From a virus, in IMG/VR virus record IMGVR_UViG_3300000233_000006, positions 78,550 to 127,910 of that record: a stretch of DNA of 49,361 nucleotides, one strand, 5' to 3'. Positions 1-49,361 of the stretch are shown here, in pieces. Every line of letters begins with the position of its first letter. The stretch's first letter is position 1. The notes beneath the pieces are model-generated. The model was not told the origin of the DNA. It saw only the letters and a program-made list of their open reading frames with translations, and did not search any database. Both the position numbers and the translations under genes were made by a program.

Positions 1-750
1 AAGGTATTTCCTTAATTGGTCTAGCGTACTATTGAACGAATAAAGGTCGCGCTCAAATAGTTTAACCTTCTTATATACGGCATCTTCATAAATGAACGAT
101 GCTTCATCACCCACGCTAAAATTAGGCATGGTTTCTTTTTTATACATAAGTCCGTTTTTAAAGATAAAAAGCGTACCTTCTCGACCTGCGTATTGGTTAA
201 GATGTCCAAAAAAAGAAGAGGTATCTTGAGCCGTTTTAATACTTAAACCAAATGAAAAAATCGTTTTATTCTGACCGATTGCTTCGACGGTTTCGTAATA
301 CGCACCGTCGTAGATTCTCATATAGACGTCCGTTTTATTAAGACGAAGTCCGGTATGCTTCATATCTCTCACAGCAATAATTAATTCGCTCGATTTTGTA
401 AAGCGATAAAAACAGGCGTGGTGAGGGACTGTGTATCCCTCGAGTGTATATAAGTCAAGACGAAGTTTGTTTTTATTGATAACGTCAACAAAGGGCGTCC
501 AGGTATCCTCATGGTTTCCTAGTTGCTCGAACTCGATACCCGCAAATGTCGGGTAAATACGTCCTAAGGTAAAAACGTGATACCACACACCCTCTTCTGG
601 AAGCTCGATATACGACCATACGCTTTTAATGGTATTGAGCTTACCGTTGATAGGTGATATACGCGTGCATTCAAAAATTGAATTCATGTCTTGCGACGGT
701 TCGTTATACAGCTCGTTTAAAGCTTGGTCAACAATATATTGGTTAGCCAT
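1..750 (-). CDS. Virion/tail structural protein, 3' end cut by window edge
   Basis: Open frame of 250 codons from ATG at 750 to the window edge with no stop, so the C-terminus is missing. It begins MANQYIVDQALNELYNEPSQ and continues with beta-rich, aromatic sequence (WSYIELPEEGVWYHVF, EGTLFIFKNGLMYKK) that has no catalytic motif. It starts 2 nt after the stop of the 321-residue gene, so the two are translationally coupled. Genes in this place in phiKZ-type phages (just before the sheath, opposite strand) are virion proteins, which I infer here. The NG-turn segment near residue 210 loosely resembles one in the 416-residue protein at 44671-45921, so the two may share a beta-sandwich domain; this is a weak visual similarity. 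Confidence 0.7.
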   Translation of the reverse strand, partial: MANQYIVDQALNELYNEPSQDMNSIFECTRISPINGKLNTIKSVWSYIELPEEGVWYHVFTLGRIYPTFAGIEFEQLGNHEDTWTPFVDVINKNKLRLDLYTLEGYTVPHHACFYRFTKSSELIIAVRDMKHTGLRLNKTDVYMRIYDGAYYETVEAIGQNKTIFSFGLSIKTAQDTSSFFGHLNQYAGREGTLFIFKNGLMYKKETMPNFSVGDEASFIYEDAVYKKVKLFERDLYSFNSTLDQLRKYL

Positions 751-752
751 AA

Positions 753-1718
753 TTAAGTACCTTCTTTATAGGCGTAAGTCCTTAAAACAGAATTGAATGT
801 TTTAACATATTCTTCACCACGACGATTTTTTCCGTAACGCTCGGCAATACGTGCGATGTGCGAATTTTTAAACGTACGTTCATTAATCGCATCGTAAACG
901 ATCGAAAGCCAAAAGGGAGGATACTCGAGTGCAATCGACAGGCTTTCTTTCGCATACGTCCCAAACCAACTGGTCTGAATAAGATTGACTAATAAAGGCG
1001 TTGAAAATGTTTCGAGACGAATATTCGAAAGCACTTTTTTAATCACTTCACAGAGGTCGTCGACGTTTTTAAATCCGGGAATATGACTAAAAACATCACT
1101 TACAAATTCACCTGGAGCATTGATATTTTTTATGGTATGAATGGACATGGTTAATTTGATGTCATCGTCAAATGAAGTTTCTTCGATAAATAGGCTTTGG
1201 TAATAGGCGTGTAAAACAACCGTAAGCATAAGTTGGTCTTTAGGATCCAACGCGAAGCGTTTTGAAACAACATCCGAAATCCAATAGGCAAAAACTGTAC
1301 CCGCAAATTCAAGAGGCGATTTGAGGTCTTTCCTTAAATCACTTAACCATAAAGTTGAAAAAATGAGGCGATTAAGTTGACTCTTGTAATCGATCTGATT
1401 TCTTAATTTAACCCCACCATCCGATCCAAGCGTCTCGTACTGGCGAAGATCGGACACCATAAATTTTCTAGTGTCATTAACCTCAACATAAAGAGGATGG
1501 TGAAAAGGCGGTATCTGATCTTCTGATGATATACGCACACCTATGACTTCAGGTTTCACGCCTTCGATAGGCCTTAAAGCTAAAGGAACGTCATGTAAAT
1601 ACACGGCACTCCATAGTGAAGGCGATCGGATCATGGACTCTTTAACGGCTTTTTCTTTATCAGACGTTGGTAAGAACGATCCCATGGTTGTCACGTAAGC
1701 ATTTTTAAATACGGGCAT
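753..1718 (-). CDS. Probable virion structural protein next to the tail sheath
   Basis: 321 residues, starting MPVFKNAYVTTMGSFLP. The ATG at 1718 has a GGAG ribosome site 8 nt upstream. The N-terminal third is beta-rich (YVEVNDTRKFMVSDLRQYETL); the rest is mostly helical, with hydrophobic helices around LMLTVVLHAYYQSLF, and the basic C-terminus ends RTYAYKEGT. No enzymatic motif is seen. It is transcribed divergently from the tail sheath with only 31 bp between start codons and is coupled to the truncated gene at 1-750. The position suggests a tail or baseplate component of the kind encoded just upstream of phiKZ gp29; I do not recognise the family. Confidence 0.75.
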   Translation of the reverse strand: MPVFKNAYVTTMGSFLPTSDKEKAVKESMIRSPSLWSAVYLHDVPLALRPIEGVKPEVIGVRISSEDQIPPFHHPLYVEVNDTRKFMVSDLRQYETLGSDGGVKLRNQIDYKSQLNRLIFSTLWLSDLRKDLKSPLEFAGTVFAYWISDVVSKRFALDPKDQLMLTVVLHAYYQSLFIEETSFDDDIKLTMSIHTIKNINAPGEFVSDVFSHIPGFKNVDDLCEVIKKVLSNIRLETFSTPLLVNLIQTSWFGTYAKESLSIALEYPPFWLSIVYDAINERTFKNSHIARIAERYGKNRRGEEYVKTFNSVLRTYAYKEGT

Positions 1719-1749
1719 TTCTTTTTCTCCACTCTTTCGAGGTTTAAAT

Positions 1750-3840
1750 ATGATTCAGGAAATTGTTAATGGCGCACCTATGATCATCAATTACGGTATT
1801 GATGACAAAAGTAAACGCTCCATCCCATACCAAAGTCCATCCATCTCACAGCACCTGCCTAAATATTTCATTTACGCGCAAAAAGGTCCTGAAGAATCGA
1901 CTTTAGTATCTCCAAATGATCTCATACGTTTGTATGGCGAAGACACGTTTGACCCGAACAAAAAGTTCTTTAATCACTCGACAATTTTTCTTCGCGACAC
2001 ATGCGGCGCGCCAGGACTTGCGTCGAGTGCAATCGTTAAGCGCATCATTCCTTCGGATGCGGGTCCCAACGCTTCTATTATTCTCTATATCGACATTCTC
2101 GAAACAGACGTCGACCTTTACGAGCGTACCGCTGAAGGTCTGATTAAGTACGATAGCTTGGGATCACCGCACGTTATCGGAACAACTCCAGGCTCTAAAA
2201 TTAAGTGGACGTCAGACTATCACAGAAGTCTTAGTTCCGTGAATACACCAGGCGAACTGACTTCCGGACTTGGAACTCAAACCGATTCGACTGGACGCAC
2301 CTCAGTACGTTATCCGATCTTCGAATTCAAGGTACGTGACCGTGGTGCAGACGGTAATAATGGCGGTGTTCGTCTTTGGTCACCCACGTATTTGACTGAA
2401 GTCAATATGCATGACGAATTGCTGAATACCACGCGCGCTTATCCGTACTACGTTTCCTTGGTGAACCGTAAAGACGAAAAGTCGCCAGTAAAAGAAGTTC
2501 GTACGCGTCGTTACGATACGCGCGCACTCTTTACGTTTGCCCCAGGCGCAATCAATCCTCGTACGCAATCAAACACGTACATGAAAGACGTTCTTAATGA
2601 CGAATACAACGATCCTCAATACGGTCTTACATCAAATTTTGATGACGTCTTTATTTACCAAGAATACCTCGAAACAGTTCTTGCAAAAATGCATGTGACT
2701 GAAAAGGCCTTCATCGACATCTATAGTGACATTTCTGTTGATGAAAGCGATTTGTTCTTGATGAATATTATCGGATTGACCACCTCACGAGGAACGCCTT
2801 ATCACAGTGTTCAGTTCTCCGACGATTTTGACGCAGTCATCATGTCGCGTTACGGCAATATCTTTGCCAATGGTGGTGTTGACGGAACGATGAACGACAG
2901 TCTTTTTGCTCAGTCTGTCGAACATTTGATGGAAGAATACGCAGATCCCGACGCAGAGATTCAAGACTTCGTTCTTTATCCCGAAACCGTCATTTACGAC
3001 ACCGGCTTTCCTTTGTCAACAAAACGCGCACTGGCTAAATTTATCGCCGTTCGTAAAAATACAGCGGTTGCGTTATCAACATATGTTGCTAAACAACCTA
3101 AAACGCTTGCCTCGGATGACTTCTCAATCGGCAGTGCGCTCAAAACATACGTGGACTTCTATCCAGAAAGCGACTACTTTGGCACACCTACGGTGCGTGG
3201 TATTATCGTACCTGGAAGTTCTTTGCTTCTCAATAGTAAATACCGTGAACGCGTCCCTACGCTTTACGAAGTCGCTATGAAAAGCGCAAGATACATGGGT
3301 GCTGCAACGGGATCATGGCGTACTGAAGAAGCATTTGACGAAGCTCCAGGTAACGTACTCGCGTTTACTTACGACCATTCTCAAACATGGCTACCTGCAT
3401 CCGCACGTAACAACTACTGGGCGCAAGGCATTAACTGGATCCAGGCTTACGACTACCGTCGTTTCCAATTCCCAGCGCTTAAGACCGTATACGGTGCAAC
3501 ATCAACGGACGATACCTCGGTACTCAATAGCTGGTTTACCGTTATCGCAGCCTCAGCTCTAACAACCATCGGTGCTGCGGCTTATCGCGAAATCGTAGGT
3601 ACAAGCAGTAAGAGCCCCGCTAAAATCTCTGACAAGATGACTGCATTTATTAACGGCAAGACGCGCGGTGCGTTTGATAACCGTTTTGTCATCATCCCAG
3701 AAGTTACGTTTGATGAACTCGATTTACTTCGAGGTTATAGCTGGCATTTGGTTTTCAAAATGTATGCGGAAAATATGCGCACCGTTATGACAACGTGGGT
3801 CGAGACGTACCGTATCTCCGACCTTGAAGAACTTAACTAA
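1750..3840 (+). CDS. Contractile tail sheath protein
   Basis: 696 residues, close to phiKZ gp29 (about 695 aa from memory). Sheath subunits form the contractile cylinder around the tail tube and drive DNA delivery. The C-terminal third shows the conserved sheath fold: RNNYWAQGINWIQAYDYRRF, an AKISDKMTAFINGKT segment, and a final FDNRFVIIPEV..DELDLLRGYSWHLVFKMY block followed by a helix ending WVETYRISDLEELN. The central part (residues about 100-450) is a beta-rich variable domain. A GAGG ribosome site lies 8 nt before ATG 1750. The tail tube gene follows after 16 nt, the usual sheath-tube order of contractile tails. Confidence 0.88.
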   Translation: MIQEIVNGAPMIINYGIDDKSKRSIPYQSPSISQHLPKYFIYAQKGPEESTLVSPNDLIRLYGEDTFDPNKKFFNHSTIFLRDTCGAPGLASSAIVKRIIPSDAGPNASIILYIDILETDVDLYERTAEGLIKYDSLGSPHVIGTTPGSKIKWTSDYHRSLSSVNTPGELTSGLGTQTDSTGRTSVRYPIFEFKVRDRGADGNNGGVRLWSPTYLTEVNMHDELLNTTRAYPYYVSLVNRKDEKSPVKEVRTRRYDTRALFTFAPGAINPRTQSNTYMKDVLNDEYNDPQYGLTSNFDDVFIYQEYLETVLAKMHVTEKAFIDIYSDISVDESDLFLMNIIGLTTSRGTPYHSVQFSDDFDAVIMSRYGNIFANGGVDGTMNDSLFAQSVEHLMEEYADPDAEIQDFVLYPETVIYDTGFPLSTKRALAKFIAVRKNTAVALSTYVAKQPKTLASDDFSIGSALKTYVDFYPESDYFGTPTVRGIIVPGSSLLLNSKYRERVPTLYEVAMKSARYMGAATGSWRTEEAFDEAPGNVLAFTYDHSQTWLPASARNNYWAQGINWIQAYDYRRFQFPALKTVYGATSTDDTSVLNSWFTVIAASALTTIGAAAYREIVGTSSKSPAKISDKMTAFINGKTRGAFDNRFVIIPEVTFDELDLLRGYSWHLVFKMYAENMRTVMTTWVETYRISDLEELN

Positions 3841-3856
3841 TCCGAGGTATTGACTA

Positions 3857-4864
3857 ATGGCACGTTTAACCGAAGCGCTGATGAAAAAAGAAAGTGGCGA
3901 TCAGAAGGGTTTGCAAAAATTCTCTAACGCCCCTTTGCTTAACCTTACTTACGGCGGTATGCATGGTTGGACACCCAACTACGCCGAATACGTCAACAAC
4001 CAAGCTTACGTTCGACGTAACTCGGTCTGTATCTTGTTAGAAGCCCCTCGCTTCTTTTCCTATATGGAAAACGCAGAAGAATACGTTCAGATCCTGAAAA
4101 TGTTGCTTGAAGAGCATGCGATTAGCTTTGAAGGCTTCAATGCAGAACTGACTGTTGAAGTTGACGAACACGCTGTAGGTGGTGGCGGTCAAAAGCAACA
4201 CGAATACGTTAACGTCACTATGGCGCAAAGCGAGCCTGTTTACAACTTCGTTGAAAAATACGGCCGTCCTATCCAGATGTATATCGAAACATGGATCCGT
4301 TACGGCATCATGGATCCCGATACTAAGTTTGCACTCATTAACACGATTGCAAACAAAGGAACAAATGGCACGGACTATGTCACCGACATGTTATCCGACA
4401 TGTATAGTTGCACCGTCCTCGTTATGGAAATGGATCCTACTCATACAACGGTTGTAAAATCGTTTATCTGCACGAACATGTTTCCAAAGACAACGGGTGA
4501 AATTGTTGCTAAGCGTGACCTGACACAGAATAACGAAATCCTGAATCTGAGTATCCCGTTTACAGGACTGACGCAGTCCAACGCGGGTACTAATGAATTT
4601 GCTCAGAAAATCCTGAACAACATTCAGCAAAAGGGTGCCTCACCCTACATGCGTAAAGCATTTACTGAACTTCAGCGTAACAAAGACCTTTATAACCAAG
4701 AAGGCTTCTCTGCGGTTGAAGGTGCTAAGAAAGGATATGAATCCGATCTTGAAGCTGTGACGACTGAGCGCGTCGAAGGCTTTACGGGCTTTAAACCTAA
4801 TCCGTCAGGTAATTTCCTGGATGGCATTGGTAATACTGGATCGATTACAACGAACAATATTTAA
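3857..4864 (+). CDS. Tail tube protein
   Basis: 335 residues directly downstream of the sheath, with GAGG before ATG 3857. Tube proteins polymerise as stacked rings that form the DNA channel. The core has the expected beta-strand/helix/beta-strand pattern: SVCILLEAPRFFSYM, ISFEGFNAELTVEVDEHAV, YVNVTMAQSEPVYNFVEKYG, then SDMYSCTVLVMEMDPTHTTVV and LNLSIPFTGLTQSN. The C-terminus (about residues 255-335) is helical and polar, then Gly/Thr/Asn-rich. The call rests on position after the sheath, length and fold pattern similar to phiKZ gp30; no decisive motif exists for the family. The gene ends at a bidirectional terminator. Confidence 0.8.
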   Translation: MARLTEALMKKESGDQKGLQKFSNAPLLNLTYGGMHGWTPNYAEYVNNQAYVRRNSVCILLEAPRFFSYMENAEEYVQILKMLLEEHAISFEGFNAELTVEVDEHAVGGGGQKQHEYVNVTMAQSEPVYNFVEKYGRPIQMYIETWIRYGIMDPDTKFALINTIANKGTNGTDYVTDMLSDMYSCTVLVMEMDPTHTTVVKSFICTNMFPKTTGEIVAKRDLTQNNEILNLSIPFTGLTQSNAGTNEFAQKILNNIQQKGASPYMRKAFTELQRNKDLYNQEGFSAVEGAKKGYESDLEAVTTERVEGFTGFKPNPSGNFLDGIGNTGSITTNNI

Positions 4865-4871
4865 ATAAAAA

Positions 4872-4911
4872 AAATAACATCGGGTGACATTAGTGTCACT
4901 CGATGCTATTT
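4872..4911. terminator. Bidirectional hairpin terminator between tail tube gene and 151-aa gene
   Basis: A 12-bp stem with one G.T pair (arms CATCGGGTGACA / TGTCACTCGATG, loop TTAG) extends through flanking A and T tracts, so it can terminate transcripts from both sides. It sits between the convergent ends of the tail tube gene and the 4939-5394 gene. Confidence 0.85.
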
Positions 4912-4938
4912 AACGTAAGTTCGATTTCAGACATTCGT

Positions 4939-5394
4939 TTAATTGAAACGACCGTTAGCCTTTATAAACCTGGCATAGTTAACTAACTCTTCCCTCACCT
5001 TTTGGTAATTTTTATTATCCTCTGGCGCGACGGCTCTAAATCGACAGTCGACGTACCTCTCATGAATTTTACCTTCGACAATATCCCCGTCAATAACAAA
5101 GTCAGTTAAAGAAAATTCAGCATTCATTACATGAACTTCCTTTTCAGTCCCTATGTTAATATTGAAGGAATGTTTATCGTTCTCATCATGAAGAAACGCC
5201 CTTTCATAGATAACATGTTTACCTAAAGAAAGGTAAATCGCCGCAATAAAATCACTTTCGTACCTGCGAATTTTTTCTACCATTTCTGAAGTGATGCCTT
5301 CGGGCAAGCACTTTTCAAAAAAATGTCCTTCGTCATTTTCCGTTAACGACGTAAATTTTAAAGAGAGACTTAGAATTTCTGGACTTAAAGTCAT
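4939..5394 (-). CDS. Small protein, paralogue of the adjacent 153-aa early protein
   Basis: 151 residues of unknown function. Its N-terminal half aligns by eye with the neighbouring 5444-5905 product: LPEGITSEMVEKIRRYESDFIAA against LPENLTPVIVTEVRKHDVNFIAA, so the two arose by duplication. The C-terminal half differs: acidic and beta-rich (VHVMNAEFSLTDFVIDGDIV), then a basic helix. It probably belongs to the same early transcription unit, downstream of the 5411-5438 hairpin. The ATG at 5394 has GGAG 7 nt upstream, and that GGAG is followed at once by CTCC, so the ribosome site could fold on itself. No signal peptide or membrane segment is seen. Confidence 0.75.
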   Translation of the reverse strand: MTLSPEILSLSLKFTSLTENDEGHFFEKCLPEGITSEMVEKIRRYESDFIAAIYLSLGKHVIYERAFLHDENDKHSFNINIGTEKEVHVMNAEFSLTDFVIDGDIVEGKIHERYVDCRFRAVAPEDNKNYQKVREELVNYARFIKANGRFN

Positions 5395-5410
5395 GGGAGT
5401 ACTCCATAAA

Positions 5411-5438
5411 AACTAGACTGTGCGAACACAGTCTAGTT
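5411..5438 (-). terminator. Hairpin terminator or attenuator between early paralogues
   Basis: Perfect 12-bp stem (AACTAGACTGTG, loop of four) followed on the minus strand by a T run. It lies between the stop of the 153-aa gene and the start of the 151-aa gene. It may end most early transcripts or set the ratio of the two paralogues. Confidence 0.8.
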
Positions 5439-5443
5439 AAGGG

Positions 5444-5905
5444 TTATTTAAAAGAAGCTACTGCTAGTGCTTCCAGGTCCGCACGTACGGCTTTAAGCTG
5501 ACCCGCTGCCTTGCCTGATTTGGCATGGATTGTCGTATGCAGAGACGTTTTGCGAGGCTCGGTTTCAGTAGCGTTACCGAAACCACCTTGGCCTGGTACA
5601 GCATGTGACATAGTGTGTGTCGCAGACAAATACTTCTTGTCTTCTCCACTCATTTCAAATGTACCTGTGATCGGGTCCTTAAACCCGTCTGCCATGGCCT
5701 TAACTGCGATCGCACCAACGGCATGCGCCGAAGCCGCAATGAAATTTACATCGTGCTTACGCACCTCTGTCACGATGACAGGAGTCAAATTTTCAGGAAG
5801 TGTTTTGTTATACACCCCATCAGTATTTGTGATCGTATCGCCTTCAAGCGATACGATTTCCTGAATCAACTTAGACATGTTCAAAACTTCTTCACGAATA
5901 GCCAT
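5444..5905 (-). CDS. Small early-type protein, paralogue of the 151-aa neighbour
   Basis: 153 residues, function not recognised. The ATG at 5905 follows AGGAG by 7 nt. The N-terminus (MAIREEVLNMSKLIQEIVSL) is a likely helix. It is followed by the shared LPE-T-R-FIAA block, an Ala-rich helix (SAHAVGAIAVKAMADGF), a Gly/His-rich loop (MSHAVPGQGGFGNATE) and an Ala-rich C-terminal helix. It is small and soluble with no enzymatic motif. A TATATTAC box 54 nt upstream suggests expression immediately after injection by the virion RNAP. Placed behind the tail tube gene but on the opposite strand, it forms a two-gene unit with its paralogue. A role in early infection is inference from the promoter only. 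Confidence 0.8.
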   Translation of the reverse strand: MAIREEVLNMSKLIQEIVSLEGDTITNTDGVYNKTLPENLTPVIVTEVRKHDVNFIAASAHAVGAIAVKAMADGFKDPITGTFEMSGEDKKYLSATHTMSHAVPGQGGFGNATETEPRKTSLHTTIHAKSGKAAGQLKAVRADLEALAVASFK

Positions 5906-5934
5906 CTTTTGTCTCCTAGGACTGTTGTAGAAAA

Positions 5935-5952
5935 GACTTGATGCATCAAGTC
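5935..5952 (-). promoter_or_regulatory. Perfect palindrome at the 5' end of the early transcript
   Basis: An 18-nt perfect palindrome, GACTTGATG/CATCAAGTC, begins about 6 nt downstream of the TATATTAC box at 5959-5966. In the mRNA it would form a hairpin at or near the 5' end, or it could be an operator. Such 5' hairpins can protect phage transcripts; this role is inferred. Confidence 0.55.
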
Positions 5953-5958
5953 ACATAA

Positions 5959-5966
5959 GTAATATA
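5959..5966 (-). promoter_or_regulatory. phiKZ-type early promoter TATATTAC
   Basis: The minus strand reads GATATATTACTT, an exact match to the TATATTAC core known for phiKZ early promoters. It lies 54 nt upstream of the 153-aa gene in the only room available for its promoter. Confidence 0.75.
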
Positions 5967-5981
5967 TCTCCGTAAAAATTT

Positions 5982-6016
5982 ACCTTGTATCCCGGAATAA
6001 ACCCGGGATACAAGGT
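5982..6016 (-). terminator. Hairpin terminator after the prohead protease gene
   Basis: Perfect 13-14 bp stem (CCTTGTATCCCGG arm) immediately after the protease stop codon, followed on the minus strand by a T-rich tract. It isolates the late protease operon from the early promoter downstream. Confidence 0.85.
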
Positions 6017-6018
6017 CT

Positions 6019-6774
6019 CTACCACAAAAGGTGACGAGGTGTTTCGCATGTTACTATTTGACGAGGTTGTAAAGCTGATAAGCTTTCATTCATGAGTAAC
6101 GTCGAACTTTCGTGAGCAAGTCCGAGTTTCTGACGACGCTCTAAAGCGTGTTCAAGTTCTTTAGCCTGAAAAGGTTCTTCAATTAACGTTTCAAGAGAAG
6201 GTGAATTGAGTTTTTCAGCAATCGAAATCCCGCCTTCATTGACGAGATCAAAGGTTACGACAGTCTTCAATACACGAACTGTCTCTCCTCGCTCGTAGAA
6301 GTCTTCTGTGATGCCGCGAATACTAAAGGCTGTATTCTCATTAGGGTTCTTTAAAACATCCTCTAAAGCCGCCTTCTTCGCTCCTGAGGGTATGACGTTA
6401 GCCATGATCGCAACAACCTTTCGCCCATTGACTTTAATATAGTCGTCATCAAGCCAAATGTCTTTAAAATGCGCGCAGAAATTAGGCTCGTAAAGATCAT
6501 GAACGCGATCTAACCATTCATCACGCGACATTCCTGACTGAAACCGTGGATGACCAAGTTCACCGCGCAAGGCGCCATTTCGTACACGACGCATTAAGGG
6601 AGACGATTCCTTAAATAGATCCTCGGCACCTTTAAGCGCATAAAAATGACCTGAACTATTATGCATGTTTAAACCACCAACAACCATGGTGTAATAGCCG
6701 TCACTATTAGGTTTAACGATACCTCGTTTAGTGGTATCGCGAAGACGCATGCTCGAAAACATAACTGTAGACAT
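6019..6774 (-). CDS. Prohead core protease (T4 gp21 / phiKZ gp175 type)
   Basis: 251 residues. This serine protease class digests the prohead scaffold and trims virion proteins before DNA packaging. The catalytic landmarks of the gp21 (S77-like) family are visible: LRGELGHPRF with catalytic His75 (T4 gp21 has GELNHP) and AFSIRGI with nucleophile Ser151 (T4 SSRGLG). The spacing is close to that of gp21. The N-terminal strand region (GYYTMVVGGLNMHNSSGHFY) and the WLDDDYIKVNGRKVVAIMANV segment fit the family fold. The C-terminal helical tail (about residues 200-251) may be removed by autocleavage. ATG 6774 has GGAG 6 nt upstream. It precedes a hairpin terminator and lies in a late structural block, as in phiKZ. 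Confidence 0.85.
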   Translation of the reverse strand: MSTVMFSSMRLRDTTKRGIVKPNSDGYYTMVVGGLNMHNSSGHFYALKGAEDLFKESSPLMRRVRNGALRGELGHPRFQSGMSRDEWLDRVHDLYEPNFCAHFKDIWLDDDYIKVNGRKVVAIMANVIPSGAKKAALEDVLKNPNENTAFSIRGITEDFYERGETVRVLKTVVTFDLVNEGGISIAEKLNSPSLETLIEEPFQAKELEHALERRQKLGLAHESSTLLMNESLSALQPRQIVTCETPRHLLW

Positions 6775-6820
6775 ATCAGGCTCCGATTTTTATTATCATA
6801 TAATTATTTTGAAACAGTTA

Positions 6821-6848
6821 GGGTATCTGGACGATCGTCCAGATACCC
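6821..6848 (-). terminator. Hairpin between the 203-aa gene and the prohead protease
   Basis: Perfect 14-bp self-complementary palindrome (GGGTATCTGGACGA arm, GATC at the centre) downstream of the 6912-7523 stop. The following T tract is poor, so it may be a weak terminator or an mRNA-end stabiliser. Confidence 0.6.
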
Positions 6849-6911
6849 TAGGCCTCTAAGGCATGGTTTTAAAGATTTCACATTCAATAAACCAGTTTAG
6901 AACCGTAATTA

Positions 6912-7523
6912 TTAAACACTCTTAACAAATACTTCGCTTCGAACCATCCAGTTATAGGCAAAAGGTGCTACCGTACTGATATTGAAATCTGGAGTCGCTT
7001 TATTTGTGATAGTTAGAATGACGATTTCATTTTCATTTGCTGGGAGAGGTATAGATGTTTTACCTTGCTCATAAAAGATGGCGCCGCCATGAGCGTCCCT
7101 AATGGTCAACGGCTGATTCGTACTGTAGTACGTAAGTTCAAGGGTAAAAGTCTTAGCCTGTATACCAGACTCAGCAAGAGTCTGGGATCCTTCTATTTTA
7201 GTTTGATGTCCTTCAAGTATTAGTGTTGGGTTAGTTGAATTTAAGCCTTCAACGTGATAATAATACTGAGGGTTGGTAATAACGGTCTGATTTATTGCGC
7301 TCGCACTATTAAGTGTTTTCCGAGACATTTCCTCATATACCTTAGCAGCAAAAAATTCACTGCTCCAGTCATCGAAACCAAACCTTCCACTTGAACCGTC
7401 GTTATTTGATACGAACATTCTCAGCATATGCTGCTGATCCATATTTTCGACCAGATAGACAGTATCCGGCTTATATGGATAAAGGTTGTCAAAGTCGCTA
7501 TCCAAAATTTTTAAAAGATTCAT
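6912..7523 (-). CDS. Small fibre/decoration-type virion protein, paralogue A
   Basis: 203 residues. The N-terminal module (Y-P-dTVYLVENMDQQHMLRMFVSNNDGSSGRF, residues about 16-48) recurs in the next two genes, marking three paralogues. The remainder is beta-rich and rich in Thr/Asn (FTLELTYYSTNQPLTIRDAHGG, NEIVILTITNKATP), typical of adhesin or decoration domains. The C-terminus ends NWMVRSEVFVKSV, similar in style to VRNWVIEGDIFGQY at the end of paralogue C. No catalytic motif. An AGGA ribosome site precedes ATG 7523. A terminator separates it from paralogue B, so it may have its own promoter. The likely role is surface attachment to tail or capsid; this is inference. Confidence 0.75.
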   Translation of the reverse strand: MNLLKILDSDFDNLYPYKPDTVYLVENMDQQHMLRMFVSNNDGSSGRFGFDDWSSEFFAAKVYEEMSRKTLNSASAINQTVITNPQYYYHVEGLNSTNPTLILEGHQTKIEGSQTLAESGIQAKTFTLELTYYSTNQPLTIRDAHGGAIFYEQGKTSIPLPANENEIVILTITNKATPDFNISTVAPFAYNWMVRSEVFVKSV

Positions 7524-7550
7524 TTTACATATCCTGGTTGGTTAAAAGGA

Positions 7551-7586
7551 AAAAAAGAGGTTGTGTCTCTACACAACCTCTTTTTT
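7551..7586 (-). terminator. Strong hairpin terminator between paralogues A and B
   Basis: Perfect stem of at least 16 bp, including the A6/T6 flanks (AAAAAAGAGGTTGTGT arm, CTCT loop). It is symmetric with T tracts on both strands and sits right after the 171-aa gene. Confidence 0.85.
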
Positions 7587-7598
7587 AGAGCGAAAATA

Positions 7599-8114
7599 TT
7601 ACCAAGCCGCAGGCGCGGTATTGACAACAACAACAGCGGGGTTAACGCCGTCGTTAAAGGTCAGGTCGCCAGTAACGGCATCAAAAGCCAAGCCGCTAAC
7701 GGCAAGCGGGATACCTTGAAGTGCGGACCAGCTCTGAACCAGGTCAAGTGATTCGGCTTCGTAGGTTTTGATCCAGGAAGACGTAGTGACGTTATAGATG
7801 TAACCAGCGCCGCCGGAAAGGACGGTCGCGTCGCCAGTCGCGTCGATGACGACAACTTCTTGTGCGGAAGTTGGAACTGGCAGCGCATCACGCGCGGCGA
7901 TATTGGCAACAACAACCGCAGATTTTACCATGGCGACAGCATTACTGATCGCCGTGTTAATGTCTGAAGTGGTATCAATACGTAGGGTAGAGGTACCGAG
8001 ATTATCAGAAACGTGAATTTCAAGCTTACCAACAGCAGTGGTGCCTGATTTCAACAGGTAGACGGTGCTAGGCGAAAGGATGGCTGGCAGTCCAGTAACA
8101 AAACGAATGTTCAT
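7599..8114 (-). CDS. Small fibre/decoration-type virion protein, paralogue B
   Basis: 171 residues. The N-terminus carries the shared module (LSPSTVYLLKSGTTAVGKLEIHVSDNLGTSTLRI). The middle (NIAARDALPVPTSAQEVVVIDATGDATVLSGGAGYIY then WIKTYEAESLD) matches a pattern common in phage tail-fibre proteins: RDAL, V-V-DA-GD-TV-SG-A-Y-Y, W-K-ES-D. The Ala/Val-rich C-terminus ends NTAPAAW. AGGAG lies 7 nt before ATG 8114. The coding sequence is more G+C-rich than its neighbours. It is probably a trimeric fibre or fibre-associated protein; which structure it decorates cannot be read from sequence. Confidence 0.78.
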   Translation of the reverse strand: MNIRFVTGLPAILSPSTVYLLKSGTTAVGKLEIHVSDNLGTSTLRIDTTSDINTAISNAVAMVKSAVVVANIAARDALPVPTSAQEVVVIDATGDATVLSGGAGYIYNVTTSSWIKTYEAESLDLVQSWSALQGIPLAVSGLAFDAVTGDLTFNDGVNPAVVVVNTAPAAW

Positions 8115-8143
8115 AAAAAAACTCCTGAATGAAGGATAAGCGC

Positions 8144-8161
8144 ATGACTATTTCTAGTCAT
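8144..8161 (-). terminator. Small hairpin between paralogues B and C
   Basis: 7-bp stem ATGACTA/TAGTCAT with a TTTC loop just after the 8187-8765 gene. There is no clear T run on the minus strand, so termination is uncertain. Confidence 0.4.
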
Positions 8162-8186
8162 ATAATGGCCAATGACTTAAATAGGG

Positions 8187-8765
8187 TTAATATTGCCCGA
8201 AAATATCGCCTTCAATAACCCAGTTGCGTACGGTATCGCCATCAACGCGAGTAAGCGTTTTTGCCTTTAATTTCAATATCTCTAGTGAAGTGGAAGGTAA
8301 AGTAATCGGGCTTGCGTCCCTGTAACGAATGACTGAGCCGTTGGCTGAAGAGATGCTGAAAGTGTTCACAGTCCAGTCGGTATTAAAGATCTCGATTTCA
8401 TAATCGGCGATACAATTTTCAGTGGGTGAACCGGCAGTGAGGTCGGGTCCGATAAGATTGATGACACCGCCAGGCGCGGTAATTTCAATTTTAATGTATG
8501 TTTTAACAGAAGTAACGTCAAGGGTTACCGCACCATTAAATACGTGTACAGTAGGAACCGTACATGCACCGGCACCTCCGATAGAAGTGTCGATCATACC
8601 TTGAACATCAGCATGGTCGATGATACGACGAACTCCAGTACCGAGGTTATTCGCAACATACATTCTTGTGATTTCAGCACGTACTCCGTCAGTCTCCATA
8701 TAAATAGCGTTTGGGACGAATGAGCTCAAACCGCTCATGTTGGTGGTTTTAATAATAGTGGACAT
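8187..8765 (-). CDS. Small fibre/decoration-type virion protein, paralogue C
   Basis: 192 residues. The shared N-terminal module is clearest here (FVPNAIYMETDGVRAEITRMYVANNLGTGVRRI). It is followed by a Gly/Ala linker, then a beta-rich domain (TVHVFNGAVTLDVTSVKTYI, GVINLIGPDLTAGS) with a C-terminal VRNWVIEGDIFGQY. GAGAG lies upstream of ATG 8765. It is the most upstream of the three paralogues and follows the 241-residue virion-type gene by 12 nt, so it probably belongs to the same late operon. The modular pattern (constant N-terminus, variable C-terminus) is typical of phage adhesins, where the common part docks to the particle; the docking role is inferred. Confidence 0.78.
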   Translation of the reverse strand: MSTIIKTTNMSGLSSFVPNAIYMETDGVRAEITRMYVANNLGTGVRRIIDHADVQGMIDTSIGGAGACTVPTVHVFNGAVTLDVTSVKTYIKIEITAPGGVINLIGPDLTAGSPTENCIADYEIEIFNTDWTVNTFSISSANGSVIRYRDASPITLPSTSLEILKLKAKTLTRVDGDTVRNWVIEGDIFGQY

Positions 8766-8777
8766 AGAAAAGACTCT

Positions 8778-9503
8778 CTAAGTTCTTAAAAAAGTTTCGA
8801 TAGCACTGGACTCTTTTGTGGTCGTTGTAAGTGCCGATACAACGCCTTCGCTCATGTATGCTCCAGCGAGTTTATCAAACGTCGATGTCGCATTATAGGT
8901 CACGTTCTTAAGCGGAACGTAAGTCGGTAAGATACGGTCGACATCTTCAAATGACTTTAAAAAATGTCGATAATACACCATGGTATTCTTAGGACTTCTA
9001 CTAATGAAGGAAACGATTAAGTCAGTGACTTCGTTTCGATTACCGATGTTCGCTCCAGCATATTCTTTACTATTTTCAATAAAGGCAGGAAGATCGTCGT
9101 AGGTCATGTACCAAGGTATATTACCTTTTTGCACAAGCTCGTCAAAGATGTAATAAACGAGTGTACTTTCTTTAACGACATTTAAGTTTTTGATAACGGT
9201 CGAACCTTTATCAAATTCAAACGAAAGATATTCGACGCCTTGAATCATTTTGTTTGAAACGCCTAAGGGTTCGATTTGAACCATTGAAGGGATGTTAATT
9301 AAAGCATATTCACCCGTCTCTAAAATGATTGGGAAAATACCTAAAATATAAACCTCCTTTCCGATACTCGCGAGCTTTCGATCTGACCATCGTGAAGGAA
9401 TTTGAATCGTGCACGCTACTTTAGTGACAAGTGTCGTTTCTTTTATTTCTACAAGGGATGACAATACCTTTTTCTTATCTCGCTTAAGTCCGGTGATATC
9501 CAT
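8778..9503 (-). CDS. Virion-type protein of unknown function, 241 aa
   Basis: 241 residues. The N-terminal half is beta-rich (TTLVTKVACTIQIPSRW, VYILGIFPIILETGEYALINIPSMVQIEP) and the C-terminal half helical (LIVSFISRSPKNTMVYYRHFLKSFEDV), ending in a Thr/Ser tail. I do not recognise a named family. Its start lies 5 nt after the stop of the 70-residue gene, with only a weak ribosome site, suggesting translational coupling. It sits in the run of genes between the prohead protease and the RNAP genes, which in phiKZ (around gp176-177) encodes virion proteins. The structural assignment comes from position only. Confidence 0.7.
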   Translation of the reverse strand: MDITGLKRDKKKVLSSLVEIKETTLVTKVACTIQIPSRWSDRKLASIGKEVYILGIFPIILETGEYALINIPSMVQIEPLGVSNKMIQGVEYLSFEFDKGSTVIKNLNVVKESTLVYYIFDELVQKGNIPWYMTYDDLPAFIENSKEYAGANIGNRNEVTDLIVSFISRSPKNTMVYYRHFLKSFEDVDRILPTYVPLKNVTYNATSTFDKLAGAYMSEGVVSALTTTTKESSAIETFLRT

Positions 9504-9508
9504 TCTGT

Positions 9509-9721
9509 TTACCAGGATTCTTGAGAAAGTAACAAGGTTTTATCATCAACAACCTCGCCATTGAAAATTAACTTTCCGTTAGTAACATCGATACGGTTAA
9601 GTGTGGCTAGATTAGAATGAGTATGGTCTAAAACTATTCCTGTGTTAGGGTTTAAATTAGCTGTCACGTGAGGACTTCTCATTTCCCTCGTTAAACTACT
9701 CGACGTTAAAAAAATCCTCAT
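9509..9721 (-). CDS. Small baseplate/fibre-type protein, 70 aa
   Basis: 70 residues. The sequence HTHSNLATLNRIDVTNGKLI then FNGEVVDD follows a motif seen near the termini of many phage fibre and baseplate proteins: H-x-N-x-x-L-N-x-I, then G-x-L-x-F/Y-N-G. Its start overlaps the stop of the upstream 123-residue gene in an ATGA arrangement, and the 241-residue gene follows 5 nt later, so the three genes are tightly coupled. It is probably a small connector or fibre-associated virion protein; the exact place in the particle is unknown. Confidence 0.7.
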   Translation of the reverse strand: MRIFLTSSSLTREMRSPHVTANLNPNTGIVLDHTHSNLATLNRIDVTNGKLIFNGEVVDDKTLLLSQESW

Positions 9722-10089
9722 TTTAACATCACCTCTTCACCGATAACCCGAACGACAAAGTCGCTCGAAACAGTTTCTATTACGATTTTTTCAAGCTGAC
9801 TTAACGATTCGTTTGAACGAACGAAAAGGGCTGAAGGATCGACTGAAATATTCTTTTCGATAAGATCAATACGTCCTGGCGTTTTACTCGTGGTAATGTA
9901 GAGATTAAACATCGAAACTGTATTCCCTGTATTAAGAATACAGATAGTTAAAGACGGAACCCAGGCGTTCTTATCGACTTCATAAATGAAATCTAAGCCC
10001 GAACCTGAAGTAACGATTTTTGCGAGTAGGCCTTTATTAATTAAAGGTAAGGCGCTCGTATTAATACTTGGTTTTAAAACGGTATTCAT
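9718..10089 (-). CDS. Small beta-sandwich virion-type protein
   Basis: 123 residues from ATG 10089 (MNTVLKPSINTSALP). An upstream in-frame ATG at 10122 would overlap the preceding gene and lacks a ribosome site, whereas 10089 has GAGG about 6 nt upstream. The body alternates beta strands (SLTICILNTGNTVSMFNLYI, GRIDLIEKNISVDPSALFV) and ends SSDFVVRVIGEEVMLK. This layout is like small phage proteins that form an Ig-like sandwich on tail or head. It overlaps the 70-residue gene by 4 nt. Function is inferred from fold style and operon context. Confidence 0.72.
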   Translation of the reverse strand: MNTVLKPSINTSALPLINKGLLAKIVTSGSGLDFIYEVDKNAWVPSLTICILNTGNTVSMFNLYITTSKTPGRIDLIEKNISVDPSALFVRSNESLSQLEKIVIETVSSDFVVRVIGEEVMLK

Positions 10090-10108
10090 AAGGACCTCTG
10101 AACGTAGG

Positions 10109-11527
10109 TTAGTTACGTTCAATCCGTACTTGTGACATTAGGAAGTTAACGATGTACTTTGAATAAGCAATCATTGATACTTCACGAATGTCAAGTTTAG
10201 GTTGTTCTTTAGCGATTTCATTCATCCATCTGAGGATAAGTGAGGCGTCTGTATAGTAGAAGCGAACTTCAGTCATGATGCGAGAACAGACGTCGTAGAC
10301 GTTCATAAGGTCTTCACGCTTCAAATTAAGAAGAGCTTCTTTAAACAGTTTACTAACGACATCGTCATAACTCGTATCTTTAGACCGGACGTCGTGTTCG
10401 GCATCGCTTTTGCTAAGAAGAAGGCGAATAAATTCGATTTCCATCGAAGTTTTAAAGGCACTAAACTTTTCGTTTTTTTCGTGCGCTTCTGTAACACTCG
10501 AGAAGGTACGCCATGAGGACTCCAGATCGTTACGATGCGTAACAAATTCTTTCTGAGAGAAATAGTTCTTATTCGTTACAACGCTCGCCATCACGTGAGT
10601 CGGTGAACCACCAGTCTTCAAAAAGTCACGATAGACAGGACCGATGACATAAACGACGGTTTTTACATAAGCTTTATCAGCAAACGTTCGGTTACTGATA
10701 AGAACATTTGAATGACAGGACGCGTCAAAGTTTTTCTTGAGTCGAACAAGTGTCGACCCGGCATAGTCGCGCATTTGACGAAGGAATGACTTAACTTTGG
10801 CCGCACTAACGCTGCCTTTAGCATAACCAACGAGCGCTTCTGGATTTCGTGATAAGAAGAAAATGATCGAAAGGATGTTTGAGCGTTCGATGTAGGTTGT
10901 TTTGAGAGGATCTAATTGATTTGTCAGATTATCATTTCGATTCATACTTCCGATAAAGAAATTCTTGAAAACTTTAGAAACAAGTAAACCTTGGTCGGTT
11001 TCAGTATCCGCAATTTCAAAAAGTTCACGATCCATCTCATTAAAAAGTCCTGAAGCCAGGATCTTTTTAAGGTCTTCAGGACTCACGTCGTCAAAAGAAA
11101 CATCCAAGAATTGTGATTCAGGAAGTGAAGGCAGGTGACCGTCGTATGATTCGAGGATGTCCGTGAATTCAAGACTGTTGATAAATTCAGGCATGTCTTC
11201 TTCGATAATCGTAATCATCGCGTTTTCATTTCTTACTGGTGTCTTTTGCATGGTGACCATAACGGCCTCAGCATACTCTTTAACCAAAGGAATGATTTCT
11301 GACCGAGTCATAGTCATGTGGCGCTTAATGTGTTTCGACAGGTCCTGAACAAAAGGTTCAAGCAACGCATCGTACTCAGGTGTCAACTTATCGTATTCAA
11401 AACACGTTAAGGCACTTGGAACGAGATGCCCTACAATCGTTTCAGGCAAAGCTTCGAAATTAATTTTACCTGAACCACCCATCCGATCGTAAATCGCACG
11501 TGTCGTTTTTTCAATTACGTTAATCAT
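10109..11527 (-). CDS. Virion-type helical protein, 472 aa
   Basis: 472 residues, mainly helical and charged, with the N-terminus MINVIEKTTRAIYDRMGGSG and C-terminus YSKYIVNFLMSQVRIERN. No nuclease, ATPase or lysin motif is visible. An acidic segment (PESQFLDVSFDDVSPEDLKKIL, near residue 150) precedes a long helical region. It starts 1 nt after the stop of the 59-residue gene, with AGG 8 nt before ATG 11527. The place immediately downstream of the RNAP beta gene corresponds to phiKZ gp177-like virion proteins, so packaging into the head or tail is plausible but unproven. A 10-bp inverted repeat (11046-11055 with 11074-11083) lies in the coding sequence. Confidence 0.75.
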   Translation of the reverse strand: MINVIEKTTRAIYDRMGGSGKINFEALPETIVGHLVPSALTCFEYDKLTPEYDALLEPFVQDLSKHIKRHMTMTRSEIIPLVKEYAEAVMVTMQKTPVRNENAMITIIEEDMPEFINSLEFTDILESYDGHLPSLPESQFLDVSFDDVSPEDLKKILASGLFNEMDRELFEIADTETDQGLLVSKVFKNFFIGSMNRNDNLTNQLDPLKTTYIERSNILSIIFFLSRNPEALVGYAKGSVSAAKVKSFLRQMRDYAGSTLVRLKKNFDASCHSNVLISNRTFADKAYVKTVVYVIGPVYRDFLKTGGSPTHVMASVVTNKNYFSQKEFVTHRNDLESSWRTFSSVTEAHEKNEKFSAFKTSMEIEFIRLLLSKSDAEHDVRSKDTSYDDVVSKLFKEALLNLKREDLMNVYDVCSRIMTEVRFYYTDASLILRWMNEIAKEQPKLDIREVSMIAYSKYIVNFLMSQVRIERN

Positions 11528-11528
11528 C

Positions 11529-11708
11529 TTAGATACCTACATGTTCGTTGATTTGTGAACTTAAAAGAAGGCTCAGACCTTCCTTGGTAAGCGTCTCGCC
11601 ATTAAGGCTGTTTGCGATATCGTTTCCTGACACATTCTTCAAAATAGAGAGTGCCAAATCCTGAACAACAAAAAGCGTTGCGATCGAAACAGTACTCTTC
11701 TCTGACAT
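11529..11708 (-). CDS. Small gene of 59 codons between RNAP beta and the 472-aa gene
   Basis: The product reads MSEKSTVSIATLFVVQDLAL, then a polar stretch with NGETLTKEGLSLLLSSQ, ending EHVGI. ATG 11708 has GAGGTGAT upstream, and the stop is 1 nt before the ATG of the 472-residue gene, so it is well placed as an operon member. It is amphipathic and helical with no strong membrane segment. It may be a small virion or assembly factor; I recognise no family. The tight coupling and good ribosome site are the reasons for calling it. Confidence 0.65.
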   Translation of the reverse strand: MSEKSTVSIATLFVVQDLALSILKNVSGNDIANSLNGETLTKEGLSLLLSSQINEHVGI

Positions 11709-11739
11709 ACATCACCTCACGTATTAAATAAATAGGATA

Positions 11740-11766
11740 GAGCTAAACCATCATCTGATTTAGCTC
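11740..11766 (-). terminator. Hairpin after the RNAP beta gene
   Basis: 8-bp stem GAGCTAAA/TTTAGCTC with an 11-nt loop, followed on the minus strand by the T-rich TATCCTATTTATTT. It is a moderate candidate terminator between the beta gene and the 59-codon gene. Confidence 0.6.
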
Positions 11767-11779
11767 CACTTTCATAAAC

Positions 11780-14700
11780 TCATCGTTTTTTGTAAATGTC
11801 AACCGCCTTTTTACCGATAAGTAAAAGAAGCGTATTAGTGGTCCCAAGAATATCGGCAGAATTGGTAATACGCGCAAGTTTTGAGCGCTCACCAAAAACA
11901 AGATCGACTTCTTCACCCTTTTCAGTGGTCATAGTTGATTCAAGTTGTTCACCAATGACCGATTTAAGTTGATGTCCGACGACGATCTTATCGCCAACAC
12001 CCGTTCCGTTAATTTGCGTAATGAAAATTCTAATCTCGGCTTGTCCAAAAACCAAACGATTCCCTCCTACGCTATACGAGTCATCAACCTCACCTACAAA
12101 AGGTTTATTTAAAGTTGACTTAGCTTCAAGCGTAAACTGACGATCGCTTTGGTCGACGATCTTACGAAGACTTGGACTCATGTCTTCCTTATCACCGTTA
12201 TAGAAAACTTCAATACGGTCGATCGAACCGTTGATTTTTGCACGCGGAGCTTTATTCGAAAGCTTCTTAAGAAGTTCGATCGAAGCTTCATTAAATAACC
12301 CACGTTCATTACTTATCTCATCTTCGATGAACATTAGAAAATCATTGGGCTTAACGCGCTGACCTGGTGTCACGATGTTCAGTACGCCGTCTTTAAAGTC
12401 AATAACGATAGAGCGCCGTTCTGTAACAGGTGCCGAAAGTCTGGATGCTAATTTAGAACTGATTGCTGAAGAATCTTCGAGCGTCTGTTGTGATTCGTAA
12501 AAAACGGTTTTGGCAAGTAAAGACGATTTAAAAATAATCTTTCTAGGATCAAAGAAATCAGGCTCAAAAAAGCCTGAGTTATACGCCAGCGTATCCCCTC
12601 GCTTAAACGTATCTTTGATATTTAAAGCTGTTCTGATGTCGTGTGGATAGGCATGACCTTCGGCATATCCATAACGACGACCAAGGTAAATACCAAGTCG
12701 TTTACCGTCGCTATATTCGACGATCATACCACGCGCATCCAGCGAAATCACCTGACCATCTTGTTCTGCCGTAGACGCAAACTTAGACGTTACACGTTTT
12801 GAAATAACCTCTTCAACACCCGTTCGCACAAGCGGTTGCGTATAACTTACTGTCGCGATGGTGTGCGATTGCTGAATCGATATAAATCCAACGCGTTTTA
12901 CGTCATCTTGCTGAGCACCTGCTGAAAGCATCATCGATGTCGAAGCAAGTTGTGCAGGACGTATATCGGTCAGTTCAGCCTTCTTAATAGTCCCTCGAAG
13001 TGAGTTAAAATTAGGATCGGTTGTGAGGTAAGTCGTAACGCCAACGTCCGCGCTGTCTGAGCTCGATTCTGAGATGACACCGACGTCATGCGGATGAAAT
13101 ATCCGTGTATCAGGACTCATCGCTTCTTTACTACGACCACCTTCACCTGAATACGTCACACGTTCTTTTTGTTTTAAATCATCTAAAGGATTGATTTCTT
13201 GTTTAAGCATAATGGACGGATCCGTCGTTACAGCTTGCCATACTGAAAACGGACTCATCGTAACGGATGACTTACCACGAATACCCGACATTCGGTATTC
13301 ACGTAAAGCCTGAACTAAAACCTTGTACGTGATGCCAGAGAACCGTTCGTAACCTTTAATGCGCATGTAACGCATATCCGTGAGATCGGGATGCATGTCA
13401 TCAGTGAGAAGTTCGGCAGAACGCACAAGTAACCCTTTGTACGTTGTTGGTTCCTTGATCTCGGTGAGAAGAACCTCGGTAATCGGATCAACAAAAAGCT
13501 GATCAAGAAGTTCGATTTCTTTTAGGTAAATCGAATTAAGTTTTAAACTTTCAGTAATGACGAAGTAAGCATCCTTACGGTTAAAGTCAGAATACGAAAG
13601 GCCGCTTATAATTTTCTTGTACGGTAAGAAACCCGCTAAAATAAGTGAGGCCTGTTCATGCTCACGTGAGACTACCATGACGACATCCGCAAAACTAATA
13701 GCGAATTCATCTGGCTGCAAATCAAAACGTGAACGTCGTTTGTAAAACTTAGGTTTGTATTTAAGGATCTTTAAAACATGGTCGATTCCGTTGATGTATC
13801 CAAGTGGAAGAATCAAGGGGATGTCTTTACTAAACACAGATACCGTCACATAATCGACAGGAAGCCTTTGTTTATCGAGACCAGTTACATTGAAAAAGTC
13901 GTCAACGATTACAAACGTTGATTTTCCTTGTTCGATAAGGATGTTTGAGCGTTCGTCTAAATAGATCTTCACTTTACGGACTTTATCGTGTCCCACAAAC
14001 GTTAGGTCGTTACCTGCCTTTATTTGAGGCTGTGTAAAGTCAAAGATATAGTCTTTAGTCTCAAATCCAGACATCGCCATGGCCATGCCACTATAAAGCC
14101 TCGGAACTTTAACATTATTATCAAAGACACATCCCGGGACGATATTTTCAATCGTCTTATCTTCATTGTCGAGGCCTTTTGCAAGAACCTGACGCGATAG
14201 CCAGCCGATCGCATCACTCACGCGCTTTTCGCTACGACGAACAAACAGTTTTCCGTAGTATGTCGTCAATGCAACGGTAGACTCGTCGACTTTTCGAATG
14301 GGTACGTCAGCACGCTGTTTACCCATTTGATAGGTATTACCCGAGATCATAAAAGATCCGTCGGATTGTACTTTAGGTAATCTAAAACGGATCATTGACG
14401 GTGCACCGTCAATAGGCTTGACTCGTAACGTATGGACGTCAAACTCGCCGAGTATCGAAGCTTCTTCCTCGACCTCATAATCTTGAATGATCACACCTGC
14501 GCGCTGTAATGCTAAAGGCATGGAGATAATATCGTCTCGCATGACGTTTTCAATGTAGTCCTTATCAAAAACATTTAGAGATGTTCTTGATTGACTTTCA
14601 TCAAGCAAACCACTTGTTACAGGATACGTTGCTTTTTCTTCACTTAAAACAAGTCGTGTTGGTTCAACACGGTTGAGTGTATGAAGGGGTCGTTTTGAGC

Positions 14701-16018
14701 CGTAGGGGTCGTCAAGTTTTTTATAGTCCGCGAGGGACTTTAAAAGGTACTTATATTCAGAACCCGTCATTAAACCACCGTCAAGCGCTACTTCAAGACT
14801 TTTTACAAACTCATCTTCAGGTAAGTTAGACTGTTTAAAAAAGAGATCGTGTTCTTCTTGACTTAACTGAATATCTGTTCCAACGTCTTCTTCTGGAGAC
14901 ACGTCGTCAGACTCATCTCCTTTAACGTCATTCGTTTCGTCTTTAGGTGAAAAACTTTCAGTCCCCTCATCGTCATCACTAACCGCGGCGTTAGTTTTAG
15001 TCTTAGCTACGGAAGATAACGTACTCGTCATCATCTCGCGTTTCTTTGTATAACCTTGATCAAGTTTATTGAGGATGTCAAGATCCTCACTAACCTCTTC
15101 AGACCGGACGTCGTCCTTAATTAGAACACCGTCATCATCAAAATTCTCATCGATAACATCTTCAGTCTCAAAAGACTGGATTGACATTAAGTAACGTAAG
15201 AAATATTTCTGAAGCGTTTCTGAATTTAGATGACTTAGTTTAAGCCCGTTATCTTGTTCTTCATTAAAAATCGTATCGAGGACATTTAAATTAACAACTG
15301 ACCACGAGTCCTTAAATTTAAAAACGACGTTCACACGACGTAAGTCTTCTTTTCTGATTTTTGACATCAGTGACAAATTACGCGTATCTAAATTTAACCA
15401 CTTCCAAAACTCAAGAATGTATTTGCGTCCATCGGTATCAAAGATACGCATCTGACTAAAATTAACTTTGTCAACATAATTCCTAAGATTTGGAATACCG
15501 ACAAGCGTTTCAGGAACATCGATAAAAACAAAATGGTTCTTTTCAATGTCTTTTGTTTCGAACTGAATTGAATCCCATACTGTTTCATGGACGTTTCGCC
15601 ATGCGTGATAAGCGTTAATAGGTGTGTCACTATAAATGTAACCTCCCCACAAAAGACCGTAAGAAATCACGTCAAGCGTATTAGGATTTGTGTTGACACG
15701 TACCGGCGTTTTAACCCACTTAAAGTTTTTGTTCTTTGAATGAAAATGACGAATTAAACCGATCGGCTGTCGAGACGAGCGCCTAGGATGTCCTTCGGTA
15801 AATTTCAAGTAATAAATGTGGTCAATATTGTACCTGAGATCATCTTTAATAAAAGGCAACATTTCTTCAGGAAAAGGTTTCTCAGCACTACCAACATAAT
15901 GCAATACTGAATTTTTAGGGAAGTCGAATACGTCTTCTGTAAAAACTCTAGGACGTAATAATTGCTGCGTCTTATAAATACCGTAGCGTTTATAAAACAT
16001 ATCGTAAAGCATTTTCAT
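11780..16018 (-). CDS. Virion-type RNA polymerase beta subunit, N-terminal and catalytic part (phiKZ gp178 type)
   Basis: 1412 residues. Together with the other fragments it would form the injected RNAP that reads early genes. Homology to bacterial beta shows as RVTYSGEGGRSKEAMSPDTR then FHPHDVGVISES (about 950-990; compare bacterial [20 protein letters not shown]), QQDDVKRVGFISIQQSHTI (about 1050) and GDKIVVGHQLKSVIGEQL (about 1345). The last keeps the two Lys equivalent to E. coli K1065 and K1073 (GDKMAGRHGNKGVIS). The end, EVDLVFGERSKLARITNSAD, matches bacterial [20 protein letters not shown]. The protein then stops, and the missing C-terminus is encoded at 31626-32297. Residues about 285-390 are a strongly acidic, disordered-looking insert. 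The start has GGAG 8 nt upstream and lies 3 nt after the beta-prime-N stop. Confidence 0.9.
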   Translation of the reverse strand: MKMLYDMFYKRYGIYKTQQLLRPRVFTEDVFDFPKNSVLHYVGSAEKPFPEEMLPFIKDDLRYNIDHIYYLKFTEGHPRRSSRQPIGLIRHFHSKNKNFKWVKTPVRVNTNPNTLDVISYGLLWGGYIYSDTPINAYHAWRNVHETVWDSIQFETKDIEKNHFVFIDVPETLVGIPNLRNYVDKVNFSQMRIFDTDGRKYILEFWKWLNLDTRNLSLMSKIRKEDLRRVNVVFKFKDSWSVVNLNVLDTIFNEEQDNGLKLSHLNSETLQKYFLRYLMSIQSFETEDVIDENFDDDGVLIKDDVRSEEVSEDLDILNKLDQGYTKKREMMTSTLSSVAKTKTNAAVSDDDEGTESFSPKDETNDVKGDESDDVSPEEDVGTDIQLSQEEHDLFFKQSNLPEDEFVKSLEVALDGGLMTGSEYKYLLKSLADYKKLDDPYGSKRPLHTLNRVEPTRLVLSEEKATYPVTSGLLDESQSRTSLNVFDKDYIENVMRDDIISMPLALQRAGVIIQDYEVEEEASILGEFDVHTLRVKPIDGAPSMIRFRLPKVQSDGSFMISGNTYQMGKQRADVPIRKVDESTVALTTYYGKLFVRRSEKRVSDAIGWLSRQVLAKGLDNEDKTIENIVPGCVFDNNVKVPRLYSGMAMAMSGFETKDYIFDFTQPQIKAGNDLTFVGHDKVRKVKIYLDERSNILIEQGKSTFVIVDDFFNVTGLDKQRLPVDYVTVSVFSKDIPLILPLGYINGIDHVLKILKYKPKFYKRRSRFDLQPDEFAISFADVVMVVSREHEQASLILAGFLPYKKIISGLSYSDFNRKDAYFVITESLKLNSIYLKEIELLDQLFVDPITEVLLTEIKEPTTYKGLLVRSAELLTDDMHPDLTDMRYMRIKGYERFSGITYKVLVQALREYRMSGIRGKSSVTMSPFSVWQAVTTDPSIMLKQEINPLDDLKQKERVTYSGEGGRSKEAMSPDTRIFHPHDVGVISESSSDSADVGVTTYLTTDPNFNSLRGTIKKAELTDIRPAQLASTSMMLSAGAQQDDVKRVGFISIQQSHTIATVSYTQPLVRTGVEEVISKRVTSKFASTAEQDGQVISLDARGMIVEYSDGKRLGIYLGRRYGYAEGHAYPHDIRTALNIKDTFKRGDTLAYNSGFFEPDFFDPRKIIFKSSLLAKTVFYESQQTLEDSSAISSKLASRLSAPVTERRSIVIDFKDGVLNIVTPGQRVKPNDFLMFIEDEISNERGLFNEASIELLKKLSNKAPRAKINGSIDRIEVFYNGDKEDMSPSLRKIVDQSDRQFTLEAKSTLNKPFVGEVDDSYSVGGNRLVFGQAEIRIFITQINGTGVGDKIVVGHQLKSVIGEQLESTMTTEKGEEVDLVFGERSKLARITNSADILGTTNTLLLLIGKKAVDIYKKR

Positions 16019-16021
16019 ATA

Positions 16022-17635
16022 TCAGTCTCCAGTGATGTTCCTTAGAACATAAGAAATTGTATCAGTCTCCGCGCTCGCATTAAACGAACCTTCGAGATTA
16101 ATATAGTATTTTCTTGATTTAAGTAATTGATCAACTTCGGCGATGGCCTCGTCACTATAAACAAAATCTAAGGAACAGCGATCGCCGTCAAAGTCGGCTC
16201 CAAGACCAGCTAAACGACTTGGATGAGGTCCGATCGTATTAAAGAACCCGATGTCCCGAACCGGAAAATGTTGAGCAATGACTTCGGTTGGATTCCAGTC
16301 ATCATCGAGCATGGTTAGTCGCAACTCTCTGACCGTTGTTCTTAAGAAAAGTTTAGTAGGAAAGATACTCCCGGTTCCAGCAACAGGGTATCGTGTCAAA
16401 TACGCTGCATAACGATGAGCATATTTAAAAACCGAAAGATAAAAGAGTTCAGCCGCCGTGATCGGCTTGCAATCGTCGATCGAACGTCCCTCAGGAAGTG
16501 CTTTAGGATCGTAAATGACTTTAAGCTCTTTATTGGGTCCAATATAAACCATGGCAAGATAATAGTCTTCGTAATCAAGAATCTCGTGCCGTAGCTCTTC
16601 TTCAGAAAAACGATTAATGCGACGTTCCAATCCTTCGATGCTCATCCATTCATCATAAAACTCATGATGCACGTAAACTTCTTCAGGCATTAATGTCTTC
16701 TTATTAATGAGTTTAGCTAAACCCTGTTCATTAATAAAAATGTTTGAGAGGATCTCATTTCGAATTTGGAAAACTGCAACCGGTAAAATACCTTTAATAT
16801 ACTGAAACAAACCCACCATGGTTTGGTTTAGACTGAAGTTACTCTCTTTATGAAGTTCAGTCGGCCTATAGATCGATGAAGAAATAACGTTCATCGTTCC
16901 GTTAAATAGCGAGCGCGCAGCCCACTTACCAAGGATAAACTTCTTCTTACCCTCAAGCATCCCCATGATGTAATCATAAACGCTATTCGCCGCAGTCTGA
17001 ATACTGATCGCCGCACCATTAATAAGTTCAGGCGCGCTTTTAATCACGACGTCATCAACAGTGAACGAAGACGATAACATTTTTCTATAGAAGGTATTGA
17101 TTTCATCTTCCGAAGGTTGCCCGTTATCGTCGACCTCATAATCTCGAAATCCAGCAGGGATAACAAGCCAGTCCGTGAGTAAAGCTTCGTTTCGATACTT
17201 CTCAAGAAGTTCAATATTGACCGAACGTCGAATACTTTCGTTTTCTTTAAAGATAAGGTCTGTAAAATGTTCCATGAAGAAATGAAATCCGGTACGTCCT
17301 TCGGTAGGACTGGAACGTACAAAATCTTTTTCCTTTTTATCAAAGACTGCATAGGCCTTGCCTAGCATAATGTCTTCATAAAGACCTTTGAGCTTTGAGA
17401 GCGTTTTAAAAATGATAGGGTGGAAAAAAGGTATCTTGGCGTTGATATAAGCAAACTTAATATATCTCGAAGGTTCGCCCATTTTCCCGAAATATTCTGT
17501 ACTAAACAAACCTTCTGGATGAAGGTTCTTACTTGAACCATTAACAATGTCAAGAACTTTGATTTGGTTCATGTCTTTTAGTTGGTCAGCATTGAGTTTT
17601 AACAACTCAATGTTAAATGGCTTCTGCTCAATCAT
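16022..17635 (-). CDS. Virion-type RNA polymerase beta-prime subunit, N-terminal part with catalytic DFDGD (phiKZ gp180 type)
   Basis: 537 residues. LAGLGADFDGDRCSLDFVYS places the Mg-binding aspartates at D481, D483 and D485, equivalent to NADFDGDQMAVH of bacterial beta-prime. The tail LLKSRKYYIN then SYVLRNITGD matches LMMSTNNILS then LYYMTRD, so the fragment ends near E. coli residue 520. The rest of beta-prime (bridge helix, trigger loop) is not in the window; in phiKZ it is a separate distant gene. N-terminal PEGLFSTEYFGKMGEPSRYI aligns with [20 protein letters not shown], but the zinc-ribbon cysteines are gone. It is transcribed before beta, the reverse of bacterial rpoB-rpoC order. ATG 17635 has GGGG upstream. 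Confidence 0.92.
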   Translation of the reverse strand: MIEQKPFNIELLKLNADQLKDMNQIKVLDIVNGSSKNLHPEGLFSTEYFGKMGEPSRYIKFAYINAKIPFFHPIIFKTLSKLKGLYEDIMLGKAYAVFDKKEKDFVRSSPTEGRTGFHFFMEHFTDLIFKENESIRRSVNIELLEKYRNEALLTDWLVIPAGFRDYEVDDNGQPSEDEINTFYRKMLSSSFTVDDVVIKSAPELINGAAISIQTAANSVYDYIMGMLEGKKKFILGKWAARSLFNGTMNVISSSIYRPTELHKESNFSLNQTMVGLFQYIKGILPVAVFQIRNEILSNIFINEQGLAKLINKKTLMPEEVYVHHEFYDEWMSIEGLERRINRFSEEELRHEILDYEDYYLAMVYIGPNKELKVIYDPKALPEGRSIDDCKPITAAELFYLSVFKYAHRYAAYLTRYPVAGTGSIFPTKLFLRTTVRELRLTMLDDDWNPTEVIAQHFPVRDIGFFNTIGPHPSRLAGLGADFDGDRCSLDFVYSDEAIAEVDQLLKSRKYYINLEGSFNASAETDTISYVLRNITGD

Positions 17636-17685
17636 AACTTTACCCCGGCTATTTTATGAAATACATTGTTTTGTAGGTGATACGA

Positions 17686-20600
17686 ATGTTTGGTTCAAAA
17701 AAACAAAAGACGATCGACCCGTCGAAGATTAATGACGGACTTGACTTTGATCTAGGCGACCTTGACGCAAGCGATGAAGAACTTAATCGGTTATTAGGTA
17801 ACGGTCGTCAGAATGGACGTAAGCCGACGGTTGCAACAGAATTTATCGGCGGCGCAAGTCGTGACTTTATTAGTGAAACCGTTAACTTTGGTAACATTAA
17901 TGACCAGATCATCAAAAAGATTTTGCCTAGCGATTATGGAACAATTCTAGATCGTTCTGACGCATATACGACACCACTCACAGAGATGTACACTGAGTCG
18001 GTTAAGACGATACGTCCTGCGGCTTATCGCCTTGCCACAACCGTTAACCGACTTGTTCCGAATGAACTCAAGACCTTAAAGAAGATTACGTCTTCAGTAA
18101 CAACTAAACTTTCTGACGATTCGACATATTCGTCATCTGATTCCCCAGAGTCGATTCGAGAAAATTCGATCAAGGCATCGCTTGCCGAAGTTTTTGATGT
18201 TCAGCGTCAAGTCGACCAACGTGAAAGAGCGCACGACCGTGCTGAAGGTCGGATCAAAGATGAGATCAACTTTAAAAACGAGCGTTTTAATCAATCTGTA
18301 TTCAGTGCGATCGAGAATAATACGTCTCGCGTTGCTCAGTACACGACAAGCGTTAATTCAGCGTTCCAGAGAAAGTCACTTGAGATTCAGTACCGTAGTT
18401 TCTTTATTCAGTCAGAAATGCTTGAGCATAATAAAAAGTACTACGAACTTTTTAAATCTCAAAATGAAAGTATTGTACGAAATACCGGGTTGCCCGATTA
18501 CCTTAAAATTACAACACCTGAGATGGTCGCTGAGGCGGCGGTACGTCGCGCGGTAGGCAACGTATCCGAATCGCTTTACGGTGAAGGCTCGGTGGTCTCA
18601 CGCTCAATTAAACGACTAAATAGAAAGGTTAAAAACTTTTCGATGGACGTTCGTGACTCACTTGAGTCAGGAACAACCGGCATACAGATGATGGAGGATC
18701 TAAGAGAGGACGACGAGAGCATCTCTAGGACAGCCGGTCGTGCCGTAGGTAAGGGTTTAGCCTACTCTCTTTTTGGTAAAATCGGAGACAAACTCAAAGA
18801 ATTCGACCTACTCGACAAACTTGACCAGCACACAAACGGTGCAGGAAAAAAAATACGTAATAAAATGTCTACTTTAGCCGACATGCTCAAAAACCCAACG
18901 GGTTATGCAGCCAAGGCCTTAGGTAGGGGTGGTTCACTCGAAGAGGATTATTCCGACGGTACTGCTCGTGGTATCGGTAAGTCCTTTGGACGCTTTTTCG
19001 CAGATTCGTTCAAAGAAAGCGCAAATACAAAAGTCACTGAAGGCCAGTCAATTACCGATTTAAATCGACCTGTTCCTTTTGACGTTGCGACACGCAAAAG
19101 TATCGTCACAGTTATTCCAAAATACCTTTCACATATTTTAAGAGAAGTAACCGCACTTCGTTTAGGTAAAGAACCCGAACTTTTAAAGTTCGATCATAAG
19201 TCAAATGATTTAATGCGTTCGAGCCAGATTACAAAAAACTTAACTCGAGATTTAGACGTTAATATTAGGACGTCAAGTTTAAGAAGTTCGTATAATGCCT
19301 TCTTTAAATACATGGAGCAAAAAGACAATAAAGGAAAGTTTGTTGTCAAACAAGAGAATCACTTCACACAACAAGAAAAGAAGTCGATTATAGAGACGTC
19401 GTTCATACTTCGTTTACGAGGTCATTTTACAGGGATCGAAAGTTTAGTCCAGCCAGGTCCTGGGCGTAAGCTGTTCCTTGAACGTTTAACCGCCAACGGC
19501 ATTAATAATAAAAAGGGATTCACTGACGTCACAAAGAAGATTAACTCTATCTTTGGTGTTAATCGACAGGGTCGGCGAATCGCAGATAAAAAACAACTTC
19601 AACAACGTAAAAACTTTAATGAAGTTGTTAATTCATTACCCGAAACTTTATCTAAGAGTTCAAGCGTTGCAGGAACATTGTCTGATCTTGGTCAGGACGA
19701 TAATCTAATCGATAGCGGATTCTTTAAGAAGAAAAAAGACGGTTCGTTTTATCTTGACGAAGATAAACTCGCACGTCAAGTTGGCGATCTTGAAGGCGAC
19801 GTTCAGCGTAAAAACGATTACGATGCCGACACAGAGCGTCTTAAGAACAATCCGTTAGGCATGAGAAATCGCGATAACATCGAACGTAACGACCGAGGGA
19901 TCCATCCAGGCTACAACGGACTACATGGTTTAAAGTCCAAGTCAGATGGCAAGGCACGCGGTGTCTTTGAACAAATGCTCGATTCAATTAACGCCATGCG
20001 TAAAATCATGGAAACCTGTTGGTGCATGAAGTCTGTTCACGGGAAGCTTGATGAGCAACTCTCCGATTTGAACAGCAATAAAATTCGAGACAACCTCGAT
20101 CGAAATAAGGGACATCAAGAACTCGACAGCGTTCTTTTAAATCAAAAAAATAACAGTCGTTCGGAAAGTGATGTCTTAAGACAGGACAAGATTAGACAAG
20201 ATAAAGAACGTAAAGGTATGGGGCGTCAGCGTAAGCTCACTAAAGACCGTGACGAACTCATTAAACTGTACGAAGAAACAAAAACTGTTTATGTAAACAT
20301 AGACACTTTGTCTAAGAAAGTTGAAGGCGTTTTACTACGTTTCAATCAAGAAAATGTCAATCTTAAAATAAAGAAACCTTATCAGATTGCTTTATCAAAA
20401 GCTAAGTCGGCTCGTAGTTCTGACTTCTTAAAGAGTTTTGATGAGTTAAAGAAACGTATCGAAAACATCGACGTAAACGCACCTTTCTCAACTGAAATCG
20501 ATAACTTACGTAAAGCGATTAAATTACGTCATAAAAATTTAACTTCGATACATAGTGAACTGGATGCGCTTGTTAAACGATCCGAAAAAGTTAGGCGGTC

Positions 20601-23600
20601 AGGACGTCGTACGACAACGTCTCGAGACAATGTTGAGGACACTCCAACGTCAATCGTTGACCAGACTGTACCCCCAAGTCCACCGCCACCAATAACCCCG
20701 ACAACACCTACTCCGTCAATAACCCCGACAACACCTACTCCAGGTTCTGGATTTGCTGAGGGCAGTAATTCTGTCACTCCACTTATAAATGGGTTTAACC
20801 ACGTCAAAAACAAGGTATCGAACCTCTTTACGCGCCCCACACAAAATAACATGGTTCAGCAAGACTTAGCTTCAGCACCTAATACTGCCGGTAAAACGCT
20901 GTCTGGTACAGCCAATAAAATATTGGCTGGTGTAGCGACTTATGGAGGTTTGTCTTTATTTGGGGCTGGAGCAGCTAACGCAGGTTCTTTAGGGACTTTA
21001 GCTTTTGAGCCAACAACTGGACTTCCATTACTCATAGCCCTAGGCCTGGCAGGCGCAGGCTATAAAATTTACAAGAATAAGAAAAAACAACGAGACATCG
21101 AAAAGGCAGCACTTCAAACACAACCAGGAGTTTCGGACGTACCGGCAAATGCCGAAGGTACGTTACAGAATATGTCTGGAAATACCGTGACAGGAAGTGT
21201 TGTTAACGCCGCAGGAACTGTTATTGACGGCGCATCAAAATTGTCGCAGAATGTTGCGAGAGGTATCAAGGATAAATTTAAAACCGTCGTTGGTGCATCT
21301 AAAGGTGCTTTAAATGAGGCTAGTAAACGACGCGATGATATCAAGTCTAAAATTAGTGAGTTCTCGGATAACAACACACTTCACGGTATCGATTTTGCTG
21401 CCGATCGTTTAATAAGTCAGGTTGCAGGAAGCATCAGTGAAAAAGCGCGTTCACGCGTTAAAGCGGCCCTGGTCAAAACGTATAAAAGCGCACAATCTAA
21501 AGGCGGCGATAAACTTGCGTTAGCCGCAATCAGTGCCGTTATATTGAGAACGTCTTTTACCACCGCAGGACTTCGTGAAGTTACTGAATGGACGGAGGAC
21601 GGTCGTCCTATTAAGTCACGCGTTAAAGATACTGTCAAGAATATTGCAGGTAATGTCAGGACGCGTTATCGGAATAGCGAGACTGTCGAACAGGCGCGTG
21701 AAGGTATTAAAAACGTTATTGAAAATAACGATAGAAGTATTATCCAGCGCGGCTTTCGTTTATTTAACCGAGGTCGCGAAAGCGACTTTATAAAAACACT
21801 GACTAATAAAAATGTCAACGTAAGTGAAAAAGCTTCAAGTATTCTTCAGCTTGTTAAGAATATTGAAATGACGGAACTGTTAAAGAAACTTATCCCTAAA
21901 AAGAAAAAGTTTAATGACAGAAATAACGACGGTCATCGAGATAATGCGTGGGACGCTAGTACGGGTACGGCCGCATCTGTCGGTCTAAAAGGTGTTGCTG
22001 CACGAGCAGCTACCGCCATACTTTCTCGCCCACTCATTGCTGCGGCAGCAGGACTTGCCGTAGCAGGCGTTGTTTCATGGTTATCTAATTTAAAATCTGG
22101 TGAATTTAAAGATGTAGTAGGTGAAACTTGGCATGGCGCTAAGAAACTTGCTAAAGGCGCCGTAAAAGGCGCCGGAAATTTAGCCGTAACAACAGGTGAA
22201 GTTTTTGAACAATGGGGTTTAACCCTAGGTCGAGGCATAAGAGATGTTGGCGGATGGGCGCTTGATAAGTCCTTAGATTCGCTACCTCTAATCGGCCATG
22301 TTTACAAGTACCAGAAAAATAAAGCAATGGAAGCTTTTAATGAAGGACGTTTTCTTCAATACGGTATTCGGATCAATGACCTCTCTAGCGTTCAACGTAT
22401 CCTCGAACTTGAAGCCTACATTATCGACGAACGTGTCGTCGACACAACTAACGGTAAAGTTCAAAAAGATCGAATTGATCAGGAAAAGTTGTTTAAGATA
22501 TTTGATATCGATAAAGACGACGTCAAAGGTCAAAGACGTTTTATACGCTGGTTTACCGGACGTTTCATAAAGGTCTTTAGATACCATGCGGTTGCACTCA
22601 GAACCATCAAAAAGGAATTTAGTGACTTTACATTACTTAAGTCCTTAAACAAAAAAGAAAAACTTGAATACTTTAATCGAGTCAAGTCGATAAGTGGTAT
22701 CCTTAATGTTTTTGAACTTCCATTTAACACCGATGAAAAAAATGATGTTACTGAAGAAGAGATCGATGCATGGTACCGTCAGGCGATTGACAAAGTTAAA
22801 AGTCAAAAAGACGATCCTGAAAAAAAGAAAAAAGACGGTACGTCAACAAATAAACCTGAAGATAAAGTAGGTAAAGAAAAAGACGACTATATCAAAGGTC
22901 AAAATCGTAAAAAGGTACTTGATGATCTTGAAGCTAAACGCGCGTCGGTCGAAGCGACGCGAAGAATAAAGGCGGAAGATCAGAAGGTATCTAAAGAGAA
23001 CGCGTCACGTCGCCAGGCCGAATTTAACAAGGCGGCTTCTGATATTTCTTCAGGGAATGTTCCGTCACCTCAAGCACCGTCTAGCGTTGCTTCAATGACA
23101 GGTAACACACTCCTTGCCTTACCTAACACCACCGTTCCAGCCTTAGACAAAAATCCGAACGGTTATGAAAAAGCCCTTGAAGAGTTTGCGATTAAGAACG
23201 GTATTCAAAAAGGACCTGAGCTTGCGGCTTTTATGGCCAACGCTTCTGTTGAAACAGGTCAATTTAAACATCTTACTGAAAAAGGTAAGAACGCAGGTTC
23301 ACAATACGAAGGTCGCAAGGTCTTAGGTAACACTGAACCTGGCGATGGAGAGAAGTTTAAAGGTCGCGGGTTCATGCAACTTACCGGACGTTATAATTAC
23401 GGCGTTATCGGGAATGCGCTCGGTGTAGATTTAGTCAATAATCCAGACCTTGTATCAGAACCTGAAATGGCTATGAAAACTGCCGTCGCCTATTGGAAAC
23501 TACATAATGGCGGAAAGATTCCTGAAGCAGCGCGTTCGGGAGACTTCAAGAAGTCTGTCTATTATGTCAATGGCGGTTACAACGCGTTTAATGAACGCCA

Positions 23601-24825
23601 GGGCCAGTACGACAAATATCTTCAGATGTATAATTCTGGAAATACTGTCGCGGCATCGGCACAGTCGACTCCATCGGCACAGTCGACTCCATCGGCACAG
23701 TCAGGTGCACCTACCTTTAGTATAGGTCAGCGACCTTCAAATGACCTTATTATGCCCCAAACTAACGGAACACTTGCGATGTCGCAGTCACTTGTTCCAA
23801 CTTCAGTACCTACCGTTGTAGGTAATCAAACTGTCGCCACAAATACATCACTTGTGCAACCGAGCGTTCTTAAACCTGTTGCTCAAAACACAGATACAGC
23901 AAAATTACCAGAAGAAGTTCTGAACCTACGTGTTAAGGACACTGACGGCAAAGTTAAGACACTTAAACAACTAGGTGTCACAACCTATGACGAACTCTCC
24001 AAGCGTGGAGGACAAGCGTTTGCAGGCGGTTATAATGACCCTAGCGTAACGTATGCAACGTCACTTATTCAAAAAGAACTGGGCGATAATTTTGGTCGTG
24101 TCACGGCACAAAACGACCATTACCATAAGGTTAACGCACCCAGTTCAGAACATACAAAAGGTTATAAGACGGACTATACCGTCAATGACAAAGACTATAA
24201 AAAGGCACATGCTGACACCGTAGCAGCCATGACAAAATACGGGTTGGTTGAAGGTAAAGACTTTAAAATCATTTCGGCACCTCACGGCACAGGTGGACAT
24301 ATTGATTTTAAGTTAACTGAAAGCGGTCGAACCAAAATGAGAACTCTTATGGGTAATCAGGAGGCTCAACCTCAACCTCAAACGACTCAAGAAGCAGGTA
24401 TGACGCCAGCTCAACCAGCGTTACCGATCACCCAGGTTCCTAGCCTAGGTCAGGCCGTACCGCAGGCGCCAGTATCTAATGCCCAGAATAATGGGGCATC
24501 CTTGCCGAATGCAGTCGGTAATGCAACGACACCCGGGATGGGTGGGTTTAGACCACCCATGTATGTCCCGCAACCTAATGTAGCGACGCAGTCTCAACAA
24601 GTCATGCCTTCTTTTGAGCCCATGCAAAAGGCAGTATCTGAGATGACAGGTGTTGCACGTGAACAGCTTGGTGTACTCCAGCAAATTCGAGAGGGTATCA
24701 ATCAGCTCGGAGATAAACTAGGCAGTCAGGACGTGATGTCTCAGGAACCTAAACAAACCCCTGTAAAACAATCGCGCCCCGCAGAAATGCCTAAACCCGC
24801 CATAAGTGTGAGTAATTCAATCTAA
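17686..24825 (+). CDS. Giant virion lysin with GH19-like and M15 peptidase-like domains (position of phiKZ gp181)
   Basis: 2379 residues from ATG 17686. An in-frame GTG at 17677 falls on the AGGTGA ribosome site, which is 5 nt before the ATG, so the ATG is chosen. Order: charged coiled-coil-like N-terminal half (about 1-980); Pro/Thr linker (about 996-1024); Gly/Ala hydrophobic segments near 1078-1130 and 1438-1465 that could insert in membranes; Lys/Glu-rich helices; a GH19 chitinase/lysozyme-like domain (about 1820-1980) with catalytic-type Glu1856 in NASVETGQ and FKGRGFMQLTGRYNY; a Ser/Gln linker; and an M15-like peptidase domain (about 2090-2230) with SEHTKGYKTD (His2156, Asp2163) and GGHIDF (His2205). 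It probably cuts peptidoglycan glycan and peptide bonds during DNA entry. It lies divergent from the RNAP genes. Confidence 0.87.
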   Translation: MFGSKKQKTIDPSKINDGLDFDLGDLDASDEELNRLLGNGRQNGRKPTVATEFIGGASRDFISETVNFGNINDQIIKKILPSDYGTILDRSDAYTTPLTEMYTESVKTIRPAAYRLATTVNRLVPNELKTLKKITSSVTTKLSDDSTYSSSDSPESIRENSIKASLAEVFDVQRQVDQRERAHDRAEGRIKDEINFKNERFNQSVFSAIENNTSRVAQYTTSVNSAFQRKSLEIQYRSFFIQSEMLEHNKKYYELFKSQNESIVRNTGLPDYLKITTPEMVAEAAVRRAVGNVSESLYGEGSVVSRSIKRLNRKVKNFSMDVRDSLESGTTGIQMMEDLREDDESISRTAGRAVGKGLAYSLFGKIGDKLKEFDLLDKLDQHTNGAGKKIRNKMSTLADMLKNPTGYAAKALGRGGSLEEDYSDGTARGIGKSFGRFFADSFKESANTKVTEGQSITDLNRPVPFDVATRKSIVTVIPKYLSHILREVTALRLGKEPELLKFDHKSNDLMRSSQITKNLTRDLDVNIRTSSLRSSYNAFFKYMEQKDNKGKFVVKQENHFTQQEKKSIIETSFILRLRGHFTGIESLVQPGPGRKLFLERLTANGINNKKGFTDVTKKINSIFGVNRQGRRIADKKQLQQRKNFNEVVNSLPETLSKSSSVAGTLSDLGQDDNLIDSGFFKKKKDGSFYLDEDKLARQVGDLEGDVQRKNDYDADTERLKNNPLGMRNRDNIERNDRGIHPGYNGLHGLKSKSDGKARGVFEQMLDSINAMRKIMETCWCMKSVHGKLDEQLSDLNSNKIRDNLDRNKGHQELDSVLLNQKNNSRSESDVLRQDKIRQDKERKGMGRQRKLTKDRDELIKLYEETKTVYVNIDTLSKKVEGVLLRFNQENVNLKIKKPYQIALSKAKSARSSDFLKSFDELKKRIENIDVNAPFSTEIDNLRKAIKLRHKNLTSIHSELDALVKRSEKVRRSGRRTTTSRDNVEDTPTSIVDQTVPPSPPPPITPTTPTPSITPTTPTPGSGFAEGSNSVTPLINGFNHVKNKVSNLFTRPTQNNMVQQDLASAPNTAGKTLSGTANKILAGVATYGGLSLFGAGAANAGSLGTLAFEPTTGLPLLIALGLAGAGYKIYKNKKKQRDIEKAALQTQPGVSDVPANAEGTLQNMSGNTVTGSVVNAAGTVIDGASKLSQNVARGIKDKFKTVVGASKGALNEASKRRDDIKSKISEFSDNNTLHGIDFAADRLISQVAGSISEKARSRVKAALVKTYKSAQSKGGDKLALAAISAVILRTSFTTAGLREVTEWTEDGRPIKSRVKDTVKNIAGNVRTRYRNSETVEQAREGIKNVIENNDRSIIQRGFRLFNRGRESDFIKTLTNKNVNVSEKASSILQLVKNIEMTELLKKLIPKKKKFNDRNNDGHRDNAWDASTGTAASVGLKGVAARAATAILSRPLIAAAAGLAVAGVVSWLSNLKSGEFKDVVGETWHGAKKLAKGAVKGAGNLAVTTGEVFEQWGLTLGRGIRDVGGWALDKSLDSLPLIGHVYKYQKNKAMEAFNEGRFLQYGIRINDLSSVQRILELEAYIIDERVVDTTNGKVQKDRIDQEKLFKIFDIDKDDVKGQRRFIRWFTGRFIKVFRYHAVALRTIKKEFSDFTLLKSLNKKEKLEYFNRVKSISGILNVFELPFNTDEKNDVTEEEIDAWYRQAIDKVKSQKDDPEKKKKDGTSTNKPEDKVGKEKDDYIKGQNRKKVLDDLEAKRASVEATRRIKAEDQKVSKENASRRQAEFNKAASDISSGNVPSPQAPSSVASMTGNTLLALPNTTVPALDKNPNGYEKALEEFAIKNGIQKGPELAAFMANASVETGQFKHLTEKGKNAGSQYEGRKVLGNTEPGDGEKFKGRGFMQLTGRYNYGVIGNALGVDLVNNPDLVSEPEMAMKTAVAYWKLHNGGKIPEAARSGDFKKSVYYVNGGYNAFNERQGQYDKYLQMYNSGNTVAASAQSTPSAQSTPSAQSGAPTFSIGQRPSNDLIMPQTNGTLAMSQSLVPTSVPTVVGNQTVATNTSLVQPSVLKPVAQNTDTAKLPEEVLNLRVKDTDGKVKTLKQLGVTTYDELSKRGGQAFAGGYNDPSVTYATSLIQKELGDNFGRVTAQNDHYHKVNAPSSEHTKGYKTDYTVNDKDYKKAHADTVAAMTKYGLVEGKDFKIISAPHGTGGHIDFKLTESGRTKMRTLMGNQEAQPQPQTTQEAGMTPAQPALPITQVPSLGQAVPQAPVSNAQNNGASLPNAVGNATTPGMGGFRPPMYVPQPNVATQSQQVMPSFEPMQKAVSEMTGVAREQLGVLQQIREGINQLGDKLGSQDVMSQEPKQTPVKQSRPAEMPKPAISVSNSI
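20691..20741 (+). repeat. 27-bp tandem repeat coding the Pro/Thr linker of the lysin
   Basis: The 24-nt block AATAACCCCGACAACACCTA-CTCC occurs at 20691-20714 and again, identical, at 20718-20741. It encodes ITPTTPTPS repeats. Exact identity at DNA level points to recent duplication. Confidence 0.85.
23656..23703 (+). repeat. 18-bp tandem repeat coding a Ser-Ala-Gln-Ser-Thr-Pro linker
   Basis: TCGGCACAGTCGACTCCA is present twice exactly (23656-23673, 23674-23691), then a partial third copy. It encodes SAQSTP repeats in the linker between the GH19 and M15-like domains. The copy number is likely variable between isolates. Confidence 0.88.
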
Positions 24826-24828
24826 AAA

Positions 24829-24860
24829 CTGGAAGAGGTCGAAAGACCTCTTCCAGTTTT
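24829..24860 (+). terminator. Hairpin terminator after the lysin gene
   Basis: Perfect 12-bp stem (CTGGAAGAGGTC, GAAA tetraloop) followed by TTTTATT, 4 nt after the lysin stop. A classic intrinsic terminator. Confidence 0.92.
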
Positions 24861-24899
24861 ATTGTGTGAAACAGACGTAACCACTCCGAGGATAAAATT

Positions 24900-27212
24900 A
24901 TGGCCGATAGCGATTTAGTCAACTCAGGTAAAAACGCCCCTATGCCCTTTAAAGGGGCTTATATCAAAGGTATTGATGAAGTCAGGCGTGAAAATATTTC
25001 TGAACAAGCGGACGGTTACGTTGACGATAATGGTGACGTATTCTTTTACGACTTCGCCGACGAGAGGACGATTTTCGATAATCCGACATCGGATCCGGAT
25101 TCGTTTACCGTAAAAGATGCCGAGTGGATCAGCCGCGCATTTCTTGTACCGGATTCAGCCTACGGCGCACGACTGGATTCTCTGAATGCATCAAACGCTG
25201 TCCTTAATGGACGTTACTTTTCAACCGCTTCTTTAAAACATACGAATACCTCGCTTGGAGGTAACTTCGGGATTAACTCACGTCCTCAATTCACGAGATA
25301 CTCAGACGTCCGTTTAACAGGCCGTCTTGAAACAGATAAGCAAGTAGGGATTGATTATGGTGGCGAGACATACGGTCTTGGACGTTACTATAGTGAAGCG
25401 ATCGACGATAATGCCGAGACTATCGTCTTGTCCTTTGGAGTTCCTAAACATAACTCCATGGCGAACTTTTTTATCCACGTCTGGGATCCTGAAGTCGCAT
25501 CCGTCGCACGTCGAGGCCGGACGTTTAGTAGTACCGTCCATAACTTCTTTCGAGACACTGCAAATCTTGTCACTAACATTTTCCTTTTAAGGAAAATACC
25601 GATCATCGCTTTAAGTATGTTTTCTTTACAATTTGCTTCAAGTTTCGGACGATCTGCGGCAACCAAATACTACACCATGAAACCCACCATGCATAATTAT
25701 TGGTGGACGGCACAAGGCCTTCTCAATGCCATGATGATTAATCTCGGCCTATATCCGTCGACCCATTTAGAGCTTGTTGACGATTTAATCGGTGACGGTA
25801 AAGCCGATATTAAGGACGAGGCTAAACGAGGTGCGGGTAGTTATGCCGTACCTGATCAAGCCGTACTTGACTTTTATAAAAGCGTATTCCCTAATCTTTT
25901 TAATAAGTCAGAAATGCTTGATATCTACGCCATCGGAACACGCGCGATGCGTCAAGAAATGGGGCATATTGAAGAGATGGAAGGGATTGGTGAAAACGAG
26001 TTCGAACAATACTTCAGTGCTAAGGTTAATGCAAACGACAGTAAGTTCGAAACCCTCATGGCTTTTATGGCACGTTCTTTAAAAGTAGACCAACTCTACG
26101 GAAAAGGAACATCGTCAGAACAAAATGTTTTTTCTGACGTTGAAAACAAAGAAGCGTTTGAAAAATATGCCGACATGGATGTTGAACTCGATCCTAGACT
26201 AAATGCTTCGAGCGGCTCATCACTTCCTCGAGGCGAAGAAAATAGTTTCTTATCAGAGATATCAACGTATTATTCCGAAAGCCTGAGAAAAGGTTCGGAC
26301 TATGTCTTTTTTAAAGTGAACGCTGTTAAATCCGTGAACGAGTCTTTTGATAATAGCGTGGGAGAATCGGGGATATCGTCATTCCTAAATAGTACTTCGA
26401 CGTCATCACGCGACTTACGTTTTAACTTAGCGGATGGTAATCTTACCGGTATCGACGCGGTAGATGGCTTACTTAAAGGTGCGGTAGGCGCTGTCACAGG
26501 CATTGCGTCAGGCGTAATCGATTCTGTAACATTCGGAGCTTCAAATATTCTTGGAGTTTTAACAGGTGCTGGCTTTGTGGACATTCCTAAAACATGGCAG
26601 AATTCATCGGCACGACTTCCTGAAGTGAGTTATTCGATATCACTTGTCAGTCCGTACGGAAACGTGATGTCCCTTTTACAAAACATTTACGTTCCTATGG
26701 CACTGCTTATGGCAGGATCCCTACCCTTATCAACAGGTAAGAACTCGTACACAAGTCCTTTCTTATGCCGTATTTTTCATCGGGGTAAGAACATGACACG
26801 TCTCGGTATGATTACGAGTCTATCGTTCACACGGGGTACAACGCACTTACCATTTACTAACAAAGGTCAGGTTCTAGGCGTAGACGTAAGTTTTACTATC
26901 ACAGACTTAAGTAGTATCATGCACGTCCCTATTAACCAGACTATCGGGGTATTTACTGACGCACCTGAAATCGACGAAGGGAGTACGCTCTACGACTATC
27001 TTGCAGCGATCACTGGGCAGTCTTTATATGACCATACCAATCCGATCTCAGTCATACGTCAGCGCATCGCTAAACGTGCGGCTCAAGTCGGTGTCTTTAC
27101 TTCACCTGCGTACTGGGGTAGTCTAGGCGCATCGTTTACAAACGACCTTACGTTTGGATTAGCTTCCGCCTTTGGTGACACAGCGAAAATATTTAGTTCT
27201 CGACCTCAATAA
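24900..27212 (+). CDS. Large virion-type protein with hydrophobic Gly/Ala segments, 770 aa
   Basis: 770 residues, ATG 24900 preceded by GAGG. Hydrophobic stretches lie near 222-245 (NIFLLRKIPIIALSMFSLQF), 520-560 (Gly/Ala/Val-rich, GAVGAVTGIASGVIDSVTFG) and 590-610 (IYVPMALLMAGSLPLS). Between them are soluble mixed regions, including an acidic helical part at about 320-430. The C-terminal region (LSFTRGTTHLPFTNKGQVLG) is beta-rich and ends in Ser/Phe-rich helices. No enzyme motif was found. It follows the lysin on the same strand, and the hydrophobic segments could act in membrane passage during DNA ejection; this is inference. It corresponds in place to virion genes after phiKZ gp181. Confidence 0.8.
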   Translation: MADSDLVNSGKNAPMPFKGAYIKGIDEVRRENISEQADGYVDDNGDVFFYDFADERTIFDNPTSDPDSFTVKDAEWISRAFLVPDSAYGARLDSLNASNAVLNGRYFSTASLKHTNTSLGGNFGINSRPQFTRYSDVRLTGRLETDKQVGIDYGGETYGLGRYYSEAIDDNAETIVLSFGVPKHNSMANFFIHVWDPEVASVARRGRTFSSTVHNFFRDTANLVTNIFLLRKIPIIALSMFSLQFASSFGRSAATKYYTMKPTMHNYWWTAQGLLNAMMINLGLYPSTHLELVDDLIGDGKADIKDEAKRGAGSYAVPDQAVLDFYKSVFPNLFNKSEMLDIYAIGTRAMRQEMGHIEEMEGIGENEFEQYFSAKVNANDSKFETLMAFMARSLKVDQLYGKGTSSEQNVFSDVENKEAFEKYADMDVELDPRLNASSGSSLPRGEENSFLSEISTYYSESLRKGSDYVFFKVNAVKSVNESFDNSVGESGISSFLNSTSTSSRDLRFNLADGNLTGIDAVDGLLKGAVGAVTGIASGVIDSVTFGASNILGVLTGAGFVDIPKTWQNSSARLPEVSYSISLVSPYGNVMSLLQNIYVPMALLMAGSLPLSTGKNSYTSPFLCRIFHRGKNMTRLGMITSLSFTRGTTHLPFTNKGQVLGVDVSFTITDLSSIMHVPINQTIGVFTDAPEIDEGSTLYDYLAAITGQSLYDHTNPISVIRQRIAKRAAQVGVFTSPAYWGSLGASFTNDLTFGLASAFGDTAKIFSSRPQ

Positions 27213-27246
27213 GGTATAGTGGGTGCATTAATGCACCCACTATACC
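27213..27246. terminator. Bidirectional hairpin terminator
   Basis: Perfect 15-bp stem (GGTATAGTGGGTGCA, TTAA loop) filling the gap between the convergent 770-aa and 318-aa genes. Confidence 0.9.
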
Positions 27247-28202
27247 TATCTTACTAAAGCGTATTTGAATTGCCCGTAGTGTTTAAAATACTTATACAAT
27301 GCCGACGGATCACTGCTTGCTAGGCTACTATTCCAATATTCGTTATTAGGATCGCTTGTCCTGTAGCCTTCCTGACATAACTCATGTCGATTTACACTAC
27401 CAAAGGCATTCACTAAGGACGTTAATTTATTCTTAGCATCTGCGATATTACCGCTTTTAAACGACCTGTCAAGGTCTGAGAAAAATATCGGCATATGTCT
27501 TGCAATTGGTACGCATCCAGTAGGAAAAGTGTAACAGTCGACCAGGCATGCCGATATTTTTGACCATGACACATCTTGATTTGGCGAGGGGGATGTATTC
27601 GTATCGTCATTTTCATCAGGACATTTGACAATAATGGACGCCGGTTGATCGTATTCCCCTATTCGCGTATCAATCCCCTCAGGTATTTCGCCATTCCTAC
27701 CTACGCCAATTCTCAAAATAGTATCGTTAATAACATCGTCATAATTTTGGTTATCGTCATACGAACCGCCACCAGTTAAAAAGTTACCAATGTTTTGCGG
27801 GTCGCACGGATCAAAATTAAGATTGTAGTTATATTTTTTATTATTGTAATTTAACCAATCACCAAGACTGATACCGCACGAATTAAGGTACGCCTTAATC
27901 TTTGCCGCAAAGATAGGGTCTCCACCTGAGAACTGACTAATGATCTCATCAATCACCGCATCATCCAAGTCACCGATATCGCCCACGATCCCAAGTGTAT
28001 CGAGGATAGCTCCAATATCAATACTTCCAAAAACTCCATCAAGGATACCGAATATAGATCCGAGATCACCGTCAAGTAAAGAACCTAAGGTTTCAACAAG
28101 ATCGGTATTCAGGATTTGACGTGAGGTTAAGGTGCGTAAGTCAGAAGTTGCGACGTTTGTTTCGTCCGAAAGAAAATTAAATCGTTTTGCTGGAATAGCC
28201 AT
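27246..28202 (-). CDS. Virion-type protein with hydrophobic Gly/Asp/Leu/Ile repeat region, 318 aa
   Basis: 318 residues from ATG 28202 (MAIPAKRFNFLSDE), which has GGAG 6 nt upstream. A more upstream GTG would lie inside the terminator stem and is rejected. Residues about 30-85 are an unusual run of Gly, Asp, Leu and Ile (LGSLLDGDLGSIFGILDGVF then GSIDIGAILDTLGIVGDIGD), amphipathic with a short period. The rest is Asn/Asp-rich with eight or so Cys, e.g. NSCGISLGDWLNYNNKKYNY, ACLVDCYTFPTGCVP and HELCQEGYR, which could form disulfides. The acidic Cys-rich character suggests an extracellular virion protein. Family not recognised. Confidence 0.72.
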   Translation of the reverse strand: MAIPAKRFNFLSDETNVATSDLRTLTSRQILNTDLVETLGSLLDGDLGSIFGILDGVFGSIDIGAILDTLGIVGDIGDLDDAVIDEIISQFSGGDPIFAAKIKAYLNSCGISLGDWLNYNNKKYNYNLNFDPCDPQNIGNFLTGGGSYDDNQNYDDVINDTILRIGVGRNGEIPEGIDTRIGEYDQPASIIVKCPDENDDTNTSPSPNQDVSWSKISACLVDCYTFPTGCVPIARHMPIFFSDLDRSFKSGNIADAKNKLTSLVNAFGSVNRHELCQEGYRTSDPNNEYWNSSLASSDPSALYKYFKHYGQFKYALVR

Positions 28203-28218
28203 AAAAACTCCAAAAAAA

Positions 28219-28249
28219 TAAAGCACGCCACAAAGAGTAGCGCGCTTTA
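28219..28249 (-). terminator. Hairpin terminator before the 318-aa gene
   Basis: 10-bp stem with one wobble (TAAAGCGCGC/GCGTGCTTTA) followed on the minus strand by T7. It ends the 30450-28327 operon; the 318-aa gene's ribosome site begins right after the T tract. Confidence 0.88.
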
Positions 28250-28326
28250 CAAATTAAAAGTACAGGGATTTAGTTATCACCCACGAAGAGTTTTTTCTTC
28301 GAAGGTTTGGCTAAAAGAGATTTTGT

Positions 28327-29121
28327 TCAGTCGTCAGATTCGTGCAAAACTTCAGAGGAGTCAGCTTCGACGCTATCCAAGACTTGGGGCAATGGTTCGC
28401 TAGACCCATCGCCAACACACGTGTCTTTAACAACAACCGTTCCTTCAGCAGCAGTATCTGACATACTTATTAAAGCTTCAGAAATCATTTCGGCATCGGC
28501 AAGACGCTGTTCTTTGTAATAACGACGCGCCGCTTCATCGGCCATCTTGTACTGAACATCGTCATTCTGACCATGGAAAGACTTTGGAATATCGTTAAAC
28601 TGAATGGAGAACGCTACTTCGTTAATGAAAGGAACGTACCAATCTGCATGATAAACGGGTTGACGTACAGCACTACCTTTATCACCGTCGCTGTAATACG
28701 AAATAAAAGGTAAGGTATTGTCTTTGATCAACTCGACAAGTTCTTTGTTGCCATTAATACGCATCCATTCCGCAGTCTTAAGAAGGTACTTAATATTTCT
28801 TAACTTCAGCCGTGGTAGTTCTTTTGAGAGTTTTCTACACATGCCTCCTGAAAGCTTACGGAATCGCTCGTCGCGCGTAGGTGAAGTAAGGTAACCCCAG
28901 AAACCATTCATCGTCGAAAAATGTCCGAAATACGGATGTTCAAGACGAACATTACTCGAGAATGACAGAAGCTGCCCTAAACGCGTGGCGCCTGTTAACG
29001 AGATATTAATATGGTCAACGCCGTCTTCACCAAAAGAAGACGGTGGGGCTTTTACCGTCTGAAGGCGGGTCTGAAGACTCTTAGGAACGTAGTTTTTAAT
29101 ACTTTCGAGTGACGGGTGCAT
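28327..29121 (-). CDS. Unknown protein, 264 aa
   Basis: 264 residues. N-terminus MHPSLESIKNYVPKSLQTRL; central NISLTGATRLGQLLSFSSNV and HPYFGHFSTMNGFWGYLTSP; C-terminal acidic tail with many Asp/Glu ending VLHESDD. No motif recognised. AGGA precedes ATG 29121. It is the last gene of a four-gene leftward run and overlaps none. Curiously, the TGA stop is followed in the same frame by 18 sense codons (TKSLLAKPSKKKLFVGDN) and a TAA before the terminator, so a longer readthrough form is possible. Phage-specific protein, possibly involved in replication or virion assembly; no better can be said. Confidence 0.72.
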   Translation of the reverse strand: MHPSLESIKNYVPKSLQTRLQTVKAPPSSFGEDGVDHINISLTGATRLGQLLSFSSNVRLEHPYFGHFSTMNGFWGYLTSPTRDERFRKLSGGMCRKLSKELPRLKLRNIKYLLKTAEWMRINGNKELVELIKDNTLPFISYYSDGDKGSAVRQPVYHADWYVPFINEVAFSIQFNDIPKSFHGQNDDVQYKMADEAARRYYKEQRLADAEMISEALISMSDTAAEGTVVVKDTCVGDGSSEPLPQVLDSVEADSSEVLHESDD

Positions 29122-29124
29122 TTT

Positions 29125-29619
29125 TTATTTTTCCTTGGTTTCAGTTTCTAAATGACTAGACAAATAGTTTCGTCCGTAAATAGAGAGGAGTGTGAGTACG
29201 ATATACCACGGATTCGCTTCAAAGACATTTTCTACATCTGATCGTGAGGTCACGATTTGAGAGGCCATGTCTTTTGGAACAAGCGTGTCTGGGTTTTCGC
29301 TATTGAAGATAAATGTCGAAAAGGCTATGACGAGACTTTTCTCAAGCTTTGCGTAAGGTTGCGGATAAAGGTTTCTATCCATAACATAGCAAAGACCTGC
29401 ATTTAAAACAAAGTCAGTCACGTCAGACGTACTGTAAAAAACTTCGTTCATAGTCTTTTCGATCATTCGCATCGTTAAGAAAGCGTATGAGTTACTCGAA
29501 ATAATCGTCTCGATAAAGTCTTTAACATTATCGCTTAGTTCGACGCCTTGATCAAGCGTCGTGCTAAGGATGCGCCTAATGATCTCATCCTTTTCTTTGA
29601 ATAAAACATCGTCATTCAT
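29125..29619 (-). CDS. Unknown helical protein, 164 aa
   Basis: 164 residues, predominantly helical with a hydrophobic centre (LVIAFSTFIFN) and a C-terminal helix (WYIVLTLLSIYGRNYLSSHL) before a charged Lys/Glu tail. That helix contains charged residues, so a true membrane span is doubtful. The start overlaps the end of the 132-residue gene by 8 nt, and the stop is 3 nt before the 264-residue ATG, so it is translationally coupled on both sides. Unknown family. Confidence 0.7.
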   Translation of the reverse strand: MNDDVLFKEKDEIIRRILSTTLDQGVELSDNVKDFIETIISSNSYAFLTMRMIEKTMNEVFYSTSDVTDFVLNAGLCYVMDRNLYPQPYAKLEKSLVIAFSTFIFNSENPDTLVPKDMASQIVTSRSDVENVFEANPWYIVLTLLSIYGRNYLSSHLETETKEK

Positions 29620-30010
29620 CGTCAGACCCCTTGTTCATGCTGTAATCTCTTAAGTCAAGTGTTCGCTCGTGATGGGTTATTTCGTCGTTAGCGTGATAAA
29701 CGTCGACGCTTATTTTTATTTTTGGAATTTGTAAGAATTTAATCGACTTAATAAAAACCCTAAACGTCATGGTTTTTGCCGTAAGGTCTTTAAGAAGATT
29801 CGATCGAATATTTGATCGATCCTTAACGTTATCAGGAACCCTGTTACCTTCAAAGTTTGAAGGTGTCGACAGATATGTCTCCATCCATGCATTATAGTCG
29901 TCAGGCGTAACGCCCTTGACATGAGCGACCTCAAGAAAGAGATTGCTTAGTATCGTTCCTAGGTTGGCATCAGCCTTAGGTTCGTTACGTTTAATATGAT
30001 CCTTTTTCAT
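29612..30010 (-). CDS. Unknown protein, 132 aa
   Basis: 132 residues. The basic N-terminus (MKKDHIKRNEPKADANLG) leads to a helical middle and a beta-rich C-terminus (FLQIPKIKISVDVYHANDEI, then HHERTLDLRDYSMNKGSDDE). It overlaps the upstream gene in an ATGA arrangement at 30007-30010 and the downstream gene by 8 nt. No recognised domain. An 8-bp inverted repeat, ACCTTCAA/TTGAAGGT, lies within the gene near 29846-29864. Confidence 0.7.
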   Translation of the reverse strand: MKKDHIKRNEPKADANLGTILSNLFLEVAHVKGVTPDDYNAWMETYLSTPSNFEGNRVPDNVKDRSNIRSNLLKDLTAKTMTFRVFIKSIKFLQIPKIKISVDVYHANDEITHHERTLDLRDYSMNKGSDDE

Positions 30011-30450
30011 AAAGTTTTTATCCTAAGGATTAAAGCGTCAATATTTTGCTCGACATTCCTTACACGTCTTAGCGTGTAATTATTTTGATCGCTATCGTTA
30101 TTTTGACGAAGGCGATCTGTCGTTTCTTTGAAGTCAGAAACGGCGTCGGCAAATCGTAAATACTCGTCACTCGACACAATGAAACCGTCTCGATCCGTAA
30201 TGAAGGTATGGAGACTTATTCGTTTAAGTGTCAGGTGAGTCAAAGTAAGGCTGTCAAACATATCTGACTTCATAGCTCGGTTGAGTTTAAGAAGCTCAGC
30301 TAAATACGTATCTATGTTTTCATAAAAAACCTCGAGTTTTATGTGACCATATTTGTCGGAAATAAGATCTTGCTGTGTAAATTTTGTCAAAATGTCTTTA
30401 GGTTTTTGACTGTACTTTTTTCTAAAATAAGTCAGGATTTTTTTAATCAT
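30007..30450 (-). CDS. Unknown helical protein, first gene of four-gene operon
   Basis: 147 residues. Strongly basic N-terminus (MIKKILTYFRKKYSQKPKDI) followed by alternating helices with an Asn/Asp-rich loop (RLRQNNDSDQNNYTLRRVRN) and a C-terminal helix. AAGGTG lies before ATG 30450. A near-consensus early box (CATATTAC) lies about 40 nt upstream, so this operon could be early, but the mismatch makes that uncertain. Divergently transcribed from the 131-residue gene. No recognised family. Confidence 0.7.
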   Translation of the reverse strand: MIKKILTYFRKKYSQKPKDILTKFTQQDLISDKYGHIKLEVFYENIDTYLAELLKLNRAMKSDMFDSLTLTHLTLKRISLHTFITDRDGFIVSSDEYLRFADAVSDFKETTDRLRQNNDSDQNNYTLRRVRNVEQNIDALILRIKTL

Positions 30451-30490
30451 AACCCACCTTTAAAAAAAGATCAAATGATATGTCACTTAA

Positions 30491-30498
30491 GTAATATG
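30491..30498 (-). promoter_or_regulatory. Possible early-type promoter CATATTAC
   Basis: Seven of eight bases match TATATTAC on the minus strand, about 40 nt upstream of the 147-residue gene. It is weaker than the four exact matches in the window. Confidence 0.35.
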
Positions 30499-30539
30499 TC
30501 ATTGAAATATTTTATGACTTTAAATGTGGAGAAAATAAA

Positions 30540-30935
30540 ATGTCAGAGAGTATTAATCCTGAAGAACGGCGAATTATTAATAAGACCGTGTCGATACGCG
30601 AAAAAATTATCGATAGTCTTATGCAGGACGATAAAGTTCCGACAGATCGAGACGATCTTAAACTCTTACTTTCAACCCTTGACAGTACCGACCGAACTGT
30701 GGTCTCGGTAGCAAAAATTCGTAATGACGATGCTAACGAGAAAAGTCGTATTAACGCAGCTTCTGATGTCGCCAAGTTAATTGGGACCATGCGTGATCGT
30801 AAATTAAAGGCGCTTGAAGAAGTACGTGAAATACCTAGTCTTCCCGATGACTTTAATGTTATCAATCCTGTTCTAGGTGAAAAGGATATTGGAGAATCAG
30901 GTTTGTGCTATGATGAATTTATGAAAGACGATTAA
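30540..30935 (+). CDS. Small helical phage protein, possible terminase-small-like
   Basis: 131 residues, ATG 30540 with GGAG upstream. Almost entirely charged helices: NPEERRIINKTVSIREKIID, DDLKLLLSTLDSTDRTVVSV, NEKSRINAASDVAKLIGTMR, then an acidic C-terminus with FNVINPVLGEKDIGES. The helix pattern DRTVVSVAKIRNDD plus a helical repeat resembles small DNA-packaging or helix-turn-helix phage proteins, but this is only a hint. It is an isolated rightward gene between leftward operons, and its end overlaps the end of the 236-residue gene by 17 nt. The function is not established. Confidence 0.7.
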   Translation: MSESINPEERRIINKTVSIREKIIDSLMQDDKVPTDRDDLKLLLSTLDSTDRTVVSVAKIRNDDANEKSRINAASDVAKLIGTMRDRKLKALEEVREIPSLPDDFNVINPVLGEKDIGESGLCYDEFMKDD

Positions 30936-31629
30936 AGATCGTCGGATCGACAGAAAAAGTTTCGGCTGGAATATGTGTGATATCTATAAAGAACTTCAAG
31001 AATTCTTCAAGTTCCTGAAAGACATCGACCGAACCACGTTTCTTAATAGTTTCGATCAGCGCATCCTTATCCTTAATCAAGGCCGATGTATAGATTTTGA
31101 CTTTAGTGCAGTTCACCCGTTTAAGTTCCTCAGCATGAATATCAAGCCACGGATGAAAGTCATAATAAAAAACTGATCCGTACGTTTGTCTTAAAATGGT
31201 GGGGGTTAATGCTTCAAGCGAAAAATGACAAAGTTCAACACGGTATTCTTCACCCAGTAGATAGTTGAATGCCCGACGTATAGCCTCTCTAACAGGTTCT
31301 TCAAAAATATAAGGGTAAGTATTAAGTCTTACGATAATGTCGCCTGTAATCACCCCGTCGAAGCGTGCAAACGAAGATCTCTTTAAGAGACCTTTAAGAT
31401 AGATATGTAATAAGGAACGTAGAGACTTTTTTACAGTCTCTACGTTCCTTGACGCGTACGCTTTTTCATAGATCTCCTGACGTTCTGTTTCAAAAAACAA
31501 GTCGCTTACTCGGTTCTTGAAATAGCGAAACATAAATTCCTCATTCATGAGGTCTTGACTTGTTTCGCTAAGTACGGTATAACGCGTATCAAGGATCGCG
31601 TCAAGTTCGATAAGGATAACGTGGTTCAT
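30919..31629 (-). CDS. Unknown protein downstream of RNAP beta-C
   Basis: 236 residues starting MNHVILIELDAILDTRYTVL, mixed alpha/beta. The N-terminal hydrophobic strand with an acidic pair (LIELDAILDTRY) is faintly like the first strand of HAD or nuclease folds, but no second motif supports that. It overlaps the beta C-terminal gene by 4 nt (ATGA), so the two are co-translated, which suggests a related job or simply operon economy. A perfect 16-bp inverted repeat (31412-31427 with 31435-31450) lies within the coding sequence. Confidence 0.72.
   Translation of the reverse strand: MNHVILIELDAILDTRYTVLSETSQDLMNEEFMFRYFKNRVSDLFFETERQEIYEKAYASRNVETVKKSLRSLLHIYLKGLLKRSSFARFDGVITGDIIVRLNTYPYIFEEPVREAIRRAFNYLLGEEYRVELCHFSLEALTPTILRQTYGSVFYYDFHPWLDIHAEELKRVNCTKVKIYTSALIKDKDALIETIKKRGSVDVFQELEEFLKFFIDITHIPAETFSVDPTIFNRLS
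31412..31450. repeat. Perfect 16-bp intragenic inverted repeat, 7-nt loop
   Basis: Arms AAGGAACGTAGAGACT and AGTCTCTACGTTCCTT are exactly complementary around a 7-nt loop, inside the 236-residue gene. There is no T run after either arm. It is the longest stem-with-loop inside a gene in this window. Confidence 0.9.
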
Positions 31630-32297
31630 AGCGTGTTCTTTATATGTGCGCCATTAAGAAGGACGCGTAGTGTTTTCGTTGACTCGACGCCCTGTGAATA
31701 GGGTTCGATCGCCTTTAAGCTTACGTGACCAAAAGTCGATATTGAGGCATTCATGGCTCTAAAGCCCGACGTATCACCACCACGAAACTTAATCATTTCT
31801 TTAACCGATTCTTTAAGATTAAATGCGGATAAAATCTGAAGTTGTGGGAGTGAAATGCGCGAGGCTTTCGAAGACGACGTGGCTTGACCTGTTGTCCTGT
31901 CAACAATCGCATTGTTTTCAGGAACCTTGATTTTACTCGAGATCGTTTGCGAAGCACGTCGAACGGGCATATCGTAAACAAGATAGGGGATCGGGGTTAG
32001 ATACTCACTGGTCTCCTCGGTCGCCCCAATCCACAGTCTCGAAAAGAAATTATGACCAAGTTTCTTAGCGATTTCGATATTTCTTTCTGTCGAAAGTTTA
32101 TAACCGTCTTTAAAGTTAGGTGCGTATATTACAAGGTTTCTCGCACCTAACTCAATATCGTTCATGAGTTGATCAAAAGCTTTATCCGACATCGTTTTAA
32201 AAAGACGCTCATAAAACGCTTTATTCTCAGACCCTGGAAGGATCATGTCGATGTGTTTAACTATAAACGCTTCAGCTTCTTTTCTAGACCCAGCCAT
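31626..32297 (-). CDS. RNA polymerase beta subunit, separate C-terminal fragment (phiKZ gp149 type)
   Basis: 223 residues. The C-terminal half aligns with the end of bacterial beta: SRISLPQLQILSAFNLKESV, then KEMIKFRGGDTSGFRAMNAS, against [20 protein letters not shown], then [20 protein letters not shown]. Upstream, PIPYLVYDMPVRRASQTISS corresponds to the [20 protein letters not shown] region. The large 1412-residue beta fragment ends exactly where this one would begin. The C-terminus of beta supports the clamp and contacts beta-prime, so it is needed for a working enzyme. GGAGG precedes ATG 32297. It lies about 14 kb from the other RNAP genes, between the UvsX-like gene and an unknown gene, as in phiKZ. 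Confidence 0.85.
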   Translation of the reverse strand: MAGSRKEAEAFIVKHIDMILPGSENKAFYERLFKTMSDKAFDQLMNDIELGARNLVIYAPNFKDGYKLSTERNIEIAKKLGHNFFSRLWIGATEETSEYLTPIPYLVYDMPVRRASQTISSKIKVPENNAIVDRTTGQATSSSKASRISLPQLQILSAFNLKESVKEMIKFRGGDTSGFRAMNASISTFGHVSLKAIEPYSQGVESTKTLRVLLNGAHIKNTL

Positions 32298-32311
32298 ACC
32301 CAGCCTCCGAA

Positions 32312-32659
32312 TTAAACGGTCGGTAAACCGTTTCGTTGAATAAACGGTACGACGTTAGTTTCGAAAAGACGCAACCAGTTGGCGTGGTCTTCAACCATAA
32401 CGAGATTGCTTCGCTGTTCGAAACTAGGTTCTTCGCAACACAAAAGCTGGAACTGCCAGTAGCGATTCATGACCATGATTTGCTTCAATGGTCTGTAATG
32501 GCGCGCTGCGGTGATGAAGGGATGGTATAAGTAAATTTCCAAATCTTGCGGTGTACGACCCGCCTTGATCAATAAATCATAAACGATCCCGACAATGTCG
32601 ACATCACCGTCTACGCGCGGCTCGTCTTCCTGATTAATCTGTCCGTTGTGCAAATACAT
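32312..32659 (-). CDS. Unknown small protein, 115 aa
   Basis: 115 residues: acidic N-terminus (INQEDEPRVDGDVDIVGIVY), then a mixed region with PQDLEIYLYHPFITAARHYR and VMNRYWQFQLLCCEEPSFEQ, ending FIQRNGLPTV. AGG precedes ATG 32659. It sits between the UvsX-like gene and the beta-C gene on the same strand with short gaps, so all four are probably one transcript. Some aromatic and Cys residues but no clear metal site. Unknown family. Confidence 0.7.
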   Translation of the reverse strand: MYLHNGQINQEDEPRVDGDVDIVGIVYDLLIKAGRTPQDLEIYLYHPFITAARHYRPLKQIMVMNRYWQFQLLCCEEPSFEQRSNLVMVEDHANWLRLFETNVVPFIQRNGLPTV

Positions 32660-32707
32660 AAAAAAACCTTCAGATAGTGTTAAATGTCATAGCATAGAAA
32701 AGTAAAG

Positions 32708-34135
32708 TTATTTCTTCTCAAGCCAATAAGGGTGGTAGCGACCGACGCGCATCTCCAATAAATCAAGCGTCGATAAAAAAGGACGTTCCTGGTTTTCATT
32801 ATTAAACACCCAATATGGACGTGAATTAAGTAAAATATTCCAGTCATAACCTTTAGCTTTAAGATCTTCATAAAGCTCTTTAGGTGTACAGATAAGTTCT
32901 TTGGGAAAGTTTTTCCACAACTTAAAAATCTGACACATTTCGGATGTGTACAGAATCGCTGTCCTAAGTTTCTGATCGTCATCAATTTTAGACCTTACCG
33001 TGGGACGTGTAAGTTTAACGTCTGGATAAAGTGATAGATAATAATTAACGTTATTACCTTCAAGACCGAAACGGTCTTCATTTTTGATGTAATTAAATTC
33101 AGTCAAGGAAGGTAAGACACCTTCTGTTTGAGAGACGATAATCTCTAAATGAAACCCTGACGTTCCGGCCTTACCACGTAATTGGCGCATACTGACAGCA
33201 AACAAATCAACGTCACCAGAAACCTGATCCGAGGAAAACTTGGGGTATTCAGGTGCCTTAGTGCCTTGGTTAATTAAAGGTGCTGTATGGAACGTCTGCC
33301 AGCAGTTATTAAGCAAGAAAAAGAAACGGTCTGTGACGCCTTTAAGTTTATCGCCATTTTTCAAACCTTGTAATTTCTTAGCAGGAGGGGGTGCGTACGG
33401 TCCTTTAGCGATCTCCATTTCCTTACCCACGTGACCGGTCATTAAAAAGAAATGGCCGGAATTACCTGCGATGGTAGGAATGTCCATTAGGAAGCGCGCC
33501 TTACTAAGACCCTGGCGCATAAAGACGATGTTACCGCCAGACTCACCGAGATCATTATCGTCCTGCAACTTAGCCACATCTTCAGTTTCAAATTCGCTTA
33601 AAGAGTCAATTTCACTGAAGGTTGGTGTGACAACCTTCAGAAGTGTTTTATTATCACGATCAAGAAAAGGCGATTCGATCATCCAATCTCTTGTATTATC
33701 TTTCTTAGTCTTTAAATAATCCTTAAGGATACGATACCATTCATTTGCATAATACTGGGATTTATCGCTAATCGACCAGATGCCGTCATTGAAGATATCG
33801 CCCGTCGGTTCGGTCTTTTTAAGCTCAGGAAACCGTGCAAGAAGATCCTTAAGATGAGATTCGTGTTTATTGATTTCAGTATCAAACGTCGTAACATGTG
33901 TCTGGTGCGCAGGAAGAACTTTCGATAAAGCAGACGCTGTCATGTAGTGCATGATCGTGGATTTGAAGCTGTTCCCAATCCCCACAACTCCAGTAATCGC
34001 GCCAAGTCCACCGGCAAGAAGGTTTTCGCCGTGACGACCTTTAACATAATAACCTGTAGGAATATCGAGTAAAGCGCCTAGATTTATCATGGTCTTAACG
34101 CTAGGTATTTGTTTAAAGCCAGGACGATCGTTCAT
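32708..34135 (-). CDS. RecA/UvsX-like ATPase
   Basis: 475 residues. The Walker A region is GVVGIGNSFKST (Lys58, Ser59), very like GPSKSFKSN of T4 UvsX. It is preceded by the RecA-type layout TGYYVKGRHGENLLAGGLGA. A second hydrophobic strand with DTE (HVTTFDTEINKHES, about residues 80-93) is the region of the RecA catalytic Glu, and NSGHFFLMTGHVGKE fits a later core strand. UvsX proteins catalyse strand exchange in recombination-dependent replication; phiKZ-group phages carry such a gene near the RNAP beta-C gene. A DnaB-type helicase is the alternative, but FKST favours UvsX. Weak GAG precedes ATG 34135. A 10-bp inverted repeat lies at 33615-33640. Confidence 0.75.
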   Translation of the reverse strand: MNDRPGFKQIPSVKTMINLGALLDIPTGYYVKGRHGENLLAGGLGAITGVVGIGNSFKSTIMHYMTASALSKVLPAHQTHVTTFDTEINKHESHLKDLLARFPELKKTEPTGDIFNDGIWSISDKSQYYANEWYRILKDYLKTKKDNTRDWMIESPFLDRDNKTLLKVVTPTFSEIDSLSEFETEDVAKLQDDNDLGESGGNIVFMRQGLSKARFLMDIPTIAGNSGHFFLMTGHVGKEMEIAKGPYAPPPAKKLQGLKNGDKLKGVTDRFFFLLNNCWQTFHTAPLINQGTKAPEYPKFSSDQVSGDVDLFAVSMRQLRGKAGTSGFHLEIIVSQTEGVLPSLTEFNYIKNEDRFGLEGNNVNYYLSLYPDVKLTRPTVRSKIDDDQKLRTAILYTSEMCQIFKLWKNFPKELICTPKELYEDLKAKGYDWNILLNSRPYWVFNNENQERPFLSTLDLLEMRVGRYHPYWLEKK

Positions 34136-34244
34136 TTTTTTAGCTCAGTTAGGTGACCAAAACATAAGGAAGGTTTGAAAAAAATAACGACGAATAGTGT
34201 ACACGCATAGAATCGTATGAAAAACAGTATCCGGAGCCACTTTT

Positions 34245-35093
34245 ATGAATTTCTTAGTCGATCAAGGGTACGTCTCTGAACACGCCGTTTATCTTAGAAA
34301 ACGTCTTGCATTTGAGTCCACGATGCAAGATAACGTCGCAACCATTTTCAGGTCAGTCATCCCAGAATTCCAGAAATCCCTCAATGACGCATCGTCATCG
34401 ATGATTGAGGCCTCAGGTAATTTTATCAGCTCACTTTTTAAAAGCGATGAAAAACGTTCGCTGGATATTCTTGAAAAGCTTAACTATACGGACATCTCAA
34501 GGATGGACGTCAGTGTCCCAGAAGGCTTTACAGGTCTATTAAAGGACTATACTAAAACACATCTTGAATGGTGTTATAAGCTTGAGAAAAATGTCACCGA
34601 ATCATCCGACTTACTTTATGCCCAACTCTCGATCTTTATAACCAATAAAGAAACGCGTCACGGCTCTCATGTCTCCGAAGACATGGTGAGAGAAGGTCGT
34701 AAACTAATCGACGAATACGTTCGTTTCAGATCAAACTTCTTTGATTCCAAAGATCACTACGCCCAAGCTAAACTCAATAAAGTTGTTCCCCAAAGAAAAG
34801 ACTTTAAAGATATCTATACCGATATCAATGCGATAAAGACGCATCAAACGACAGAGCGTCTCAGAAAAATGCATGAGCGTACGCGTTCGATTTCTAATCT
34901 CGTTGACATTCTACTCGATAACTTTAAAGTTAATGAGAACCCTAAAATAAGCGGTCCGATAGGCGAGTATTTGTCTGATGCCGTTTACATCCAGGCTCAA
35001 AAAATTAATATTTACGGCATGCACTTCCACGACAGCATCGTTTTATTTGAAACGATCGACCGTCTAAGAACACGCATCTTAGAACTTACTTAA
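34245..35093 (+). CDS. Helical virion-type protein, 282 aa
   Basis: 282 residues, GGAG before ATG 34245. Mainly long charged helices (LRKRLAFESTMQDNVATIFR, EDMVREGRKLIDEYVRFRSN) with Ser-rich breaks such as DASSSMIEASGNF, suggesting coiled-coil packing. The end is helical (FETIDRLRTRILELT). No enzyme motif. It is a single rightward gene divergent from the UvsX-like gene and closed by a strong terminator. The location corresponds roughly to the virion gene after uvsX in phiKZ, so a structural role is plausible, but the family is not recognised. Confidence 0.72.
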   Translation: MNFLVDQGYVSEHAVYLRKRLAFESTMQDNVATIFRSVIPEFQKSLNDASSSMIEASGNFISSLFKSDEKRSLDILEKLNYTDISRMDVSVPEGFTGLLKDYTKTHLEWCYKLEKNVTESSDLLYAQLSIFITNKETRHGSHVSEDMVREGRKLIDEYVRFRSNFFDSKDHYAQAKLNKVVPQRKDFKDIYTDINAIKTHQTTERLRKMHERTRSISNLVDILLDNFKVNENPKISGPIGEYLSDAVYIQAQKINIYGMHFHDSIVLFETIDRLRTRILELT

Positions 35094-35100
35094 AGCAACA

Positions 35101-35137
35101 AGAGTAGCTTGGGTGGCAAGGCCACCCAAGCTACTCT
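35101..35137. terminator. Bidirectional hairpin terminator
   Basis: Perfect 17-bp stem (AGAGTAGCTTGGGTGGC) with a 3-nt loop between the convergent 282-aa and 122-aa genes. Confidence 0.92.
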
Positions 35138-35146
35138 CTTAACCCT

Positions 35147-35515
35147 TTAGGTAATGTGATGGAGTTGGTCTTTGAGCTCAAAGACCCTCGAAATATCATC
35201 GAGCATAAGCTCTTTACTTCCATAAGTCAACCAGGAAGGCATCGTCTTGACGATAATATCGGGATGATCCTGAATACGCTTTTCTTTGACCTCGACGTCA
35301 TTCCAAATCGCTTTCTTAAACAAAAAGGGAAATTTTAAGGAATCGCTATCCGTATTGAGTTTAAAAAACGTATTGATTTTATCTAAGAGCGCGTTGTCGG
35401 GTTCTTTAATACCCTCGATTTCACCGACAAGCGTTGTGATGAAAATGATACGTTTTATTTTCCTCGGTACATTTTCAGACAAACTCTTCTCAATAAATCG
35501 CTTTAAAAATGACAT
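35147..35515 (-). CDS. Unknown small protein, 122 aa
   Basis: 122 residues. The basic N-terminus (MSFLKRFIEKSLSENVPRKI, then KRIIFITTLVGEIEGI) is followed by mixed alpha/beta sequence ending EKDQLHHIT-like (VFELKDQLHHIT). GAGG lies 7 nt before ATG 35515. It follows the RNase H-like gene by 9 nt on the same strand and may be its partner. No recognised domain. Confidence 0.7.
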   Translation of the reverse strand: MSFLKRFIEKSLSENVPRKIKRIIFITTLVGEIEGIKEPDNALLDKINTFFKLNTDSDSLKFPFLFKKAIWNDVEVKEKRIQDHPDIIVKTMPSWLTYGSKELMLDDISRVFELKDQLHHIT

Positions 35516-35524
35516 ACAAAATCC

Positions 35525-36976
35525 TCAAGAAATGAAATAGGTACTTGCAAAATAATTAGACCAAATACCCGAAGCGTTACGAGTCTTCAAAACGATCGCG
35601 TATTGAACCATCGAATCCCCATTAAACCAATGTACGAAGTAGACCGAGGGATCATCGTCTTCGATCTTTTTAAGATTGTTTCTAGGCGGCGTATCCGAAC
35701 CCAGAATAATCCTTACCTCTATAGGTTTACCTTTTTCCTTAGCCTCCAGACAGTGAACGACAACATCCGTTGTCGGCGTAATATCCTTCTTTAAAACCTT
35801 TGAAGTTTTACTTTTTTCTTGAACCTCATCATAAAATAGACTTGTGATGTCGGTGAATATTAAGCCATTTCTCATAGTCGTGTTTTCGGATAACGAAGTA
35901 TGAAAATCGGCAAGTATATGTTCAAGGTTTGTGAAAACGTCAACAACCCTAAAAATAAGACCTGGAGGCTGAATGTCTTCAACGACAGAAAGCCCGTCAA
36001 TAAAATCAATTCCGAACTTAGGCTTTTTTTGATTAACGATACTTAAATCAGGGAATGCTGACGTCAAATGCCTAAAGTCCTTAGTGTAAATTTTATCAAG
36101 ACGCATCACCATCACTGTTTCAAGGTCTTTGGAATACTCGGCTTGCCGATCTTTATACATTTCAATAATGTCGTCAGGGACATCCAATGAAAGTACACAG
36201 AACTTCGAATTATTCGATCGTTTACCAAACATGTGCTCAACCCCTGTTTTTCCGGGATAAGCCATGTGATACAAGCCTTTCTTGACTTCTTTAGCCGGAT
36301 TAAAATAGAGGCGTCTATAATGTATAAGTGGGTTTATAACGATCTTAGGTGACCAATAATCTGAAGATTCGTACGTTCTGAAAAGCTCATCGATTTCAGA
36401 ACCTTCTTTTATTGACAACTGAAGACCAAGTTGGCACATGGTTCGAGCCATTTCGTAACCAGGATAACTTATTTGAGAAGGATCAAAAACAAACTCGAAT
36501 GTTAAACCTTTATCAAGACACGCGCGGTACGCGATATTGAAGTCTCGCCAAGGTTTAAAACACGGGATATTTCCGTGTTCGGCATTAAAAATACCCTTCT
36601 CGTGAAGTTTGGCGATATGCGTATTAATGAATGTTTCGATTCTTTCGCTAGGCGTAAAAATAAGAACGCCGTCGTCTTTTGAAGAATATTCAAGAAGGTT
36701 CTCGAGAATACGAATAATAGGCACGATACCTGAACAAATTTCTTTTTCTAAAACCTTCACAAAACCAAGTTTTTCATAAAAACTAACGACGGCCGACTGA
36801 GGCGTTTTTTCTCGTGTATCGATATAGCCACGCTCGGTGATATCAAACCCCGTAGGAGAAAGTCCCTTAGCTAAAGCCTTACCTTCTTCTTTAATCGATA
36901 AGCCGTGGACACCCCAGCCATGTACGTGCTTATCGTAAGGACTGGGTATAGCAAGCGTATAAAAAACGTATTTCAT
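35525..36976 (-). CDS. RNase H-like fold protein with degenerate catalytic positions (tentative)
   Basis: 483 residues from ATG 36976 (GGA about 8 nt upstream); a GTG 21 nt earlier is less likely. The N-terminus MKYVFYTLAIPSPYDKHVHG, then WGVHGLSIKEEG, looks like the first two strands of an RNase HI fold, and DGVLIFTPSERIETFINTHI like the fourth strand and helix (bacterial IYTDSQYV). However, Leu and Pro stand where the catalytic Asp residues belong, so it may bind rather than cut RNA:DNA hybrids. The remaining 300 residues are unrecognised alpha/beta sequence. phiKZ-group phages carry an RNase H-like gene in this neighbourhood (from memory). Confidence in the fold is low to moderate. Confidence 0.5.
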   Translation of the reverse strand: MKYVFYTLAIPSPYDKHVHGWGVHGLSIKEEGKALAKGLSPTGFDITERGYIDTREKTPQSAVVSFYEKLGFVKVLEKEICSGIVPIIRILENLLEYSSKDDGVLIFTPSERIETFINTHIAKLHEKGIFNAEHGNIPCFKPWRDFNIAYRACLDKGLTFEFVFDPSQISYPGYEMARTMCQLGLQLSIKEGSEIDELFRTYESSDYWSPKIVINPLIHYRRLYFNPAKEVKKGLYHMAYPGKTGVEHMFGKRSNNSKFCVLSLDVPDDIIEMYKDRQAEYSKDLETVMVMRLDKIYTKDFRHLTSAFPDLSIVNQKKPKFGIDFIDGLSVVEDIQPPGLIFRVVDVFTNLEHILADFHTSLSENTTMRNGLIFTDITSLFYDEVQEKSKTSKVLKKDITPTTDVVVHCLEAKEKGKPIEVRIILGSDTPPRNNLKKIEDDDPSVYFVHWFNGDSMVQYAIVLKTRNASGIWSNYFASTYFIS

Positions 36977-37023
36977 AGTAGAATCCGTGAGAGGCACATT
37001 AGATAAACCTATTTTTTTCTTTT

Positions 37024-37275
37024 TTAAGGGATGTTGTTTTTAATACACTTTTCTTCCAATACCCTGAGCGCTTTCTCAATATTCATGTATTTGTGTGCAA
37101 GTTCGATCGTTGTGCCTGCAAGCGTAAGTGTCGTGTAAATAAGTGTAACGATCATGAGAAAGTTTAGGAACTTAAATAGGTTAAAACGAGAATTTCTAAA
37201 TTCGAGCTCTTCTTTTCTCGCACGAATAACGCTTCGTATAAAGGGTAAGATCGATTCGATGATAAATCCGAACAT
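37024..37275 (-). CDS. Small single-pass membrane protein, 83 aa
   Basis: 83 residues. A clear membrane helix lies at about residues 36-58 (FLNFLMIVTLIYTTLTLAGT). A shorter hydrophobic N-terminus (MFGFIIESILPFIRSVI) is separated from it by a basic segment (RARKEELEFRNSRFN), and the C-terminus is a charged helix with LEEKCIKNN. GGAG precedes ATG 37275. Small proteins of this kind include holins, spanin parts and inner-membrane virion proteins; nothing specific decides among them. No endolysin gene is adjacent. Confidence 0.7.
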   Translation of the reverse strand: MFGFIIESILPFIRSVIRARKEELEFRNSRFNLFKFLNFLMIVTLIYTTLTLAGTTIELAHKYMNIEKALRVLEEKCIKNNIP

Positions 37276-37331
37276 ATAAGGACTCCATGTTATGAATGCT
37301 CAAAGCCTGTGTTAATTTAAGGAGAATCCGA

Positions 37332-38630
37332 ATGAAGCAAGTAAAAGGCTTTTTGACGATTAACAATCTTGTTTTAAATGACAGCGTCGCCGTAAGTCTT
37401 CTTGGAGAAATATCGACGTGGTCACTGACTTATACCGTCGACCGCAGAAGTTATACTGACGAAAACTTTAGCGGGTTTGCGCTTGAAAGTTTATTCTCGT
37501 TAGATGACCAAGGTCAGCAAATCGAATTAAGTTCGGATGTTGCGACGCATATTTTTGACTTAAGTCAAAAACTCATCACGTTTTCTGAAACGTATTCTGG
37601 TAATGTCAATAAAGACGATATTGCCTTTTATTTGGAGAGCGCGTACACAGGTTCGGTGACCGACGTTATTCCTGGCAATATTGTCGCGACACCTGGTATT
37701 GCCTTACCTGAATTTATTCAGTGGAAACACGTTCCTTCGGATACGTTCGTTCGTATCTGGTATTCGGACGACGCGTTTAAAAATGATTTCGATGAATACA
37801 AAATCGTTGTTGTCCCGCCCTTTGATAACATCGACGACTTCTTTCAAAACCCAGAAATCGTCAAGCAACGTCTGGAGGCCATGACCCCCGAAACGTATTT
37901 TGGACGTGTAGAGCGATACAAATCATACAATCCGGAAACGTATATCAAAACAATCGAAGCGACATACGTTCGAAGCCATGTCAATCAGCCAACGTATACG
38001 GCCGAATCCTATTGGTCAGTCATCATCTACGGTGAGTACGGAAACAATATTGATGCGATCAAAGATGCGATCACCGAATACATTCTCGCCAATACAACGC
38101 ATACCGAAGATGAATGGTTCGCTATTTTACCTGAACTGTTTGAACGCACTGAATTTGTTTTTGTTCCTTCGTACCATCGCGAAGCGATCCCTAATATGAC
38201 CATTATGAGTGGCGTCTTTTCGCCACTTACGCCTGTGATTCAAGACAGTCTTCTTGCAAAACAATACGCAATGTTTTATCCAGAACAACATACGGTTAAC
38301 GTCATGTCTGTTTTAGCGTTCCCGTACCGATCATTACTACATTACGTTATTGGAGGATATCGGAATCGCGAATCGAAGTTTTTCCTCAATGACTTCCTAC
38401 CTGATTTCATTAACGTTAGTACATCCTCACTTGACTTTAACCGAATGTCTTTGGTGACGAAGGAATGGGTTCTTAAAATGGAACGCGCGATTCAGCTTGC
38501 TGAAGACGTAACAACAATCGACGTTGTAAGAAAACCTTATCGTAAAGCTTATCGACTAGGACGCATTTACATTGCGTTTGTTCACGATAATGTCCAATAT
38601 CTGGTGCTTACACAGTCTTCACGAGACTAA
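37332..38630 (+). CDS. Baseplate/tail-type structural protein, 432 aa
   Basis: 432 residues from ATG 37332, which has AAGGAG 7 nt upstream; the in-frame ATG at 37296 has no ribosome site and is rejected. The N-terminus is beta-rich (VKGFLTINNLVLNDSVAVSL, ISTWSLTYTVDRRSY) and the middle is aromatic (TPETYFGRVERYKSYNPETY). The C-terminal part includes FPYRSLLHYVIGGYRNRESK. No catalytic motif. It is followed after 4 nt by the Cys-repeat protein gene, and both are probably late tail components. The overall character (Tyr/Phe-rich beta protein, no Cys clusters) fits a baseplate wedge or fibre-attachment protein; specific identity unknown. Confidence 0.75.
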   Translation: MKQVKGFLTINNLVLNDSVAVSLLGEISTWSLTYTVDRRSYTDENFSGFALESLFSLDDQGQQIELSSDVATHIFDLSQKLITFSETYSGNVNKDDIAFYLESAYTGSVTDVIPGNIVATPGIALPEFIQWKHVPSDTFVRIWYSDDAFKNDFDEYKIVVVPPFDNIDDFFQNPEIVKQRLEAMTPETYFGRVERYKSYNPETYIKTIEATYVRSHVNQPTYTAESYWSVIIYGEYGNNIDAIKDAITEYILANTTHTEDEWFAILPELFERTEFVFVPSYHREAIPNMTIMSGVFSPLTPVIQDSLLAKQYAMFYPEQHTVNVMSVLAFPYRSLLHYVIGGYRNRESKFFLNDFLPDFINVSTSSLDFNRMSLVTKEWVLKMERAIQLAEDVTTIDVVRKPYRKAYRLGRIYIAFVHDNVQYLVLTQSSRD

Positions 38631-38634
38631 GTCC

Positions 38635-39636
38635 ATGAGTACGTTAGATTACCTACCCTTTACACCGACCATCGGTGTTAAAGGATCGTTTATTGTCGAC
38701 CCTATTTTTAGCAATCGCGTTATCGCTAATAAAGAATATACCATCGTCGAATTACGTCAACTTGTTGAATTGGTGAAGAGTCGTGAAAACGTTCTTAACA
38801 CCGTATATATTTCACAAGGCTTAACTCACGATGATTACGTTGACGGGATCGCCAACGGCGCACTCATTATTTCTTTAAGATCGATTGATGACGTCATTGT
38901 AAAAATTCCGTCAAACTATCTTCTTGGCGTACCTGCTAAACAAGGTATAAAATATCAAAACATCGGCATGTCGGTCGACATCGGATCCATGCCCTTTGAC
39001 TTTAACTTCGAGTGGGTTCGTTACGAAGTTGAAGAATTGTTTAAAAAACTTATCGGTGCGCAAGTCAGTACTGTTAAACTAGAAAACTCACCTATCTTTT
39101 ATTTAGATCGTGAGGAGGACATTGTCTTAAGACATGATCTAAAACAAACCATTACGAACTATCCAAATCCGGAAGATCGTATCCTCGAACTTGAAACAAT
39201 CAATGCAGCGCTCACTAATAAGCTCATCGCACTTGAAAATTTCATATCGCTTAGCGGAACCGCACTTGATCTTTGTAACCTTTGTCCAGAGTGCCCAGAC
39301 TGTCCGGAGATACCGGACTGCCCGGACTGTCCGGACTGCCCGGAGATACCAGACTGCCCGGACTGCCCAGGCCCTGACCCCATCATAGACCCGATCCCTG
39401 ACCCAACGCCAGATCCTGATATCGATATCATTGTTGATCCAGGATGTACCGATACAAAACGTATCGCTTACTTTAAACTTAACATGTCGATTGAACGAAT
39501 GATTGAGGATAGTGCACGCGCATGTTGTGACGATATTAATGTTGACGCTGACGTTGATATCGCTTATAAAGTTGTGCCTGACTGCGAAACAGTCTTTGTC
39601 GTTAGAGACATCAATACTGACGACTGTTGTTGTTAA
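38635..39636 (+). CDS. Tail/virion protein with Cys-Pro-Asp period-3 repeat, 333 aa
   Basis: 333 residues from ATG 38635, 4 nt after the upstream stop; an earlier TTG would overlap the upstream gene by 58 nt and is rejected. Residues 1-200 are a mixed globular domain (IVELRQLVELVKSRENVLNT). Residues 214-245 are a repeat in which Cys recurs every third residue with Pro following: CPECPDCPEIPDCPDCPDCP and on to Cys244, nine Cys in all and Ile replacing Cys twice. Pro/Asp dipeptides follow (PDPIIDPIPDPTPDPD), then a compact Cys-containing domain (ACCDDINVDADVDI) ending DDCCC. Extracellular disulfides or metal binding are likely for a particle surface protein. Ends in a strong terminator. Confidence 0.8.
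   Translation: MSTLDYLPFTPTIGVKGSFIVDPIFSNRVIANKEYTIVELRQLVELVKSRENVLNTVYISQGLTHDDYVDGIANGALIISLRSIDDVIVKIPSNYLLGVPAKQGIKYQNIGMSVDIGSMPFDFNFEWVRYEVEELFKKLIGAQVSTVKLENSPIFYLDREEDIVLRHDLKQTITNYPNPEDRILELETINAALTNKLIALENFISLSGTALDLCNLCPECPDCPEIPDCPDCPDCPEIPDCPDCPGPDPIIDPIPDPTPDPDIDIIVDPGCTDTKRIAYFKLNMSIERMIEDSARACCDDINVDADVDIAYKVVPDCETVFVVRDINTDDCCC
39289..39372 (+). repeat. In-frame 9-bp-type repeats coding Cys-Pro-Asp/Glu units
   Basis: Variants of TGCCCGGAC alternate with a GAGATACCGGAC unit about ten times. Synonymous changes (TGC/TGT, CCC/CCG) are already present, so it is older than the linker repeats of the lysin. Confidence 0.85.
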
Positions 39637-39642
39637 AAAAAA

Positions 39643-39688
39643 AGAGATAGTGGTGCCCTGGGTAGCTACCCAGGACACCACTATCTCT
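39643..39688. terminator. Bidirectional hairpin terminator
   Basis: About 23-bp stem with one mismatch (AGAGATAGTGGTG and CCTGGGTAG arms), preceded by an A run. It separates the Cys-repeat gene from the convergent 205-aa gene. Confidence 0.92.
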
Positions 39689-40304
39689 AAACGTACATCG
39701 TCAACACATTTTTAATGTAAGTGAATAATCCGTAGCCTGTAATTTGTGGTTTTTCTGTATAGGAAAAAGTTATTGGCTCACCCTTTAACTTAAATTCTAC
39801 CAACTTTACATCAGACAGATCAAGCCACAAACTCAGACCGTTCGTATTGAAATATACTCCTTCACGATGAACTATCGACACGTTAAGACCTGAACTAACT
39901 ATATTACACATACCGTAATGCTCGCTGTATTTCGCTAGACCTATTTCGTTAAGATGGTAAAACACATTTACATCGAGATCTTTCTGCTGCAACATTGTTG
40001 CCAGTTCGTTTAGCAACGCCATTTTTTCGCTTGAAGACTTATCGAGATTCGAACCTAAAAAAACCCACTTCAAATCAGTTTCCATAGGAACCCTGTCGGA
40101 GATCCTTACTCTCGAAATGTCCTTATAGTCAATCGAAAAGACTGTGTCTATATCTGATTTAAGAGAAATACTCGTTTCACTTAAATCCGATATCTGTTTC
40201 CAGTCATTCAATAACTTCATAGCGTTACTAGACTTCATGAAAAAAACGTAGTCATTTTTTTCAGTTATGATCTCAACGCTAAATAAATCTCGCAAACTAT
40301 CCAT
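39687..40304 (-). CDS. Unknown protein, second gene of an early-type operon
   Basis: 205 residues, GGGGTGA before ATG 40304, 35 nt after the stop of the 183-residue gene. Mixed alpha/beta, with DLFSVEIITEKNDYVFFMKS, an acidic Ser-rich stretch, VNVFYHLNEIGLAKYSEHYG and GLSLWLDLSDVKLVEFKLKG. No nuclease, kinase or DNA-binding motif. It shares the TATATTAC-driven transcript with the upstream gene, so early expression is likely. Immediate-early phage proteins with no recognised fold often act on host machinery; nothing in the sequence says which. Confidence 0.72.
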   Translation of the reverse strand: MDSLRDLFSVEIITEKNDYVFFMKSSNAMKLLNDWKQISDLSETSISLKSDIDTVFSIDYKDISRVRISDRVPMETDLKWVFLGSNLDKSSSEKMALLNELATMLQQKDLDVNVFYHLNEIGLAKYSEHYGMCNIVSSGLNVSIVHREGVYFNTNGLSLWLDLSDVKLVEFKLKGEPITFSYTEKPQITGYGLFTYIKNVLTMYV

Positions 40305-40339
40305 AAATCACCCCATTATTTAAAGACTATGAATAACAA

Positions 40340-40891
40340 CTATTGATTTGTTAACGCACAATAAAATTCAGTTGATTCGTCAGGGTGTTTCTTATTGCGC
40401 ATCGACGTATACCGTATAATGTTTGACTCATTTGTTTTTTCACGTTTCACAAAACCAAGCATTGCTGCGACTGACAAAAAAGAACTCCTGTATTCTTCGG
40501 GAACGTGAATTACTTCCTTTTCTTTCACACCATCTTCAACGTTGACGAGTTGTTTCAAAATAGCTACGCTAGAATCCCCTTCACTATTTTTTTTCACAAT
40601 GTCATACATCGAATTATAACTCAGAATAAGTTCTTGTTCTGGGTTATACCACGCCGTTAATACGTAACTGACTCCAGGAGGCATCATTGATTTATCAGGA
40701 TTATTAGGTTCTTCAAGACCTAAGTAGGCAACAAGATCTTTATGCCCGTTACGTAATTGCTGGAGATTTACAATCCGAGCATATTTAAGAGCTTCAGGTA
40801 AAAACTGTACAACGTGTACGGTATCTGCGCCATTGACAGATAATGTTAATTCGATCGTATCACCTACGATTTTAGCGTGCGAGAGTTTCAT
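40340..40891 (-). CDS. Unknown early-type protein, 183 aa
   Basis: 183 residues from ATG 40891 (MKLSHAKIVGDTIELTLSVN). An upstream in-frame ATG at 40933 sits about 5 nt after the TATATTAC box, too close to the transcription start; 40891 has AGGAG 8 nt upstream and is preferred. The N-terminal half is beta-rich, followed by a loop with KSMMPPGVSYVLTAWYNPEQ and a helical C-terminus (EEYRSSFLSVAAMLGFVKRE). No catalytic motif. The ribosome site GGAG is followed by CTACTCC, which could pair with it, as in the 151-residue gene. First gene of a two-gene early-type unit ending at the 39643-39688 terminator. Confidence 0.75.
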   Translation of the reverse strand: MKLSHAKIVGDTIELTLSVNGADTVHVVQFLPEALKYARIVNLQQLRNGHKDLVAYLGLEEPNNPDKSMMPPGVSYVLTAWYNPEQELILSYNSMYDIVKKNSEGDSSVAILKQLVNVEDGVKEKEVIHVPEEYRSSFLSVAAMLGFVKREKTNESNIIRYTSMRNKKHPDESTEFYCALTNQ

Positions 40892-40937
40892 GGGAGTAGC
40901 TCCTAAAAAAATAATACGACCAAGGTTAGTCATGAAT

Positions 40938-40945
40938 GTAATATA
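40938..40945 (-). promoter_or_regulatory. phiKZ-type early promoter TATATTAC
   Basis: Exact TATATTAC on the minus strand (context AGGTATATATTACATTC), 47 nt upstream of the chosen ATG 40891. It lies in the gap after the SbcC-like gene. Confidence 0.75.
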
Positions 40946-40963
40946 TACCTGACTTTATTTACC

Positions 40964-43459
40964 TCACGTTATTTTAACGTGTTGATTAAAAGTTGTTCCG
41001 CTTGGAAGGACGATGTTCTTACTATCAAGGATAAGAATGTCAGCGTTAGATAGCGCACCATAACACTCTTCAAAATGACTGATGACAAACAACTGAGGGA
41101 TCGCACTATGAACAAGTAAGTTAGCAATCAAACCAAATGAACTTTGTCGATTTGTAGGATCGAAACTTTTACCAAATTCGTCGAGATAAAGCGGCGTGTC
41201 GATAAGTTTTAGATAGTTCATTGACACGATCTTGAAAGCAAGATCGATCACCTCACGTGCCGCCGAACTTCCGTGACTAATATCGTCCACCGGTGACTCA
41301 CCATTTAAGACGAAAGGGAACTTATAATCAAGTTCGAACTCCTCACCTTCTTCAGTTTGACACGAAAGGATTTCGATATTAGGGTATGACCACAGTTGTG
41401 ATATAAATGCGTTCATTTGTTTGATAAACGTTTTTATAAATCCGTGCAAGTTTTCTGCGATAAGACCGTCTGTGGGCGATAGTTCCTTAATCAATTTGCC
41501 GATGACCTTTTCTTCGATGCTAAGTTTCTCAGCATCTTTAGTTAAACGATCGACGGTTTCAATATGTCGGTCGATTTCACTTAAACGACTTTCACGCGCA
41601 TTGATCTCGTTTCTAATAAAAACGATTGCATCACTGACATATTTTTGACGTATCGCCTCAACGTACTCAGACTGCTTTTGCTGCGTTATCTTGACGTAGT
41701 CTTCCAGACCTTTAAAGCTTTGTCCAAACTGCTTCATAACCTTAATACCGTCGTCTAAACGAACGATCTCGGACTGAATAGACCGTATATCAAACTGTAG
41801 GGCGCCAAGATCAATCTCTTCTTGATTTCGTTGCGACGTTAGCGTTTGAATGTCAGACTCAAACGTCTGACCTGCACGACGACGAGCTTCGTCCATCGCC
41901 CCAATCTTCATGAGAATATCATTAAATTCAATCTGTACAGTCAAATGACTCTGCACCGATTCTAGTTGACGTAACGCGTCACGCCCTCCTTGATTTCTCA
42001 TATTGTCGAATACGTTTTCAATAACGTTTTCGATATAAGGACTTTTCTGCTTAAACGTTGATAAATACTTAACGTGTCTAAAAAAGTCTTGAGCTATATG
42101 AACCCATGATGCGAGTTCCTCATGCTCTTTTTCTAAAAGAACTTTTTCTTCATTAAGCGATACTGTTTCTAGCTTAACGTCTTTGATTTTAATAGCGTCG
42201 AAATAAGGTGTGAAATGCGTATTGCATTCTGGGCACGTCACCTTATCTTCAATGTTACGTTTTTCTTCTGAACGAACGTATTCTTCACGTTGTGCGATCT
42301 GACTTAAAAGCTGTCTTAATTTACTTGAGATCGCTTCGATCCGTTCAGTCACATAGATGTAATTCGAACGGTTAAATGCACGTTCGGGAAGGTCTTTAAA
42401 GTCAAGACAAAAAGCGGCAATGTCTGCCGAAATCATTTTCAGAATTTCAAAGTCTTGAATAGGTTGTTCAGAACGCATTTGCGAATCTACGTAGGATTCA
42501 ATGTCATCTCGACGTGCCGATGTATCGAGATAGTCCTGATCAAACGTCTGACTATGGACATGAAGATGATCTTCAGAATTCTTGAGTAGCGTATCGACTC
42601 GCTTAATTGTCTCGATCTTTTTAACACTGTCTTCTTGAAGTTGGCTAAATGTCTGACGTTTCTGTGCAATCGTTGCAAGGACGGTATTTAAAGTAAAATC
42701 ATGACTTACGACGTCGCTATAATGTGTTTTCGTATCGGAAGTTAACTTCCGATACGTTACCTGTATCAAACGTACGTACTTATCAAAGTCCGTTTTAAGG
42801 TCGTCGAGTGTCCTCGGTATTTCGATGCGCGATATCCAAAGATTATTGAGAAGTTCCTTAAGTAATCCCAATTCGTTTTTAAGTTCGGTCTGACGCTCTG
42901 TATCTAGAAGTTTCGAACTTTCAGTGACAAGCCTGGCTTGTGTAAATTTAATGACCGCCTGAGTTTCACGTTGCTTTTCAGTCAGGCGTTTATAGACATC
43001 AAGTGCGTACGTATAACTGACGTCGGATAATTTGGTAAACCACTGTCGCCGTTGTGATGGTGCGAAAGTCGTGAAGTGAATGGATGACGTCAGAAGTTCG
43101 TGTGTTTCTTGTGTTAGACCAAAGTGTTGTAAAACAAGTTCCTTTTGGATCGCTGCCGTACCGCTTGGATTGAGTTCGACATCATCGCAGATAAAAGAAT
43201 GGCGTAGAGTGGTCAGGTACCTCGAACTCGTTAAATACGTTTTACCCCTGTGAATGATTTCAACTTCTTTAAACCCACCCTTTTCAAACACACCTGATTT
43301 TGAAGGTAGAGGCGTCAGTTCGCCAATTAAAGAACTTTTACCTGAACTATTGGTTCCAAGAATAAGCTGTGTTTTATTCTCGAAATTAATTTCAAGCGTT
43401 TTGATTTGACCAAACCCTATTCGTTTAAAAAGATAAAATTTTGCTTTTACATAACGCAT
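40964..43459 (-). CDS. SbcC/Rad50-like recombination ATPase (T4 gp46 type)
   Basis: 831 residues with the full SMC-like layout. Walker A is LGTNSSGKSSL (Gly40, Lys41, Ser42) and a Q-loop-type region follows. Two long coiled-coil arms flank a zinc hook, CPEC at residues 409-412. Then come the ABC signature DISHGSSAAREV (about 730), Walker B LYLDEFGKSFD (about 760) and H-loop VISHFEE (about 790). With an Mre11/gp47-type nuclease such proteins process DNA ends and restart forks; that partner is not in the window. AGGA precedes ATG 43459, which is divergent from the spike gene with a 35-bp gap. A 26-bp perfect palindrome (42731-42756) lies in the coding sequence. Confidence 0.9.
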   Translation of the reverse strand: MRYVKAKFYLFKRIGFGQIKTLEINFENKTQLILGTNSSGKSSLIGELTPLPSKSGVFEKGGFKEVEIIHRGKTYLTSSRYLTTLRHSFICDDVELNPSGTAAIQKELVLQHFGLTQETHELLTSSIHFTTFAPSQRRQWFTKLSDVSYTYALDVYKRLTEKQRETQAVIKFTQARLVTESSKLLDTERQTELKNELGLLKELLNNLWISRIEIPRTLDDLKTDFDKYVRLIQVTYRKLTSDTKTHYSDVVSHDFTLNTVLATIAQKRQTFSQLQEDSVKKIETIKRVDTLLKNSEDHLHVHSQTFDQDYLDTSARRDDIESYVDSQMRSEQPIQDFEILKMISADIAAFCLDFKDLPERAFNRSNYIYVTERIEAISSKLRQLLSQIAQREEYVRSEEKRNIEDKVTCPECNTHFTPYFDAIKIKDVKLETVSLNEEKVLLEKEHEELASWVHIAQDFFRHVKYLSTFKQKSPYIENVIENVFDNMRNQGGRDALRQLESVQSHLTVQIEFNDILMKIGAMDEARRRAGQTFESDIQTLTSQRNQEEIDLGALQFDIRSIQSEIVRLDDGIKVMKQFGQSFKGLEDYVKITQQKQSEYVEAIRQKYVSDAIVFIRNEINARESRLSEIDRHIETVDRLTKDAEKLSIEEKVIGKLIKELSPTDGLIAENLHGFIKTFIKQMNAFISQLWSYPNIEILSCQTEEGEEFELDYKFPFVLNGESPVDDISHGSSAAREVIDLAFKIVSMNYLKLIDTPLYLDEFGKSFDPTNRQSSFGLIANLLVHSAIPQLFVISHFEECYGALSNADILILDSKNIVLPSGTTFNQHVKIT
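42731..42756. repeat. 26-bp perfect palindrome inside the SbcC-like gene
   Basis: The site reads CGTATCGGAAGTT then its exact complement AACTTCCGATACG. On RNA it would fold into an 11-bp hairpin with a tight loop. It encodes ordinary sequence (TYRKLTSDT) near the start of the first coiled-coil arm. Confidence 0.92.
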
Positions 43460-43494
43460 GATTAATCCTTTGATTTTTTATAGGAAACATTCAT

Positions 43495-44385
43495 ATGAGA
43501 GACGAACCTAGTGAATTAAAACTCTATTCGATCGGCGTGGTTGTCGAAGATAAAAAGTTAGGCGAAGACATTATTTACGTCACGCCCATCGAGAAGCTCT
43601 CATACAGCCATGGTAAAATTGCTGATATTAAAGAGACAATGACGAATACGTTACCCGATCTTTCGGGTAAAGTTAATAATGACGAAGTCGAAAAAACGAT
43701 GGTTCTAAAAGCAGCATGGATACCTTTTGGGCATAGCAATCGTATCACATCGCCCGACGTCATCAAAAACGAAACTGTTATTCTTTTTAAGTTCTCAGAC
43801 ACAGATGAATTTTACTGGACGACGATCTTTAGAGAGCCTAAAATTAGGCGACTTGAAAAAGTAACGTATATGTACGGTAATCTTAAAGAACCTTTAAAGG
43901 AATGGGATAAGTCTTCGTCCTACTGGCAAGAGATGTCAACCATTGAAGGTGATAAACACATATGGTTTAAGACCACGCGTTCCGATGGCGAAGCGTTTGA
44001 ATACGATATCAACATTAACCCAACGGCCTCAACACTCGAGATTTTCGATAATGATAAGAACGGGTTCTACATCGACTCTAAAACAGGTAAGGTGACCGTC
44101 AAAGCAAAGACCGAAATCATCCTTGATGCGCCTTTGATTACCTTTACAGGTAATGTTAGAGGTTTGAAAAAAGGAAACTTTCTTGGATCCTTTGATGTGG
44201 GAGGTTTGTTAAGTGCCCTGAGCGAATTTACGTCGCCTATTGCTCTAATCACAGAGGTACTGGATTCACCTATCATTAATGCGTTAGAAGTCTTATCGGC
44301 ACCTATCGTCGACACCATAGCTTCACAAGTGACAGACGTCATTAATGATATCGCATCAGTGAACGATCGTATCGACAATCTTTGA
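43495..44385 (+). CDS. Baseplate central spike protein (gp5/gpV-like)
   Basis: 296 residues. The N-terminal OB-like region (SIGVVVEDKKLGEDIIYVTP, AAWIPFGHSN, DVIKNETVILFKF) matches the domain that mounts the spike on the hub. DEFYWTTIFREPKIRRLEKV then leads to a repetitive beta-helix segment (GFYIDSKTGKVTVKAKTEII, LDAPLITFTGNVRGLKKGNF) like phage and VgrG spikes. The C-terminus is helical (IDTIASQVTDVINDIASVND). The FYWTT layout and the short beta repeat are typical of jumbo-phage spikes. There is no lysozyme domain. AGGA precedes ATG 43495, and the 77-residue gene follows by 9 nt. Confidence 0.75.
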   Translation: MRDEPSELKLYSIGVVVEDKKLGEDIIYVTPIEKLSYSHGKIADIKETMTNTLPDLSGKVNNDEVEKTMVLKAAWIPFGHSNRITSPDVIKNETVILFKFSDTDEFYWTTIFREPKIRRLEKVTYMYGNLKEPLKEWDKSSSYWQEMSTIEGDKHIWFKTTRSDGEAFEYDININPTASTLEIFDNDKNGFYIDSKTGKVTVKAKTEIILDAPLITFTGNVRGLKKGNFLGSFDVGGLLSALSEFTSPIALITEVLDSPIINALEVLSAPIVDTIASQVTDVINDIASVNDRIDNL

Positions 44386-44394
44386 GGTTAAAAA

Positions 44395-44628
44395 ATGACG
44401 GAATGTTATAGTGCCGAACTGATGTTCCCTGAAACCATGACGCGTTTTAATGTCGCGTATTCCAATGACGACTGGAATAAGATGCAACGTATAGTCACAG
44501 ACTTTGCTAAAAAATGGAGCGTTTTTTATAACGGTCCTGGTGAAGGTATGTCAAACAGTGACAAGGTTATTTTTTGGTATTCGTTAGGAACACGCATATT
44601 TAAAAAAACATATTTTTACTTTAAGTAA
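44395..44628 (+). CDS. Small protein after the spike gene, 77 aa
   Basis: 77 residues, GAGG 6 nt before ATG 44395 and 9 nt after the spike stop. It is basic and aromatic: MTECYSAELMFPETMTRFNV, WNKMQRIVTDFAKKWSVFYN, and a C-terminus KKTYFYFK. Terminated by a strong hairpin. Small genes after spike genes can encode tip (PAAR-like) or chaperone proteins; no PAAR Cys/His pattern is present here. Unknown. Confidence 0.7.
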   Translation: MTECYSAELMFPETMTRFNVAYSNDDWNKMQRIVTDFAKKWSVFYNGPGEGMSNSDKVIFWYSLGTRIFKKTYFYFK

Positions 44629-44634
44629 AAAAAT

Positions 44635-44670
44635 ATATAGCGCCGAGGCTTCCAAGCCTCGGCGCTATAT
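44635..44670. terminator. Bidirectional hairpin terminator
   Basis: Perfect 17-bp stem (ATATAGCGCCGAGGCTT) with a CC loop. It separates the convergent 77-aa and 416-aa genes, with flanking A/T tracts. Confidence 0.92.
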
Positions 44671-45921
44671 TTATACGTATGTTGCGATCTTTAAAAAGAC
44701 GCCGTAGCTTTTGTAATACGGGATCGTCGGATTTCTAGCATCCGTAAAGACGTTGAGTTGTTGGTGAGGCTGTTCAGTAAAAACGAAGTTCTTTAAGAAC
44801 GAATCCGTGACTGTCACAGACCACTGACCCTCGTCAGGACGTTTCCAATATTCTGCAACCTTTCCGTAATTGACACGAAGCGGATAGACAGGTTCCTGGT
44901 ACGTTATAAACGAACCTGGATAACTTGACTTTTTAATCGCGATCGTCGAAACATCGAGTGAGGCACAGTTCACTTCAACCATGAACGTTTGACTTAGATC
45001 CATGTACTTACGTAACACATCGTCAGATAAAAGTTCGTTGATATTGATGCGATCGGGATACTGTTCGCTTAAATCAAGACCGAGTTCGGAAAGATTTAAA
45101 TAATTGTACGACTCAAAGAACTTCTCAGCAAGCTGAAGGTTGCTTGGTATAAGCGTAAAGGTCCTAGGACCGCTCTGGTAGAACGCATTCGCCTGAGGAA
45201 AGACCATATATCCGCCAAGGATTAAAATGGCTGAGGATCCGTTTACGTCACGATCAAAAGTAATGCGCATCTTATCCTTAAGAGGTTGCGGATCGCCATT
45301 CGGAAACGTATCGCCGCTAATGTTTTCAGGTTTGATATCGAGGTATTTAACCCCGCCTAGATCACCGAAGTTCAAAAATCCAAGCTGATTATCTTTCGTG
45401 ACAAGGTACGTTTTTCCACCGTCAATCGCATATAAGAAAATGCCATCCCTATCTGTACGATGAACATATCCATTAACCGTAACGAGAGCATTCTCATATA
45501 GGCTAAACATCGACGTATTTGATTCAGGGCGATGAATGAAGAGATCGTCTTTAGCATAGCTAGGGTATGGCGTATTTAGATTCACACCGATTTTAAACGG
45601 TGTGATACTGTACCCTGTGCGATGTGCGTCGTGATAACGAACTGTCTTAATGGACTTAAAAGGTTTTTGAATCGATACGATACTATCTGGATCAAGACGT
45701 TCAATAAAATAGTTGACAGTGAACGAACTTGTTTCGTAAAAGTCACGATAGTTCTCCATGTCGATAAAATAAGACACGCCACCCACGTCCTTTTTAACTT
45801 CAAAATAAAATCGCATCGTTCGAGTGTAAAGGTCTTTGATCAGTACGTTAGGTTCAACGCTTGACTGTATCGATTCGTCAGCGTTCTTAGCAAGGAAAAA
45901 GGTTTTGATATAAATAAGCAT
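44671..45921 (-). CDS. Virion/tail structural protein, 416 aa
   Basis: 416 residues of mainly beta-strand, Tyr/Phe-rich sequence: MRFYFEVKKDVGGVSYFIDM, NALVTVNGYVHRTDRDGIFL, KMRITFDRDVNGSSAILILG, WSVTVTDSFLKNF. No enzymatic residues stand out. The style (repeated beta modules with NG turns) matches phage baseplate or fibre proteins and loosely resembles the truncated first gene. The ribosome site reads AGGA followed by CT-TCCT, which could pair with it. It lies downstream of the 134-residue gene, separated by a weak hairpin, so it probably has its own late promoter. Confidence 0.75.
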   Translation of the reverse strand: MLIYIKTFFLAKNADESIQSSVEPNVLIKDLYTRTMRFYFEVKKDVGGVSYFIDMENYRDFYETSSFTVNYFIERLDPDSIVSIQKPFKSIKTVRYHDAHRTGYSITPFKIGVNLNTPYPSYAKDDLFIHRPESNTSMFSLYENALVTVNGYVHRTDRDGIFLYAIDGGKTYLVTKDNQLGFLNFGDLGGVKYLDIKPENISGDTFPNGDPQPLKDKMRITFDRDVNGSSAILILGGYMVFPQANAFYQSGPRTFTLIPSNLQLAEKFFESYNYLNLSELGLDLSEQYPDRININELLSDDVLRKYMDLSQTFMVEVNCASLDVSTIAIKKSSYPGSFITYQEPVYPLRVNYGKVAEYWKRPDEGQWSVTVTDSFLKNFVFTEQPHQQLNVFTDARNPTIPYYKSYGVFLKIATYV

Positions 45922-45966
45922 GAAGGAAGTCCTCTGAATGTCATACGATCAAAAAAAGAAAAGGAA

Positions 45967-45980
45967 GCGCCCTAAGGCGC
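45967..45980 (-). terminator. Short hairpin with T-rich tail after the 134-aa gene
   Basis: 5-bp GC-only stem GCGCC/GGCGC with a CTAA loop, followed on the minus strand by TTCCTTTTCTTTTTTT. A moderate intrinsic terminator for the early-type operon. Confidence 0.65.
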
Positions 45981-45988
45981 CTAAGTAT

Positions 45989-46393
45989 TTATGTGAACGT
46001 AAAGACGATGTCGTAAAAACATTCACCACCCCAAACATTTAGCTCCTTTTCTAAAACGGTAATGTGGCCTCGGAGCTCAAAGAATCGAATGATCTTCCAT
46101 GACGTTGATTCTCTTGCGTTGAGCTCGACTTTACGTTTCTTATAGAACGCTTTAAAATGTCGAGCAAGATCATAGATCTTGGCCAGTGTTAAAGGGTTAA
46201 TCGACGCCAGGTCGACGATTTCGTGCTTAGTATAAACACAATAACCTCCATCCCAGACGATGGTGTGAGCCTTCCCCTCACAGAAGTCGCACAACTCCTT
46301 GTAATTGCGACATTGGTAAAGGGATTGGAATTCTCTCGGATAAACTTCCGTTTCTATTCGAGAGATATGCTCAAGGACATCTTTTTCTTTCAT
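45989..46393 (-). CDS. Probable GNAT-fold protein, partner of the 598-aa protein
   Basis: 134 residues. The order of elements suggests a GNAT (acetyltransferase) fold. An N-terminal helix IETEVYPREFQSLYQCRNYK is followed by strands HTIVWDGGYCVYTKHEIVDL (beta3-beta4 with the E-I-V-D-L strand), a helix, then VELNARESTSWKIIRFFELR leading into GHITVLEKEL, the typical last GNAT strand-helix motif. The acetyl-CoA pyrophosphate loop (Q/RxxGxG/A) is not obvious, so activity is uncertain. GAGG before ATG 46393, overlapping the 598-residue gene by 4 nt, so the two proteins are made together. Confidence 0.6.
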   Translation of the reverse strand: MKEKDVLEHISRIETEVYPREFQSLYQCRNYKELCDFCEGKAHTIVWDGGYCVYTKHEIVDLASINPLTLAKIYDLARHFKAFYKKRKVELNARESTSWKIIRFFELRGHITVLEKELNVWGGECFYDIVFTFT

Positions 46394-48186
46394 GCGATCC
46401 TCATTTTTGAACAGGCGTCACTATAAACATTTTTAGGTAGTTTCACATCCAGATGATCGTCGTCATCGATGACATAGCAATCTATGTCGCTATGTTTCAA
46501 TCCCTGATAGACGTGTGTCACGCCAAGCTTACCTATAATGTTCGTCGCAGCTCTTTCAAAAAGCTCTCGAATATCGTCGTAAAAACTATGATGACCCATA
46601 GCCTCGATGTTATCAAGAACGACGACGTTCGCTTCTCGCCATACAAACGACTCGGCCAACACACGCCCGTGCCTCTCGCATACCCAGACCACGGCGTTTT
46701 CACTTTCGTGAGAATACCACGCCGACGTCGAACCGGCACCTTCAGGATGTTGGCAGCATCCCGTATGGTTACCGATAAAGACTGCGCGAGGATCTTCCTT
46801 GTCTAACTGGATGAGACGTAAACCATCAGGACCATTCAACCCAGCGACCCCTCCAGGCGCAGGTATGTATTGGGCTCTGAGTTTAGCGATACCCTCGAGC
46901 CATCTCGACTCGATTTCTGAGTATCGATATTTGTTTATAGCCCATTGTGCCGACTCCTTTGCAAACTCGTCATGAGTCGCACCAGCATAAGTCATTGAAG
47001 TTATGATGACCTTCGCTGACTCGAACGATCCCTTTGCATGAGGAACCCATCCCTTTTTAACCAGACCGTCCCAGCTATTGATTACAAGGATGATGTACGT
47101 AGCCTCGTTCGAAAGAACGCTGCTATTTTTCGTAGTTTTGAGAATCCAGTCAACCTTATCCTTAGAACCTTTCTCGCACTTGAGATTGATCCCAGTATCA
47201 TGTAGGCTGATACCTACCGCCGCCGTTCTTTCGAGCAACGTATTGATCTTTGGGACGTCACCGCTAAAGAAAACGACTAAAGACATTAAAGCCTCTAGGT
47301 CGTGCGAGGTACCTACCTTCCATTTAAAAGAAAGTTTCTTGAGGATTTTTCCATATCCGTATGCACCAACAATGTTTAGCTTAAGGACGTCAACACAGTC
47401 GGGTAGGATGAATCCTGTAGGCTTCCATCCTACCCCAGCCCATGCAAGTCGTGAACCTGCGTTTTTAATGCCTGTGGCGACAAACTCCCACGGCAGTCTT
47501 GCCACAAGCCCTTCTTTACGAGCTTCTCTCGCATTTTCAAAGGCTTTTACGAGAGCGTCACGCGCCTCTCTATAGCTTCGAGGCGATCTTGTGATTTCGA
47601 ATTCATCGCAAACTGTCATTGCAGCCGCGATGAAGGCAGCTCTTCCTGGAACCAAGGAAAGGTGCTTTGTCGCGGCAATCGCGACGCCGTCAACCGAGGC
47701 ACGCAGGCCAATGGGTTTGAGCAAGTTGTCAGCTCGCTCAATAATGCCGCCTATACGTCGCGCAAGCGCACCAGGACTTATCGTCCGTGATAAGTCCCAC
47801 AGGTTAACGACTGTGTACGGCGACTTCATCCCGTTCAAGGACACAACTCGCTTTAAAACCTTTGTCACGGTTTTAAACTCAATAGCGGCCTTAATCCAGC
47901 CCGCCATTCTGGCAGCGGCACTAACCATGTCATCTAAGCTGTCCGTGTGCAGGGACGCCTTAGACCTACCTATCCACGGTCCATGGATAGGTAGGTTGTA
48001 TGGGAGCAGAAGACCATTCTTTTCCGCGTCTATCATGGCGCTTCTTATAAGGTCTTCCAGACCTTTTCTTTTCCATGTCAGATTCCCTGCTGACGGGATC
48101 AGGTCTTTACTCCAAGACTTGATCCCCTTCTCATATTCGAACGCCTCTCTATCCGCCATCCTGGCGGTTATATTTATTTTAGACAT
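46390..48186 (-). CDS. Large early-type protein with PcfJ/GNAT-like C-terminal domain, 598 aa
   Basis: 598 residues from ATG 48186; the upstream ATG at 48204 runs through the GAGGAG ribosome site and is rejected. Residues 1-400 are largely helical (Ala/Lys-rich, e.g. GIIERADNLLKPIGLRASVD, VPGRAAFIAAAMTVCDEFEI), unrecognised. Residues about 460-560 hold NHTGCCQHPEGAGSTSAWYS, then VVWVCERHGRVLAESFVWRE and VVVLDNIEAMG. This pattern (CCQ-Gly loop, two strands, A-SFVWR, LDNIE) is shared with uncharacterised phage and bacterial proteins and somewhat like PcfJ-type domains. A TATATTAC promoter and a structured leader precede it. The base composition is richer in G+C than the genome norm, and the gene is dense in inverted repeats. 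Confidence 0.7.
   Translation of the reverse strand: MSKINITARMADREAFEYEKGIKSWSKDLIPSAGNLTWKRKGLEDLIRSAMIDAEKNGLLLPYNLPIHGPWIGRSKASLHTDSLDDMVSAAARMAGWIKAAIEFKTVTKVLKRVVSLNGMKSPYTVVNLWDLSRTISPGALARRIGGIIERADNLLKPIGLRASVDGVAIAATKHLSLVPGRAAFIAAAMTVCDEFEITRSPRSYREARDALVKAFENAREARKEGLVARLPWEFVATGIKNAGSRLAWAGVGWKPTGFILPDCVDVLKLNIVGAYGYGKILKKLSFKWKVGTSHDLEALMSLVVFFSGDVPKINTLLERTAAVGISLHDTGINLKCEKGSKDKVDWILKTTKNSSVLSNEATYIILVINSWDGLVKKGWVPHAKGSFESAKVIITSMTYAGATHDEFAKESAQWAINKYRYSEIESRWLEGIAKLRAQYIPAPGGVAGLNGPDGLRLIQLDKEDPRAVFIGNHTGCCQHPEGAGSTSAWYSHESENAVVWVCERHGRVLAESFVWREANVVVLDNIEAMGHHSFYDDIRELFERAATNIIGKLGVTHVYQGLKHSDIDCYVIDDDDHLDVKLPKNVYSDACSKMRIA
47965..47995. repeat. 12-bp intragenic inverted repeat, 7-nt loop
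   Basis: Arms CCTACCTATCCA and TGGATAGGTAGG are exactly complementary around CGGTCCA, inside the 598-residue gene. Confidence 0.9.
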
Positions 48187-48255
48187 GATAAAACTCCTCT
48201 GCATTTATATCGGTGCAGATGACCTACTTAATCCAATATGGTTCAAGTCATAAAG
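48187..48255 (-). promoter_or_regulatory. Structured 5' leader of the 598-aa gene (shared element)
   Basis: Between the TATATTAC box and the ATG lie a hairpin (CTTGAACCA TAT TGGATTAAG, one mismatch and one wobble) and then CTGCACCGATATAAATGCAG, a second small hairpin ending right at AGGAG. The same two elements precede the MYG1-type gene. Confidence 0.7.
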
Positions 48256-48263
48256 GTAATATA
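48256..48263 (-). promoter_or_regulatory. phiKZ-type early promoter TATATTAC
   Basis: Exact TATATTAC on the minus strand (context AATGATATATTACCTTTATG), 70 nt upstream of ATG 48186, between the 48319-48356 terminator and the gene. Confidence 0.78.
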
Positions 48264-48318
48264 TCATTTAAAAAAAATAGAATAGTTATCTAACTCTCTT
48301 TTTATAAAAAAAAAAAGA

Positions 48319-48356
48319 GAAGGTGGCGAGTAGGATTAATCCTACTCGCCACCTTC
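48319..48356 (-). terminator. Strong hairpin terminator after the MYG1-type gene
   Basis: Perfect 17-bp stem (GAAGGTGGCGAGTAGGA, TTAA loop), followed on the minus strand by TCTCTTTTTTTTTT. Confidence 0.93.
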
Positions 48357-48361
48357 GTCTC

Positions 48362-49249
48362 TTAGGAGAGGGAGGCCGCCATGATAGCGGCCTCCTTTGT
48401 TTCCCAGCCAGAGATGAATCCTCCGGGGTGGCAGAACTTGCCTACCTGGATCCCGGAGGTCTCTGATAGTGAGGAACCGCTCTTCCCTAGCCAGTTGGCC
48501 GGGAAAGAACGGTCACGACTAACCTGCTGTGCATTCCATCCCCCACCAATGGCGGGGAACACCACATGAGTGATGCCGGGGAATCTTGTCATGACGCCCT
48601 GCCAAGGCAGGAATCGCTTGAGAACGGCGACCCCGTCTTTGGCTGCGTACGCCGCCTCCTCAACCTCGTCGTCGCCTAGTTCGGCGTAGATACCTCCGAC
48701 GATTAAATTTCTGAGAACCGTACTGGCGAACTCTAAAGCATCATCAAAACCGTCCCCCCCAGCCCACGCTGGGTTGGTGGAAAGGAAAGCCGGGGTGTTA
48801 AACCCCGAGACGGCTTGGCTGATGCCAAAAGTTGGTGGTTGGGCGGGGTCCGTCGTTCTGGACCCGTTGAGGTCGTGATAGTCAATCGCCTTTACAAGGC
48901 GGTCGTCAACCATTTGAGCCACCCGTTCCGCCTGGTGGTCAGACAGTCCAGAAAAGACTGTCTGACCAAGCCAGAGAGCCAGTACTGTTCTGGCACCGTA
49001 CTGCCTCCAAAAAAGACCAAGGGCCGCGTACTGGCGACCCTCGATCACTACTCCGCCAGCCTGGTGGTGATCAAACCTACCGTTGGTGGGGTCATAGACC
49101 CCACCAACGTCGATGACCAGATCTCCTTCGGAGATCACCGAGTTGTTGCGGGATCTTACGATCCCTGCTTCAGGAAACAAAATCTTCGCGGCAGCAACAG
49201 CGAAGACGTCATCGGCGTGGAAAATCCCATCATGTGTTACGATGTTCAT
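48362..49249 (-). CDS. MYG1-family DHH-like metal-dependent hydrolase
   Basis: 295 residues. The MYG1/UPF0160 motifs are all visible: VTHDGIFHADDVFAVAAAKI (metal-binding His/Asp), then GIVRSRN, VIDVGGVYDPTNGRFDHHQA, and GLFWRQYG. The C-terminal part has the family's GDDEVEEAAYAAKDG region, VLKRFLPWQGVM, and LSETSGIQVGKFCHPGGFIS followed by GWETKEAAIMAA. The length is usual for the family, so the gene looks intact. Eukaryotic MYG1 is a 3'-5' RNA exonuclease; a nuclease or phosphoesterase role here is inference. ATG 49249 follows GAGGAG. Base composition is clearly G+C-richer than the rest of the window, suggesting acquisition. It has its own early-type promoter, structured leader and terminator. 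Confidence 0.87.
   Translation of the reverse strand: MNIVTHDGIFHADDVFAVAAAKILFPEAGIVRSRNNSVISEGDLVIDVGGVYDPTNGRFDHHQAGGVVIEGRQYAALGLFWRQYGARTVLALWLGQTVFSGLSDHQAERVAQMVDDRLVKAIDYHDLNGSRTTDPAQPPTFGISQAVSGFNTPAFLSTNPAWAGGDGFDDALEFASTVLRNLIVGGIYAELGDDEVEEAAYAAKDGVAVLKRFLPWQGVMTRFPGITHVVFPAIGGGWNAQQVSRDRSFPANWLGKSGSSLSETSGIQVGKFCHPGGFISGWETKEAAIMAASLS
48937..48967. repeat. 12-bp intragenic inverted repeat, 7-nt loop
   Basis: Arms GGTCAGACAGTC and GACTGTCTGACC flank CAGAAAA inside the MYG1-type gene. Confidence 0.9.
49081..49109. repeat. 13-bp intragenic inverted repeat, 3-nt loop
   Basis: Arms CGTTGGTGGGGTC and GACCCCACCAACG flank ATA, inside the conserved DVGGVYDPTNGRFD region of the MYG1-type gene. 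The repeat therefore coexists with a conserved protein motif. Confidence 0.9.
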
Positions 49250-49347
49250 GCTAAATCTCCTCTGCGTTTATATCGGTGCAGGTGACCGTTGAACCAAGAT
49301 GGTTCATGTACGTGCGTTATAATAAGATAGCGCGTACGTTCAACCTG
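49250..49347 (-). promoter_or_regulatory. Structured 5' leader of the MYG1-type gene (shared element)
   Basis: 98 nt between the TATATTAC box and the ATG. It holds an imperfect outer stem (GGTT and GTACG segments), a perfect hairpin TGAACCA TCT TGGTTCA, and then CTGCACCGATATAAACGCAG just before AGGAG. The last two elements match the leader at 48187-48255. Confidence 0.72.
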
Positions 49348-49355
49348 GTAATATA
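49348..49355 (-). promoter_or_regulatory. phiKZ-type early promoter TATATTAC
   Basis: Exact TATATTAC on the minus strand (context CCTATATTACCAGG), 99 nt upstream of the MYG1-type ATG, at the window edge. Confidence 0.75.
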
Positions 49356-49361
49356 GGTTTG

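Follow-up and report, generated by a model that had tools for sequence, protein, structure and literature searches.

The window analysed here is a stretch of 49,361 nucleotides, positions 78,550 to 127,910 of the IMG/VR record IMGVR_UViG_3300000233_000006, a 127.9-kb record from a phiKZ-like phage in which a tail sheath, phage RNA polymerase subunits and related genes are present. The gene of interest runs from an ATG at 38635 to a stop at 39636, and it encodes a protein whose conserved baseplate domain is followed by an unusual cysteine-rich extension. The features of the locus are as follows.

37296..38630, plus strand: upstream neighbour, a homologue of PHIKZ157 (phrog_3293, virion structural; match to 9xqd_J, E=1.3e-53).
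38635..39636, plus strand: the whole gene, 333 amino acids, with a DUF7194 domain (E=1e-30; phrog_3241, E=1.1e-30) and a C-terminal extension.
38656..39249, plus strand: DUF7194 baseplate domain, residues 8-205, without Cys.
39169..39273, plus strand: C-terminal helix, residues 179-213, from heptads in the sequence and a helix in the AlphaFold2 model.
39274..39372, plus strand: period-3 Cys array, residues 214-246, CNLCPECPDCPEIPDCPDCPDCPEIPDCPDCPG.
39292..39327, plus strand: first copy of a 36-bp duplication, CPDCPEIPDCPD.
39328..39363, plus strand: second copy of the duplication, CPDCPEIPDCPD.
39373..39441, plus strand: acidic, Asp/Pro-rich segment, residues 247-269, PDPIIDPIPDPTPDPDIDIIVDP, for which AlphaFold2 gave no confident structure.
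39442..39633, plus strand: small terminal part, residues 270-333, with C271, C297, C298, C317 and a CCC end, and a helix at 274-297 predicted with low confidence.
39643..39688, no strand assigned: terminator-like hairpin with a T run at one end, between convergent genes (-39.7 kcal/mol, z -7.9).

The gene directly follows the PHIKZ157 homologue, an order common to most of the phages viewed, and in SPN3US the counterpart of that upstream gene encodes gp203, a tail protein that is essential (PMC5105663). The hairpin, which comes after the stop at 39636, has a 20-bp stem and carries its T run on the minus strand. Elsewhere in the window, 17677-24825 (plus strand) encodes a 2382-aa tail-fibre-like protein (phrog_3201) in which a GH19 chitinase/endolysin-like domain occupies roughly residues 1737-2017.

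Profile, phmmer and Foldseek searches all connected the N-terminal domain to the DUF7194 family and to PHIKZ161. The match to DUF7194 reached 107.2 bits, against a curated cut-off of 27, which places the protein in the family. The closest solved protein is PHIKZ161 in entry 9xqs (phmmer E=4.6e-11; family profile E=2.5e-62), titled 'Structure of the inner peripheral region in the phage phiKZ baseplate complex', and further homologues in the PDB are the 'Inner Baseplate Protein gp187' of 11lx and the 'Vertex binding complex protein gp66' of 36za. The labels that 36za gives to homologues ('vertex binding complex', 'capsid decorator', 'tail terminator') conflict with the baseplate labels of 9xqs and 11lx. 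An AlphaFold2 model built from an alignment with 14 homologues predicted the core well (block mean pLDDT of 89-96 over residues 11-100), compared with a pLDDT of 33 for a prediction run without an alignment, and the best PDB matches of the model in Foldseek were 9xqs_F (E=2.1e-13) and 9xqs_E (E=7.8e-13), both with a probability of 1.00, so that the family fold was recovered. Whole-chain TM scores against the 9xqs chains were low (0.27/0.44, rmsd 14 A), so domain and helix do not share their overall arrangement with that structure. In addition, chains N, Q and S of 9xqs (131-135 residues) weakly matched the DUF7194 model, which suggests that related folds may occur in the same baseplate region. 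Because the protein is homologous to a solved phiKZ baseplate protein, it is very likely a virion protein, as the earlier note had assumed, and this homology together with the gene surroundings argues for a location in the baseplate.

The proteins of this family (PHIKZ161/DUF7194/phrog_3241, as in 9xqs, 11lx and 36za) share with ours an N-terminal domain of about 200 aa, a coiled-coil end and a position after the PHIKZ157 homologue; however, the members examined stop at the coiled coil and contain 0-3 Cys, whereas the present protein continues for another 128 aa with 16 Cys. Our survey covered 24 named phages (FLC9 included) and 18 IMG/VR loci, some of them near-identical or from the same phage. 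Of the 43 other family members (not all distinct), 42 end at the coiled coil, with lengths of 194-215 aa, and the only longer proteins among those examined are the present one (333 aa) and gp64 of Burkholderia phage FLC9 (426 aa; L003:3974-5254). The latter likewise has a long addition in the same place, but this module spans about 210 aa, contains one Cys and lacks a CPD rod, and its similarities are to parts of larger structural proteins of the virion (phrog_10080, 5e-17; phrog_19943, 2e-10). Judging from these two cases, the C-terminal end of the DUF7194 protein looks like an attachment place for extra modules, and a conserved subunit of the jumbo-phage baseplate would thus be able to take on new modules there. 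Concanavalin-A-like domains occur in the products of the genes immediately downstream in SURPRISE13 and FLC8.

The helix that ends the family domain bears heptads in residues 183-204, with I183, N190, L197 and I204 at the 'a' positions and L186, L193 and L200 at the 'd' positions. In GCN4 variants, a parallel two-stranded coil is marked by Ile in the 'a' and Leu in the 'd' positions together with a buried Asn, and the domain appears by its sequence to end in a coiled coil with such a GCN4-like dimer signature. AlphaFold2 predicted the helix over residues 179-215, with a pLDDT of about 85-91 over 181-200 and lower values after, and G208 may interrupt the heptads. In the deposited entries, the chains of the DUF7194 homologue and of the PHIKZ182 homologue number 4:2 (9xqs), 2:1 (11lx) and 12:6 (36za), which fits two DUF7194 chains per wedge-like unit. 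A trimer is therefore not favoured, given the dimer-like heptads and chain counts of two per unit in three depositions; the partners of the helix might instead be other baseplate helices.

All 16 Cys of the protein lie within residues 206-333, a 128-aa extension composed of a CPD rod, the Asp/Pro segment and a small tail. Nine of them, at 214, 217, 220, 223, 229, 232, 235, 241 and 244, stand in a single period-3 phase, and this regularity, which the earlier note had pointed out, is real: in 20,000 shuffles of the 128-aa extension, the number of same-phase Cys within 31 residues never rose above 8, and elsewhere in the 127.9-kb record no stretch of 31 residues holds more than four Cys. Cys makes up 0.70% of residues record-wide versus 16 of 128 in the extension; a 134-aa ORF at 45989-46393 (minus strand), with 5 Cys, ranks second for Cys content in the record. 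Several details of that description could be refined. The array starts at 39274 (the C214 codon is 39274-39276), one codon before the position of 39277 given there, and Pro follows eight of the nine Cys rather than all of them, C214 being followed by Asn (CNL); Ile does take the Cys place twice, at 226 and 238, and the protein does end in CCC. Each unit has Asp or Glu in third place; only at the ends of the array do Leu and Gly stand there instead. A collagen-like triple helix was rejected since Gly is not found at every third residue: the third places hold Cys or Ile, and Gly stands only at 246.

At the core of the array, a 12-residue unit, CPDCPEIPDCPD, stands twice in a row. Between its two 36-bp copies there are four base differences, each a synonymous transition that leaves the amino acid unchanged, and the neutral probability of this pattern is 0.0014 if any change is allowed and 0.0087 if only transitions are. 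That only synonymous differences separate the copies suggests selection on the array residues, although four changes are a small number.

Relatives of the extension were sought at several levels. With tblastn against phages, neither the 126-aa extension at E<=1 nor the 68-aa terminal part at E<=10 found a relative, and the 29-aa repeat gave no phage match, although the low-complexity filter probably masked this last query. A pattern search of IMG/VR likewise found no relative of the extension. Neither Pfam nor PHROGs profiles, metal-binding families included, matched the extension significantly; a weak Pfam match was Trypan_PARP (E=0.67), and the top match of the repeat in the PDB was the Cys-rich DUF1610 protein 6ydh (E=0.16, not significant).

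We consider it about an even chance that the protein is a conserved phiKZ-type inner baseplate subunit with a lineage-specific C-terminal stalk, perhaps locked by inter-chain disulfides; the baseplate family is known, and the kind of C-terminal stalk would be new. Two chains would lie side by side through the family coiled coil, from which the acidic Cys-Pro-Asp rod would lead on, its 31 residues spanning about 9 nm if they adopt a polyproline-II (PPII) helix, and the rod and the Asp/Pro-rich segment would then lead to the small terminal part, so that the extension could serve as a stalk or tether holding an extra module out from the baseplate. Our preference for an extended stalk draws on the family domain and its baseplate location, the dimer-like heptads and the chain counts, the PPII geometry, the confinement of all 16 Cys to the extension, the sign of selection on the array residues, the module added to FLC9 gp64, the apparent linker role of short CPx arrays in unrelated proteins and the baseplate disulfides of phage Milano. 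The EP repeats of trypanosome procyclin and the Pro-rich stalks of TonB type resemble the present rod in being acidic, proline-rich extended stalks but contain no cysteine, and no significant Pfam match connects them with it.

In an ideal PPII helix, our computation places successive Cys (CB) 9.2 A apart, and the Cys face drifts by 18 degrees at phi/psi -75/145 and by about 95-100 at -75/150 or -65/140. Pro at every third residue is compatible with a PPII helix, and in an ideal one the nine Cys would stand roughly on one face, as the earlier note suggested, but AlphaFold2 gave residues 223-276, and also 297-333, a pLDDT below 50. At a spacing of 9 A, successive Cys within one straight chain are too far apart to be joined by a disulfide or to bind a common metal, and a ladder would therefore need side-by-side chains. 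The inter-chain ladder put forward in the earlier note would hold in this respect, with two chains more likely than the trimer whose modelling was advised there. Speculatively, facing Cys of adjacent chains might pair in the oxidising surroundings after lysis and lock the stalk; both the ladder and its timing are speculative. We regard as rather doubtful the full form of this idea, in which two parallel CPD strands in PPII form, registered by a dimeric coiled coil, zip by inter-chain disulfides outside the reducing cell into a stalk on a contractile-tail baseplate whose rigidity is set by redox state, and the Ile residues at 226 and 238 are not what a strict ladder would predict. The extension is a candidate for a stalk under redox control that can be put to the test. 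If true, the disulfide ladder would add to virions a covalent building element not described before, and a simple design for a rod.

The low pLDDT of the rod and end part fits disorder equally well, and an alternative that we judge somewhat unlikely is a disordered low-complexity tail, arisen by repeat slippage, whose cysteines have no specific use. The tandem 36-bp duplication, the locally high G+C (0.59-0.65 per codon position in the array vs 0.416 overall in the genome) and the presence of the extension only in this phage, among the collections searched, are in keeping with such an origin. However, the few differences between the copies are all synonymous, codon usage indicates coding beyond the repeat, and the Cys have been retained in a phage otherwise poor in this residue.

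An unlikely reading is that zinc, iron or an iron-sulfur cluster is held by the overlapping CxxC motifs, which would fold into a compact knot, in place of a rod, and so stabilise the attachment or tip. CPxC is a common metal knuckle, the top PDB match, non-significant as it is, was to a Cys-rich protein, and the reducing cytoplasm in which the phage assembles suits metal binding before lysis. In contrast, Cys spaced as in a straight PPII helix are too far apart to chelate one ion, units that all contain Pro and Asp/Glu are ill suited to compact knuckles, and no metal-binding family was matched. It is highly improbable that the fusion arose through an error of sequencing or assembly, or that the true coding strand is the reverse one, reading a collagen-like GQSGQSGIS: a 90-aa reverse ORF does exist (39159-39431, minus strand), the repeat scores higher for codon usage in reverse frames, and most family members end where the extension starts, but the forward frame is open from the conserved domain to the stop just ahead of the hairpin and has the best codon score past the repeat (0.133 vs <= -0.046), and the reverse ORF, rejected on this codon usage and the conserved sense-strand domain, would also need to be coding over the conserved coiled coil.

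Our literature search found no paper describing period-3 Cys-Pro repeats, in agreement with the earlier note, whose author knew of no virion protein described with such a ladder. Disulfide-crosslinked baseplate proteins are known from the contractile tail of Agrobacterium phage Milano (PMC10811340), which provides a precedent for inter-chain disulfides between baseplate proteins; however, these involve single paired Cys in folded, different proteins with 1.4% Cys overall and no period-3 Cys-Pro array. The search for similar repeats in other phages, advised at the outset, did find CPx arrays in unrelated phage and bacterial proteins (L007, L012, L015, L019, L021, L099 and L167), none of them a DUF7194 protein. 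When DNA is searched for CPD repeats, false frames such as the antisense GQSGQSGIS easily arise, and many matches in bacterial genomes, which look like non-coding frames in GC-rich DNA, were not counted as proteins. The array of L099 follows a hydrophobic segment, that of L019 neighbours a CHAP lysin domain, that of L167 occurs in a protein with an Ig-like Big_2 domain and that of L015 lies within a GGGG linker; the longest other credible array (L007:2-988, minus strand; CPDIPDCPDCPDCPDCPDCPDCPECPDC) also has Ile in one Cys place. These arrays look like independent linkers.
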